A DNA stretch of 64,000 bases from Zymoseptoria tritici IPO323 (taxonomy: Eukaryota; Ascomycota; Dothideomycetes; Mycosphaerellales; Mycosphaerellaceae): NCBI RefSeq assembly GCF_000219625.1, contig NC_018214.1, forward strand, positions 1-64,000. Reading direction: 5' to 3'. The notes under the pieces are model-generated. The model saw only the letters and a program-made list of their open reading frames with translations. It ran no database searches and had not been told where the DNA came from. The translations under genes and the position numbers were made by a program. This document shows positions 1 through 64,000 of this stretch, piece after piece (position 1 is the first letter of the stretch; the number at the start of each line of letters is the position of its first letter).

Positions 1-143
1 CCCTAACCCTAACCCTAACCCTAACCCTAACCCTAACCCTAACCCTAACCCTAACCCTAACCCTAACCCTAACCCTAACCCTAACCCTAACCCTAACCCT
101 AACCCTAACCCTAACCCTAACCCTAACCCTAAACCCTAAACCC
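1..143. repeat. Telomere, (CCCTAA)n
   Basis: Uninterrupted CCCTAA hexamers run from base 1 to about 126, followed by two 7-base variants (CCCTAAA) at 127-140 and a partial CCCTA. The C-rich strand reads 5' to 3' from the left edge, so this is a left chromosome end. It abuts LINE-T copy 1 directly, with no subtelomeric spacer. Confidence 0.98.
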
Positions 144-1739
144 TACCACTCTACCGTAACGAACGCCGCGGTCGTCTACGCCCTCCTCGAATCGAGCCGG
201 ATTATATACGCCGTGTTCCTCGATTTTCAAGCCACCTTTAACGTTATAGATTATGTACTGCTCGCGGACGTTCTACGCCGGCGGAGATGTCCGGAGAACA
301 TGCTAGCTCTGATTGCGAGCCTCTGCTTTTTCGACGTCTGGTCCTTTGTTGTTTCGGATAGTACGGCTTCTAAGTGGTTTCCGCGGACGAGGGGAGTTCT
401 GCAGGGCTTACCCCTCTCGCCCTATCTGTTTAACATCTTTATCGATAGCTTGCTCGAGGACTTAAATCGACCTAGGATATTCGCCCTAGCCGGCTCTTCC
501 GACGTAATGCCTGCGGCGCTGCCGATTCCTCGCGCGCTGTTCTTCGCCGATGATAGTGTTCTCCTCGCTACCGACTTGGACGAGGTGCGTGTACTTATCC
601 AGATCCTCGAGCGCTGGTCCTCCGCTAACCGCATCGCCCTAAATATTAAAAAATGCGCCTATCTAGCGCCGGCGTCTTCGCAGGAGGCGATCTACTTCTT
701 TGGTGCGGAGGTACCGAGGAGAGAGGTATATACCTACCTCGGATTTCCCGTAACGGCGCGAGGGATTAACTTAAGGAGGCACCTTAAGAGCCGGCTCGAA
801 CAGGCTGGGAAACGAAGCGACTTCCTAACCCTCGACGCGGATGGTTAGGGCTTCGCGCATCGCCTGCGAGTCTATCGGCAGTATCTCGTACCGATGTTCG
901 AGTATAGCGCGCCTCTCCTCGCGGCGTTTGCTAAGGACTCTCCTAAGTTCTGGGACGAGACGACTAAGGACATTGCGAAGCTGACGAAGTAGATCTCGGG
1001 TTATGCTTCTAACCCTTACTTTACTCGCAATCTCCTAGGAATCTCCGCCCTACCCTCGCGATTTAAGGCACTAAAAACTGGCTTTTAGGTCGTAAAGAAG
1101 CACGCTCTGGAAGAAAGTCCGCTGCGGAAGTTGGGATTACTGATCTAGAAACCCAAAGCGTTCTTCCGGCGCTTGACGGAGGACAAGCTCTACGAGAAGT
1201 ACCGTAAGACACCCGAGTCCTGGCCTCGCGACCGAAGCCTTAGCAAAGACCGCCGTTCTATCTAGCGGTTCCTGCGCCAGGAGAGAGAGGAAGATATGGC
1301 TAAAGAGGCTAAGAAGTGGAGCCTAACCCGGATTATACTAGGAGAAAGCCGCCTAAAGCGGGACTTACGAGGAGCCGATCACTTTTTAAAGGCGCCGCGG
1401 TCCTTCTAGAAGCGCTTCCTCTAGTATCGGCGTAGAACCTTCTATACCTATAGTTTCTACGTCTGTACGAGCAAATTCATCCGAGGACACGAGACTTGCT
1501 ACCGGGAAAACAGGACGAGCTAGCTCTCGAGGAAGGAACGACGGGCGAAGCAGAAGATGCATAAGAAAATGGGCACTACGAATACGAAGTTTACCGAGGT
1601 AGACTTCCTTCTAAATACAGGATGCTAGGAGCGAGCTAACGAGATCCTCGAGCGAATCTCGACGAAGATTACGAAGGAGGAAGCTACGAAGGAGGAAGCA
1701 GAGGAAGCGGCGGCACAGACCTAGTGCACACTGTCCTGA
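144..1739 (+). pseudogene. LINE-T reverse transcriptase, copy 1 (partial, interrupted)
   Basis: The frame is open from the telomere junction to a TAG at 846-848, the longest intact RT stretch of the three copies. Non-LTR RT landmarks are visible: AVFLDFQATFNVID (catalytic block A), GVLQGLPLSPYLFNIF (block B) and FFADDSVLLA (block C, the catalytic Asp pair). After 848 the same frame continues to about 1739 with TAG codons where Trp or Gln would be expected. This part has a basic, Arg/Lys/Glu-rich C-terminal region ending in repeated KEEA-type residues. There is no start codon because the 5' half is missing. Copies 2 and 3 have lost the Asp pair, so this is the least mutated copy. Confidence 0.88.
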
Positions 1740-1913
1740 GTAGGACGTTAAAAGGCTCCGTCCGATGGGTAGGACGTTAAAAGGCTCCGTCCGATGAGTA
1801 GGATGTAAAGTGGCTCCGTCTAATAAGTAGGACATAAAGTGGCTCCGTCCGATGAGTAGGACGTAAAGTGGCTCCGTCCGATGAGTAGGACGTAAAGTAG
1901 CTCCGTCGACCCG
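1740..1913 (+). repeat. 29-bp tandem repeat in LINE-T 3' UTR (6 units)
   Basis: Six 29-bp units start at 1740, 1769, 1798, 1827, 1856 and 1885, each beginning GTAGGA(C/T)GT and containing GGCTCCGTC or a one-base variant. They lie just after the ORF end. Copy number differs between LINE-T copies (6, 5 and 4), so this is a VNTR inside the element. Confidence 0.9.
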
Positions 1914-2825
1914 GGACGTAAAAGCGGAGATTATCCCTCGAGGATAAATTGGGCGTTTACCCTATCGAAAAGGAGTCTCTTCCCTCGAGATGAAAGTAGG
2001 CGTCCGATCGGTAGGACGTTAAAAGGCTGCGCTGCGACGTAGGAGACGTGGGCGACTAGCGAGGCCCGGACTGGCTCCGTACCGGACAATTAACTCTATC
2101 CGGAAGGCCTAGCAGTAGATGTAAGGCGTGTACCCTAGATCTGCGGCTGCTTCCTCTTAAAGCCGGGGAGCGGGAGGAAGAAAACTAGTACCTCTATAGA
2201 GTAGTAGGAGGCTTAGAGGAATGCGAAGGCGACAGCGTAGTAGGGGAGAGGAGTGGACGACGACGATCGCTAGAGGAGGAATTCTAGCCGAAGGGAAGAC
2301 GGCTCTTCCCAAACCGTTTAGGAAGCACTTGTAGACTAGTGTATAAGCGGCTCGATCGGAATCGAATGTCTCCGATAGTAGATACGCCGGACGGAGGGAG
2401 GACAGAGCTCTACTAAACGGTCTTAAAGTGGGATGTTCCCCCTTAACGAGACGGGGTTATAGTTTCGGGCGGATGAGGAGACGCACACCTCGTCCGTTAC
2501 CTGGGAGGTTTGGAAACCTAAGGTACGATAGACAGTAAGCGATTGCCGGAGCGATATTTTGCGTTAGGATGCGGACTAGCCTATCGGTAGTCTCTCTTTT
2601 TGGCAGTTTAGTTAACTCGGGAGATGGTTAAAAGGACACCGTAAAACGTAGTTAGGCTGGGAGTAGCTGCGGTGCCGTGCATCGCGAGGCGCTTTACGTA
2701 GGAGCGTGGGTCTGTTTCCTCCCCTCTAAAGACGGCCAAAAGAGCCGGGAGCAAGGGCTTGGATGGGGCTTTAGTTCAGATCAGGTGCAAAGGTAGACTA
2801 GCCTATATAAACAAGTACAATGAAC
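1914..2825 (+). other. LINE-T copy 1 3' UTR, no gene
   Basis: Conserved with 5258-6169 in copy 2 and 61911-62852 in copy 3, so it is part of the element. Many stops in every plus frame; no ORF worth calling. It leads into the CCCTAA tail. Confidence 0.75.
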
Positions 2826-2843
2826 CCCTAACCCTAACCCTAA
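2826..2843 (+). repeat. Interstitial telomeric repeat, tail of LINE-T copy 1
   Basis: Exactly three CCCTAA hexamers between LINE-T copy 1 and the truncated 5' end of copy 2. Same strand sense as the telomere. Confidence 0.95.
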
Positions 2844-5112
2844 GGATAATAACGACGCTACTCGCAAGCTAAAGCGGCTACGCCGCCGTAGTAAGAAGAA
2901 GAAGGACTAGCGTCTTAAGGCGATAGCAAAGCCGAATCCGGACGCCGATAGCAGGACGCTCGAGATAGTCTATCTCTATAAGAGAGCGTAGCGCCGCGCA
3001 AACAAGAACATACTACTAGTACTAACCCCGGCAGCGAAGGCGAGAGGGATAACGGCAATCGACAAGGTAACGGAGGGATTTGCTGGTCGATTCGTCTCGA
3101 CGGCGACCCTCCTAGTATAGGAGATATTTCCTATCGACGATCGATCCGCCTCGCTCTCCTTCTCGATCGACGAGATAATATAGGAGCTTACCTACTAGGA
3201 TACTATAAAGGCCTGCGGAAACGATAGGGTATATATCCGTCTAATAAAAACCCTCGCGACGACGAGCTTCCTTTAGATCCTAGCCGCCCTCTATAATTCC
3301 TATCTCCGGAATAGTAAGACGCCGCGGAGCTAGAACGAAACTATTGTCTATCTAGTCGTTAAGGATAAGACCCGACGGGAGGATAGTACGATGCCGGCGA
3401 AGGACGCTAATAACGTTCATCCGATCTCGCTAGTAACGATGTTTTAAAAGGTCTTCGAGCGCCTACTCCTCTGGCGCTTTAATAGTAGGACATAGGCGAG
3501 GATATATCTTAACTAAGCGGGATTTCGAAGTTACTACTCTACTATAACAAACGCCGTAGTCGTCTACGCCCTCCTCGAATCGAGCCGGATTATATACGCC
3601 GTGTTCCTCGATTTTTAAGCTGCCTTTAACGTTATAGATTATATACTGCTCGCGGACGTTTTACGCCGGCGGAGATGTCCGGAGAATATATTAGCTCTGA
3701 TTACGAGCCTCTACTTTTTCGACGTCTAGTCCTTTGTTGTTTCGGATTGTACGGCTTCTCGGTAGTTTCCGCGGATAAGGGGAGTTCTATAGGGCTTACC
3801 CCTCTCGCCCTATCTGTTTAATATCTTTATCGATAGCTTGCTTAAGGACTTAAATCGACCTAGGATACTCGCCCTAGCCGGCTCTTCCGACGTAATACCT
3901 ACAGCGCCGCCGATTCCTCGCGCGCTATTCTTCGCTAATAATAGTGTTCTCCTCGCTAGCGACTTAGACGAGGTGCGTGTACTAATCCAGATCCTCGAGC
4001 ACTGGTCCTCTACTAACTACATTGCCCTAAACATTAAAAAATGCGCCTATCTAGCTCCGGCGTCTTTATAGGAGGCGATCTACCTCTTTAGTGCGGAGGT
4101 GCCGAGGAGAGAGGTATATACCTACCTCGGATTTCTTGTAACGGCGCGAGGGATTAACTTAAGGAGGCACCTTAAGAGCCGGCTCGAACAGGCTGGGAAA
4201 CGAAGTGACTTCCTAACCCTCGACGTAGACGGTTAGGGCTTCGCGCATCGCCTACAAGTCTATCGGCAGTATCTCGCACCGATGTTTAAGTATAGCGCGC
4301 CTCTCCTCGCGGCGTTTGCCGAGGACTCTCCTAAGTTCTAGGACGAGACAACTAAGGACGTTACGAAGCTAACGAAGTAGATCTCGGGTTATGCTTCTAA
4401 CCCTTACTTTACTCGCAATCTCCTAGGAATCTCCGCCCTACCCTCGCGATTTAAGGCACTAAAAACTGGCTTTTAGGTCGTAAAGAAGCACGCTCTGGAA
4501 GAAAGTCCCCTACAGAAGTTAGGATTACTAATCTAGAAACCTAAAGCGTTCTTCCGGCGCTTAACAGAGGACAAGCTCTACGAGAAGTACCGTAAGACAC
4601 CCGAGTCCTAGCCTCGCGACCGAAGCCTTAGTGAAGACCGCCGTTCTATCTAGCGGTTCCTACGCTAGGAGAGAGAGGAAGATATAGCCAAAGAGGCTAA
4701 GAAGTAGAGCCTAACCTAGATTATACCGGAAGAAAGCCGCCTAAAGCGGGACTTACGAGGAGCCGATTACTTTTTAAAGGCGCTGCGGTCCTTCTAGAAG
4801 CGCTTCCTCTAGTATCGGCGTAGAACCTTCTATACCTATAGTTTCTACGTCTATATAAGCAAATTTATCCGAGGATACGAGACTTGCTACTAGGAAAATA
4901 GGACGAGCTAGCTCTCGAGGAAGGAACGACAGGCGAAGTAGAAGATGTATAAGAAAATAGGCACTACGAACACGAAGTTTACTAAGGTAGACTTCCTTCT
5001 AAATACAGGATGCTAGGAGCGAGCTAACGAGATCCTCGAGCGAATCTCGACGAAGATTACGAAGGAGGAAGCGGAGGAAGCGGCGGCACAGACCTAGTAC
5101 ACACTGTCCTAA
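2844..5112 (+). pseudogene. LINE-T reverse transcriptase, copy 2 (RIP-damaged)
   Basis: In one plus frame it can be followed through the non-LTR RT fingers region (a 'RPISL'-type equivalent reading HPISLVTMF near 3417), palm blocks A and B, and block C near 3928. Many TAG/TAA codons interrupt it. The catalytic pair has changed from Asp-Asp to Asn-Asn (FFANNS), so no active RT could be made even without stops. An open stretch at 3838-4071 is only a fragment of this gene. The natural stop is probably TAA at 5110-5112. Confidence 0.85.
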
Positions 5113-5257
5113 GTAGGACGTTAAAAGGCTCGGTCCGATAAGTAGGACGTAAAGTAGCTCCGTCCGATAGGTAGGATGTAAAGTAGCTCGGTCCGATAGG
5201 TAGGACGTAAAAAGGCTCCGTCCGATAGGTAGGACGTAAAAAGGCTCTGTCGACCTA
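5113..5257 (+). repeat. 29-bp tandem repeat, LINE-T copy 2 (5 units)
   Basis: Five 29-bp units start at 5113, 5142, 5171, 5200 and 5229, with the same GTAGGA(C/T)GT start as in copy 1. Cytosines in some units are changed at CpA. Confidence 0.88.
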
Positions 5258-6169
5258 GGACGTAAAAGCGGAGATTATCCTTCGAAGATAAATTGGGCGT
5301 TTACCCTATTAAAAAGGAGTCTCTTCCTTTAAGATAAAAGTAGGCGTCCGATTAGTAGGACGTTAAAAGGCTGCGCTGCGACGTAGGAGACGTAGGCGAC
5401 TAGCGAGGCCCGGACTAGCTCCGCACTAGACGATTAACTCTATCCGGAAGGCCTAGCGGTAGATGTAAGGCGTATACCCTAGATCTGCGGCTGCTTCCTC
5501 TTAAAGCCGGGGAGCGGGAGGAAGAAAACTAGTACCTCTATAGAGTAGTAGGAGGCTTAGAGGAATGCGAAGGCGACGGCGTAGTAGGGGAGAGGAGTAG
5601 ATAACGACGATCGCTAGAGGAGGAATTCTAGCTAAAGGGAAGACGGCACTCCCTAAACCGTTTAGGAAGCACTTATAGACTAGTGTATAAGCGGCTCGAT
5701 CGGAATCGAATGTCTCCGATAGTAGATACGCCGGACGGAGGGAGGACAGAGCTCTACCGGACGGTCTTAAAGCGGGATGTTCCCCCTTAACGAGACGGGG
5801 TTACAGTTTTAGGCGGATGAGGAGACGCATACCTCGTCCGTTACCTAGGAGGTTTAGAAACCTAAGGTACAATAGACGGTAAGCGATTGCTAGAGCGATA
5901 TTGTGCGTTAGGATGCGGATTAGCCTATCGGTAGTCTCTCTTTTTAGCGGTTTAGTTAACTCGGGAGATAGTGAAAAGGACACCGTAAAACGTAGTTAGG
6001 CTAGGAGTAGCTACGGTGCCGTACATCGCGAGGCGCTTTACGTAGGAGCGTAGGTCTGTTTCCTCCCCTCTAAAGACGGCCAAAAGAGCCGGTAGTAAGG
6101 GCTTAGATAGGGCTTCAGTTCAGATTAGGTGCAAAGGTAGACTAGCCTATATAAACAAGTACAATGAAC

Positions 6170-6192
6170 CCCTAACCCTAACCCTAACCCTA
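6170..6192 (+). repeat. Interstitial telomeric repeat at a breakpoint
   Basis: Three CCCTAA hexamers and CCCTA, then the first base of the truncated recombinase-like ORF. It marks where a broken chromosome end was healed or where LINE-T was joined to it. Confidence 0.93.
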
Positions 6193-8854
6193 TAAGGACC
6201 TAGAACTACTTCTAAATACGATAGATCCTAATATCTTTCTTAAGAATAGGCTACTAGCCTTTATCTATTATACAACTATAAATCTAGGCTTAGAAACCTT
6301 TAGTTCTATCGAAGATCTCTCTATAAATACTAGAAAGGCTCTTAATAACTATAACCCGGGAAATAATAATCTAGAAGTAAAAGCCTTTAAAGAGCTCGAT
6401 ATAGCTACGAGAAAGTCTTACCTTAAGCCTATCGCTACCTTCTTCGTCTATCTCTATACTATATATCGAGAGCCGGAAGCCTACTACTCTAAGCCTACTA
6501 TAGAGTCTTCTCTTAGTAGTCTTTTATTTAAAGTATCTACTATTAGTACGTATTTAATAGAGGATAGTAATAGAGCTAAAGAAGATCTAAAGAGAGTTTT
6601 ATTAGAGACTCTAGATTATCTTCTTACTCTAGGGATAGATATAGTATTCTACGAGAATAGTAGTTTTAATAATCCTTTAATAACCTATTTAATTATAGCG
6701 AGCTTAGATCCGGCTAAGATCCTAGCTCTAGAAGATAAGAATACTATTATATTTAGAAAGACGACTTCGGTACAATCTCTATTATCTAAGTTAATCTACT
6801 CTAGCCGCCTATTTACTTTAAAGTATTTAGTACTTCTAAGTACTACTACTACTAAAGTAGATAACGCCTTAAAGTTTATCGAGTCTAGATTAACTATAAA
6901 TGCTAGTAACTACTTTACGGAGTACTATAGCCTTCGGATTAAGCTAAAGTATTATAATTATAATAAGATTAGTAGCTATAAGCCTATAGACGATATAGAT
7001 CCGGATACTTTAGCTATAGATAATATTAAAATTAATATAAATACGCTACGGACCTTATTTATAAAATCCTTAGAAGATCTAGAGGATCTATTCTTTAAGG
7101 ATATTATACTATTTAATAAGGAGGAGGAAAATATAATAGACCTAGATCTAAGTAAAGTTCTCGATCGAAAAGATAATAATACGCCTTTAGAGGATCTAAC
7201 GAGCTCTAAGTACCTAGTAAAATATAAGGATATTCTTATTAAGAAGTTTATAAATAAAGACCTCTTACTAGATCCTACTCTAGGTAGTAAGGCGAATATT
7301 AAAGACGGTATTCTAAGCTACTTTAAAAAGATCTATAACTTCTTAGTATCTTTAGCGCTAAATATCTACTTACTATCGAGTAGTCCCTTAAGAGGGAAAG
7401 CGGTTATTCTACTTAAGTTTAGAAATACTAGTCTAGGAACCCTACGAGATATCTTCTTAGATAAGAGTAATAATTTAATAGCTTTAGATACGAGTAACCT
7501 CGATAAGAACCGGGACTCTACTACTCTAAATACTAATACTATTCGGTTTCTACCTATACGCCTAACGAGGATTATAGTCTACTATATTACTTTTATTATT
7601 CCGCTAATAGAGTATCTACGGATTAACTACCTAGACGTTACGGCCTTAGAGACGAAGCTTTTCTTTAAGCTTTATAATAAGAATATTACGAGCCTTACTC
7701 TAAGTAAAGCTCTAAAAGATATAACTAAGAAGTACTTTAGTAAAGGGATTAGTATTAAGGAATATAGACATTTGATAACCTATATAATTAAAGAGCGTAT
7801 ACTAATAGAGAGGCCGGAGCTATTAAGCCCTCGATCGAATAAGAAGGCTATAGGATTAAGTAATCGAGAACAAACTAATATCGAGGATATACTAGCGGGA
7901 CATTCTACTAAAGTAGCGAATCTAAACTACGCTAGAGAAACGAACTACTTTAGTAATAAGACTAGAGATACTACAAACCGAAGCCTAGCTTTCTCTAAGC
8001 TATACTTTAACTACTTTAATTTACTAGAGGATAGATCGATAAGAGAGATCTTAAAAGATAAAGTAGAGTATATCTCTCGAGTAAAAAGCTATAAGACGGC
8101 TAGTAATAAAGAGGATAGTACTACCTCTTCTTCTATATCTTCGATCGACTCTAGTAGTCTTAATCTAAGTAATAATTCGGATAATAAAACGCTTACTATT
8201 CCTAAGGTACTCGAGTCCTCTAAAGATAATCTAAGTAACCCTAGCTCGGGTTCTAATAAATCTCTTACCTTTAAGAATATATTTAGTAGTCCTAAGACTC
8301 TTTTAACCGAAGAAAATACCCGGAAAAATCGACTTACCCCTAAAGCTCTTCGTCTACTTAATAATAAAGTCTATAGCCCTTCGAAAGAAACCCTTATCGA
8401 AGATTATATAACGACTATTAATACTAAAGTAGAAAGTAATCCGGTACTAAAGAAAGATAGTAATAAAGGAAAGGCTCCTATTATCTTAAGTAGTAATAGT
8501 AATAGTAGCTCTTATAAAAGCGCTAGTAGCGTATCCTCTAATAATATTAAACCTAAGCTAAAACCTACTAGCTCTAAACCTATAGTTAAGAAACAGTCGA
8601 GCTCTAAGGCTATAGAAGATATAGATATTCCTACTATTAATATCGAAAAGAACTCGAGTAGTAACTCTAAGGATAAAGAAGATAATAAAGCTATAAGCCG
8701 CTCTATATCTAGAGGATCTAAGCGCTCGTTTAGTAATAGAAGTAGTAGTAACGATAATAATAAGGGATCTTCTAATCCTCCGATAGCTAAAAAGGGTAGA
8801 GGTAGGCCTAAGAAGGTTAAGACTAATAAGAGGGGACGGCCGAAAAAGATATAG
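6191..8854 (+). CDS. Tyrosine-recombinase-like protein with AT-hooks, 5'-truncated
   Basis: One frame is open for 887 codons with a single terminal TAG. It reads straight in from the telomeric-repeat junction, with TAA at 6185-6187 just upstream, so the true N-terminus is gone. Near codons 520-580 there is a tyrosine-recombinase C-terminal pattern: EYRHL (Arg526, His527), then AGHSTKVANLNY with His571 and candidate nucleophile Tyr580 nine residues later. A conserved PIRLTRIIVYY segment near codon 455 may hold the first Arg. This layout is known from fungal Crypton-like and telomere-linked-helicase-associated proteins. Next comes a long Ser/Asn/Lys-rich linker and two RGRPKK AT-hooks (codons about 866-887). 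I saw no ATG, TGG, TGT or TGC codon and very few CA or TG dinucleotides. Activity is unknown; the family is an inference. Confidence 0.7.
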   Translation, partial: YKDLELLLNTIDPNIFLKNRLLAFIYYTTINLGLETFSSIEDLSINTRKALNNYNPGNNNLEVKAFKELDIATRKSYLKPIATFFVYLYTIYREPEAYYSKPTIESSLSSLLFKVSTISTYLIEDSNRAKEDLKRVLLETLDYLLTLGIDIVFYENSSFNNPLITYLIIASLDPAKILALEDKNTIIFRKTTSVQSLLSKLIYSSRLFTLKYLVLLSTTTTKVDNALKFIESRLTINASNYFTEYYSLRIKLKYYNYNKISSYKPIDDIDPDTLAIDNIKININTLRTLFIKSLEDLEDLFFKDIILFNKEEENIIDLDLSKVLDRKDNNTPLEDLTSSKYLVKYKDILIKKFINKDLLLDPTLGSKANIKDGILSYFKKIYNFLVSLALNIYLLSSSPLRGKAVILLKFRNTSLGTLRDIFLDKSNNLIALDTSNLDKNRDSTTLNTNTIRFLPIRLTRIIVYYITFIIPLIEYLRINYLDVTALETKLFFKLYNKNITSLTLSKALKDITKKYFSKGISIKEYRHLITYIIKERILIERPELLSPRSNKKAIGLSNREQTNIEDILAGHSTKVANLNYARETNYFSNKTRDTTNRSLAFSKLYFNYFNLLEDRSIREILKDKVEYISRVKSYKTASNKEDSTTSSSISSIDSSSLNLSNNSDNKTLTIPKVLESSKDNLSNPSSGSNKSLTFKNIFSSPKTLLTEENTRKNRLTPKALRLLNNKVYSPSKETLIEDYITTINTKVESNPVLKKDSNKGKAPIILSSNSNSSSYKSASSVSSNNIKPKLKPTSSKPIVKKQSSSKAIEDIDIPTINIEKNSSSNSKDKEDNKAISRSISRGSKRSFSNRSSSNDNNKGSSNPPIAKKGRGRPKKVKTNKRGRPKKI

Positions 8855-9072
8855 GATTATTAGAAAGCTAGAGGCTTAGGGTATATTTATATAGAAGATC
8901 TATATATTTCTTACTTCTTCGTTAGTAGTACTATCTTTCCTTACGCTTTCTTAGTAGTATATCCTTATAATAAATACTAGGAACTCTATAGCTTAAGAGA
9001 ATATATAATATAGATTCTTAGAACTAGAGTAATTAACCTTAAGCTAGCTATAATATACTTAGACTTATCCTA
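8855..9072. other. AT-rich flank, no gene
   Basis: AT-rich sequence after the recombinase-like ORF. Stops occur in all frames. The last 50 bases resemble the end of a 160-bp satellite unit. Confidence 0.6.
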
Positions 9073-10745
9073 TATTTTTAAGGTTTTAATAGTATTTAGG
9101 TACGCTAGGAAAATAGTAGCTAGTCTATAGTATATCTAATAAGCTCTAGATACTTTATTTATAACTTATCTCTCTAAAGATTTCTTAATAATTTATTTTA
9201 AGCTCTATAGAATTTCTATTACCTAACTACTATTTTTAATAGAGTATTAGGTATCTATATAGCCCTACAAAATTAATAGCTAGTCCCTAATAAATCTGAA
9301 AAGCTCTAGAGAATTTCTTTTACCCTACCTACCCTAAGACCTACTTACTAATTTATTCTAGGCGCTATAGAGTATCTACTACCTAGCGATTATTTTTTAT
9401 AGCTTTCTTAGTATCTATATAGCCTCTTAAAAATAGTAACTAGTCTATAGTAAGTCTAATAAGCTCTAGATAATTTACTTATAACTTATCTTACTAAGAG
9501 TTACTTAATAATTTTTTTTGCGCTCTATAGAAGTTCTATTCCCTAACTACTATTTTTAATAGCTTACTTAGCATTAATATAGCCCTAGAAAAATAATAAC
9601 TAGTCCTTAGTAAATCTAATAAGCTATAAAGAATTTCCTTAACTCTAGACTATATCCGAATTTCTCGCCGATTTATTTTAGGCACTATAGAGTTTCTATT
9701 ACCCGGCTACTATTTTCTATAGCTTTCTTAGTATTTATATACCCTTAAGAAAATAGTAGCTAGTCCGTAGTAAATCTACTAAGCTCTAGATAATTTGCTT
9801 ATAACTTATCTCCCTAAGAATTGTTTAACGATTTCTTTTAAGCTCTATAAAGTCTCTACTACTTAGCTACTATTTTCTATAGCTTTCTTTATATCTATAT
9901 AGCCCTAGAGAAATAGTAAGTAGTCCGTAGTAAACCTAATAAGCTCTAGATAATTTACTTATAACTTATCTCCCTAATAATTCTTTAACGATTTCTTTTA
10001 AGCTCTATAGAATTTCTATTACCCGGCTATTATTTTCTATAGCTTTCTTAGTATCTATATAGCCTTAAACAAATAGTAGCTAGTCTATAGTTAATCTAAT
10101 AAGCTCTAGATAATTTAACTATAACTTATCTTACTAAGAATTCCTCGGCCCTTTCTTTTAAGCTTTATAGAATTTTTATAACTAAACTGCTATTTTTTAT
10201 AGCCTTTCTAGCATCTATAGAGCCCTAGAAAAATAATAACTAGTCCGTAGTAAATCTAATAGGCTCTAGATAATTTCCTTATAACTTATCTCCCTAAGAA
10301 GTACTCGATAATTTATTTTACGCTCGATAGAATTTCTATACCCTAACTACCATTTTTTTTAGCTTCCTTAGTATCTATATAGCCCTAGAAAAATAATAGC
10401 TAGTCCTTAGTAAATCTAATAAGCTCTAGAGAATTTGCTTAAATCTAGGTCCTATCTAAATTTTTTACTAATTTCTTATAGGCTTTTCAGAATTCCTACT
10501 ACCTAACTATTATTTTTTATAGCTTCCTTACTATTAGTATAATCTTAGAAAAATAGTAGCTAGTCCTTAGTAAATCTCCTAAGCTCTAAAGAAATCTATT
10601 AATACTAATCTCTTCTAATATTACCGATCGATTTTTTCTAGGCTCTATAGAATTTCTATTACCTATCTACTCTTTTTCTAACCCTTCTTAGTATCTATAT
10701 AGCCTAGGAAAAATAGTCGCTAGTCTCTAGTAATTCTTATAGTAA
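9073..10745. repeat. 160-bp satellite array, ten full units
   Basis: The landmark TAGTC(C/T)..TAG recurs at 9121, 9281, 9441, 9601, 9761, 9921, 10081, 10241, 10401, 10561 and 10721, always 160 bp apart. Two other landmarks keep the same step: AAGCTCTAGA at 9141, 9301, 9461 and so on, and CTCTATAGA-like at 9201, 9361, 9521 and so on. Units differ by many substitutions but apparently by no insertions or deletions. Partial units flank the array. No ORF. Confidence 0.93.
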
Positions 10746-11142
10746 ATATAAAAATAGTAGTAGCTTACTCTTAGGGATCTTCTAATATTTTCTTAGTATT
10801 ATATAAGTAGTTTATATACTTTTAACGCCCTTTTAACTCTATATAGTATTTAAGAAGGCTACTATTTATTCTAATAACCCTATATATTAACTATAAGGTA
10901 CTAAAAAAGGTTAGTTACGTAGATATCTACTCTTAATTTTTCTAGGCTCTAATCTTTTTTTCTAGCCCTCGTTCTAATTTTCTTCTCTTTCTTAAAGTAT
11001 TCTAATTATAAGAAAAATACTAGCTAAGGGTTCTAAATTATAGTAAGCTCTAGAAAATTATATCTAGAATACCGATTATCTTAAAATAATTTTAGCTTCC
11101 CGAAGAGAGTACTTTTTCGACGTCTCTTATTTTTTCCTTAAT
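10746..11142. other. AT-rich sequence, no gene
   Basis: Low-complexity, AT-rich sequence with stops in all frames. No repeat or coding signal seen beyond faint resemblance to satellite words. Confidence 0.55.
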
Positions 11143-11264
11143 CTATAAGCCTTAAGGGCTTATAGAAAAATCCCCGAAGCCCTCTCGAACGACTCGTCGC
11201 TTCGCGAAAAATCGCCTTATAGCTCCGCTCGGGTCGACTTCGTCTACCCGAGCTACGCTATAAG
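11143..11264. repeat. Cluster of palindromes abutting truncated element A
   Basis: A 23-bp near-perfect palindrome at 11143-11165 has arms CTATAAGCC / GGCTTATAG. A 49-bp hairpin at 11216-11264 has outer arms CTTATAGC / GCTATAAG and inner arms GCTCGGGT / ACCCGAGC around a TTCG-containing loop. Between them, CGAAGC (from 11175) pairs with GCTTCG (from 11198). The CTATAAG word is shared by both palindromes. The second hairpin ends exactly where homology to element A begins (11265). Function unknown; it could be the end of a foldback element or a structured RNA. Confidence 0.75.
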
Positions 11265-12756
11265 TAGGACGTTATTGTCGAAGCGGTACGGCCTAAGGAA
11301 GTCCGATAGTCGAGACGGACAAGCATCCTTAAACTATATCTTGTACGTCTCGGAACCTGTCTTTAGCTGGCTAAGCTTATACGTATCGTATTTAAGGGTA
11401 GTGAGTTTAAAGAGCGTGTTGTTCTTCGCTATTACATTCCTAGTCTTTACCTTAATTCCGAAGTATCGAAGCAAGTCCCTCGCATAATTGTAGCATAGGA
11501 ACGTGCACTTATCCTTTGGCTTTGTACTGTCCGGATATAGTAGCTATAGGCATCGAAATAGCTAGTTCGGGGTAGTAAGACGTTGCGAAAGCGGAAGCCT
11601 CCTTAGGCTATTAATCGTGGCGATAATTTAAGGTAAGGCGTCCTTACAATTATAGGTCGTGTTCGTAGGTTCCGTAATAGGCATACCGAGAGCGATCTGT
11701 GTTTTAGTTACTGCCTAACTAACCGAGCAAGCCCTTCCCGTAGTACGAACAATAGGAGACGCGTAGATACTCCCTCCGAGACTAGGGCTAGAAATGGATC
11801 TGCCGGAGTATAGTGTTTAGGGGCGGCCGGAGCTACTCTCGGAAGGGGTACCGCGTATAGGAAGACTGCCGAGATTAGCTAGCTTGTCCTTAGTTTTGGA
11901 CCTCGTGCTTATAGCGGGAGGTGCTTCGATCTACTTCTAAGTGTTAGATCTAGATGTAATTTCCTTCTCCTTTCCCTTAGGCTTGTAGGGCACTATCTAC
12001 CTACGGCTATCTATATGCCGGTTGTACGTATTGCGTACGATATTAATCTGCTCCTGTGTAGGGCGATCGATTCCTCCTAGTTTGGCGACTATAAAGAAGT
12101 CCTTAGTAGTGTACTTAGTCCCTCTCGGATCCGAATAACCCTGTCCTACACCCTAACTGTACCGACGAATGTATTCTCGTAAAATAAGTATAGCTACTGT
12201 CGTACCCTTATCGGACTACGTCTTGTACTTCGAAGCCAGCTTTCGAATCTCTTTTGCCATGTTCTCGGATTTGTATACGTATTGCCTTAGTTCCGGGTTT
12301 ACATCTATTACGTCCTATCCCTATTCTTTCGTAAGGGCGTCGTAAATGCCCTTCTTGCGGTTGCGGGTCCTCCTGCTATCCGTAGCTGCCGCTACTAGCC
12401 TCGGATAAGTAGCTGCAATACTGTCCTATCTAGTAATCCTCCCGGTTCCTAAGGTAATAGGGACCCGGTTTATCCGTACGAAATCCTATATGCCTACTAC
12501 AAACTCTGCTACTTTTTCTAATCCTAATTCCAAGGTATTAACGATGTCTGATACTACCTACTCGCGGTCCGCGTCTAGTATGCTCTTAAGGAGACTCTCG
12601 AGTTTTCCTAGCTCTCTAGTGTTCTACGTAGTCGAGAAGGCTATACGCATTTCTTTATTGTTTGTTAAGGGTGCATTCCGGAGGCGAGCTAGGATGTTGT
12701 CTATATCGGTAGTAGTATGCGCAGTTGCGCTCGTTATTAAGGTATATTATATACGC
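11265..12756 (-). pseudogene. Element A unknown downstream ORF, copy 1 (truncated)
   Basis: N-terminal part of the unrecognised ORF described in full at 42592-45430, cut off at 11265. The minus frame is readable with scattered TAG codons. It includes a Lys/Arg-rich segment and, near the cut, a Cys-containing stretch. No Pfam-type domain recognised. Confidence 0.6.
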
Positions 12757-12778
12757 TCGGTGCGCTTGTATTGTTTCG

Positions 12779-12895
12779 AAGCTGTTTTTGCGCTAATGCG
12801 CTTAGGTAGTATGTATGTTGTTTTGCGCTAATGCGCTCGGTTGGTATATATGTTGTTTTGCGCTAATGCGCTCGGTTAGTAAGTATGTCGAGGGG
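12779..12895 (-). repeat. 35-bp tandem repeat upstream of unknown ORF
   Basis: Three units share GCGCTAATGCGCT at 12790, 12825 and 12860, 35 bp apart. The same array is in copy 2 at about 45432-45550. The core is nearly palindromic. It may be leader or regulatory sequence for the downstream ORF. Confidence 0.75.
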
Positions 12896-14100
12896 GGGCT
12901 CGTAGAGGATGTTTAATAAGGTCGAAGGTCTGCGAAGACGTAAATAAGGTTCGTCTAGGAGGAAAAGGAGTCGTTAGGGGAGGTGCAAGGAGATAGGAAA
13001 GAAAGAAGATGTAGTAGATGTTATAGGGAAGTCGGAGGTATAGAGAAGATTAGGGCTTTTAAGTAGGGCGAGCAGGCAGAAAGCGGGTCCCTTGCTTGTT
13101 CGTAAATTATATACGTGCTCGTGCTCGTAATTGTTAGAAGAGCTCGTAATTGTTAGGAAAGGCCTATAATTGTTATGTCGGTAATTGTTGTATTAGTAAT
13201 TGTTAGTTCGTAAATTGTGTGCGTACTTATGCTCGTAATTATTAGAAGAGCTTGTAATTGTTAGGAAAGGCCTATAATTGTTATATCGGTAATTGTTATG
13301 TTAGTAAATGTTTCGTATTAGCAGTCTCGTAATTATAGTAGAATATACATAATTGTCTAGAAAAAGGCAGCCTAGCCCCTAAATGTCCGAAAGGGTGACT
13401 AAGCTTCGTAAATTGTAACTCCCTCCCCTTTAGGGTAGAGAAAGTATGTTTAGTACGCTCTAAATAATAGTAGATTAGTCGTAGCTAGCAGAGACACCTA
13501 GGCAATGTCCTATCCTTCGCAAATGTTTACTAGACCCCTTTCCCTAAATAGTCTGGCAAACAACTAGGCCTATCCGGCAGTACTAGCCTTTAAAAGATGT
13601 CCGCCGGTAGGAGGCAACAATAATAGCTGCTCGCTCGTGATTATGTGCGTGAATTTGCTTGTAATTGTTCTTCGTAAATGCGCTAGTAATTGTAGTACGG
13701 AAGAGTTTAGCAGTGTCGGTCTATTAGATAGATAGCGGCGAGGACGGAGATAAGGTCGTGCCGGGGGTCTTGTTATAAGCGAAAGAGCTTACTTTAACAC
13801 AAAGAAATATGTGTATCTCTTTAGGTAATAATAATGTTTGCCCGAGAGAGCGAGCAGAGCCTTTGCTAGACTACCGGTCTAGGAAACAACTATAGTAAGC
13901 CGAGAGCATCCGTTGCTATGTTTGCTAGACCCTTAGTCTAGGAAATATTTTAATACGAATTATAGCCGCACTTAGATTCTTAGGTACTATAATTGTTCTT
14001 CCGGGGATAGCGAGGATTCCCTTACCCCCTATACGATGTTCGGAGGTCCGGGAGTAGGTTCTCTATACTGCTTAGCGGCAGGGTCGTCGCCCTAAGGTAA
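12896..14100. other. Element A non-coding spacer with repeated TAATTGTTAG words
   Basis: Gene-free region between the integrase end and the unknown ORF. It contains two units of roughly 108 bp (about 13102-13320) built from CGTAATTGTTAG words, and three inverted repeats (13524-13562, 13861-13888, 13919-13947). Conserved in copy 2 at 45551-46745. Confidence 0.7.
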
Positions 14101-14368
14101 TGCCGGCTCTTTATCCTCGCTCTTAACACTTGTAAGCTATTTAGGGTTTAAGTCGCCGCGTGTTAGCTCTTCGAGCTTATTAACATGCTCGAGGTAGTCT
14201 GTAGGGACTACCCGAAGTATGTCCCTAGACTATATGCCCTGGAGCTCTGCCTCGTCCAGCTCTATAATCTTGTAGGTACTAGTGTCTAGGCTTATACTTG
14301 TTACTCGGTAGGGCCCCTTCTATCGAAAGGAAAGCTTCTCGTAGGTAGACTTTCGCTCGCCTCTTTTT

Positions 14369-15159
14369 GTTTGTTGTTTGTTTGTTTGTTTGTTCCATTT
14401 ACGTCCTTTCGGAGTCCAAGACTATGTAGGACGGCTTTGCCATAAAGGCAAAGCAGTAGATCTAGTTATAATCAGATTTTTCGGTATTCTTTGACCTTAG
14501 GGGAGACCCCGTGCCTAAGGCAGGACCTGTAAGCAGAATCTGCCAAAGGACTTTAAACAAATGCGAGACAAAGGAAATCAAACGAGTGTTGCAGCCTAAG
14601 GCTGCAGAATTTTCGCGCTAAGCTTTTGCAGAATTTTTAGCGGATCCTTCCGCTTCGCACACACGCTACGAATTCGAAAGAGATGCAGCGCAAGGCGATG
14701 CAGCGCAAAGGCGCAAAAGCAGCTGTCTAACTCGCTGCCCCCTCTTATCCTTAATACGCCTTTGTAGAACTGCATGCCGCTTCCAAACGTATACAGCTAC
14801 GCAGGTTGATCGCAGAGTTGTAGATTCTACCGACTGTTCTAGCTCTTTAAAGTGCACTTTTCCGTAGAGGACCCGAATCTCTAGAGGGAAAGAGGTGCGA
14901 TTTCGGTTCGGATTTCGAGGAGGTGCGCGTATAGGGCAGAGTGGACTGCTTCTTTCTTCTTCTCGTTCGTAACGTAGAGGGCTGTTCGTTCGAATCGTGC
15001 CGTTGTTCTGTAGCTTGTATTTCGAGGCGGATTTCGAGAAGGATTTCGGGCGGATTTCGAGATGTTTCGAGGAGGTTTCTTCTAGACTATCTTGGTTTCC
15101 CTTCCGAAGAAGGTACTTACGACGGCCACCGCGTGAAGGTGCAGTCTGTTCGGCCGTCT
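14369..15159 (-). mobile_element. SINE-1, AAAC-tailed, in element A
   Basis: A 791-bp insertion flanked by the 13-bp duplication CTCGCCTCTTTTT (14356-14368 and 15160-15172); copy 2 of element A has the empty site. On the minus strand it starts AGACGGCCGAACAGACTGC and ends in GGACGTAAATGGAAC plus AAAC repeats, which is the sign of target-primed insertion. Its last 140 or so bases resemble the 3' end of the LINE fragment at 55854-56788. It contains near-direct repeats of CGAAATCC-type words. A 63-codon minus ORF at 14666-14857 has no recognised function. Confidence 0.9.
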
Positions 15160-15508
15160 CTCGCCTCTTTTTAATAGTACGAGCTGCCCCTTCTTAAGCG
15201 GCTTGTTGTCGACATTATAGGTTATATCCTAGTACTCCTTCTAGGCATCTCGTAGCCTGCGCTGTAGGGCGGTAACTTCTCTAACATCCTTCTTAGAACA
15301 GAAGATCTGCCTTACTCGAGCGGCTAGCAAGTCTTCGGTCGTATAAACTGTCTTCTAGTTAATCGTTTTCCAAGTGTCGTACCGTAGCTTAATAGGTAGG
15401 ACGACATTAAATGCATAGAAAAGACTTGCCGGCGTATATCCCGTAGACCTACGAACAGTAGTGCGGTCTGCCTATAGTGCTATATAGAAAAAGGATCTCC
15501 AGCCCTTT

Positions 15509-16370
15509 GTTTGTTTGTTTGTTTGTTTGTTCCATTTACGTCCTTTCGGAGTCCAAGACTATGTAGGACGGCTTTGCTATAAAGGCAAAGCAGTAGATCT
15601 AGTTACAATTAGATTTTTCGGTATTCTTTGACCTTAGGGGAGACCCCGTGCCTAAGGCAATGCTAAAGGACTTCAAAACAGCGTAAGACAAAGGAAATCA
15701 AACGAGTGTCGTTGTCTACAGCCGGGGCTGCAGAATTTTCGCGCCAAGCTTTTTGTAGAATTTTCAGCGGATCCTTCCGCTTCGCACACACGCTGCGAAT
15801 TCGAGAGAGAGAGATGTAGCCGCTTCGCACACACGCTGCGAATTCGAAAGAGATGTAGCGCAAGGCGATGTAGCGTAAAGGCGCAAAAAGTAGCTGTCCA
15901 ACTCGCTGCCTTCTCTTGTCCTTAATATGCCTTTGTAGTATCGTAGTAGCAGTTCTATCTACGACAACGTAGGTTGATCGTAGAGTTGTGGATTCTACCG
16001 AGTTCCAGCTCTTTAAAGTGTATGTATGCTTCCTTTCGAGGGCGACGAAGTCTCTAGAGAAGGGACATGCGATTTCGATTCGGATTTCGAGGAGGTGCGC
16101 GTATAGGGCAGAGTGGACTGCTTCTTTCTTCTTCTCGTTCGTAGCGGGCAGAGTGGACTGCTTCTTCTTCTTCTCGTTCGTAATGTAGAGGGCTGTTCGT
16201 TCGAATCGTGCCGTTGTTCTGTAGCTTGTATTTCGAGGCGGATTTCGAGAAGGATTTCGGGCGGATTTCGAGAGGTTTTCGAGGAGGTTTCTTCTAGACT
16301 GTCTTGGTTTCCCTTCCGAGGAAGGTACTTACGACGGCCACCGCGTGAAGGTGCAGTCTGTTCGGCCGTC
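15509..16370 (-). mobile_element. SINE-2, AAAC-tailed, in element A
   Basis: Second copy, 862 bp, flanked by the 13-bp duplication TCTCCAGCCCTTT (15496-15508 and 16371-16383). It has the same 5' and 3' ends as SINE-1, so both look full-length. It differs by two internal partial duplications: one around CGCACACACGCTGCGAATTC near 15780-15850, one around GGGCAGAGTGGACTGCTTCT near 16106-16165. It also shows C-to-T changes at CpA. No convincing protein. Confidence 0.9.
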
Positions 16371-17929
16371 TCTCCAGCCCTTTAGCTTGCCCTGCGTATA
16401 CTTTAAGAGGACGTCTAGGATATTAGGATGCCTACGCTCGACTAGACTGTTCGCTTTAGGGTAATAGGCGGACATACGACTAAGGTTTGTATCTATTTAA
16501 GCTAGCAGTTTAGGCACATCGCCGTAGTTCTCAGGCCCTCTATTAAAGAAGATCCGGTTATAGGCTCTAGTGCGTAAGAAGACGTCCTTAAAAAGAAACT
16601 TCGCGACCTGCTTTAAGCTTATACCTTAATTCGGCCCCTTGTTTACGATCCTTCCTTCCGGCCATCTAGAGAAAGACTCCCTAGCTATAATAATGCTTCC
16701 AGAGCTATCGACATAAACAACGTTTATATGCTATAATTCGCTAATATAGCTATAGTATCTTAGGTGCAGTTCCGACATACTTGCTAGTCCGGACGATCGA
16801 AGAAGACACTCAGGGCACTTCCCGACGAAATCTCGGACCTACTTATACAGTCCCTACTAGTAATACCGACAAGCGATCTTTATGTAGGTCCCTTTACGCC
16901 CTCTATAGCCGGACGTAGGGTCCCTATAGAAGGTACGGATAATCGACTTCTACTTAGTCTCCTTGTTAATAACTCTATATAGCGGCTTGTTAATTCTTTT
17001 CTAATACTATAGGCAGCGCTCCCTAACTAGGTAGCGAGATGCCCGTTTCTTAAAGGCATACTAGCTGTTCCTATTTACTCCTACCGGTCGTCGAAGGGTT
17101 AGGAGGTAGTATGTTATATCGCGGTAGAAGTCTAAGAGGAAGCTGTTAATACTGCTCCGAATAAGTTCCTCTTCTAGATTAGGGGTAATCTCTTCGGCCT
17201 CGATACGATTCGCGTACACTATATATAGCGTACTGTTAATTATTTCTTCGTAGTCCTGTTTATACTCCTCGTTAATGTTATCGGACTAAGTACGCGGTTG
17301 TCGAGACAGCGTATCTACAGTAGTGTGCAGTCGGCCGGGAATATGCTTTACATCGAAATCAAACAGTCGTATCTATAAAAGCTACCTTGTTATTACTGCG
17401 TTAGGCAAGTCGGTCGGTAGTCGGTTTAACTAATAGACTAGAGTATTCGCATCTAGCTTAAGCAGGAAGTAAATACTATAGAGATGGTGCTTTAGTTTCT
17501 TTAATGCCTTTAAAACACCGAGATACTTAAGTTTCCTAGCGTCAAACTTTCGCTCGTTCGGCTTCTAGATGCCGCTTTTATACCGAGATAGGTGTCTTGT
17601 CTTGTAGTTATCGACATCTCGTTACATAAGGACTACTCCGAACCTATCCCCGGATGTATTAACAGTAAGGATGATCTGTCCTCCCGAAACGTAGTCTATA
17701 GTCTTAAGAGCCGGTATAGTAACGAGAGCCTTCTTTAATTTCTCTATCGATACGTTATGCTCGGCGGTCTAACACTAGCAAACATCAGGCTTTAGTAGAT
17801 TGTACAGCGGAGCTAACACCTATGCATACTTCTTAATCTAGATGCGGAAGTACACGACCACGCCTAGGAATACTCGAACCTCCTTAGGGTTGTCTAGAGC
17901 AGGCCACTCGGTGATCTTAACGACTCGTG

Positions 17930-17934
17930 CTTTA
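17930..17934. repeat. Target-site duplication of element B (left)
   Basis: CTTTA at 17930-17934 is repeated at 35321-35325. The uninterrupted site in copy 2 (near 48921) has one CTTTA. Five bases is usual for Ty3/gypsy integrases. Confidence 0.93.
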
Positions 17935-18097
17935 TGTCACGGCTTGATGAAAGAGAGGCGTGATTCCAATAACTCGGTGAATAGACAAGTTCATATACGA
18001 GGCTATAGAAGAGAGTCTGAACAAGACTCGTAGATATACAGAAAATGGTAGCGGCCTCAGGCTCCATCCCCGCGGGGACCGGAGGTGGGCCGTGACA
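17935..18097 (-). repeat. Element B 3' LTR
   Basis: 163 bp, beginning TGTCACGGC and ending GGGCCGTGACA; the ends form a short inverted repeat. It differs from 35158-35320 only by C/T in TGTCAC and G/A in GATGAA. Confidence 0.95.
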
Positions 18098-18113
18098 CTA
18101 CCCCCCCCCTTCC
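18098..18113 (-). promoter_or_regulatory. Element B polypurine tract
   Basis: On the minus strand GGAAGGGGGGGGGTAG lies immediately before the 3' LTR. This is the usual site for plus-strand cDNA priming. Confidence 0.85.
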
Positions 18114-18714
18114 AAGGGCGAGGTCTCGCGAGCATAAGGTGTGTTATGAGTGTTAGCGAAGGGGGCACGCACGAGTTATTGAAGACCGGCGGCAACGCCG
18201 GCGGTGACGGGCGCATGGGCGCAGTAGTTGCGCGGCGGTAGCGTGTGGAAGCGGTGTTGAGGGGTGCAGCGGCTAAGCGGCGGAGCGGCGACAGTGCACG
18301 TGGTAGTAATAGGCGGAATGGCAAAGCGGTCTTAGTCGGACGGCCGTTGTGGAGGTGAGAACGAGGGCGCAGTTTTGAGACCTGCGCAAACGACTCGTAC
18401 GGAAGCTGGAAGTGTGGAATCCGGTGTCAAACCGTTGACTAATAAGAGGGCTAGAAACTCTTCGAGTTTTGTAAAGGTTAGTCCAGAGTCGACACGAGCG
18501 ACTCTTTTTCCGACGGTCCAGCCGTTTCGAGCGGTCAAGCACACGACTATTAACAACCACTATGTTACAGAGCTGAGCCGCAGGCTCGAGTTGCTCCATA
18601 TCAACTAGCGCGACTATTAGGCGCACTTGCACGGCCGTAGCTAACTGCGCGTGTCGACCGTCATAGACTCGCATACTACAGACCTCTGGCAAGCTAGCGT
18701 TTCAGGCCATAGAC
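18114..18714. other. Element B 3' untranslated region
   Basis: GC-richer sequence between the end of pol and the polypurine tract. Several overlapping open frames occur on both strands (for example minus 18273-18692), but none resembles a known protein and none is in frame with pol. I treat them as chance ORFs. Confidence 0.5.
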
Positions 18715-21695
18715 TGGACACTAGTGAGACGAGTCTTATTTAGTGTCCAGCCTAGTGGTGGTTTGAAGGCGACGTAAATAGACAGCTTAGGATGATTGTG
18801 ATGGAAGTCTGCTAGTTCGGCGGCTGCATACTTAACCAAGTTATTAGCCGGCTCCTATAAAGCTTCTGATCTTGGGTATCCTTTCCAGTGAACGAGGTAT
18901 TTCCATACCACTGGTGCTACGTGTGGGTTCTTCCGACTCTTGCGACCTTTCTTTGCTTCGCTGCGCATGTCCAGAATTTGCTCTACCTTATATTCCTCGT
19001 GTTCGGAGTCGGTGCCGGCGATGGCGACCGCTAGGGGAGGTGGTGGCGCTAATTGGCCTAGAAGAGGGTCGTTTGCGGCGTGTCGAAGCAGGCTGTTGTT
19101 AAAGATGTCGTCTATCTTCATTAAGGAAGGGAGCTTAAGTCGGTATGCCCCTGGCATAACCTTAATAATTTCGTATAGTCCGAGAAGCTTGTAGTCTAGA
19201 GAGATTGAAGGACGCTGAGTCTTGATGTTCTTACGGTTGATTCGGACTATGTTACCGACAGCGAACGTAGGACCGCTGTCTCGGTGGAGGTTTGCAGCAT
19301 CGGTTTGTCGTGCGGAGCTGAGTCTCAGTTGTTGTTGGAGCTGCCCGTGAAGTTTAGTCATGGTGTGTGCGAACGAGTCGGCTTATTCAGCTGATTAGCG
19401 CTGCCGAGTTGGCAGCAGAGGAAGGTTAAGCTCCGTGTCTATGTCGGTAAATCGAGGGTTTCTTCCCGTGTTGGCGAAGAAGGGAGATACTCCTGTTAAT
19501 TCTAAGACGTAGTTGTTAGCAGCGAATTCGGCTATTAGCAACCAGTTAACCTAGTCGTTTTGTCGATAGGATACAAAGCTTCGAAGGTAGGTTTCCATCG
19601 ACTTGTTAGTATTCTCGGACTGGCCGTCTGTTTCGGGGTAGTAGGACGAGGATAGCTTCCGTAATGTTCCAAGCAGCTTGCACAATCGAGTCTAGAAGGC
19701 TGACACGAATTAAGGTCCCCTATCGGAGATAAGGGTTAATAGGAAGCCATGTCTTGACCAGACATAGCGGAGGAACATGCGAGCACAGTGTTCAGCTTCT
19801 ATTAAAAGCACGGGGATTAGATGGCGTTCCTTTGTCATGCGGTTAGTAACTGTTATAACATTCCGGTAGGTAGCGCTATTAGCGTGGCTTTTGCTCGGTG
19901 GCAAGTCTACGACGAAGTTAACTGTCACGTCGGTCCATAGCTTGGCCGGTGCCTCTAAGGATCGAAGTAGGGATTGATGTGGCAGGTTGCTTAGTTTGTT
20001 GTTCTTGCACGCGCAGTTTCTAATGAACCTGCTAACTAACCTAGCTATTCGAGGCTAGTAGAACTGCCGGCTGAGCAGTTCGAAGGTCTTGGCTTAACTA
20101 GGGTGGCCAGCGGCAGGTGTGTTATAGAAGGACTGAATGATGCGCGTGCGCAAGGTGCCTGTATGCGGGTCGTTGTCCTCGCTTCCAGGGACATAAACGC
20201 TCCAAGATCCGTAAGCGTTGCGGACATATAATATGCCGTTCTCGGCTCTGATATCGTCCAACTGGCGTTTAAGGCTGTTCACAAACGTTGTGTTCGTAAT
20301 TCTACGAGCAAGGTCCGTTATTGCGGAACGAGCTTCCCTGCCTTGTTCGCTTTAATACAGCTCGCGGATTTCCTATGCAAGGGTTGCGGCTTTGACTGAA
20401 GATATTAGAAGGCAGGAGGTGTTGATTGTATGTCTAGCAAGGTGCTTCGGTTGTAGGATGGTTTGGTGTTAGTGCTAGAGGCGTAGATCATCGGACGAGG
20501 TAGGTAGGTCTTAAGGAAGGCGAGTAAGAGCATCCGCTTTGCTGTTGCTCTTGCCTGAAACGAAGGATATAGTAAAGTTAAATTAAGATAGGAATTCAGC
20601 CTATCGTGCCTATCGGCGGTTAAGAACCTTGGTCGATATGAAATGCTCGAGGTTCTTGTAGTCTAACATGACCTTAACTGGGTTACTATCGTCTAATGCG
20701 AGTTCAGGCCTCTACTCTTCGAACGCTTTGACGATTGCCATAAGTTCCTTGTCGTAAATGTCGTAGTTGCACTTAGCAGGGGACATTTTCTTAGAGAGGT
20801 ATGCTACAGGGCGGAGCAATCCGTCGGCTCCACGTTGCGAGAGGACTGCGGCTATAACGAAGTCGGAGGCGTCCGTTTCGAGGATGGTTTCCAGCCCTAG
20901 CGTAAAGTAAGCAAGGACTAGGGCTTTGGTAAAACGCTCTTTAAGCTCGTCGAACGCTTTTTGGCAAGCATCGTCCTAGGTAAAGGGTAGATACCGTATA
21001 AAGGACGGTAAGAGTTTCTTATCTAGATCTCGATTAGGATCGAGCGGTTCCATCCGTGTGAGGGCAGTAAGCGGTGCGGCCACCTTAGAAAACTTCTCAA
21101 CGAAGCGGCGGTAGAAGTTAGCGAACCCTAGGAAGGATTGCACATCCTTTACAGTAGTTGGTGTCTCCCACGCGAGGACAGCAGCGACTTTCTTAGGATC
21201 TATTCGAATCCCTTCTCGACCAATAATAAGACCGAGATATTTTGTTTCTTGAACGTGGAACTCTGACTTGTCGATGTCGATAGGCAATCCAGCTTTGTGC
21301 AGTCTCTCGATGACCTTGCGGACATGTTCTTGATGTTCCTTAAGGGTGTTACTAAAAACCAGGACGTCGTCCAGGTATACAGAGCAGAAGTCGTCGAGGT
21401 ATTCGCGCAAGGCATAGTTAATCGCGGATTAGAAGGTGCTCGGCGCGTTGCAAAGTCTAAATGGCATAGCCAGGCATTCGAACTATCCGTATCGGGTTGT
21501 AAAGGCTATCTTGTGCTCGTGACTAGCAGCGATTCTGATGCGGTTAAACGCAGCGATAATGTCGAGTTTAGTGAAGTATTTCTTTCTACCGAGTCGAGCA
21601 AGGGTGTCTTGAACGAGAGGGATTGGATATCGATTCTTCACTGTGAGTGCGTTCAAGGCTCGGTAGTCGATGCAGACACGCAGTCCACCTCCAGG
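18715..21695 (-). pseudogene. Element B pol, RT to integrase-chromodomain
   Basis: Continues the pol frame interrupted by element C. From 21695 leftward: RT ([20 protein letters not shown]; catalytic YLDDVLVFS near 21360; FLGFANFYRRFVEKFSKVAA near 21100), RNase H (about 20970-20300), the integrase zinc-binding region (20282-20094, with AAGHPS), and the integrase core (19928-19710, DLPPS and LISDRGP). The C-terminus (19361-18720) carries a chromodomain, EYKVEQILDMR then YLVHWKGYP and EPANNL. A few stops (FECLAMPF preceded by a TAG, one before EPANN) come from Trp or Gln codons. The chromodomain is typical of chromoviruses and would direct insertion to heterochromatin. Confidence 0.92.
21692..21695. 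repeat. Target-site duplication of element C
   Basis: CAGG at 21692-21695 is repeated at 31143-31146. Removing element C and one copy restores the RT frame of element B (KP joined to GGGLRV). Confidence 0.85.
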
Positions 21696-21869
21696 TGATC
21701 AAAAAGCGGAAAAAGAATGATACTGATTTATGAGGGCGAAGGCCCTCAAGCTATATAGACTAACTGAAACGAGCGAGTTATATGATAATAACGAGCCTTT
21801 AAGTGAAACGGTGCCTAAGGCTTTAAGGGTTTAAGTAAACCTGAGCGAGGTTTTTGGTGTTTTTGAACA
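21696..21869 (-). repeat. Element C 3' LTR
   Basis: 174 bp, TGATCAAAAAGCGG to TTTTTGAACA on the plus strand. Nine differences from the other LTR, every one a C/T or G/A change within TCA or TGA. Confidence 0.95.
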
Positions 21870-21881
21870 TCCTCCCCTTTG
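21870..21881 (-). promoter_or_regulatory. Element C polypurine tract
   Basis: Minus strand CAAAGGGGAGGA directly upstream of the 3' LTR. Confidence 0.85.
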
Positions 21882-22291
21882 GTAAATGCGTGACCTTAAG
21901 CGTTCGTAACAACCTTAATTGAAGGCTCAGGTTATATGCTAATGCTCTCAAGTAGGTGTGCGTGATCTTAAGCGTGATCCAGGAGGTCCGTGATTGCTCG
22001 GAAGGTGAGGGCTTAAGTGCAATTGTCCAGCTAATTCTAGCAGGTGAATGATCTAATTTACGTACTATTACAAGCCTTAAGCTGGTAACTGCTGGCACAT
22101 AGTCGAATTTACTAGCAGGTCGCCCTTCTAAGGGCACAAAAGCGACTGCGTTTTTCTTTTTAAACCCTCTCTCTTTTATTAACTTCCGCAACCCTTTCCT
22201 TCCCTTTTCCTTGGACCTTTACACAGTCCACGATTACTACACCTTATACTACACTTCACAACACTACAACACACCTTAAGCAACAGTCGCT

Positions 22292-24706
22292 ATGGCGAAG
22301 GGTGACGAAGACAAGCGCAAGAAGGACGATAAGAGCAAGGACGACAAGGTCGACAAGCAGCTCCGCCGATCTCCTCGTAAGCTACCCCCTAAGTTTCCTC
22401 CTACGAAGGCTGTTTAAAGTGCTATTAAGACGGTTAAGCGCGGATACTTAGATGTAAGGATGTTAACTTAAGCATTTAGCTCGGTCTTAAGCAGCAAGAA
22501 GCAGCCGTTACGAGCTGCTGCCACCTAAGAATTAATAGACAAGTTCGCTTTAAGGAAACTCTACGTCCAGCCTAATGTTATGTCTCGGCGTAACCGCATA
22601 GAGTACACCAAATTCGGGTATAAGCAAGCCACCGGTTACAAGTCGGCATACGATACTTATCGCGATGGGCTTAATATATCTGCCTTAAGCCTTAGGTCTA
22701 AGCTACTAGGCACACGCGCTCCTACAAGCAACAATTACGAAATCCCTTAGCGCAACCCTTAACTAGCGAACTAGGGCCGTAGCTTAAGGAGTCGCACTGC
22801 CGCATAAGGTTGGGACCCCACGATGCCTCGCAACGTCCTTAACCGCTCTCCGGATCTTCGTAGCTTGTACCCTGAGCTAGATCGCTTCGACCCTTAAGGA
22901 AACATTAATAGCACTGCTATATACGCCTCTGTCGGCGCTCGACTTAAAGCTCTCCTCACTCCTAGCCCAGCCTCTAATCGCATCGCGGTTACGGACGCAT
23001 AGATAAGGGAAGTGATGTATTATCTGATTATAGTGTCGAATGCGCCTATTAAGTACCTTCGGCAATTTCTAGCTGCCTTCACGATTTCCTAACTTAATGC
23101 CTTAATCGATGGGCTTTAAGCGTTCAAGCTGGGCAATCTGCGTAGCTTAGACTAGCGTAAATCGGACGGTTACCTTATTAGGGCCTGCAAGCAATAGCGT
23201 CTAGTCTCTCTTTTCACTTAAGCTCTCGGTAGCAGCCCTTAAGAAGGCAACTGTGGCTGCGAGTCCGGCAAGCGCAAGGCTAGTCCCTTTAAGTTATGCC
23301 GCAGTAGTAGAGGCTGCTTTGGCTACTGTGCCAACTACAGCTACACTAACTACTACGATCGCTGTTCGGTTGGAGATTCTGAACTCTAGGGAAAGACTAG
23401 GACTAAGAAGAGGAACCCGAAGGCTAAGGAAGGTAATAACGATGCGGAGGACGAGTGGGTGGACTTTAAGGAGGAAGTCTCAATTCCGCTCCTAGAAGAG
23501 CCTATCTAAGTGCCCTTAAGCCCGCCGCCTTCCAGCCCTAGACCTTTCGATTCTAGATCCGGTAGAGTTACGCAGCTGCTCAACCTATTCCTCACTAGTT
23601 AGACGAATATCGCCGACATAGAGGACATTAACTTAATAGCTGTCGCAGCTCGTTCCCCTAACTTAAGGGGTCCTTTGTCTACTCGTAAGGAGATAGACAC
23701 TACTCCTTCGCGGCTAGAGCGTCCTTACTTGGATCCTTTAAGGGGGTTCGGTGGATCTCCGGGTGCTAGGCCTTTGTCCTTCTAGCTTCCTAAGAACTAC
23801 GCACAAGGAATGCCTATAACTATAGATAACATGTATCGCCGCGACAACCCTTAAGCTGGGCGTACGACCCGTCCGGCTAACGCACCTCTACTCTTCCGTA
23901 CAGGGCAACAAGGTTCCTCTAGGCCTGGCCCTGCCCTCTTCCCGACAGGCGATCGTCAAGGCACTCTAGCGCTAGGGCCCCCTAGTTTAAGTACTCGTCG
24001 GGGCCTGCCTCCTCGGCCGAGCAATATGCCTGCTCCCGTTCAAAACGCACCGGCTCCAGCTCGTCAATCTCCAAGCCTACCGTTCTATAATGCGGCGGAG
24101 GATTTCGTGGATCTGATGCACGAAGGAGAGAGGCTCTTATACGCTATCGATCAGACCTTAATACTAGCACGGACCGGCTTAACTAATAATTACGACCTAA
24201 TTCCAACCTTCTCCGGCCGCCTTATACACGAGCTAGTACTCCCCTTAAGCGGTTTCGCCACCTAGGGGAACCTGTTCTTTAGCACGGCTCCTCAGGCTAA
24301 TAATAGGCGTCAAGCATACGGCGCAGAGGGCCCAACAGTTCCTTAAGGAAGCTAACGCACGCGCGTGTACACGGAGCACATTAAGCAGCTCTACCGCAAC
24401 CGCTTTAACAAGCGCCACTCCGTGTATTAAGTCGTCTGGATGGCTCTCTCGCGGGCTTAAGTGCGTCTTAGGGCTAATTAAGGCATCACTCCTTAGATGC
24501 TACACTTGTAGGCGGTAATGTCAGCCCTTAAGACGCAGCTTATTACTAAGAAGGAAGAAGATGCTAAGAGGGAGCAGGCTAAGAAGGGTTAATTCGGGTC
24601 CAAGTAGGATCGGTAGAAAATTCGTAGGCTTAAGCAGGAGCACCAAAAGCGTTGTTTTTCTTGTTTTTCTTTTTTCTGCATACGATGCAATGCGATACGA
24701 CGCTAG
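22292..24706 (+). pseudogene. Unrecognised antisense gene in element C
   Basis: Plus-strand frame starting at ATG 22292 with a very basic N-terminus (MAKGDEDKRKKDD, then KQLRRSPRKLPPKFPP) and followed to a TAG at 24704, about 800 codons. It is interrupted by roughly two dozen TAA/TAG codons, many inside CTTAAG and so likely former CAA or CAG. Visible parts: a Cys cluster near 23250-23350 (CGC, then several single Cys), a Pro-rich middle (about 23890-24080, PAPVQNAPAPARQSPSLP), and a terminal CFSCFSFFCIRC (CX2CX4CX2C) at 24653-24688. It faces pol convergently and begins about 420 bp inside the 3' LTR. No homology recognised. It could be an extra retrotransposon ORF or a captured host gene. That it was a protein is inferred from codon continuity. 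Confidence 0.6.
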
Positions 24707-24789
24707 AAAGCCAGCGCGAAATAAATGTATAATAGCACTTAAGGACTGGCCTCAAGTATAAAAAACATAAAATAAAAACCCTCCGGGGG
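24707..24789. other. Convergent intergenic spacer in element C
   Basis: Short AT-rich gap between the ends of the antisense gene and pol. It is the natural place for two opposed polyadenylation signals. Confidence 0.4.
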
Positions 24790-27700
24790 ATCTATAAAAC
24801 TTAGGCCCTCGCATTAACCTTTCGTTTAGACTTAAAGGTTAGCTTCCTTCGTAGCTGCACCGTAGGATTACGAGGAGCTTCCCTTGTGTTCTAGGGTAGT
24901 CGTCGACGGGGCATAACTACAATAGTGTCCTCGTTATTACCCGACTCCCCTTAGGGTTTAAGTAGAGTCTCCTGGAGCTCGGAAGGGATCACAAGTGGTT
25001 CCTCTTCCGTTTCTTCTATAACAGGCTCCGCGGGGATAGGAACAGTTGCTGCAACAAGGTTAACTTAAGCGTCTTCCCTTAATGTTGCTGCTACATTTAC
25101 CGGATGCATAACCGGCTAACTTAAGGGTGCTAACTTCTTCAGCTCCCTAAGACGTTTCTTTTCGAGAGTAGCCTTAAGTTTCTCTACCTCCTTAGTATTG
25201 TCTCGATTCGCGCGTAAAACATCTCTATACTTCCTTCGGATCTTATTAGCAGCGAGTTTAAGCTTGTGTTGAAACTTTGGCTAATCGTTAGTTTTTGAAG
25301 AATCTAAAGGTTTGCCCTCCCCTAAAAGGAATCGAAGGGCTCCTAACTGTTTAAGCTGCTATGAAGACAACTTGTCCTACTTCTGCTTAGGGATAGTTGC
25401 TAGAGTAGAGAAACTTAAGTATAGATCAAGTGCAAGATTATTACGCAAGGAGTCCTTAAACTCCTGGCTAGCGGCCTTAAGTAAAATCTCCTATCTACAG
25501 CGCTTCTGCCAGTCCCTGAAACTAGTGCAGTTAGCGCGGATTAGGCGATTACTATGCACTTAATGCTTGACTACAGACCCGTCGTAGGACTCTAAGGTAT
25601 ACGTACTAAGCCAGCTTCGCTTAATTACCTTAAAGGGACCTACGAAGGTCGGCTAGAGCTTCGTCTTAGTCTTATTTGAGACAAGAACAAAGTCTCCCTC
25701 GATGAACTTGCTATTAGTTTCCTTAAAGGTGTGTCTACTAATAGCGCCGGCTCTTACTGCTTTCGTAAGCAGCTTTTCTGCGGCAATCGTCCTAGCGTTT
25801 TGCATTACTTAATGCCTGGATTTAGGATCCTCGGGCTTAAGCTACATCGGACGCAGGTACGGATAATCCTTAAGTATTCGGGGTTGCTGGCCGAACAAGA
25901 GGAAGAAGGGGCTGTATCCACAACCGGACTAGGCCCGGATTTAGCTTGAATACAGCGCCTCAGGAAGGTACAAGTCCTAAGCGTGCACGCTTTTACTATA
26001 GCACATCTTAGAGAGGATCCGGCCGAGAACACCGTTTAAGGCTTCAACCTTCCCGTTCGTGCGGGGATGGTAGGGCGTCGTTAGCCTATAGTTGGCTTAA
26101 AGGGTATCTATAAGGATATCAAACGCCTTGCTTATAAAGTTCGATCTATTGTTACTAAGGACTTCCCTTAGGGGTCCAAAGTTCGCATAGATCTCTTCTT
26201 AAACAAAGCGAGCGACCGTCTCGGTTTCTTAATTCGAGGTGGCCCTTGCAACCGGCCAACTAGTGGCATAATCCACGGCTGTGATAATGTACTTGTTACT
26301 ATTAAGTGTAATAGGCATTAGACCGACAACATTAATCGCCTAGCGCTCAAATAGCTTAAGCTTAGAATTAGCTTAGTAGAATCGCGGCTCCTACAGGGGA
26401 CTCCGGGACTTCTTCTTCGTGGCTTGACACTAAGGGCAAGTAGAAGCGTAGTTATAAACATCCTGTTTAAGTAACTACTACCAGCCCCTTGCTCGAAGAA
26501 TGCTGTAGACGCCGGGCAGTGCGAAGTGCCCGTAGTTATTGTAGTAGCGCTTAAGGAAGTCCTACCGGAATTCCGGATCTACGTAGGGTACAAGGCTTCT
26601 ATCAGCCTCGCGATGATACAGGAGGTCGTCCTTAAGGACAAGATCTGCTACCTTCTTTTTAATTAAGCGGCTTAGCTTCTTGTTCTCGGGCATCTCCCCT
26701 ATGGTTTTAAAATGGATTACTCTATTAACTACCTTACGCTCGGAGAATCCTCGTATAATCGTCCCCCTTGTAGAGTTCTCCTTAAAGGAGTAAGGCAAAG
26801 CGGTTAAGAAGTCCGCGGGTTCAAGTAATTAATCCCTAGGCTATGCAGAACCCTCCCCGGCTATATTGGCTAGGGTACCTTCTATTAAGTCCGGCCGGCG
26901 GGAGAGGGCATTAGGGACTATAGCCTCACTCCCCTTACGGTAGCGGATGTCGATGTTATAAGCTTGAAACTCCTTAATCTAGCGTGCAAGCCGCTTAGTT
27001 AGAGTCTTCGAGGTTTTTAGGTACTACAGGCTGTGGTAATCCGTAATTACTTAAGTCTTGGTCCTATTGTCGATGTAGTAGTTCCATTTTCGAAGGGCTT
27101 CCTTAATAGCAAAGAGCTCCTTCTCGTGCACTAGATAGTTTAGTTCTGCCCCTTGCAGCTTGCAGCCCTCGAAAGCAACCGGATACAATTTCCTATTAGA
27201 GTTAGCTTAATGTAGGACTACACTAAGCGCCTACTTACTTACATCCGTTTTAATAATAAAGGGCTTCTTAGTGTCTAGCATAATTAGCACTAGCTCGCTA
27301 CACAGGGCTTCCTTAAGCTTCGCAAAAGCGATAGTGCACTAAGCAGTCTACTTAATAGGGCGCTTCTTCTTAGCACGCAGCAGCAAGTTATCTTCCTTAA
27401 GGAGGTCTGATAGTGGAGCAGCGTGCCTAGCAAAGTCTCTAACGTACTTGCGGTAGAAGGAAGCTAGCCTAATAAACTGCCGCACTTCTTAAGCGTTAGT
27501 CGGCTGTAGCTAGTCTCTAACAATAGAGATCTTGTCTTCTATAGGCCTAACTTAATTGTAGCTTACTCGGTGCCTACAGAAGTCGAATTCCTTAACCCTA
27601 ATATAGCATTTCTTAGAGGAGTAATACAGCTCTTGTAATCGCAGGATATCCAGGACTTCCTTTAAGTAGACTTCGTGCCCCTCTAAGGTCTCGGAGAAGA

Positions 27701-28960
27701 TTACGATGTCGTCTAAGTAAACTACACACGTCTTGTAAAGGTGCTTTCTTAGGGCTTCGTTTATTAAGCTCTAGAAGCTTGCCAGTGCATTGCACAAGCT
27801 AAAAGGCATTACCTTAAAGTAGTATTTGCCCTAGCGAGTGTTAAATGCTATCTTGTGCTAGTCCTCTTCCTTTACTTTTAATTGCTAGAACCCGGAGGTT
27901 AAGTTAATCTTAGTAAAGTACCTTAAACTATAAAATGCATCTAAGCAGTCGGAAATCCGAGGTAGGGGGAATCGATCCTTAACAGTAGCGTTGTTTAGAG
28001 CCCTAAAATTAACGCACATTCGCTATTTCCCTCCTAGCTTAGGTACAAGTAACACAGGGCTTCCCTAAGCCGATTAGGATTTGTTAATTAACCTACGCTT
28101 CTAGAGTTCCTCGATTTAAGACTCCTGTTCAAGCGATTGGGCATAAGACAGCTAGTAAGGCTGTTAATTGATCGGCTTGTAGTCCCCGGTGTCGATTAAA
28201 TGCACAATAAACCGGTCCTTCGGTAGCTTGTTAGGTAAGGAAGATCTAAACAGATCCCTGTTGTCTAGGATAATGCGGCTTAAGCTGGGTTCCTTACTTA
28301 AGGAAGGAGGAACGTCGTCTTCCTTAAGGGATATAGGGTCGTCCTTAGGATCGCGTTCCCTCTCCTGCTGCCGCTCCTAGTATTTATCTATGTTTAAGAG
28401 ATATAAGGGCATGTCGGGATTAACGTTAAGTAAGTCCTCTAGTTCCTTAAGGGAACAGAGGTCCTTATCTACCGGAACGCTCCTTAAGTTAGGAGCGTAT
28501 CTAGAGCATAGTATAGCATACTTAACACCGTTGTCGTATAAGTACACCTTGTTCGTAAAGAAATTAATAGTCGGGCAGTACTACCTAAACTATTTAAGGC
28601 TAAGGATTACCTTGTGATTAGCGAGATCAAGCACTCGGGCAGTAATTTCCCCCTTGAAGTTACGGAGCTAGTAAGGCAGCTTAACCCTAAGGGTTGTCTC
28701 TATTACTGTGCCGTTAGGCAAAACCACGGTCTGGGAATCTATGGCCACTTAAGCCTCCGGAAACTGGTCCGCGATCGTTCGTAAGACGTATACACGCGTA
28801 GCCCTAGTGTCGAACAGGAACTTGGCCTTAACAGAATACTTACTTAAACCTAAGCGTCTAGGGGTAACCAAAAGGTTTGGTCCTATAGCGTTAAGGTAGT
28901 TAAGTTAAGTATTAGGAGGGGTCCTAAGCAATAAGGGCGACGCAACAGACGACTTAGAAT
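24790..28960 (-). pseudogene. Element C pol polyprotein
   Basis: Minus frame read leftward with stops at former Gln/Trp codons. A protease region lies near 28900-28550. RT follows: RMCVNFRALNNATVKDRFPLP near 28010; catalytic VVYLDDIVIF near 27710; FIRLASFYRKYVRDFARHAA near 27450. RNase H carries VAFEGCKLQGAELNYLVHEK near 27150. The integrase zinc-binding segment lies near 26450, and the core carries VVGLMPI and TTPYHPRTNGKVEALNG near 26060. The C-terminal FVGPFKVIKRSWLSTYTLE near 25630 is followed by a charged tail with coiled-coil-like KLKATLEKKRLRELKK. No chromodomain seen, unlike element B. Confidence 0.9.
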
Positions 28961-30451
28961 CCTTAGCATCTAAGTCGCTGTCTATTTTTTTGTCGGCTTA
29001 CTTAAGCCCCCCTTGCGTCTGTTGTAGTCGTCCTGCTTCTTCTACAAGTCTAGCTTAAGCTTCTTCTAACAGCGATACCAGGTATGTCCGGCGACTCCGC
29101 AGTTATAGCACTTTAAGGAATACTCTTAAGGTTTAGAGTTGTTGTCGGTAGCCATGTGTTTAAGGGCAGCGGCAATATACTCTACCGTAGTCTTGTTTAC
29201 CTTTCTTAGCTTAAAGGCTTTTCGAGCAAGAGCATTGCGGTTTTCCTTAAAGGCAGGGGCATCTATTCTCGGGCCCCTTTGAGAATCCACGACCTCCTAG
29301 TTGGCTGCATTAATAGCTTGAGCCTAGTCCATGATCTCCTGCAGTCCAGCCTTTTAAGGGGTAAGCTTATGTCGAATAAGCTCCGCTCGGATCGACAGCT
29401 TAAGCCTATTAAAGAAGACAGTAGCATTAGAGAAGTTATTAGGCCTTAGCTTAAGCATGCGAGCTACAGAGAGGATTTTGTAATAGAAGGTAATAACACC
29501 TCCTGTTTGCTTAAGAGCTCGGTATTGTCTCTAGAGCTTCTCTTAGTAATAATAATCTTAGAAATAGGAGACGAGGTTGCCGAGCATTAAGTTAAGGGTA
29601 TAGGTTCCCTCGATGATTTTAAGCCTACAAGTCTCTTCCTGTTCCTCCTACTAGGCAAGGGCGTTACGCTACATCTAGCTACCTACTAATTCGATAAGGT
29701 TAGCTTCGGATAGGCGGATACCCCTCTATCTTAGGGCAATCTAAGACCTTAAGTAACGCTCCATAGACCTAACCTAGATATCAGCAGCGTTATTTCGAGT
29801 GTCTCCCTAGTATAGTTCTAGTACCCGGACGGAAGCCTTGATAGAAGTATCCAAGGAATTAAGGGGAGTTGTATCCCTGCCTAGTGTTCTAGACGTGTGG
29901 CGATAGGGACGACTTGGTCCCTTATCGTCACTTAAGCCGTGTCTAGGGTTATCTCCTCGATATAGGGATAGCTTGAACCGTACGGCTCCTAGCTCGCTTA
30001 GTCCCCGGATAGGCCTGTTAGCAGATCCTGCTCGAACAGGCTCCTAGGACAAGCGGGCGTTCTCGGCCTAAAGTCGGACAGCGTCCGCTTTAAGTCGATT
30101 GATATGTTCCTCTATCTCCCTTAAGGCAGCCACATGCTCGCTGAAACGAGTGGGGCCTAAGCCTACATTAGCAGCAGGTCGGCTTAGTTAAGTGGGAGTT
30201 CGGAAGGTAACATTAGCTCTAAGTAGAGCTAGGGGATCCGTCTGAGGATCTCCTTTAGGGAAGAGACGAGCAGTAGTAGATGGTGCCGCCCCTACATCGC
30301 TACCTCGTTCCTTAATGCGATTAAGTTCGTTAATCAGGCTTGGATAGCCTTGCCTATCTTCCTTAAGCCTTTCTCCTTTAGTAACTGTTAGGTTCAAGTC
30401 GTAGGAGGAAGGAAGCTCTGTAGTTCCTTCGGCTTAGCTAGTAACGGACAT
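28961..30451 (-). pseudogene. Element C gag with zinc knuckle
   Basis: ATG at 30451 starts MSVTS; the frame then runs as a hydrophilic capsid-like protein (open stretch at 30397-30188). It ends with the nucleocapsid CCHC knuckle CYNCGVAGHTWYRC at 29110-29069, a perfect CX2CX4HX4C. A KLRKVNKTTVEYIAAALK segment lies before it. About 490 codons, usual for gag. Interrupted by TAA/TAG at Gln/Trp positions, often in CTTAAG. Confidence 0.88.
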
Positions 30452-30950
30452 CTTGTCTTAGTAGGATAGGTTGTTAATCGAACTAAATTAAGTTGCTATT
30501 GTTATTGCTTCCGGTAACTTAAAGGGTTATAACTTCCTCCTTATAGTTCCTTAAGCGGCTAGGCAGCTCTAGCTATTGTCGTGTTCAAACATGGCGCGCT
30601 TTAAGTGTTTAGGTAACTAGTTTTGAGTGCGGTAATTCTATGCTTTAAGTCTCAAACTTAAGGCAAAACGAGTTTTGCGTTAACGTTTAAGTAGAAGTTG
30701 GCAATCCAGCACATATAGCACCGCTAAGTAAATCGCTATATATAGGACCCCTAGCTATAGAAAACCCGGTGCTTCTAGTTAGGTATACAGTCTAAGTGGA
30801 AAGTCCGGTATAGTCCATAAGTCTAAGGAGGTCTCAAACCAGAGTCGTTTTAAGCTAGTTTAATTAAATAGGCAATAAATCGAGCATCCGGCCAGCTCTA
30901 ACCCTTAAGTAGCAGAGCCAGCCGGTGAGACGGCTAAGGAGCCGCCTCAA

Positions 30951-30966
30951 GTGCTCTTAGCTACCA
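30951..30966 (-). promoter_or_regulatory. Element C primer-binding site
   Basis: Minus strand TGGTAGCTAAGAGCAC, two bases inside the 5' LTR. TGG pairs with the CCA end of a tRNA. The tRNA was not identified. Confidence 0.75.
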
Positions 30967-30968
30967 GA

Positions 30969-31142
30969 TGATCAAAAAGCGGAAAAAGAATAATACTGAT
31001 TTATAAGGGCGAAGGCCCTTAAGCTATATAGACTAACTAAAACGAGCGAGTTATATGATAATGACGAGCCTTCAAGTGAAACGGTGCCTGAGGCTTTAAG
31101 GGTTCAAGTAAACCTAAGCGAGGTTTTTGGTGTTTTTGAACA
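30969..31142 (-). repeat. Element C 5' LTR
   Basis: 174 bp, same ends as 21696-21869. Followed by target duplication CAGG. Confidence 0.95.
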
Positions 31143-32170
31143 CAGGTTTCCTTACGACGATAACCGGAGCGGCAGCTTCAGAAGTCGATTTGCGAATTAT
31201 GCCCTTCGAGACCATGTTATTAACCCACTTCTTAAGCGCATCTTCCTCAGGGCCAGACAGACGATATAGCTTTCTGAACGGCAATGACGCACCATCCTTA
31301 AGGTGGATTTCGTAATCGACATCTGGTTGGTGCTGTGACAGTGTGTTGGCTTCCTTGCGAGAGAAGGCTTCGAGTTGACCGTAGTGTACAGTTGGCAGTT
31401 TGGCGAGAACGTCTGCGTTGGTTGTGCTGTTACCGGCTATGAATTTCTCGTAGTCTTCCACCGTTGTGGCTGACGCGGTGAGTGCAGGGGAGTCCGGTTG
31501 AATCCAGCAGGCGAAAACCTTAGTGTCAGGTCGATGGCTTATAAGCTTAATGGCTCGAGCGCTAAGTAGAATAACCTCTGTCGGAGCGCCTCCGGTGATT
31601 CGTTCGATGCCGACTAAAGCGGGCATAAGTTGAGGTTAGTCGAGGTTAACTACCGGTTAGAAGGGTTTAGCCTTAGGGCACAGGAGTAGAGCGACCTTCG
31701 GAGGTGTAGGATACCGAGGGTAGAAGTCGAGGGGTTTCTGGTAGCTATGGTTGATTAACTAGGCGCTAATAATGTCTCCCTTGAAGCAATGTGAAGTGCG
31801 ATGCTCGGATACAAATGCGACACGGCCAGTCTTCTAGTGGATGTAAGGTTCATGTCGATTGAACCAGTCCAGACCAAGGACCACGTCGTATTAGAGATCT
31901 GCTACGAACATAAGGGATTGTTCGAGGTAGCCGGCAATTTCCATTTCGACGAGTGCGCAGTAAGTGACGCGCTTGGCGATAGAGGAGCCGTCGGCCATTC
32001 CGAGAGATCGCGTGGACTAAAGAGGGAAGATATTGAATTTGTTTGCCGTCGCGGCGGCGTTGCTGATGAATAATGCGTTGGCACCGGGGTCGAGATAAGC
32101 TATCGCCTTGTTCTTCTTTCTTAGTCGGACTGACAGGACAATGTGAGGCTTAACGAGAGGGTCCAGGGTT
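31143..32170 (-). pseudogene. Element B protease and RT N-terminus
   Basis: Start of the pol frame of element B, in a different frame from gag. The retropepsin shows AIAYLDPGANALFIS near 32100 (DPG where D-S/T-G is usual) and LGLDWFNRHEPYI near 31870. RT begins with EAFSRKEANTLSQHQPDVDY and GASLPFRKLYRLSGPEEDAL (31350-31240), then a KGIIRKSTSEAAAPVIVVRKP-type segment where element C interrupts. It joins 21695 after C is removed. Confidence 0.88.
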
Positions 32171-34277
32171 TCTTCTTCTTCAGTTTGAAGTAACGCGTAG
32201 AGGGATAAGGCAGAGAGTCTCAGTTGTTGTATGCCGATTGACTTAAGTCCGCCTACTTCCTGGCTAAAGCGACGGACTTTCCGTTTCCCTGGTCGTCATC
32301 GGAATCTGAGAGTTCTTCGACGCGGGCTAAGTTGGCTTGTGGTCGGAGTTTGCAGGCCTTGTCGGCAGGGCGATGGCCGACTTCGCGGCAGCGGAAACAC
32401 CGATTCTCAGCCTTTAGCTTCTCTCGGTCGGCGTTAGTAAGCTTGGCAAGGGGAGGTTTGACGGTAACCGTAGTTAATACCAAGGTGGCCGATGAAGCAG
32501 ACTTCGATGCGCGCTTCTTGCTACCGTTGTCGGTGGTAAAGGGTAACTTGGCCTTAGGGAAGTCTCTGTCGAAGTCCTCGAGGCTAATGTCGAAGAGTTC
32601 GCATTTGCGTACTAACTCCGCAGGGGTGGCGAACTGCTAGCCGAGGATGTTGGCGCGGAAGCGCTTGTTCAGCTTGCTCTTTAGTTCGTAAATCTCCGTT
32701 GAGGGTGACCAGACGAGATACGCACGAAGGAGGAGGTATTTACGGTGGAATTTAGCAAACTTCTCACCGTCCTTCTACTTTAGGTGCGTTATGTCTGACT
32801 AGGCCTTTCCGGCGCGGTTAACTTTAGCGTAGGTTTCGTTCATCCACGTGAATAGCTCCTCCAAGGTAAGGAAGTGTAGCGAGGTTAGGGTCTTAGTAGT
32901 ATTCCCAAGGGCTGACGGAACACGGCTCTTAAGCATTTCCTACACGCTGCCTCCGGTGCGACTGTGGACGAACGACAGCGAGTTAGCAACGGTGCGGAAG
33001 GAGGAAGCATTAAGCTTGGTCTCCACTTAACGTAACCAGCGTAAGTAGCTTAGGCTGTCGTCGTCCTTAAGGTTCGTAAAGAGTTCCGGCATAGGGACAC
33101 TACGGTTGGTGTCGAAGTTGACCTTTAGTCTCCTATCGTAATTGGTAAGTTGGCTTGCGCCGGTCTCTACTATAGCCGGGGTGCCGTCGCGCGATGCGCG
33201 GCGTTTGGGTAGAGGGATTCCTTAGTCGGAGCTGTTATCGTTGTCGCTATCTCTAGGCGGGTTTGGTGCAGTTGCAGAGCGCTGGCGGTAGCTTGGACCT
33301 GGTCGATCTGGAGGACCTATAGCACTACGAGCGCTACGAGCGTTCGCGTTAGCCTCATCAGCCTTCGCTGTTCGTCGTTCGAGTGACCGAGAGCGAGAGG
33401 ATTGGCGACTACGATGGGTAGAAGAGGAGAAGGTAACGACGGCTAGCTGTTTACCCGAGGTAGTAGCCTTACGCAGCTGCCGCTTAAGGTGTTTAACGCG
33501 GTCGCGGAGTTTGGACTCAGAGGTCTCGGCGATAGCTTAGGATGCTTAACTCTCCTCAGCGGTTACGACGTATGTGTCGACTTGCTTCTCGGCGCGGCGA
33601 AGGTCGGATTTAACCTGCTTAGCGTGTCTGTACCATTTGTCGGCTTGGTCCTTGTACTTGAGGACATCGCCAGAATCGGTAGCAGCCTTAAGCTCGCGGA
33701 CTCGCTTAAAGGCATGTTCCAGCTCCTCGCTCTGCAAAGAGAGTCGCTCCTTCAGGATTTCGTAGCTCTCGAGAGTAAGGTCCCCGGTCCAGTATGCCAC
33801 GGCGAGAGCGCTGCAGATGCTCGAGACGAGCTAATAGACGAGTGTAGGGTTGCGCTCGACTAGCTTCTTAAATTTCTCCTTGTCTATCTTAGACATAGTA
33901 CCGAGGGTAACTATTAAAGCCTTAATAGCGCCGTTCTTATTAGGCAGCTCGATGCTAACGCTGTTAGCGCCGTTAGATGCCTTAAAGATGTCGCTCTTAT
34001 GGAAGAACGCTCCGAGATCGAAGACTTCGACATCACTTGAAGGTAGGCCTTCCTTAATACGCGCGTTAATAGCGGCTTGGCGGTTGTCCAGCTTCTGCTT
34101 CTCGGTAGGCAGCGGTGTGTCCTCTTGAGTCTCCTTATCGTTAATAAATACATCCAAATCCTTCTCGAAGTCCTTAGGAAGTGTAGATCGACGGAGCCTA
34201 GCCGGGCGTCGGTTCTAAGGAGTCTAAGGCCCTGCCTAGTCGGACTCGGCGTCGGAGTTAGGGTTTGATCTGGCCAT
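32171..34277 (-). pseudogene. Element B gag with zinc knuckle
   Basis: ATG at 34277 (MARSNPNSDAESD) opens a frame that continues through 34157-33831 and 33800-33546 (coiled-coil-like SLQSEELEHAFKRVRELKAA) to 32483-32253, all in one frame. The latter holds a nucleocapsid knuckle CFRCREVGHRPADKAC, a CX2CX4HX6C variant of the usual CX2CX4HX4C. About 650-680 codons, long for gag. Several TAG/TAA codons near the N-terminus come from CpA changes. The change of frame to pol near 32170 suggests -1 or +1 frameshifting in the intact element (inference). Confidence 0.85.
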
Positions 34278-35157
34278 CTTAGACGGAGCGTTAGGAGTCG
34301 GCAAAGGTGAGTCTGACGATTCGAGGGAGGGCGATCGGTCGAAGGGGTAAGCGTGGAACAGAGGATCGGCAGTATAGTAACACTAGCAGCGGTTAACCGT
34401 AAGGTTTTCGTAAAGCTCTAGGAACTAAGAGCTAGGAAGGCTGGCGTAGAAGTCGGCGAGTAGGAGTGATCTGAATCGGCAGTGTTGGCAGGCGAATTTA
34501 GCTGAGTATAGCATAAAACGAAGTCTGAGAGTGATGGCTTTAAACGAGGAGTCGATGAAGGTCGGTGAGTGTACAGGAGCAGCTGGTTATCTGTGATTCT
34601 CAGCCCTTGTTTCTACATTCCGTGCCAAGGCGTGATTGCGCAGTGTGGTAGCACACTGCTTATGCGCTTCATTCTATAGGCTAGGAATGGTAGTCGTGTT
34701 ATCGTCCGAGGGATGCCAAGGTTGCACAGGCGGCAAGGGCGATATTTAACTCCGTGGGGTAGAGTTGTCGGGGTCCAGAGCATGTCCGCATGCTCGTGGT
34801 GATCCAGTTTCCAGAGCGCATTAGTGCGCTTTTGAGGACAGTGTCAGTGTGTGCGCCGCAGCGCTGTCGGTGTCGGTGTCGGTGTACAGTCAGGTGTTTG
34901 GCTCTTCCTGAAGGGTGCTGAGTCAAACTCACAAGCACGTGTCGGTGTCAGTGTCAGTGTCGGTGTCGGTGTCAGTGTCGGTGTCGGTGTCAGTGTCGGT
35001 GTCGGTGTCAGTGTAGTAAGGCCCTTAGCGGTCCACTAAGGCGCTTTATAGCAATATCGCGATATTGCTCTGCAGCTGCGCCGTCGATCCGCGCAGGCGG
35101 ACAGCGCAGCTAGCCCATCAATGAGAATCGTTGAATCATGTTGGGGGTATATGAATG
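34278..35157 (-). other. Element B 5' leader
   Basis: Untranslated leader between the 5' LTR and gag. It contains the GTGTC(G/A) hexamer array (34939-35013) and no ORF matching a known protein. A clear tRNA primer-binding site could not be seen just inside the LTR. Confidence 0.6.
34939..35013. repeat. GTGTCG/GTGTCA hexanucleotide array
   Basis: Period-6 repeat mixing GTGTCG and GTGTCA, partly in 18-bp super-units (two GTGTCG and one GTGTCA). A shorter run lies at 34866-34885. Confidence 0.9.
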
Positions 35158-35320
35158 TGTTACGGCTTGATAAAAGAGAGGCGTGATTCCAATAACTCGG
35201 TGAATAGACAAGTTCATATACGAGGCTATAGAAGAGAGTCTGAACAAGACTCGTAGATATACAGAAAATGGTAGCGGCCTCAGGCTCCATCCCCGCGGGG
35301 ACCGGAGGTGGGCCGTGACA
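35158..35320 (-). repeat. Element B 5' LTR
   Basis: 163 bp, TGTTACGGC to GGGCCGTGACA. Followed by duplication CTTTA at 35321-35325. Confidence 0.95.
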
Positions 35321-35325
35321 CTTTA

Positions 35326-37895
35326 TTAGGGTAACGGCTATGCACATTACAAACGTACCCGACAATTAGTACCCCTATCGAGAACTATCGCGACTTAAGA
35401 GCTAATATAGTGAGTCCGGCTCTCTTAATGTCGGCAAGGACTACGTTAAGGTTCGTAACATGTTTAGCAACCTAATGTCGGATGCCGGGCTCGGTTTCCT
35501 CGTTATTGTACGTAGTACGTAGACCTTTAACTCTAATATCGTCTAGAAAGGGGCAAGCTCGGTAATTTATATACTCCTAAAGGATAGTAGTTATAATCCT
35601 TTAGAACTAAGCGACCGAATTCGTTCCGCCTATAGGAATCCCTATGTGCCTAAACAGCCCGAGCAGTATGTAAAAGGAGGTAAGGTCCTAACAGTGTTCG
35701 GCTAGGGGTATTTAGTCGTATCTAGAGAAGAGGTCTATAAGCGAGGTAATAGTGCAGCCTACGAAGTCTGCAGAAAAGGAGTCTGCGTCCGGTAGCATAT
35801 TAGCATCCCTTAGCGTAATACAGTTTACTTCTATAGCTAAGTTAATAAGTCGGTACTTCTTCTCCTCCTTCTTTTCCTAGACACTCTCCCCTTCCGGCAT
35901 AGGGTCCTTAGCTTTTAGTAGCTTTAGGTTGTCTAGCTTCTTTTGTATAATAAACCAGGGGTTCCGGTATACACTACAGGATAGCTTGATTACTCTATTA
36001 CGGGCTCGCTTACTAACTATCTATATTACTACCTTCTCGAGGGCTGCAGGGATAGGGAAGTTCTTACACTGCTAGGCCTTATGCGGAATCGTACGGATCT
36101 CCACTAGTAGGGAAACATCCTTGTTAAGGCGACTAATATATAAGAAATCCTAAGTAAGAGACTTCTCTCGTCGGAAGAGATAGGCATAAAAAAGCTCGAG
36201 TTCTTTCGGCTTTAGTTCGATCGTAGTCTTAAAGCTGTTTATGCGTTTAGGGGTAAGTCTCGAACCCTTCTCGATGTCGGAAAACTTAGGGATAAGGTAC
36301 TTATTGTCCTAGGGGTGCGTGCTCGGTGCGAGTTTAGCCTTATTTTCAAGACATCTCTGCTGCTAGTTGAAAGTACTACTAGGGGGCTTGCTACTAGTGT
36401 CGTAAATACTACTATTAACAGGTCTGATCTTGTCCGCCTTGCGTTTGTATATAGTGTATACATTCGGAGTAGATCCTGCCTCCTATTCCCCTTTTCGCTA
36501 GAGGTAATCTAACTAGAGAATATCCGCCTACTTAATAATTAGCGACGCTACTCGAGCTTGTAAGGTAGTTTCCTAGACTATATCCGAGGGATTAATAGTG
36601 TATTTTGTCGAGGTAATAGTCCGGAACTCGTCCTAAGTCCTTACTTTATCCTAGGTGCTAAGGAAATGTTTGCTAGACCCGGGGTCTAGGAAAGGTTTCG
36701 GGTCGACTTCGACTAGTAGTCTCGTTCCGGACGACTATAAGTAATCCTCCGGATAGTTAAATAATGCTACCGCGTTACCGGGGTGTCGGCAGCCTACTTA
36801 TTTCCCGACTCCTTAGGCTTGGTCGTGTAAAATGCCTCGGTCGGACTGTACCTGTCTCCGTATCCCTTAACTCTAGTAAAGGTAATCGTTGTTCTATCCG
36901 GTGTCGCGATTGTGCACTCGAGGGACCCGTCGTCGCAGTTTATAGATCTAAGCCGCACCTGTCTAGTCTATAGTCGGCTAAGAAGGAAAGGTGTAGTCCG
37001 TATAATAAGAAACGACGAGTGGGTAAGAACTCCTATAACCTCGATTAGTACCCGCTCTGTAATACCTAGGAAATCCGTACAGCTACTAACCGTATTTATC
37101 TATATTAGCCGGCAGGTGCGTATACTAACACCCGCTCGCTTTACCGTAGACTAGCTTATGATGTTCCCTTTAGATCCCTCGTTAATTATAGTACGACGCT
37201 CCCTGTATCGTTTTGGACCGACAATGCATTCTATAACGGGCGAGGGTACAATAACATAGTCTCGGTCGTTAAAGGACAACCTCGCGTCCTTAGGGTCTTC
37301 GTATAGGTCCTACATTAGTCTCGGGGGCATCGTAATATATAGCTCCTTAATTATAGGACCGAGGAAAGTAGGGTCGTCGTCTTCTATCTCTTCTACAAAC
37401 CTATTACGTATATAAAATCTAGAGGGTAGGATGTGCTTAGCGGTAGCACTGCTAAGTTTAAACTCGACTCGCACCCCGTAAGAACGAAGCGGCTCGTCTA
37501 TATCGTACTAGTATGCTGCAGTAGTAGTAATGTTGTCCTCCTTAACGATAATCGACAGCCCGGCTTCCTTAGCAGCTATTGCGAAGTCTTCTTAGTTCCG
37601 AGCATAGCGCTTAAGAAGTCCCCTAGCTACTATAGGCGAGGTAGCGAGAAGCTTCCTAATAGGGATATTAGACAGCTGCGCTAGTATCCTGTCGAGTAGT
37701 ACTTTTTCTATGTTAAGCCGCTCTCGAAGGTAAATGTCCCTTCTCTGCGCACCCTTTCTAGTCGCAGTAGGCTTCTAGTTCTTCTTTTTCTTTAGTAGCG
37801 GGGGGTTAACGAAGCCCTAAGAAGGAGGGGTAGGATCTAGGTCTATACTTCTAGTAGGGTCCTAGGTCTAGCTGTCGTTTGCGGACTACGGCTGG
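35326..37895 (-). pseudogene. Element A protease and RT, copy 1
   Basis: N-terminal half of pol continuing from 17934 across element B. Same content as 48921-51490 in copy 2: retropepsin near 37190 (motif now NEGSKGNIIS), the PFLLGR segment near 37000, and RT from about 36350 with YRLINLAIEVNRITLRDAN and SLIDLFSRYD. Many TAG codons. Catalytic residues are described at copy 2. Confidence 0.82.
36667..36693. repeat. Inverted repeat TTTGCTAGAC..GTCTAGGAAA
   Basis: One member of the recurring motif described at 42549-42587. Here TGTTTGCTAGAC is separated by 5 bases from GTCTAGGAAA. It lies between the protease and RT regions. Confidence 0.8.
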
Positions 37896-40006
37896 TCACC
37901 GGTGTTAAATGTACTATTACTAGTAAGAGTGCCCTATGTCGACTGCGAGCCTTCTTCGACTACCTTCGTATACTCTTCTATGTTAGGGATCTTACGGGCA
38001 TCGATCTTAATAGACACTGTCTTCTTTAGCTTTATAATACGGCTAGTATTATTACTCGGCTTAGTAGCTAGCTCCTTTCCCTTAGTCGTGCTCGTTAGCC
38101 TAGTCGTAGCGTTCGTAGATAGAGAGTTAGTACGGATCTAATTTACATAGGGGGCACAAGGGTCTCGCTTATTAATGTACACTAGATTATTAGGAACCGT
38201 ACTTCTAGCGACGATGTTGCACTAGTTTCCATTTATGTTCGTTGCTAGTGCGGGTCCTACAGGGGAACCTAAGCCTTAGCCTAGGTAACTAGGTTAAGCT
38301 AGTAACGAGGGTACAGGTTTTAAGGTCGGTAGAATAGGGCTAGGAACAAGTGCCGGGTTAAGAGGTGTACTCGGTACATATGTCCGAGGAGCAAAGGCAG
38401 CTGTAGGTAGTTTATAGGCTAGCTAGTACTTCTTAGCATCCTTAATATTCGCATCGGTAGGCTAGGTAATAGCCCTTCCTTATGCTTTCTCGATAGCGGG
38501 AGCTATTATCCGGAGCTTAGGCTAATCCGGCTAGTTCCTAAACTGCACCTTTCGTCTGTTAACATTACCTTCTCGTCCGATATACTACTTCTTTTTACTG
38601 TCCCGGTGTGTCTAGCCCGCACTTAGGAGATAGTTTATATACTTGCATTCGTAAATACTATAACCGGGTTTAAAGCAATAAAAGTATGTATACTTAGAGG
38701 CTTCCTAGTAGAAGGGGTTCGAGCTACTAGACGACTAATAGGGTACTAGTCTAGGTCTAGCGACATTATACGAGTAGTACTTAGGAGAATTAGGGGTGTT
38801 ATTAGTATGCAGCGTAGCTATATAAGACTTCGGAAAGTCTCTAGGTAGATTAACAGCTATACGTGCACTTCTCTTAGCTCTTGTACGCTTAATCTTAGCA
38901 ATAGTTATCTTAGAAAGCTTTTTAGATAGGTCCTCTATATCCGGTAGCTTCTCTTTTAGTACGCGTAATAACTAGACTCTATTATTTAATGTATCTAGCT
39001 TCGGATACCTCTTCTTAGTCTAGTTAACAAGCTAGCTAGTAACCTAGCTCTTGCCCTTGCTATACAACTCCTAGTAAGCTATGCGGCTTGTAACGTACTT
39101 AAGTATCGCATCGTATAATAGAGAAAGCTAAGTATAGGAGGCTAGGTTCGAGACGTCCACTTCGAGCTTGTTTATAATTTCCTGTCCTACCTCGGAGGGT
39201 AAGCCTTTAAGGAAGAGGTAGTATCGAGCGACTTCGTTATACTATTTAAGAGGTATCCTTTTCGAGACCGCTTTAAACGTTATAACATACTAACGCAGGT
39301 TATCCTTCTGTCCGGAGACATCCTAGACTCTTTCCTTAGCGCACAGCTCTTCGAGGAAAGGGAGGCTGTACTTATACACCTGGCTATTATAGCACTAATA
39401 GTAGGAAAGAGCCTCTTCCTTAAAAGCTTCGTAGTTTTCGCTGTCGAAGCCTAAAAGACTCTCGAGCTAAGCTCGAACATCTAGCACCGAGTATCGAGTA
39501 GTAAGTCGGATCCTTTCCCTATTAGGAGTGCGTAATCCTTTAAAGTACGAATCGAAGAAGTCGGCTATAGTCTAGAAGAAAGTCGAGGTATCCTTACTGT
39601 CGAAGGATAGAGCACTAGGCTCTCTAGGGAAGGGTACGCGACTACGGTAAGCAGGGGCTCTATTATTGTAAGTAGCCGCGGTAAGGGTAGTAACAAGATC
39701 TACGATATTTATATTAGTAGGCTAGGGAGCGGGAACTGTACTATAGGTCGCTGTAGCAGTAATCCCTTCGGCTTAAGGGAGAGCCTTATTAGTCGACCCT
39801 TTAGTCGAATTAGTCGCAAAGCGAGCTGCTAGAATCCTATTGCTATCGCGGAAGGCGCGAGCATTAGAAGGTGCCTAGATAGGGCTATTAGTTCCGGAAG
39901 CTTCGCCGGTGCTTAGGGTATTGCGGAGAATCTCTAAGGGAGTATTAAGATAGCTACGACGGGAGGGTCCGTCCGGGCCGTTGTTAAGAGTGTTATTAGA
40001 AGATAT
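37896..40006 (-). pseudogene. Element A gag, copy 1
   Basis: Same gag as 51495-53605. Here the likely start ATG has become ATA (ISSNNTLNNGPDG), and the first Cys and the His of the zinc knuckle near 38680-38638 are both Tyr, while the second Cys is intact (YFYCFKPGYSIYEC). Multiple TAG codons. Confidence 0.8.
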
Positions 40007-41980
40007 CGTAATAGCGATATGTAGCTTAGTATCGCAAATAGGGAAATAGGAAGTAAGGAGTGTAGATGCGTGTTCGGAAGGCGTATAGGGAATAGTTAGC
40101 AAGTCGTCGTCGATACCGGGGCGGCGGGAGTAGGCTATTTAAAGCTCTCGAGGGTTTGCTAGACTATTAGTCTAGGAAACATTGTTGCTGCTAGTAGTGC
40201 ACTACAGCTGATTATGCTGTTTATACATAGCCTAGGGCCATATTCGATAGTCTCCTTAGTGCGGGCAGGGTGTAATTGTACATTCCGGGCACGTAGGACG
40301 GCTAAGTATCCAGAAACTCGAGAATAAGGCGGGATCGCTTCTCGTGCGGTGTAAAAGAGTCTAGGGGAGGGAAATAAGGACTAGGGATGCGTCTAGGGTC
40401 CGCGGCTCGGTATTATTTGTTTACTAGACCCTCTTCCTAATTTGGTCTAGGAAATATCGTATCCTCGAAAGGTCGCACCTCTTAGACTATTCTAGCTAGC
40501 TGGAGCCGAGAACTACATATTGCATTCTCGTACCGAGAACCTAGTATCGGTAGATCTAGGCAGGGCTTATGTGCTCCCTAGTTCTAGTATAGGGTTCGTA
40601 GCGATATTATCTGCTATTGCCTCGGAAAGCAATACTAAGGAGCGGTTAGACGATCGGTGCGATAGGGCGACGTTTCTTAGGGTATTCGCGACGCCTACGC
40701 TATAATGGCTAGTTAGTCTCGTTTCTTATAGCCATTCTATCGAGAGGACGGGACGGCTTACGTAACCGAGTATTCTCTAATGTCTAGCATATCTATTATA
40801 GCTACTATAGCGGTCGGTAAAGTTTTCCAGGTACTTAAGGGCTCTTTTTCTACCCTGTTTCTCTTTCTTTTCTTTACGAACGCTACGCATAGGCTGTGCT
40901 ATACGCCTAGCCTACCTACCTCGGCAGGTAGTCGGGCATAGGAAAAGCTATAGTAGTACGATTTTGGCCCTAGGAGGCTTGTTTTTACCTTATTTTGCAT
41001 CCGCTAGAGTCGATATTATCTCTGTAGTAGTGTCGCGTTTTAAAGGCGTGTAGCTAAGCTCGGTAGCGTGGTCGCTCGTATAGGTATAGGAGCGATAATC
41101 TCTAATATCTATTATGTCTATTATAACTTTTACCGCGACTAGTGAAGTTTTCTAGGTACTTAAGGGCTCTTTTTCTACCCTGTTTCTCTTTCTTTTCTTC
41201 ACGAGCGCCTCGTATGGGGTTTACTATACGCCTGGCGTACCTGCTTCGGTAGGTGCGGTCGCTGCTCGTCTCGCTTACCTTTACCGGTAGGTAGTCGGGC
41301 ATAGGAAAAGCTATAGCAGTACGATTTTGGGCCTAGGAGGCTTCTTTTTACCCCAAATCGCGTCTATTATAGTCGATATGCTCTCTGCTATAGCGTCGCG
41401 CTTTAAGGGCGTGCATCCGAGTCCGGTAGCGCGGTTGTATACATTAGTGCGAGAGCGCTTTACACCGAGCCTCTATGCGATGTTAGTGTCCCTTTTTTAT
41501 GTACTCTTTTGCTTCCTCGGCTTCTTCCTTCTCCTTCTTAGGCTATATCGACGAGCTGCTTAGCGTAGGGTATACAGCTCGGTAGGGTATAGGGAATGTG
41601 TCTATATGTTCGTGTATTTAGGTATATTCGGTAGTAGATCTAGCAATATACACATAGCGATTTGTGCATTAAGGTAGGGTGTATTCGGTAGTAGATCTAG
41701 TAATGTGCATATAGCGATTTGTGCATTAAGGTACTTTGTATTTTGAACTTAGACTTTAATCTTAGGTACTTAAGCCTACTGCCCTAGCTAAGGGGTAGAG
41801 GTATATCGTAATCCTTTCTTCGAGGGAGGGTATTCGTCGTATACGTCGTAAGTACTTGTAAGGCGACTGGCGCTATTGTCGAGGTCGTAGCTGCTCCGCA
41901 CTTCCGTACTGCTGCCTACCCTTTGTATATCCTCCTTCTCCACTTTCGCGAAGGAAGGAGTCTTATATCGTCTACTAAAA
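40007..41980. other. Element A 5' leader, copy 1
   Basis: About 2 kb between LTR and gag. It holds two members of the inverted-repeat motif (40153-40181 and 40418-40456). It also holds two diverged copies of a block of roughly 370 bp (about 40795-40980 onward and 41106-41340 onward), each with GGGCTCTTTTTCTACCCTG and TAGTCGGGCATAGGAAAAGC. A 60-bp direct repeat near 41625-41735 carries ATTCGGTAGTAGATCTAG. No plausible gene. Confidence 0.65.
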
Positions 41981-42254
41981 TGTAAGGGGGGAACTTCCAA
42001 AGGTTCCGATCTCCCGCGGATAGTAGTAGTGCGGACGTACGAGGTAGCATAGGGGGCAAAAAGGGCAGCAAACTGTACAATTAGAGTAAAAGGTAGGGGG
42101 GGCAAAAGAGGTAGTATTAAGTGCTCTGTACTGTTGGGCCTTATATACGTAGGGTAGTGTCTCTATAAGTTGGTGTCTTTATAATCCTCCGACCTACATA
42201 CGAAGCTGAAGCTAGATATAGACCGCACATAACAGTGCGATATTCCCTACTACA
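41981..42254 (-). repeat. Element A LTR shared by copies 1 and 2
   Basis: 274 bp. On the minus strand it begins TGTAGTAGGGAATATCGCAC and ends CCCCCCTTACA. It is the 5' LTR of copy 1 and, with the polypurine tract at 42255-42268, the 3' LTR of copy 2. About 16 transitions separate it from 55580-55853. Confidence 0.9.
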
Positions 42255-42268
42255 TCTGTCCCCCTCCT
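42255..42268 (-). promoter_or_regulatory. Element A polypurine tract
   Basis: Minus strand AGGAGGGGGACAGA immediately before the LTR at 42254. This confirms both the LTR boundary and the minus-strand orientation. Confidence 0.88.
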
Positions 42269-42548
42269 ATAGTGTCTAACCCAGACACTATAAGAACCTA
42301 AACTATACTATTATGCACGCTTATAGCGTAAAAACCCTCCAGATCTAGCACTAGCGTCGTCCTTTTTAACTTGTTGCTAACGTAGACTGTCCCTATCCTC
42401 GGGTTTTGTACCTACTACGCATGTCCATCGTATACATTGTAGCCAAAACAAAAGAAACAAAACAAAAGAAATAACAAAAAGAAAAAAGAACCTTAAAACA
42501 AGCGCTAGTGCAGAAAACAGCCGCTCCTTATGTCCTGTTCGCACCAAA

Positions 42549-42587
42549 TGTTTCCTAGACCCGATGCGGATTTTAGTCTAGGAAACA
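42549..42587. repeat. 12-bp inverted repeat TGTTTCCTAGAC..GTCTAGGAAACA
   Basis: Perfect 12-bp arms around a 15-base loop. Imperfect versions with TTTGCTAGAC or TTTACTAGAC left arms recur in element A. Copy 1: 13524-13562, 13861-13888, 13919-13947, 36667-36693, 40153-40181, 40418-40456. Copy 2: 46193-46231, 46529-46558, 46588-46616, 50266-50294, 53752-53780, 54017-54055, and this one. Seven per complete element. Possible protein-binding sites or RNA hairpins. Confidence 0.85.
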
Positions 42588-42591
42588 TTGT

Positions 42592-45430
42592 GAACCTATC
42601 GCTGAGTACTATCCTCCTACTACATGTCGCGTCTAGGTACGCGCTTGCTATCTTTGCCGATAAGTAAGTCGGGGACTTCCTAGGGTACTGCGATATCTAT
42701 ATCTCCCTGCCTAAGTAGCTTACGTTCCCTGTTGTCTACATCGTTAGGAGCGACTTTAGCTAGTGGAGGTTAGTACTTCTAGAAGTTAGTCGGGTGCTTA
42801 TCCTTAGCGTTGTAGTACGATCGGTTACCGAACGTATTCCTCTCCGCGTACTTAATGTCCTTATAGTTTGCCTTTACTTAAGCTATAGTCGCATCCCGCT
42901 ACTTCTTAATCTATGCCCTTAGATCGACAACATTAAGGCAGATAAGCTTCTCTAATTCGACGACGACTCTAGGGCTCTCCTACTTCTCGTAAGTAACAAG
43001 CGTAGCAGCAATGTAGTTATTAGGTGTTAAAGACACAGACGCAGGGAAGGCGTAAGGAATCTTGCCGTACTTGTTAATAAGCCTAGAGGGTGTCTTCTCG
43101 GGGGCGGTTAGGTCTATATAAGCTTTGCGCAGCATCTCCTAGTTACTAGCTTCGGTACACTCGAGAGAACTATCTACATACATAGCTACGAACTAGGGAA
43201 GAATCGTTCGACGTTCGGTCTCTACCTTAGTGTCGACACTATGCGGCAGATGCGGAACCGTAATACGAACATCAAATGCCTTATAAGGAACGTGTTCCTA
43301 CTTAAGCTTATAGCGATCTAGGAAGTGTTGCGGCAGCACTGTATTATTAATCTTCTGTACTGCTCCGTCTGCGCAGTTGTTAGCCCTTATCTACTAGTAC
43401 TATTCCTAAAAGATCTCCTTCTCGTACATCCTCTTAATAAGCACTGTGCAGTCCTTCTTGCCCTCGTCTGTTAAGGAGACCGTACCTTAAATCTAGTTAA
43501 TACCGCGATTCTCCTCGACTATACGGCTGACCGTAAGGTCGATGTGCTTAAAGGTAGTGTTGTCGCCCTTCTTAGTACTTTTGGCGTAGTATAGGTATAA
43601 CACCAGCCGGTGCTTATAGTTACCTCGCAGAAGAACATATAGCAGCTAGTATAAGATGTCCTAGCGGATGAGCTGCTAGATCTGAGAGTAGCACATCGTG
43701 CGAAGCTATCTGTAGTTAGGTTAGCTATTAATTTCGCGCTAATGCCACAAGTATATGTCTATTTCCTTATTAATAATCTTGCAAAGGGCCTTGTCCTGTC
43801 CGATCTACGCGAAGAGGGGAATGTTAAGCGTGCTATTTCTCTTAAACTCGTTCTCCTAACCGGCCGTTAAGTATATCGCTTGGCGAGCCTTGTTAAAGAA
43901 GCCGTTAAAGTTAAGCTAGCCGAGTTCTCTACGTAGGACGTTATTGTCGAAGCGGTACGGCCTAAGGAAGTCTGATAGTCGAGACGGACAAGCATCCTTA
44001 AACTATATCTTGTACGTCTCGGAACCTGTCTTTAGCTGGCTAAGCTTATACGTATCGTATTTAAGGGTAGTAAGTTTAAAGAGCGTGTTGTTCTTCGCTA
44101 TTACATTCCTAGTCTTTACCTTAATTCCGAAGTATCGAAGCAAGTCCCTCGCATAATTGTAGCATAGGAACGTGCACTTATCCTTTGGCTTTGTACTGTC
44201 CGGATATAGTAGCTATAGGCATCGAAATAGCTAGTTCGGGGTAGTAAGACGTTGCGAAAGCGGAAGCCTCCTTAGGCTATTAATCGTGGCGATAATTTAA
44301 GGTAAGGCGTCCTTACAATTATAGGTCGTGTTCGTAGGTTCCGTAATAGGCATGCCGAGAGCGATCTGTGTTTTAGTTACTACCTAACTAACCGAGCGAG
44401 CCCTTCCCGTAGTGCGAACAATAGGAGACGCGTAGATACTCCCTCCGAGACTAGGGCTAGAAATGGATCTGCCGGAGTATAGTGTTTAGGGGCGGCCGGA
44501 GCTACTCTCGGAAGGGGTACCGCGTATAGGAAGACTGCCGAGATTAGCTAGCTTATCCTTAGTTTTGGACCTCGTGCTTATAGCGGGAGGTGCTTCGATC
44601 TACTTCTAAGTGTTGGATCTAGACGCAATTTCCTTCTCCTTTCCCTTAGGCTTGTAGGGTACTATCTACCTACAGCTATCTATATGCCGGTTGTACGTGT
44701 TACGCACGATATTAATCTGCTCCTATATAGGGCGATCGATTCCTCCTAGTTTAGCGACTGTAAAGAAGTCCTTAGTAGTATACTTAGTCCCTCTCGGATC
44801 CGAATAACCCTGTCCTATACCCTAACTGTACCGACGAATGTATTCTCGTAAAATAAGCATAGCTACTATCGTACCCTTATCGGACTACGTCTTGTACTTC
44901 GAAGCCAGCTTTCGAATCTCTTTTGCTATATTCTCGGATTTGTATATGTATTGCCTTAGTTCCGGGTTTGCATCTATTACGTCCTATCCCTATTCTTTCG
45001 TAAGGGCGTCGTAAATGCCCTTCTTGCGGTTGCGGGTCCTCCTGCTATCCGTAGCTGCCGCTACTAGCCTCGGATAAGCAGCTGCAATACTGTCCTATCT
45101 AGTAATCCTCCTAGTTCCTAAGGTAATAGGGACCCGGTTTATCCGTACGAAATCCTACATACCTACTGCAAACTCTGCTGCTTTTTCCAATCCTAATTCC
45201 AAGGTATTAACGATGTCTAATACTACCCGCTCGTAGTCCGCGTCTAGCATGCTCTTAAGGAGACTCTCGAGTTTTCCTAGCTCTCTAGTGTTCTACGTAG
45301 TCGAGAAGGCTATACGCATTTCTTTATTATTTGTTAAGGGTGCACTCCGGAGGCGAGCTAGGATGTTGTCTATATCGGTAGTAGTATGCGCAGTTGCGCT
45401 CGTTATTAAGGTGTATTATGTACGCTCGGT
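42592..45430 (-). pseudogene. Element A long unknown ORF downstream of integrase
   Basis: A minus frame of about 900 codons, continuous except for TAG/TAA at probable Trp/Gln codons. Readable landmarks in order: DIDNILARLRSAPLTNNKEM, an alpha-helical stretch MLDADYERVVLDIVNTLELG, a basic SRRTRNRKKG, KYTTKDFFTVAKLGGIDRP, CTFLCYNYARDLLRYFGIK, CPSRLSDFLRPYRFDNN, TVSLTDEGKKDCTVLIKRMY, RLINKYGKIPYAFPASVSL, and FGNRSYYNAKDKHP near the end. No catalytic motif, signal peptide or membrane span recognised. It sits where envelope-like third ORFs occur in some Ty3/gypsy elements, but nothing indicates an envelope. Both copies keep the frame, so it was probably a real protein. Confidence 0.62.
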
Positions 45431-46744
45431 GCGCTCGTATCGTTTCGAAGCTGTTTTTACGCTAATACGCTTAGGTAGTATATGTGTTATTTTGCGCTAA
45501 TGCGCTCGGTTAGTATATATATTGTTTTGCGCTAATGCGCTCGGTTAGTAAGTATATCGAGGGGGGGCTCGTAGAGGATGTTTAATTAGGTCGAAGGTCT
45601 GCGAGGACGTAGATAAGGTTCGTCTAGGAGGAAAAGGAGTCGTTAGGGGAGGTGCAAGGAGATAGGAAAGAAAGAAGATGTAGTAGATGTTATAGGGAAG
45701 TCGGAGGTATAGAGAAGATTAGGGCTTTTAAGTAGGGCGAGTAGGCAGAAAGCGGGTCCCTTGCTTGTTCGTAAATTATATACGTGCTCGTGCTCGTAAT
45801 TATTAGAAAAGCTCGTAATTGTTAGGAAAGGCCTGTAATTATTATGTTAGTAATTGTTATATTAGTAATTGTTAGTTCGTAAATTGTGTACGTACTTGTG
45901 CTCGTAATTGTTAGAAGAGCTCGTAATTGTTAGGAAAGGCCTGTAATTGTTATGTCGGTAATTGTTATATTAGTAAATGTTTCGCATTAGTAGTCTCGTA
46001 ATTGTGGCAGAATGTACATAATTGTCTAGAAAAAGGCAGCCTAGCCCCTAAATGTCCGAAAGGGTAACTAAGCTTCGTAAATTGTAACTCCCTCCCCTTT
46101 AGAGTAGAGAAAGTGTATTTAGTACGCTCTAAACAATAGTAGATTAGTCGTAGCTAGTAGAGACACCTAGGCAATATCCTATCCTTCGCAAATGTTTACT
46201 AGACCCCTTTCCCTAAATAGTTTAGCAAACAACTAGGCCTATCCGGCAGTACTAGCCTTTAAAAGATATCCGCCGGCAGGAGGTAACAACAACAGCTGCT
46301 TGCTCGTAATTATGTGCGTGAATTTGCTCGTAATTGTTCTTCGTAAATGCGCTAGTAATTGTAGTGCGGAAGAGTTTAGTAGTATCGGTCTATTAGATAG
46401 ATAGCGGCGAGGACGGAGATAAGGTCGTGCCGGGGGTCTTGTTATAAGCGAAAGAGCTTACTTTAACATAAAGAAATGTATATATCTCTTTAGGTAATAA
46501 TAATGTTTGCCCGAGAGAGCGAGCAGAGCCTTTGCTAGACTACCGGTCTAGGAAACAACTATAGTAAGCCGAGAGCATCTGTCGCTATGTTTGCTAGACC
46601 CTTAGTCTAGGAAACATTTTAATACGAATTATAGCCGCACTTAGATTCTTAGGTACTGTAATCGTTCTTCTAGGGACAGCGAGGATTCCCTTACCCCCTA
46701 TATAATATTCGGAGGTCCGGGAGTAGGTTCTCTATACTACTTAG
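45431..46744. other. Element A spacer, copy 2
   Basis: Gene-free. It contains the 35-bp repeats (45432-45550), two units of roughly 108 bp made of CGTAATTGTTAG words (about 45770-45985), and three inverted repeats (46193-46231, 46529-46558, 46588-46616). Equivalent to 12779-14100. Confidence 0.7.
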
Positions 46745-49700
46745 CGGCAGGGTCGTCGCCCTAAGGTAATGCCGGCTCTTTATCCTCGCTTTTAACACTT
46801 GCAAGCTATTTAGGGTTTAAGTTGCCGCGTGTTAGCTCTTCGAGCTTATTAATATGCTCGAGGTAGTCTACAGGGACTACCTAAAGTATGTCCCTAGACT
46901 ATATGCCCTGGAGCTCTGCCTCGTCCAGCTCTATAATCTTGTAGGTACTAGTGTCTAGGCTTATACTTGTTACTCGGTAGGGCCCCTTCTATCGAAAGGA
47001 AAGCTTCTCGTAGGTAGACTTTCGCTCGCCTCTTTTTAATAGCACGAGCTGCCCCTTCTTAAGCGGCTTGTTGTCGATATTATAGGTTATATCCTAGTAC
47101 TCCTTCTAGGCATCTCGTAGCCTACGCTATAGGGCGGTAACTTCTCTAACATCCTTCTTAGAATAGAAGATCTGCCTTACTCGAGCAGCTAGTAAGTCTT
47201 CGGTCGTACGAACCGTCTTCTAGTTAATCGTTTTCTAAGTGTCGTACCGTAGCTTAATAGGTAGGACGACATTAAATGCATAGAAAAGACTTGCCGGCGT
47301 ATATCCCGTAGACCTGCGAACAGTAGTACGGTCTGCCTATAGTGCTATATAGAAAAAGGATCTCCAGCTCTTCAGCTTGCCCTACGTACACTTTAAGAGG
47401 ACGTCTAGGATGTTAGGATGCCTACGCTCGACTAGACTGTTCGCTTTAGGGTAATAGGCGGACACACGACTAAGGTTTGTATCTATTTAAGCTAGCAGTT
47501 TAGGCATATCGCCGTAGTTCTTAGGCTCTCTATTAAAGAAGATCCGGTTATAGGCTCTAGTGCGTAAGAAGACGTCCTTAAAAAGAAACTTCGCGACCTG
47601 CTTTAAGCTTATACCTTAATTCGGCCCCTTATTTACGATCCTTCCTTCCGGCTATCTAGAGAGAGACTCCTTAGCTATAATAATGCTTCCGGAGCTATCG
47701 ACATAAACAACGTCTACATACTATAATTCGCTAATATAGCTGTTGTATCTTAGGTGTAGTTCCGATACACTCGCTAGTCCGGACGATCGAAGAAGACACT
47801 CGGGGCACTTCCCGACGAAATCTCGGACCTACTTATACAGTCCCTACTAGTAATACCGACAAGCGATCTTTATATAGGTCCCTTTACGCCTTCTATAGCC
47901 GGACGTAGGGTCCCTATAGAGGGTACAGATAATCGACTTCTGCTTAGTCTCCTTATCGATAACTCTATATAGCGGCTTGTTAATTCTTTTCTAATACTAC
48001 AGGCAGCGCTCCCTAACTAGGTAGCGAGATGCCTATTTCTTAAAGGCATACCAGCTGTTCCTATTTACTCCTACTAGTCGTCGAAGGGTTAGGAGGTAGT
48101 ATATTACATCGCGGTAGAAGTCCGAGAGGAAGCCGTTAATGCTGCTCCAAACAAGTTCCTCTTCTAGATTAGGGGTAATCTCTTCGGCCTCGATATGATT
48201 CGCGTACACTATATATAGCGTGCTGTTAATTATTTCTTCGTAGTCCTATTTATGCTCCTTGTTAATGTTATTAGACTAAGTACGCGGTCGTCGAGATAGC
48301 GCATCTACAGCAGTATATAGTCGGCCGGGAACATACTTTATATCGAAATCAAACAGTCGTATCTATAAAAGCCACCTTATTATTACTACGTTAAGCAAGT
48401 CGGTCGGTAGTCGGTTTAACTAATAGACTAGAGTATTCGCATCTAGCTTAAGCAGGAAGTAAATACCGTAGAGATAGTGCTTTAGTTTCTTTAATGCCTT
48501 CAAAACACTAAGACACTTAAGTTTCCTAGCGTCGAACTTTCGCTCGTTCGGCTTCCAGATACTACTTTTATACCGAGATAGGTGTCTTGTCTTGTAGTTG
48601 TCGATATCTCGTTATATAAGGACTACTCTGAACCTATCCCCGGATGCATTAATAGCAAGGATGATCTGTCCTCCCGAAACGTAGTCTATAGTCTTAAGAG
48701 CCGGTATAGTAACAAGAGCCTTCTTTAATTTCTCTATCGATGCGTTATGCTCGGCGGTCTAACACTAGCAAACATTAGGCTTTAGTAGATTGTACAGCGG
48801 AGCTAATACCTGTGCATACTTCTTAATCTAGATGCGGAAGTACACGACCACGCCTAGGAATACTCGAACCTCCTTAGGGTTGTCTAGAGCAGGCTACTCG
48901 GTAATCTTAACGACTCGTGCTTTATTAGGGTAACGGCTATGCACATTACAAACGTACCCGACAATTAGTACCCCTGTTAAGAACTATCGCGACTTAAGAG
49001 CTGATATAGTAAGTCCGGCTCTCTTAATGTCGGCAAGGACTACGTTAAGGTTCGTAACATGTTTAGCAACCTAACGTTAGATGCCGGGCTCGGTTTCCTC
49101 GTTATTGTACGTAGTGCGTAGACCTTTAACTCTAATATCGTCTAGAAAGGGGCGAGCTCGGTAATTTATGTGCTCCTAAAGGATAGTAGTTATAATCCTT
49201 TAAAACTAAGCGACCGAATTCGTTCCGCCTATAGGAATCCCTATGTGCCTAAACAGCCCGAGCAGTATGTAAAAGGAGGTAAGGTCCCGACAGTGTTCGG
49301 CCAAAGGTATTTAGTCGTATCTAGAGAAGAGGTCTATAAGCGAGGTAGTAGTGCAGCCTACGAAGTCTGCAGAAAAGGAGTCTGCGTCCGGTAGCATATT
49401 AGCATCCCTTAGCGTAATACGGTTTACTTCTATAGCTAAGTTAATAAGTCGGTACTTCTTCTCCTCCTTCTTTTCCTAGACACTCTCCCCTTCCGGCATA
49501 GGGTCCTTAGCTTTTAGTAGCTTTAGGTTGTCTAGCTTCTTTTGTACGATAAACCAGGGATTCCGGTATGTACTACAGGATAGCTCGATTACTCTATTAC
49601 GGGCTCGCTTACTAACTATCTATATTACTACCTTCTCGAGGGCTGCGGGGATAGGGAAGTTCTTGTACTGCTAGGCCTTGTATGGAATCGTGCGGATCTC

Positions 49701-51494
49701 TATTAGTAGGGAAACATCCTCGTTAAGGCGACCGATATGTAAGAAATCCTAAGTAAGAGACTTCTCTCGTTAGAAGAGATAGGCATAAAAAAGCTCGAGT
49801 TCTTTCGGCTTTAGTTCGATCGTAGTCTTAAAGCTATTTATGCGTTCAGGGGTAAGTCTCGAACTCTTCTCGATGTCGGAAAACTTAGGGATAAGGTACT
49901 TGTTGTTCTAGGGGTGCGTGCTCGGTACGAGTTTGGCCTTATTTTTAAGACATCTCTGCCGCTAGTTAAAAGTACTACTAGGGGGCTTACTGCTAGTGTC
50001 GTAAATACTACTATTAACAGGTCTGATCTTGTCCGCCTTGCGTTTGTATATAGTGTATATATTCGGAGCGGATCCTGCCTCCTATTCCCCTTTTCGCTAG
50101 AGGTAATCTAACTAGAGAATATCCGCCTACTTAATAATTAGCGACGCTACTCGAGCTTATAAGGTAGTTTCCTAGACTATATCTAAGGGATTAATAGTAT
50201 ATTTTGTCGAGGTAATAGTCCGGAACTCGTCCTAAGTCCTTACTTTATCCTAGGTGCTAAGGAAATGTTTGCTAGACCCGGGGTCTAGGAAAGGTTTCGG
50301 GTCGACTTCGACTAGTAGTCTCGTTCCGGACGACTATAAGTAATCCTCCGGATAGTTAAATAATGCTACCGCGTTACTAGGGTGTCGGTAGCCTACTCGT
50401 TTCCCGACTCCTTAGGCTTGGTTGTGTAAAATACCTCGGTCGGACTATACCTATCTCCGTATCCCTTAACTCTAGTAAAGGTAATCGTTGTTCTATCCGG
50501 TGTCGCGATTATATACTCGAGGGACCCGTCGTCGTAGTTTATAGATCTAAGCCGCACCTGTCTAGTCTATAGTCGGCCGAGAAGGAAAGGTATAGTCTGT
50601 ATAATAAGAAACGACGAGTAGGTAAGAACTCCTATAACCTCGATTAGTACCTACTCTGCAATACCTAGGAAATCCGCACAGCTACTAACCGTATTCATCT
50701 GTATTAGCCGGCAGGTGCGTATACTAACACCCGCTCGCTTTACCGTAGACTAGCTTATAATGTTCCCTTTAGATCCCTCGTTAATTATAGTACGACGCTC
50801 CCTATGTCGTTTTAGACCGACAATGCATTCTATAACGGGCGAGGGTACAATAACATAGTCTCGGTCGTTAAAGGACAACCTCGCGTCCTTAGGGTCTTCG
50901 TATAGGTCCTACATTAGTCTCGGGGGCATCGTAATATATAGCTCCTTAATTATAGGACCGAGGAAAGTAGGGTCGTCGTCTTCTATCTCTTCTACAAACC
51001 TATTACGTATATAAAATCTAGAGGGTAGGATGTGCTTAGCGGTAGCACTGCTAAGTTTAAACTCGACTCGCACCCCGTAAGAACGAAGCGGCTCGTCTAT
51101 ATCGTACTAGTATGCTGCAGTAGTAGTAATGTTGTCCTCCTTAACGATAATCGACAGCCCGGCTTCCTTAGCAGCTATTGCGAAGTCTTCTTAGTTCCGA
51201 GCATAGCGCTTAAGAAGTCCCCTAGCTACTATAGGCGAGGTAGCGAGAAGCTTCCTAATAGGGATATTAGACAGCTGCGCTAGTATCCTGTCGAGCAGTA
51301 CTTTTTCTATATTAAGCCGCTCTCGAAGGTAAATGTCCCTTCTCTACGTACCCTTTCTAGTCGTAGCAGGCTTCTAGTTCTTCTTTTTCTTTAGTAGCGG
51401 GGGGTTAACGAAGCCCTAAGAAGGAGGGGTAGGATCTAGGTCTATGCTTCTAGTAGGGTCCTAGGTCTGGCTGTTATTTGCGGACTGCGGCTAG
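46745..51494 (-). pseudogene. Element A pol polyprotein, copy 2
   Basis: Read leftward. Retropepsin: NEGSKGNIISQS near 50800-50750, equivalent to the usual D-S/T-G-containing motif but with Asp now Asn, then IPFLLGR near 50600. RT: YRLINLAIEVNRITLRDAN near 49450, SLIDLFSRYD near 49340, IGIPIGGTNSVA near 49240, catalytic PFLDDI near 49160. RNase H: 48900-48300, with HIPGRLH-type end. Integrase: zinc-binding CPEC near 47800, core end AYYPKANSLVERRHPN near 47430, C-terminal PLKKGQLVLLKRGER and KGPYRVTSISL near 47060-46970. No chromodomain. Stops are former Trp/Gln codons. It is the complete copy without insertions. Confidence 0.87.
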
Positions 51495-53605
51495 TTACCG
51501 GTGTTAAATGCACTATTACTAGTAAGAGTGCCCTATATCGACTGCGAGCCTTCTTCGACTACCTTCGTATACTCTTCTATATTAGGGATCTTGCAGGCAT
51601 CGATCTTAATAGACACTGTCTTCTTTAGCTTTATAACACGGCTGGTATTATTGCTCGGCTTAGCAGCTAGCTCCTTTCCCTTAGTCGTACTCGTTAGCCT
51701 AGTCATAGCGTTCGCAGATAGAGAGTTGGTACGGATCTGATTTATATAGGGGGCATAAGGGTCTCGCTTATTAATGTACACTAGATTATTAGGAACCGTA
51801 CTTCTAGCGACGATGTTACACTAGTTTCCATTTATGTTCGTTGCTAGTGCGGGTCCTGTAGGGGAACCTAAGCCTTAGCCTAGGTAACTAGGTTAAGCTA
51901 ATAACGAGGGTGCAGGTTTTAAGGTCGGTAGAATAGGGCTAGGAACAAGTGCCGGGTTAAGAGGTATACTCGGTACATATGTCCGAGGAGCAAAGGCAGC
52001 TATAGGTGGTTTATAGACTAGCTAGTACTTCTTAGCATCCTTAATATTCGTATCGGCAGGCTAGGTAATAGCCCTTCCCTATACTTTCTCGATAGCGGGA
52101 GCTATTATCCGGAGCTTAGGCTAATCCGGCTAGTTCCTAAACTGCACCTTTCGTCTGTTAACATTACCTTCTCGTCCGATATACCACTTCTTTTTACTGT
52201 CCCGGTATGTCTAGCCCGTACTTAGGAGGTAGTTTATATACTTGCATTCGTAAACACTATAACCGGGTTTAAAGTAATAAAAGCATATATACTTAGAGGC
52301 TTCCTAGTAGAAGGGGTTCGAGCTACTAGACGACTAATAGGGCACTAGTCTAGGTCTAGCGACATTATACGAGTAGTACTCGGGAGAATTAGGGGTGTTA
52401 TTAGTATGCAGCGTAGCTATATAAGACTTCGGAAAGTCTCTAGGTAGATTAACAGCTATACGTGCACTTCTCTTAGCTCTTGCACGCTTAATCTTAGTAA
52501 TAGTTATCTTAGAAAGCTTTTTAGATAGGTCCTCTATGTCCGGCAGCTTCTCTTTTAGTACGCGTAACGACTAGACTCTATTGTTCGATATATCTAGCTT
52601 TAGATACCTCTTCTTAGTCTGGTTAATAAGCTAGCTAGTAACCTCGCTCTTACCCTTGCCGTACAACTCCTAGTAAGCTATGCGGCTTGTAACGTACTTA
52701 AGTGTCGTATCGTATAATAGAGAAAGCTAAGTACAGGAGGCTAGGTTCGAGACGTCTACTTCGAGCTTGTTTATAATTTCCTATCCTACCTCGGAGGGCA
52801 AGCCTTTAAGGAAGAGGTAGTATCGAGCGACTTCGTTGCACTGTTTAAGAGGTATCCTTTTCGAGACCGCTTTAAACGTTATAACATACTAACGCAGGTT
52901 ATCCTTCTGTCCGGAGACATCCTAGACTCTTTCCTTAGCGTATAGCTCTTCGAGGAAAGGGAGGCTATACTTATACACCTAGCTATTATAGCACCGATAG
53001 TAGGAAAGAGCCTCTTCCTTAAAAGCTTCGTAGTTTTTACTATCGAAGCCTAAAAGACTCTCGAGCTAAGCTCGAACATCCGGCACCGAGTATCGAGCAG
53101 CAAGTCGGATCCTTTCCCTATTAGGAGTGCGTAATCCTTTAAAGTACGAATCGAAGAAGTCGGCTATAGTCTAAAAGAAAGTCGAGGCATCCTTACCGTC
53201 GAAGGATAGAGTACTAGGCTCTTTAGGGAAGGGTACGCGACTACGGTAAGTAGGGGCTCTATTATTATAAGTAGCCGCGGTAAGGGCAGTAATAAGATCT
53301 GCGATGTTTATATTAGTAGGCTAGGGAGCGGGAACTGTACTATAGGTCGCTGTAGTAGCAATCCCTTCGGCTTAAGGGAGAGCCTTATTAGTCGACCCTT
53401 TAGTCGAATTAGTCGCAAAGCGAGCTGCTAGAATCCTATTACCATTACGGAAGGCGCGAGCATCGGAAGGTACCTAGATAGGGCTATTAGTTCCGGAAGC
53501 CTCGCTAGTACTTAGGGTGTTGCGGAGAATCTCCGAGGGAGTATTAAGATAGCTACGACGGGAGGGTCCGTCCGGGCCGTTGTTAAGAGTATTATTAGAA
53601 GACAT
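51495..53605 (-). pseudogene. Element A gag, copy 2
   Basis: The likely start is ATG at 53605 (MSSNNTLNNGPDGPSRR). A capsid-like core lies near 53250-53050 (TLSFDGKDASTFF, DFFDSYFKGLRTPNRERIRL). The zinc knuckle near 52285-52240 reads CFYYFKPGYSVYEC, where Tyr replaces the second Cys and the His of CX2CX4HX4C. A Lys-rich tail (TSTTKGKELAAKPSNNTSRV, 51781-51533) links to the protease. About 700 codons; natural end not certain. In-frame TAG codons are spread throughout. Confidence 0.8.
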
Positions 53606-55579
53606 CGTAATAGCGATATACAGCTTAGTGTCGCAAATAGGGAAATAGGAAGTAAGGAGTGCAGATGCGTATTCGGAAGGCGTATAGGGAATAGTTAGCA
53701 AGTCGTCGTCGATACCGGGGCGGCGGGAGTAGGCTATTTAAAGCTCTCGAGGGTTTGCTAGACTATTAGTCTAGGAAACATTGTTGCTACTAGTAGTACA
53801 CTACAGCTAATCATGCTGTTTATACATAGCCTAGGGCTATATTCGATAGTCTCCTTAGTACAGGCAGGGTGTAATCGTACATTCCGGGCACATAGGACGG
53901 CTAAGTATCTAGAAACTCGAGAATAAGGCGGGATCGCTTCTCGTGTAGTGTAAAAGAGTCTAGGGGAGGGAAATAAGGACTAGGGATGCGTCTAGGGTCC
54001 GCGGCTCGGTATTATTTGTTTACTAGACCCTCTTCCTAATTTAGTCTAGGAAACATTACATCCTCGAAAGGTCGTACCTCTTAGACTATTCCAGCCAGCT
54101 AGAGCCGAGAACTACATATTGCATTCTCGTACCGAGAACCTAGTGTCGGTAGATCTAGGCAGGGCTTATATGCTCCCTAGTTCTAGTGTAGGGTTCGTAG
54201 CGATATTATCTGCTATTACCTCGGAAAGTAACACCGAGGAGCGGTTGGACGATTAGTGCAATAGGGCGACGTTTCTTAGGGTATTCGCGACGCCTACGCT
54301 ATAATAGCTAGTTAGTCTCGTTTCTTATAGCCATTCTATCGAGAGGACGGGACGGCTTACGTAACCGAGTATTCTCTAATGTCTAGTATGTCTATTATAG
54401 CTACTACGGCAGTCGGTAAAGTTTTCTAGGTACTTAAGGGCTCTTTTTCTACCCTATTTCTCTTTCTTTTCTTTACGAACGCTACGCATAGGCTGTGCTG
54501 CACGCCTAGCCTACCTACCTCGGCAGGTAGTCGGGCATAGGAAAAGCTATAGCAGTACGATTTTGGCCCTAGGAGGCTTGTTTTCACCCTATTTTGCATC
54601 CGCTAGAGTCGATATTATCTCTGTAGTAGTGTCGCGTTTTAAAGGCGTATAGCTAAGCTTAGTAGCGTAGTCGCTCGTACAGGTGTAGGAGCGATAATCT
54701 CTAATGTCTATTATATCTATTATAACTTTTACCGCGACCGGTAAAGCTTTCTAGGTACTTAAGGGCTCTTTTTCCACCCTGTTTCTCTTTCTTTTCTTTA
54801 CGAGCGCCTCGTATGGGGTTTACCGCATGCCTAGCGTACCTACTTCGGTAGGTGCGGTCGCTGCTCGTCTCGCTTACCTTTACCGGCAGGTAGTCGGGCA
54901 TAGGAAAAGCTATAGTAGTACGATTTTGGGCCTAGGAGGCTTCTTTTTACCCTAAATCGCGTCTATTGTAGTCGATATGCTCTCTACTATAGCGTCGCGC
55001 TTTAAGGGCGTATATCCGAGTCCGGTAGCGCGGTTGTATACATTAGTGCGAGAGCGCTTTACACCGAGCCTCTATGCGATGTTAGTGTCCCTTTTTTATG
55101 TACTCTTTTGCTTCCTCGGCTTCTTCCTTCTCCTTCTTAGGCTGTATCGACGAGCTGCTTAGCGTAGGGTGTGTAGCTCGGTAGGGTATAGGGAATGTGT
55201 CTATATGTTCGTGTATTTAGGTGTATTCGGTAGTAGATCTAGCAATGTACACATAGCGATTTGTGCATTAAGGTAGGGTGTATTCGGTAGTAGATCTAGT
55301 AATGTGCATATAGCGATTTGTGCATTAAGGTACTTTGTATTTTGAACTTGGACTTTAATCTTGGGTACTTAAGCCTACTACCCTAGCTAAGGGGTAGAGG
55401 TATATCGTGATCCTTTCTTCGAGGGAGGGTATTCGTCGTATGCGTTGTAAGTACTCGTAAGGCGACTAGCGCTATTGTCGAGGTCGTAGCTGCTCCGCAC
55501 TTCCGCACTGCTGCCTACCCTTTGTATATCCTCCTTCTCCGCTTTCGCGAAGGAAGGAGTCTTATATCGTCTACTAAAA
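53606..55579. other. Element A 5' leader, copy 2
   Basis: About 2 kb without a convincing gene, equivalent to 40007-41980. It holds the same inverted repeats and duplicated block. Plus-strand open frames here read across non-coding sequence. Confidence 0.65.
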
Positions 55580-55853
55580 TGTAAGGGGGGAACTTCTAAA
55601 GGTTCCGATCTCCCGCGGATAGTAGTAGTGCGGACGTACGAGGTAGTATAGGGGGCAAAAAGGGCGGCAAACTATACAATTAGAGTAAAAGGTAGGGGGG
55701 GCAAAAGAGGTAGTATTAAGTGCTCTGTACTGTTGGGCCTTATGTGCGTAGGGTGGTGTCTCTGTAGGTCGGTGTCTTTATAATCCTCCGACCTGCACAC
55801 GAAGCTGAAGCTAGATACAGACCGCACGTGACAGTGCGATATTCCCCACTACA
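55580..55853 (-). repeat. Element A 5' LTR, copy 2
   Basis: 274 bp. Minus strand TGTAGTGGGG to CCCCCCTTACA. Right-hand limit of the A array; the flank begins AGAGGTAGC. Confidence 0.9.
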
Positions 55854-56788
55854 AGAGGTAGCTAAGTAAGAGGTAGATTCGATAGTTTAAGACCGTTACG
55901 TTGTTCTAGTTTAAACTCGTATACCGACCGGGGACCGAAACGATTATACTAGACGTACTTTCTCGTAGGGAGTAGGACACTCTAGGCGAGAACGATAAGA
56001 TATTATAGTTTAGGAGGTTCCTAGAACCTAATCTAGCCCTAGATTAGCCGGCGGCCGGAGGGGAAAGGGAGGTAGTAGCTAATAACCTATCGGCTACGTC
56101 TATCTAACTCTACTACCTATAAGCTATAAGACGATCTCTTTAGCGTCTGGAAAACCCGATACGAAATAGCAAGACAACGGGAGATTAATAAGGTACCTAG
56201 GAATACAAATAGCTACCTTAGTCGATTTCTATAGAGCTCGCCAGGAAAACATAGAATAGGAGGAAGACGCGCTTTAACTAGTGCCTTCTATACTATCCTA
56301 TTAGGACACGGATACCTAAAGTCCTATCTCTATCGCTTTGGACACGTAACGACGCTAGACTGCCCTTACGGACGACGAGAAACAGTAGAACACCTCGTAT
56401 ATAGCTGCCCTATCTACGATGTATTTAGGCTACTACCGCTACGACAAGCACAATCTCTACTAGAAATAGTAGAAGATAAGGAACTCCGGAAACACCTTAC
56501 TACCTTTCTCTCGGATACAAAGATTGCTTCTAGGTCCTAGCACCTAGCAAGAGGCGAAGACGAGACCGTCTAGCCTACACTCCTTTTACTTTTCCTTATT
56601 TGTCTTTCTTTAAAGTCCTTCGATACTAGCTTGCTACTATCCCAGGCACGGGTCTTTCCCTAAGGTCAAGAGATACGAGAGAACAACGATTGTACATAGA
56701 TAGACTACTGTCGCGAGACAGCCGTCCTACATAGTCATAGACTCCTATAGGACGTAAATGGAACAAACAAACAAACAAACAAACAAAC
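55854..56788 (+). pseudogene. LINE 3' end with (AAAC)n tail
   Basis: The C-terminal end of a non-LTR ORF2 is visible on the plus strand: FYTILLGHGYLKSYLYRFG, then LDCPYGRRETVEHLVYSCP (56353-56410). That is the Cys-Cys-His-Cys knuckle seen after RT/RNase H in fungal Tad-type LINEs. A few in-frame stops occur. The 3' UTR ends in GGACGTAAATGGAAC and AAAC repeats (56763-56788). This tail matches SINE-1 and SINE-2. The 5' part is removed by, or lies beyond, element A's insertion at 55853. Confidence 0.85.
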
Positions 56789-58500
56789 CTATAAGCTATA
56801 CTAATATAGCTAGTAGCTTTAGAGCCGAACTCCGATAGTAAGGACGCGGCTATAGCGGGACCCTTTTAGGATAGCGAGTTAAATAAACTATAGGGTCCGA
56901 CTTTAAAAAAGGATACCTAGTATTAGACGGTAATCTACGCTATTAAGGACGGATCCCGGGCTATTCTACCGGATCTAAAGGTTAAAATCTAGATTAGGGA
57001 TTATAGTATCGACGAGAAGGGCCGCTTAAGGCATCGCGGTAGGTTATAGGTTCCTAGAGCGGCGGTTACGTCGGAGGCCGAATATAAGTCGGCGGATACT
57101 AAGATTCTATAAAACGATAAACTCCGTACTAAGATTATTTAGTCCGTATATAACTCCCCGGTCTACGGCTACCCCGGGCGGGACTCTACGGCCTTTATAC
57201 TAGGGAGAAACTTCTACTAGCCCCTATAGTTACGTTATATTAGGAGGTTTTTAAGAAACTACGATTACTACGGAAGGAATAAGGTATAGAGAGAGTATAA
57301 ACACGGACTCCTACGCCCTCTACCGGTTCCCGATCGCTTCTTCTAGGAGATCTCTATAGATTTTATAACCGACCTCCCTAAGTCTAAGGGGAACTATTAC
57401 CTATAGGTTATTAAAGACCGTTTAAGTAAGTCCGTCGTTTTAGAGGCGATGCCTAGTATAAAAGCGGAGGAGTACGCCGAGAGATTCCTAGACTACTAGG
57501 TAAGATATTATAGGCTACCGAGCGCGATTACGAGCGATAGGGGGACGAACTAGATAAGTATATTCTAGAAAATACTCTACCGGTTAGTCGGAGTATAGTA
57601 GCGACTAAGCTTAGCTTACTACCCTTAAACTAACGGAGGCCTAGAGAGACTAAACTAGGACGTCTAAGCCTATCTAAGGAACTATATTAATTACGAGTAG
57701 TCCGACTAGAAACGCTAGCTCTCTACGGCCTAATTAGCGCTAAACGCCCGTTACTATTCGGGGTTAGGAATAAGCCCCTTCTTCGTAGTTTACGGATACG
57801 AAGCCCCGTCTCCCGTACCCTTAGAGCCGGATAGCGAGGAGCCCTCTACGCTAGCCGTAGCCTAGAGAGCTTCGAAGTTCGTAGAGAAAATAAAGGGAAT
57901 TATAGACCTATACTAGGTAAGTATAGCGGACGCTACCTAAAAGTAGGAGGAGGCCGCTAATAGGAAGCGTACCGCGGCGCTAATATACCGGAAGGGCGAT
58001 AAGTTATAGCTAGACTTAAGGAATTATCGTACTAATCGCCCTAAGGAAAGCCTAGATTATAAGAATACGAAGTATATAGTTAATAAGGTCTTATCGCCGG
58101 TTTCTATCCGTTTAGCTAGGATCCCCGGTAATATTTATCCGGTCTTCTATTCGGATCTATTAAGACTAGCGAGCGACGACCCTCTCCTAGGCTAGGTCTC
58201 CGACGATTACTAGCCGGATCTAGTATTAATTAAGTCGTACGAGGAATAGGATATAGAAGAACTACTATATATAAGGATAGTACTAAAGAATAGAGGAGGG
58301 GGAAGGAAGGTCCTAGTTAAATAGACCGGCTACTACGATCTAACGTAGGAGCCCTTAGACAACCTAGTAGATACCGTCGCTATAGATAACTTCGAGTAAA
58401 AATTTAGAAATACTAAAGTTAATAATAGGCTAAAAGAGAAGTATATTAAGAAGAGGAAAAAGAGAGCGGTTACCGAGAAGAAGTAACTAGATATACGAGG
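56789..58500 (+). pseudogene. Chromovirus pol fragment (integrase and chromodomain)
   Basis: Plus-strand Ty3/gypsy pol C-terminus, RIP-damaged. Landmarks: a zinc-binding-like segment PVYGYPGRDSTAFILGRNFY near 57150-57210; integrase core ISIDFITDLPKSKGNYY near 57355, SAITSDRGTNW near 57530 and LSLAYYP / TNGGLERLN near 57610-57650; C-terminal region RKGDKLWLDLRNY near 57990. The chromodomain RKVLVKWTGYYDLTWEPLDN lies near 58305-58360, followed by a Lys/Arg-rich end. Trp, Gln and other codons are stops. It is cut at 56789 by the LINE. It belongs to a family distinct from element B. Confidence 0.87.
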
Positions 58501-58995
58501 AGAACGGGAGGTTACGTAAGAATTTTTATTTTATAAATTACTTTTTAGAGTAGTAATCGTACTACTATATTCTATACCGGGAACTAACCGAGAACGAGCG
58601 GAAGTAGCTATCTACGAAGAGCGACGCCTACCTAATATAAGAGTAGTAGGAATACTACTAGGACTAATAAGTAGTTAGTAGATTATACCGAACGGAGACT
58701 AGCGAAGTACTTACGTTTGTCCTTACTACGCGATAACCTCCTTTATAGAACGAGTAATCTCCGAGGCTACTAGACTATTTCGAGTAGTTAGTAGGGCTTT
58801 TCGATCGGAGATAATAAGAGAACCTACGTAGAGAGTAAACCTTCTACCTATAGTAGCATTAAGGCTTTCTAAGCCTTAAGAGTAGTACCTAAACTATTAT
58901 AAGCATTATTACTATAGTCTAATTAGCCGACGGTTTTCGAGCGGAGGCCGGCGATACTTACGCTACCTACTAAGTACCTACGCGGGTCTAAAGGG
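58501..58995. other. 3' flank of chromovirus fragment, no gene
   Basis: No open frame of interest. Probably 3' untranslated sequence of the preceding element. Confidence 0.45.
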
Positions 58996-59273
58996 TGTAG
59001 GCGGGTCTGTATCTAGCTTTAGCTTCGTATGTAGGTCGGAGGATAAAAAAAAGGACACCTACGAGGAGATACGACTACTAGCACCTCCGGAAGGACCTTC
59101 GACACGTACACGAGGCCCAATAGTACAGAGCACTTAATACTACCTCTTTTGCCCCCCCTACCTTTTACTCTAATTGTATAGTTTACCGCCCTTTTTGCCC
59201 CCTATGCTACCTCGTACGTCCGCACTACTACTATCCGCGGGAGATCGGAACCTTTGGAAGTTCCCCCCTTACA
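58996..59273 (+). repeat. Inverted solo LTR related to element A
   Basis: TGTAGGCGGGTCTG to CCCCCCTTACA, 278 bp, matching element A's LTR but on the opposite strand and diverged in the middle (near 59045-59120). No element A body is attached on either side. It may be a solo LTR, or the 3' LTR of the adjacent chromovirus if the families are related. Confidence 0.75.
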
Positions 59274-59362
59274 GTAGGTAAGTAAAGCTATACTAGGACT
59301 CGCCTCTACGCGTCGTCGAAATTATCCTCCGGGTAGACGAAAGATAGAGGATATAAGTAACG

Positions 59363-59463
59363 GAGGCGGAGAGAAGAAGAATAGAGGCGGAAAGAAGAAG
59401 GATTAAGACGGAGAGAAGAAGGATTAAGAGGGAGAGAAGAAGAATAGAGGTAGAGAGAAGAAC
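59363..59463 (+). repeat. AG-rich repeat of about 19-23 bp in LINE-T 5' region
   Basis: Four to five units of GGAGAGAAGAAG with variable spacers AATAGAGGC / GATTAAGA. In the element's frame they encode Glu/Arg/Lys-rich peptide. Confidence 0.7.
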
Positions 59464-61794
59464 GACGGACCTCGAAAGGTAATAATAGACCCGAAGCGAA
59501 AGCGAGCCGAGGATTATAACGACGCCGCTCGTAAGCTAAAGCGGCTACGCCGCCGTAGTAAGAAGAAGAAGGACTAGCGTCTTAAGGCGATAGCGAAGCC
59601 GAACCCGGACGCTAATAGCGGGACGCTCGAGACGGTCCGTCTCTATAAGAGAGCGTAGCGCCGCGCGAACGAGAATATACTACTAGTACCGACCCCGGCG
59701 GCGAAGGCGAGAGGGATAACGGTAATTAATAAGGTAATAGAGGGATTTGCCGGTCGATTCGTCTTAATAGCGACCCTCCTGGTATAGGAGATGTTTCCTA
59801 TCGACGATCGATCCGCCTCGCTCTCCTTCTCGATCGACGAGATAATATAGGAGCTTACCTACTAGGATACTACGAAGGCCTACGGAAACGATAGGGTATA
59901 TATCCGTCTAATAAAAACCCTCGCGACGACGAGCTTCCTCCGGATCCTAGCCGCCCTCTATAATTCCTATCTCCGGAATAGTAAGACGCCGCGGAGCTAG
60001 AACGAAACTATCGTCTATCTAGTCGTTAAGGATAAGACCCGACGGGAGGATAGTACGATACCGGCGAAGGACGCTAATAACGTTCGTCCGATCTCGCTAG
60101 TAACGATATTTCGAAAGGTCTTCGAGCGCCTACTCCTCCGGCGCTTTAATAGTAGGACATAGGTAAGGATATATCCTAACTAGGCGGGATTTCGAAGTTA
60201 CTACTCTACCGTAACGAACGCCGCGGTCGTCTACGCCCTCCTCGAATCGAGCCGGATTATATACGCTATATTCCTCGATTTTTAAGCTACCTTTAACGTT
60301 GTAGATTATATACTACTCGCGGACGTTCTACGCCGGCGGAGATGTCCGGAGAATATACTAGCTCTAATTACGAGCCTCTACTTTTTCGACGTCTAGTCCT
60401 TTATCGTTTCGGATTATACGGCTTCTTAGTAGTTTCCGCGGACGAGGGGAGTTCTATAGGGCTTACCCCTCTCGCCCTATCTATTTAATATCTTTATCGA
60501 TAGCTTACTCGAGGACTTAAATTAACCTAGGATACTCGCCCTAGCCGGCTCTTCCAACGTAATACCTACAGCGCTACCGATTCCTCGCGCGCTATTCTTC
60601 GCTAATAATAGTATTCTCCTCGCTAGCGACTTAGACGAGGTACGTATACTAATCTAGATCCTTGAGCGCTAGTCCTCTACTAACCGCATCGCCCTAAATA
60701 TTAAAAAATACGGCTATCTAGCTCTAGCGTCTTCGTAGAAGGCGATCTACCTCTTTAGTACGGAGGTACCGAGGAGAGAAGTATATACCTACTTCGGATT
60801 TCCCGTAACGGCGCGAGGGATTAACTTAAGGAGGCACCTTAAGAGCCGGCTCGAACAGGCCGGGAAACGAAGCGACTTCCTAACCCTCGACGCGGATAGT
60901 TAGGGCTTCGCGTATCGCCTACGAGTCTATTAGTAGTATCTCGCACCGATGTTCGAGTATAGCGCGCCTCTCCTCGCGGCGTTTGCTAAGGACTCTCCTA
61001 AGTTCTAGGACGAGACGACTAAGGACGTTACGAAGCTGACGAAGTAGATCTCGGGTTATACTTCTAACCCTTACTTTACTCGCAATCTCCTGGGAATCTC
61101 CGCCCTACCCTCGCGATTTAAGGCACTAAAAACTAGCTTTTAGGTCGTAAAGAAGCACGCTCCGGAAGAAAGTCCGCTGCGGAAGTTGGGATTACTAATC
61201 TGGAAACCTAAAGCGTTCTTCCGGCGCTTAACGGAGGATAAGCTCTACGAGAAGTACCGCAAGATACCCGAGTCCTAGCCTCGCGACCGAAGCCTCAGCG
61301 AAGACCGCCGTTCTGTCTAGCGGTTCCTACGCTAGGAGAGAGAGGAAGATATAGCCGAAGAGGCTAAGAAGTGGAGCCTAACCCGGATTATACCGGAAGA
61401 AAGCCGCCTAAAGCGGGACTTACGAGGAGCCGATTACTTTTTAAAGGCGCCGCGGTCCTTCTAGAAGCGCTTCCTCTAGTATCGGCGTAGAACCTTCTAT
61501 ACCTATAGTTTCTACGTCTGTACGAGCAAATTCATCCGAGGACACAAGACTTGCTACTACGAAAACAGGACGAGCTAGCTCTTAAGGAAGGAACAACGGG
61601 CGAAGTAGAAGATACATAAGAAAATAGGCATTACGAATACGAAGTTTACTAAGGTAGACTTCCTTCTAAATACAGGATGCTAGGAGCGAGCTAACGAGAT
61701 CCTCGAGCGAATCTCGACGAAGATTACGAAGGAGGAAGCTACGAAGGAGGAAGCGGGGGAAGCGGCGGCACAGACCTAGTGCACACTGTCCTAA
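59464..61794 (+). pseudogene. LINE-T reverse transcriptase, copy 3 (RIP-damaged)
   Basis: One plus frame with many TAG codons. RT landmarks: ELTY / KAYGNDRVYIRLIKTL near 59850, NVRPISLVTIFRKVFERLL near 60080, GFRSYYSTVTNAAVVYALLE near 60190, GLPLSPYLFNIF near 60460, FFANNSILLA near 60595 (the Asp-Asp pair now Asn-Asn). After RT comes the same basic C-terminal region as copy 1. TAA at 61792-61794 is the likely end. Confidence 0.85.
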
Positions 61795-61910
61795 GTAGGA
61801 CGTTAAAAGGCTCCGTCCGATAGGTAGGACGTAAAGTAGCTCGGTCCGATAGGTAGGACGTAAAAAGGCTCCGTCCGATAGGTAGGACGTAAAGTAGCTC
61901 CGTCGACCCG
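61795..61910 (+). repeat. 29-bp tandem repeat, LINE-T copy 3 (4 units)
   Basis: Units at 61795, 61824, 61853 and 61882. Confidence 0.87.
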
Positions 61911-62852
61911 GGACGCAAAAGCGGAGATCATCCCTCGAGGATAAATTAGGCGTTTACCCTATCGAAAAGGAGTCTCTTCCCTCGAGATAAAAGTAGGCGT
62001 CTAATCGGTAGGACGTTAAAAGGCTACGCTACGACGTAGGAGACGTAGGCGACTAGCGAGGCCCAGTCTAGCTCCGTACCGGACGATTAACTCTATCCGG
62101 AAGGCCTAGCGGTAGATATAAGGCGTATACCCTAGATCTACGGTAGATATAAGGCGTATACCCTAGATCTACGGCTACTTCCTCTTAAAGCCGGGGAGCG
62201 GGAGGAAGAAAACTAGTACCTCTATAGAGTAGTAGGAGGCTTAGAGGAATACGAAGGCGATAGCGTAGTAGGGGAGAGGAGTAGACAACGACGATCGCTA
62301 GAGGAGGAATTCTAGCCGAAGGGAAGACGGCTCTCCCTAAATATTCGGGAAGTACTTATAGACTAGTATATAAGCGGCTCGATTAGAATCGAATGTCTCC
62401 GATAGTAGATACGCCGGACGGAGGGAGGATAGAGCTCTACCGGACGGTCTTAAAGCGGGATGTTCCCCCTTAACGAGACGGGGTTATAGTTTCGGGCGGA
62501 TAAGGAGACGTATACCTCGTCCGTTACCTAGGAGGTTTAGAAACCTAAGGTACGATAGACGGTAAGCGATTACCGGAGCGATATTTTACGTTAGGATACG
62601 GATTAGCCTATCGGTAGTCTCTCTTTTTAGCGGTTTAGTTAACTCGGGAGATAGTTAAAAGGACACCGTAAAACGTAGTTAGGCTAGGAGTAGCTACGGT
62701 GCCGTATATCGCGAGGCGCTTTACGTAGGAGCGTAGGTCTATTTCCTCCCCTCTAAAGACGGCTAAAAGAGTCGGTAGTAAGGGCTTAGATAGGGCTTTA
62801 GTTTAGATTAGGTATAAAGGTAGACTAGCCTATATAAATAAGTATAATAAAC

Positions 62853-62869
62853 CCCTAACCCTAACCCTA
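62853..62869 (+). repeat. Interstitial telomeric repeat, tail of LINE-T copy 3
   Basis: Two CCCTAA and one CCCTA, then unrelated sequence CCGATACC. Same sense as the chromosome-end telomere. Confidence 0.93.
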
Positions 62870-63590
62870 CCGATACCTAAACGATAGGCCTAATAGTAGT
62901 ACGCTCCTTAATAACTAGCTCCTTAATAGCTAGCTACTTAATAGCTAGCTACTTAATAGCTAGCTCCTTAATAGCTAGCTCCTTAATAGTTAGCTCCGTC
63001 TTTATAGTACTAAACTTAGGCTTAGGCCTAATAGGCTCTAGCTTAATAGGCGTAATCTCGGAGCGCTCTTATAACGGCGTAAGGGTTAGAGCGCTAGCTA
63101 GCGGTATCCGAGAGCTAGAGGTTAGCTTCTTTACCGTCGATAGTAGCATCGTCGCTATTATATTAGCTACTCCGAAGAACGTCGAAGATCTAACCGTCTA
63201 AGCTAGCTATATATCCGGTAAAGGGGAAGCTACTTCGGTAGCCTACTTCTCCCTTACTCTTATAACTACCCTATTAAGAGTAGTAGCCTTAGCCGCGGCG
63301 AGTATATAGTACGAGCTAGAATCCCCGTTAACGTCGTCGTCGAGAATAATAAGAGAGTTATTATATCTTACTAGTAAGGATAGCGGTAGTAGCTTAGAGC
63401 TCGTAGCGCGTTTATAAGTAATAGTAGTAGTTACTCGGAGTCTAGGCTCTAAGGGCTAAGCGGTAGCGGCGTCGTAGAGATCGCTAGTAAGATCCTTATC
63501 GCCGCCGCCGAGATTAGGAAGGTCGGAGAGCTACTTATCTATCTATTACATCGTATAGTTAACCTTACCGTTAGACTTAGAAGCTCTCGC
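62870..63590 (-). pseudogene. Unrecognised decayed ORF with 5-residue repeats
   Basis: A minus frame can be read from about 63200 to 62870: VRSSTFFGVANIIATMLLST, a Pro/Lys-rich linker (ITPIKLEPIRPKPKFSTIK), then a pentapeptide repeat ELAIK from the 15-bp units. One or more TAA/TAG codons interrupt it. Between about 63200 and 63590 no frame is clearly coding. No family recognised. Confidence 0.4.
62904..62993 (-). repeat. 15-bp tandem repeat (6 units)
   Basis: Six units of the CTCCTTAATAGCTAG type. 15 bp is five codons; the minus frame reads (L/V)-A/V/T-I-K-E. Base changes keep the frame. Confidence 0.85.
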
Positions 63591-64000
63591 CGCCGCCGAC
63601 CCTATAGCGAGATTAGCGGCGAGATCGGCGCTAGCGTTAGCTACTATTACGAGCTTCTTAATAAACTCGTCGGCCGTCTACTACGTTATATTATTACCCC
63701 TCTTAATACTAGTAGCGGTAGTAGTAGCGCTTACTCTTTAAATATTACTATTCGGCTTAAGAACGGTACTATCCTTAAGTACTCGATAACCTTTTAGATA
63801 AAGGAAGCCGCTCGCGGAGGTACGTATAAGCTCTACTTCTTCGTCCTTAATATATCTACTACGGAAGTTATACGAGCGGTCGGTATTAATAAGTAGTATA
63901 ACGTATATAGACGCCTTAACGAGCTTTACCGTCGTCTTAGTAATAAAGGGCTTTAGTATCCGGAGGATATCTACCGATCTCGTACTCTTATCGCCGGGCC
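63591..64000 (+). pseudogene. Unrecognised plus-strand ORF remnant, runs off window
   Basis: A plus frame with only three TAG codons over about 400 bp reads RRPYSEISGEIGASVSYYYE, LLNKLVGRLLRYIITPLNTS, LNITIRLKNGTILKYSITF, GTYKLYFFVLNISTTEVIRA, YNVYRRLNELYRRLSNKGL and YPEDIYRSRTLIAG. The TAGs fit former CAG or TGG codons. Probably an element-encoded protein continuing past base 64000. Family not recognised. Confidence 0.45.

Follow-up and report, generated by a model that had tools for sequence, protein, structure and literature searches.

A candidate APE-type LINE with telomeric 3' tails at most chromosome ends of Zymoseptoria tritici

LINE arrays with the 3' end inward occupy chromosome ends in Drosophila (HeT-A/TART) and Chlorella (Zepp), and the silkworm elements TRAS and SART carry an APE-type endonuclease, TRAS ending in poly(A). 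A telomere-tailed LINE at Zymoseptoria tritici chromosome ends is already known: the portion of Dhillon et al. 2014 (PMC4522978) available to us describes a non-LTR 'family 4' of 3.4-3.5 kb, Penelope-like and without endonuclease. Family 4 is confined to subtelomeres, occurs in tandem copies and bears one to three telomeric hexamers at its 3' end, which points away from the telomere. Separately, Grandaubert et al. 2015 (PMC4502367) and Schotanus et al. 2015 (PMC4589918), in the sections accessible to us, give RIL_element2 (RIL2) as an L1-like LINE that 34 of the 42 subtelomeres contain. Family 4, RIL2 and the element described here are very probably one family. It is found at the majority of chromosome ends in an important wheat pathogen, and the literature seems to file it twice, once as Penelope-like without endonuclease and once as an L1-like LINE.

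Compared with family 4 as that partial text describes it, the element here has an endonuclease and a unit of at least about 8 kb, not 3.4-3.5 kb. Within the available text of the literature searched, we found no description of an APE endonuclease for family 4 or RIL2, or of a fungal APE-type telomeric LINE. Refiling the family would change the element's length, the mechanism to be expected (nick-primed or end-primed, not end-primed alone) and its place beside the MoTeRs, which destabilise telomeres. So far as the excerpted accounts go, MoTeR (Magnaporthe) and FoTeR (Fusarium), both of the CRE clade, resemble it in several ways: they are fungal and telomeric, their 5' end faces the tip, they include 5'-truncated copies as well as internal relics with 3' telomere repeats, and they contain tandem repeats. 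TRAS and SART (R1 clade) share the telomere repeat as target, and the orientation of TRAS, deduced from its insertion in the CCTAA strand, is the one seen here; SART1, from an insect host, has a poly(A) tail where the present tail is telomeric (again from partial accounts). HeT-A/TART differ in that Drosophila lacks telomerase and the LINEs are the telomere, whereas here telomere repeats cap the LINE; chromosome ends that depend on the LINE in place of telomerase are not what we found.

The window, a stretch of 64,000 nucleotides at the left end of contig C5 (G000:C5:1-64000; C5L below), belongs to a genome of 39,686,251 bp in 21 contigs. The initial annotation had read two 5'-truncated LINE copies in tandem next to the telomere, both with CCCTAA units at an inward-facing 3' end, and this arrangement was confirmed (Table 1): the 3' ends of copies 1 and 2 both face away from the telomere. 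An open frame of copy 1 (213-848) matches RVT_1 (Pfam, E 2.9e-17). Copy 2 is 5'-truncated, because a further ~0.9-1.05 kb upstream of its start, kept in 26 of 28 copies elsewhere (query copy L006 counted), is missing from it; copy 1 is truncated by another ~0.69 kb relative to copy 2. All three window copies lack the endonuclease region. With one mismatch allowed, the window contains 29 occurrences of CCCTAACCCTAA, where shuffles predict 0.92.

Table 1. Coordinates of features at the left end of C5, in window positions
Feature	Position	Strand	Remarks
Terminal telomere (CCCTAA)n	1..147	+	exact through 132, then variant repeats to about 147
LINE copy 1	144..2824 (start approximate)	+	joined directly to telomere; 5' truncation inside reverse transcriptase region
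Telomeric 3' tail, copy 1	2825..2843	+	CCCC TAACCC TAACCC TAA
LINE copy 2	2846..6168	+	abuts copy 1 tail; 5'-truncated between endonuclease and reverse transcriptase
Telomeric 3' tail, copy 2	6169..6192	+	
Target flank of copy 2, low-GC subtelomeric	6193..8418	+	97.4% identical to C20L 1952-4178 (2,227 bases)
LINE copy 3	59273..62851	+	same orientation as copies 1 and 2; absent from the initial annotation
Telomeric 3' tail, copy 3	62852..62870	+	
29-bp tandem repeat, LINE 3' UTR	copy 1 1737..1907; copy 2 5113-5251; copy 3 61795-61904	+	
Unrelated dispersed repeat	59272/59273 (join)		joins copy 3 on its 5' side

Across the whole genome, the LINE/CCCTAA junction pattern AATRAACCCCTAACCCTA, with at most one mismatch, matched 79 times, and the reversed pattern used as a control matched 0 times. 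All 79 matches lie no more than 85,369 bases from a contig end with the LINE 3' end inward, the 39 forward matches all at left ends and the 40 reverse matches all at right ends. They fall on 35 of the 42 contig ends, leaving 7 without a match, and the zone that holds all of them makes up 9.0% of the genome; at 10 of 42 ends, the LINE 3' end lies within 1 kb of the tip. Because the junction pattern itself contains the tail, we ran a second, tail-free query of 319 bases from the 3' UTR. It gave at least 42 matches (40 of 76 candidates scored), and a telomeric tail follows in all 42, two of these tails being caught by a separate pattern owing to an extra C. Insertion at chromosome ends is thus supported over random insertion: neither a prevalence of non-telomeric tails nor random sites were found, with 42 of 42 tails telomeric and 79 of 79 junctions subtelomeric in a single orientation.

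Of 44 junctions read individually, 3 have an extra C and fall outside the 79-match pattern, which brings the genome total to at least 82. There are 40 distinct 3' flanks among the 44, eight junctions forming four pairs with a shared flank; each flank sits behind a telomeric tail, mutated in two, and 11 of the 44 tails lead straight into another LINE copy. The telomere-like tracts that follow the LINE span 7-49 nt (median 25; 43 measured, one more being too diverged to score), and nine of ten tips read carry exact CCCTAA runs of 84-145 nt. The right tip of C21 (L072) ends without telomere repeats, and Dhillon et al. (PMC4522978, in the part available) likewise report a single telomere as missing, on chromosome 21.

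One insertion could be compared with empty counterparts. At the left end of C4, the LINE tail runs into CCCTCACCCTCACCCTCACCGCCGCGCGC, whereas at both ends of C20 the terminal CCCTAA array is followed immediately by CCCTCA repeats and then by the C4-left flank sequence. The left ends of C20 and C4 are 89.5% identical over about 1.5 kb aligned, and at the left end of C12 the same flank begins at base 140 (position only). The C4 LINE therefore occupies the position that the telomere holds at these other ends, and comparison of this kind makes the insertion target directly testable across strain panels. The order CCCTAA array, (CCCTCA)n and subtelomeric DNA recurs at the C20L, C20R and C21L tips (L066, L068 and L069) with varying copy number.

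At C20L and C20R, about 1.7-1.8 kb lie between the counterpart of the copy 2 flank and the telomere, and this stretch is missing at C5L, where the join at 6.19 kb reads CCCTATAAGGACC against GAGGATAAGGACC in the intact end. Both a break healed by telomerase before insertion and direct priming on the broken end fit this junction. A 160-base piece of the low-GC block of which the flank is part (6193-8854) is found at 96-100% identity at C20L, C20R, C3L, C4L, C12L and both C17 ends; an open frame of 360 codons lies at 7772-8854, with a sub-threshold AT-hook match only. The block may correspond to the subtelomeric RecQ-like family of Dhillon 2014. Just inside it, at 9105-10741, a 160-bp repeat is arrayed in ten copies (75% matches), and C20L has internal repeats at 4.7-6.3 kb.

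Beyond the portion seen in the window, the unit carries farther upstream a proline-rich frame and a region of tandem repeats. In the C1 copy the proline-rich part spans ~540 codons, contains 13 stops and has no Pfam match; it is a candidate ORF1. Twelve copies (L088-L097, L080 and L086) show two versions of the upstream region, 7 having one and 5 the other; the versions part at GTCGAAAGAGCCCTG, and a segment of some 0.5 kb seems to distinguish them. If each start belongs to the nearest tail, as these lengths assume, the split point lies 7.8-8.5 kb from the tail in 11 copies and 21.7 kb in one, and shared upstream blocks reach 11.1-14.4 kb in 10 copies; the distal blocks could stem from break-induced copying. 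Many copies match from C1:18926, but a full length of ~8.0 kb was rejected, as 12 further copies share sequence farther out. Judged from these alignments, the unit is about 8 kb or more, a lower bound.

Longer copies encode, in one reading frame, a reverse transcriptase (RVT_1, Pfam, E 1.4e-23) and, N-terminal to it, an APE-type endonuclease, the latter assigned by profile comparison and by the predicted fold of the relative P0001. Pfam had returned the endonuclease in 0 of 6 members of A2 and in neither the C1 copy nor the relatives P0001 and P0018, and the PDB sequence search gave no endonuclease match; the reading without an endonuclease that these blanks had invited was overturned by the profile and fold comparisons, the latter of which listed the TRAS1 EN structure. 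No TERT or Penelope chain stood among the best 50 rows of the fold comparison, which excludes nothing. In 9 of 28 copies, the GDIN motif was not seen in an unbroken frame. MoTeR and FoTeR differ on this point in the available accounts, with a restriction-enzyme-like endonuclease (RLE) C-terminal to the reverse transcriptase. Among the 24 close relatives (P0001-P0024, ORF2 proteins without stops from other sequence sources), which show an APE-type domain N-terminal to the reverse transcriptase, none has a C-terminal RLE motif (CCHC then RHD/N then R/KPD, as defined in the accessible part of PMC12857005), and 23 keep a C-terminal CxC..H..C.

The explanation we regard as quite likely is a telomere-targeting APE-endonuclease non-LTR retrotransposon, primed by the 3' end of the TTAGGG strand and then recapped by telomerase. 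The element RNA would end in at least two CCCUAA units, and this tail would pair with the TTAGGG strand at the chromosome end, whose 3'-OH, offered by the natural overhang, a broken end or an endonuclease nick, would prime reverse transcription. Priming on this strand would always leave the LINE 3' end toward the centromere; a TTAGGG-strand 3'-OH would be required because the other strand gives the opposite orientation, seen in 0 of 79. Early stop of synthesis or later erosion of the end would produce the 5' truncation. Telomerase would add new CCCTAA on the 5' side of the inserted copy, and the new telomere could receive the next copy, building head-to-tail stacks. Given the APE-type endonuclease, the primer could come from a nick in the TTAGGG strand just as well as from the overhang. 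In the available part of PMC7265360, SART1 requires three or more telomere units and goes into the interior of the array instead of its end; the accessible text of PMC7367193 has MoTeRs inserting in plain telomeres and leaving tracts that are break-prone when over three units. By analogy with both, nicking is plausible here.

Several observations weigh against this explanation. Since exchange between subtelomeres and break-induced replication both preserve orientation, fewer independent events underlie the uniform orientation than the count suggests. What follows the copy 2 tail at C5L is sequence found 1.7-1.8 kb inside the telomere at intact ends, and therefore either the end broke first or copy 2 did not land in telomere. 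The endonuclease evidence has gaps that count here as well: the three window copies lack the region, the Pfam and PDB sequence searches came back empty, and 9 of 28 copies did not show GDIN in an unbroken frame. Tracts of 7-49 nt are an ill fit to random insertion along the telomere, unless long tracts break later as in MoTeRs; because short tracts may be survivors of breakage, tail length cannot separate end-priming from nicking. Our judgement is evenly balanced on the fuller proposition of a fungal telomere-specific LINE outside MoTeR/CRE that is APE-type, has a telomeric RNA 3' end and reaches intact or broken ends (the latter as at the 6.19-kb junction of C5L) by CCCUAA/TTAGGG pairing. If true, it would mean a separate origin of fungal telomere targeting, with a TRAS-like endonuclease joined to an Athena-like telomeric tail.

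Dhillon et al. 2014 favoured an endonuclease-deficient Penelope-like element that extends an exposed telomere overhang. Uniform orientation and telomeric 3' repeats are also found in the telomeric Penelope-like elements they cite (in the portion available), but the in-frame APE-type endonuclease of the longer copies argues against it. The reverse transcriptase matches R2 (1.1e-13) and LINE-1 (6.3e-10) among PDB sequences, with no telomerase among 13 at E <= 1 in a set holding no Penelope reference. The 3.4-3.5 kb 'full length' looks truncated, given that 26 of 28 copies continue upstream, and we hold the Penelope-like reading to be very improbable. Ordinary subtelomeric spread would need a few insertions, followed by duplication of ends through recombination or break-induced replication with orientation kept. 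Near-identical copies (L006/L009, 99.4% over the upstream 1,046 bp), the flank-sharing pairs and the large upstream blocks common to many ends are what such spread would leave; it is nonetheless unlikely in the face of 40 distinct flanks, each behind its tail, and of the dispersed repeat beside copy 3, of which a 1-kb piece (57600-58600) gives 29 matches, found in either orientation and for the most part at internal sites.

The LINE might also be a sacrificial buffer or backup telomere, kept since it protects or lengthens ends. Copies at the tips read are 5'-truncated, as eroding caps would be, and the ten ends whose tip has a LINE 3' end no more than 1 kb away accord with such a role. Against it stand a telomerase gene on C7 (open frame, 855 aa), the canonical repeats at 9 of the 10 tips read, the 7 ends without a junction match and the state of the copies themselves: none of 28 examined (four-kilobase loci) has an open ORF2, the longest open stretch being 243 codons. 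The window copies differ pairwise at 181-194 sites, of which 93-96% are transitions, mostly in CpA/TpG and CpG contexts, a bias as expected from RIP. Published gene models over RIL_element2 reach 1,506 aa (chromosome 9, without RNA-seq support; PMC4502367, in the part available), and given these an intact copy may exist elsewhere in the genome. With a telomerase gene present, canonical tips and no open ORF2, telomerase rather than the LINE most likely maintains the ends; a LINE role in telomere maintenance is unlikely, and retention as a buffer strikes us as a far-fetched account. Of the initial annotation, the LINE identity, telomeric tail and uniform orientation stood, and its suggestion that the element could maintain or cap the end found no support, given the telomerase gene, the canonical tips, the ends without a junction match and the absence of an open ORF2 from the copies examined.

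Elsewhere in the window, pieces ~88-99% alike recur in the same order 31-33 kb apart (11258-11557/43927-44226, 13092-13312/45761-45981 and 15157-16670/47022-47660), which suggests either that a segment was duplicated or that a large element is present twice.
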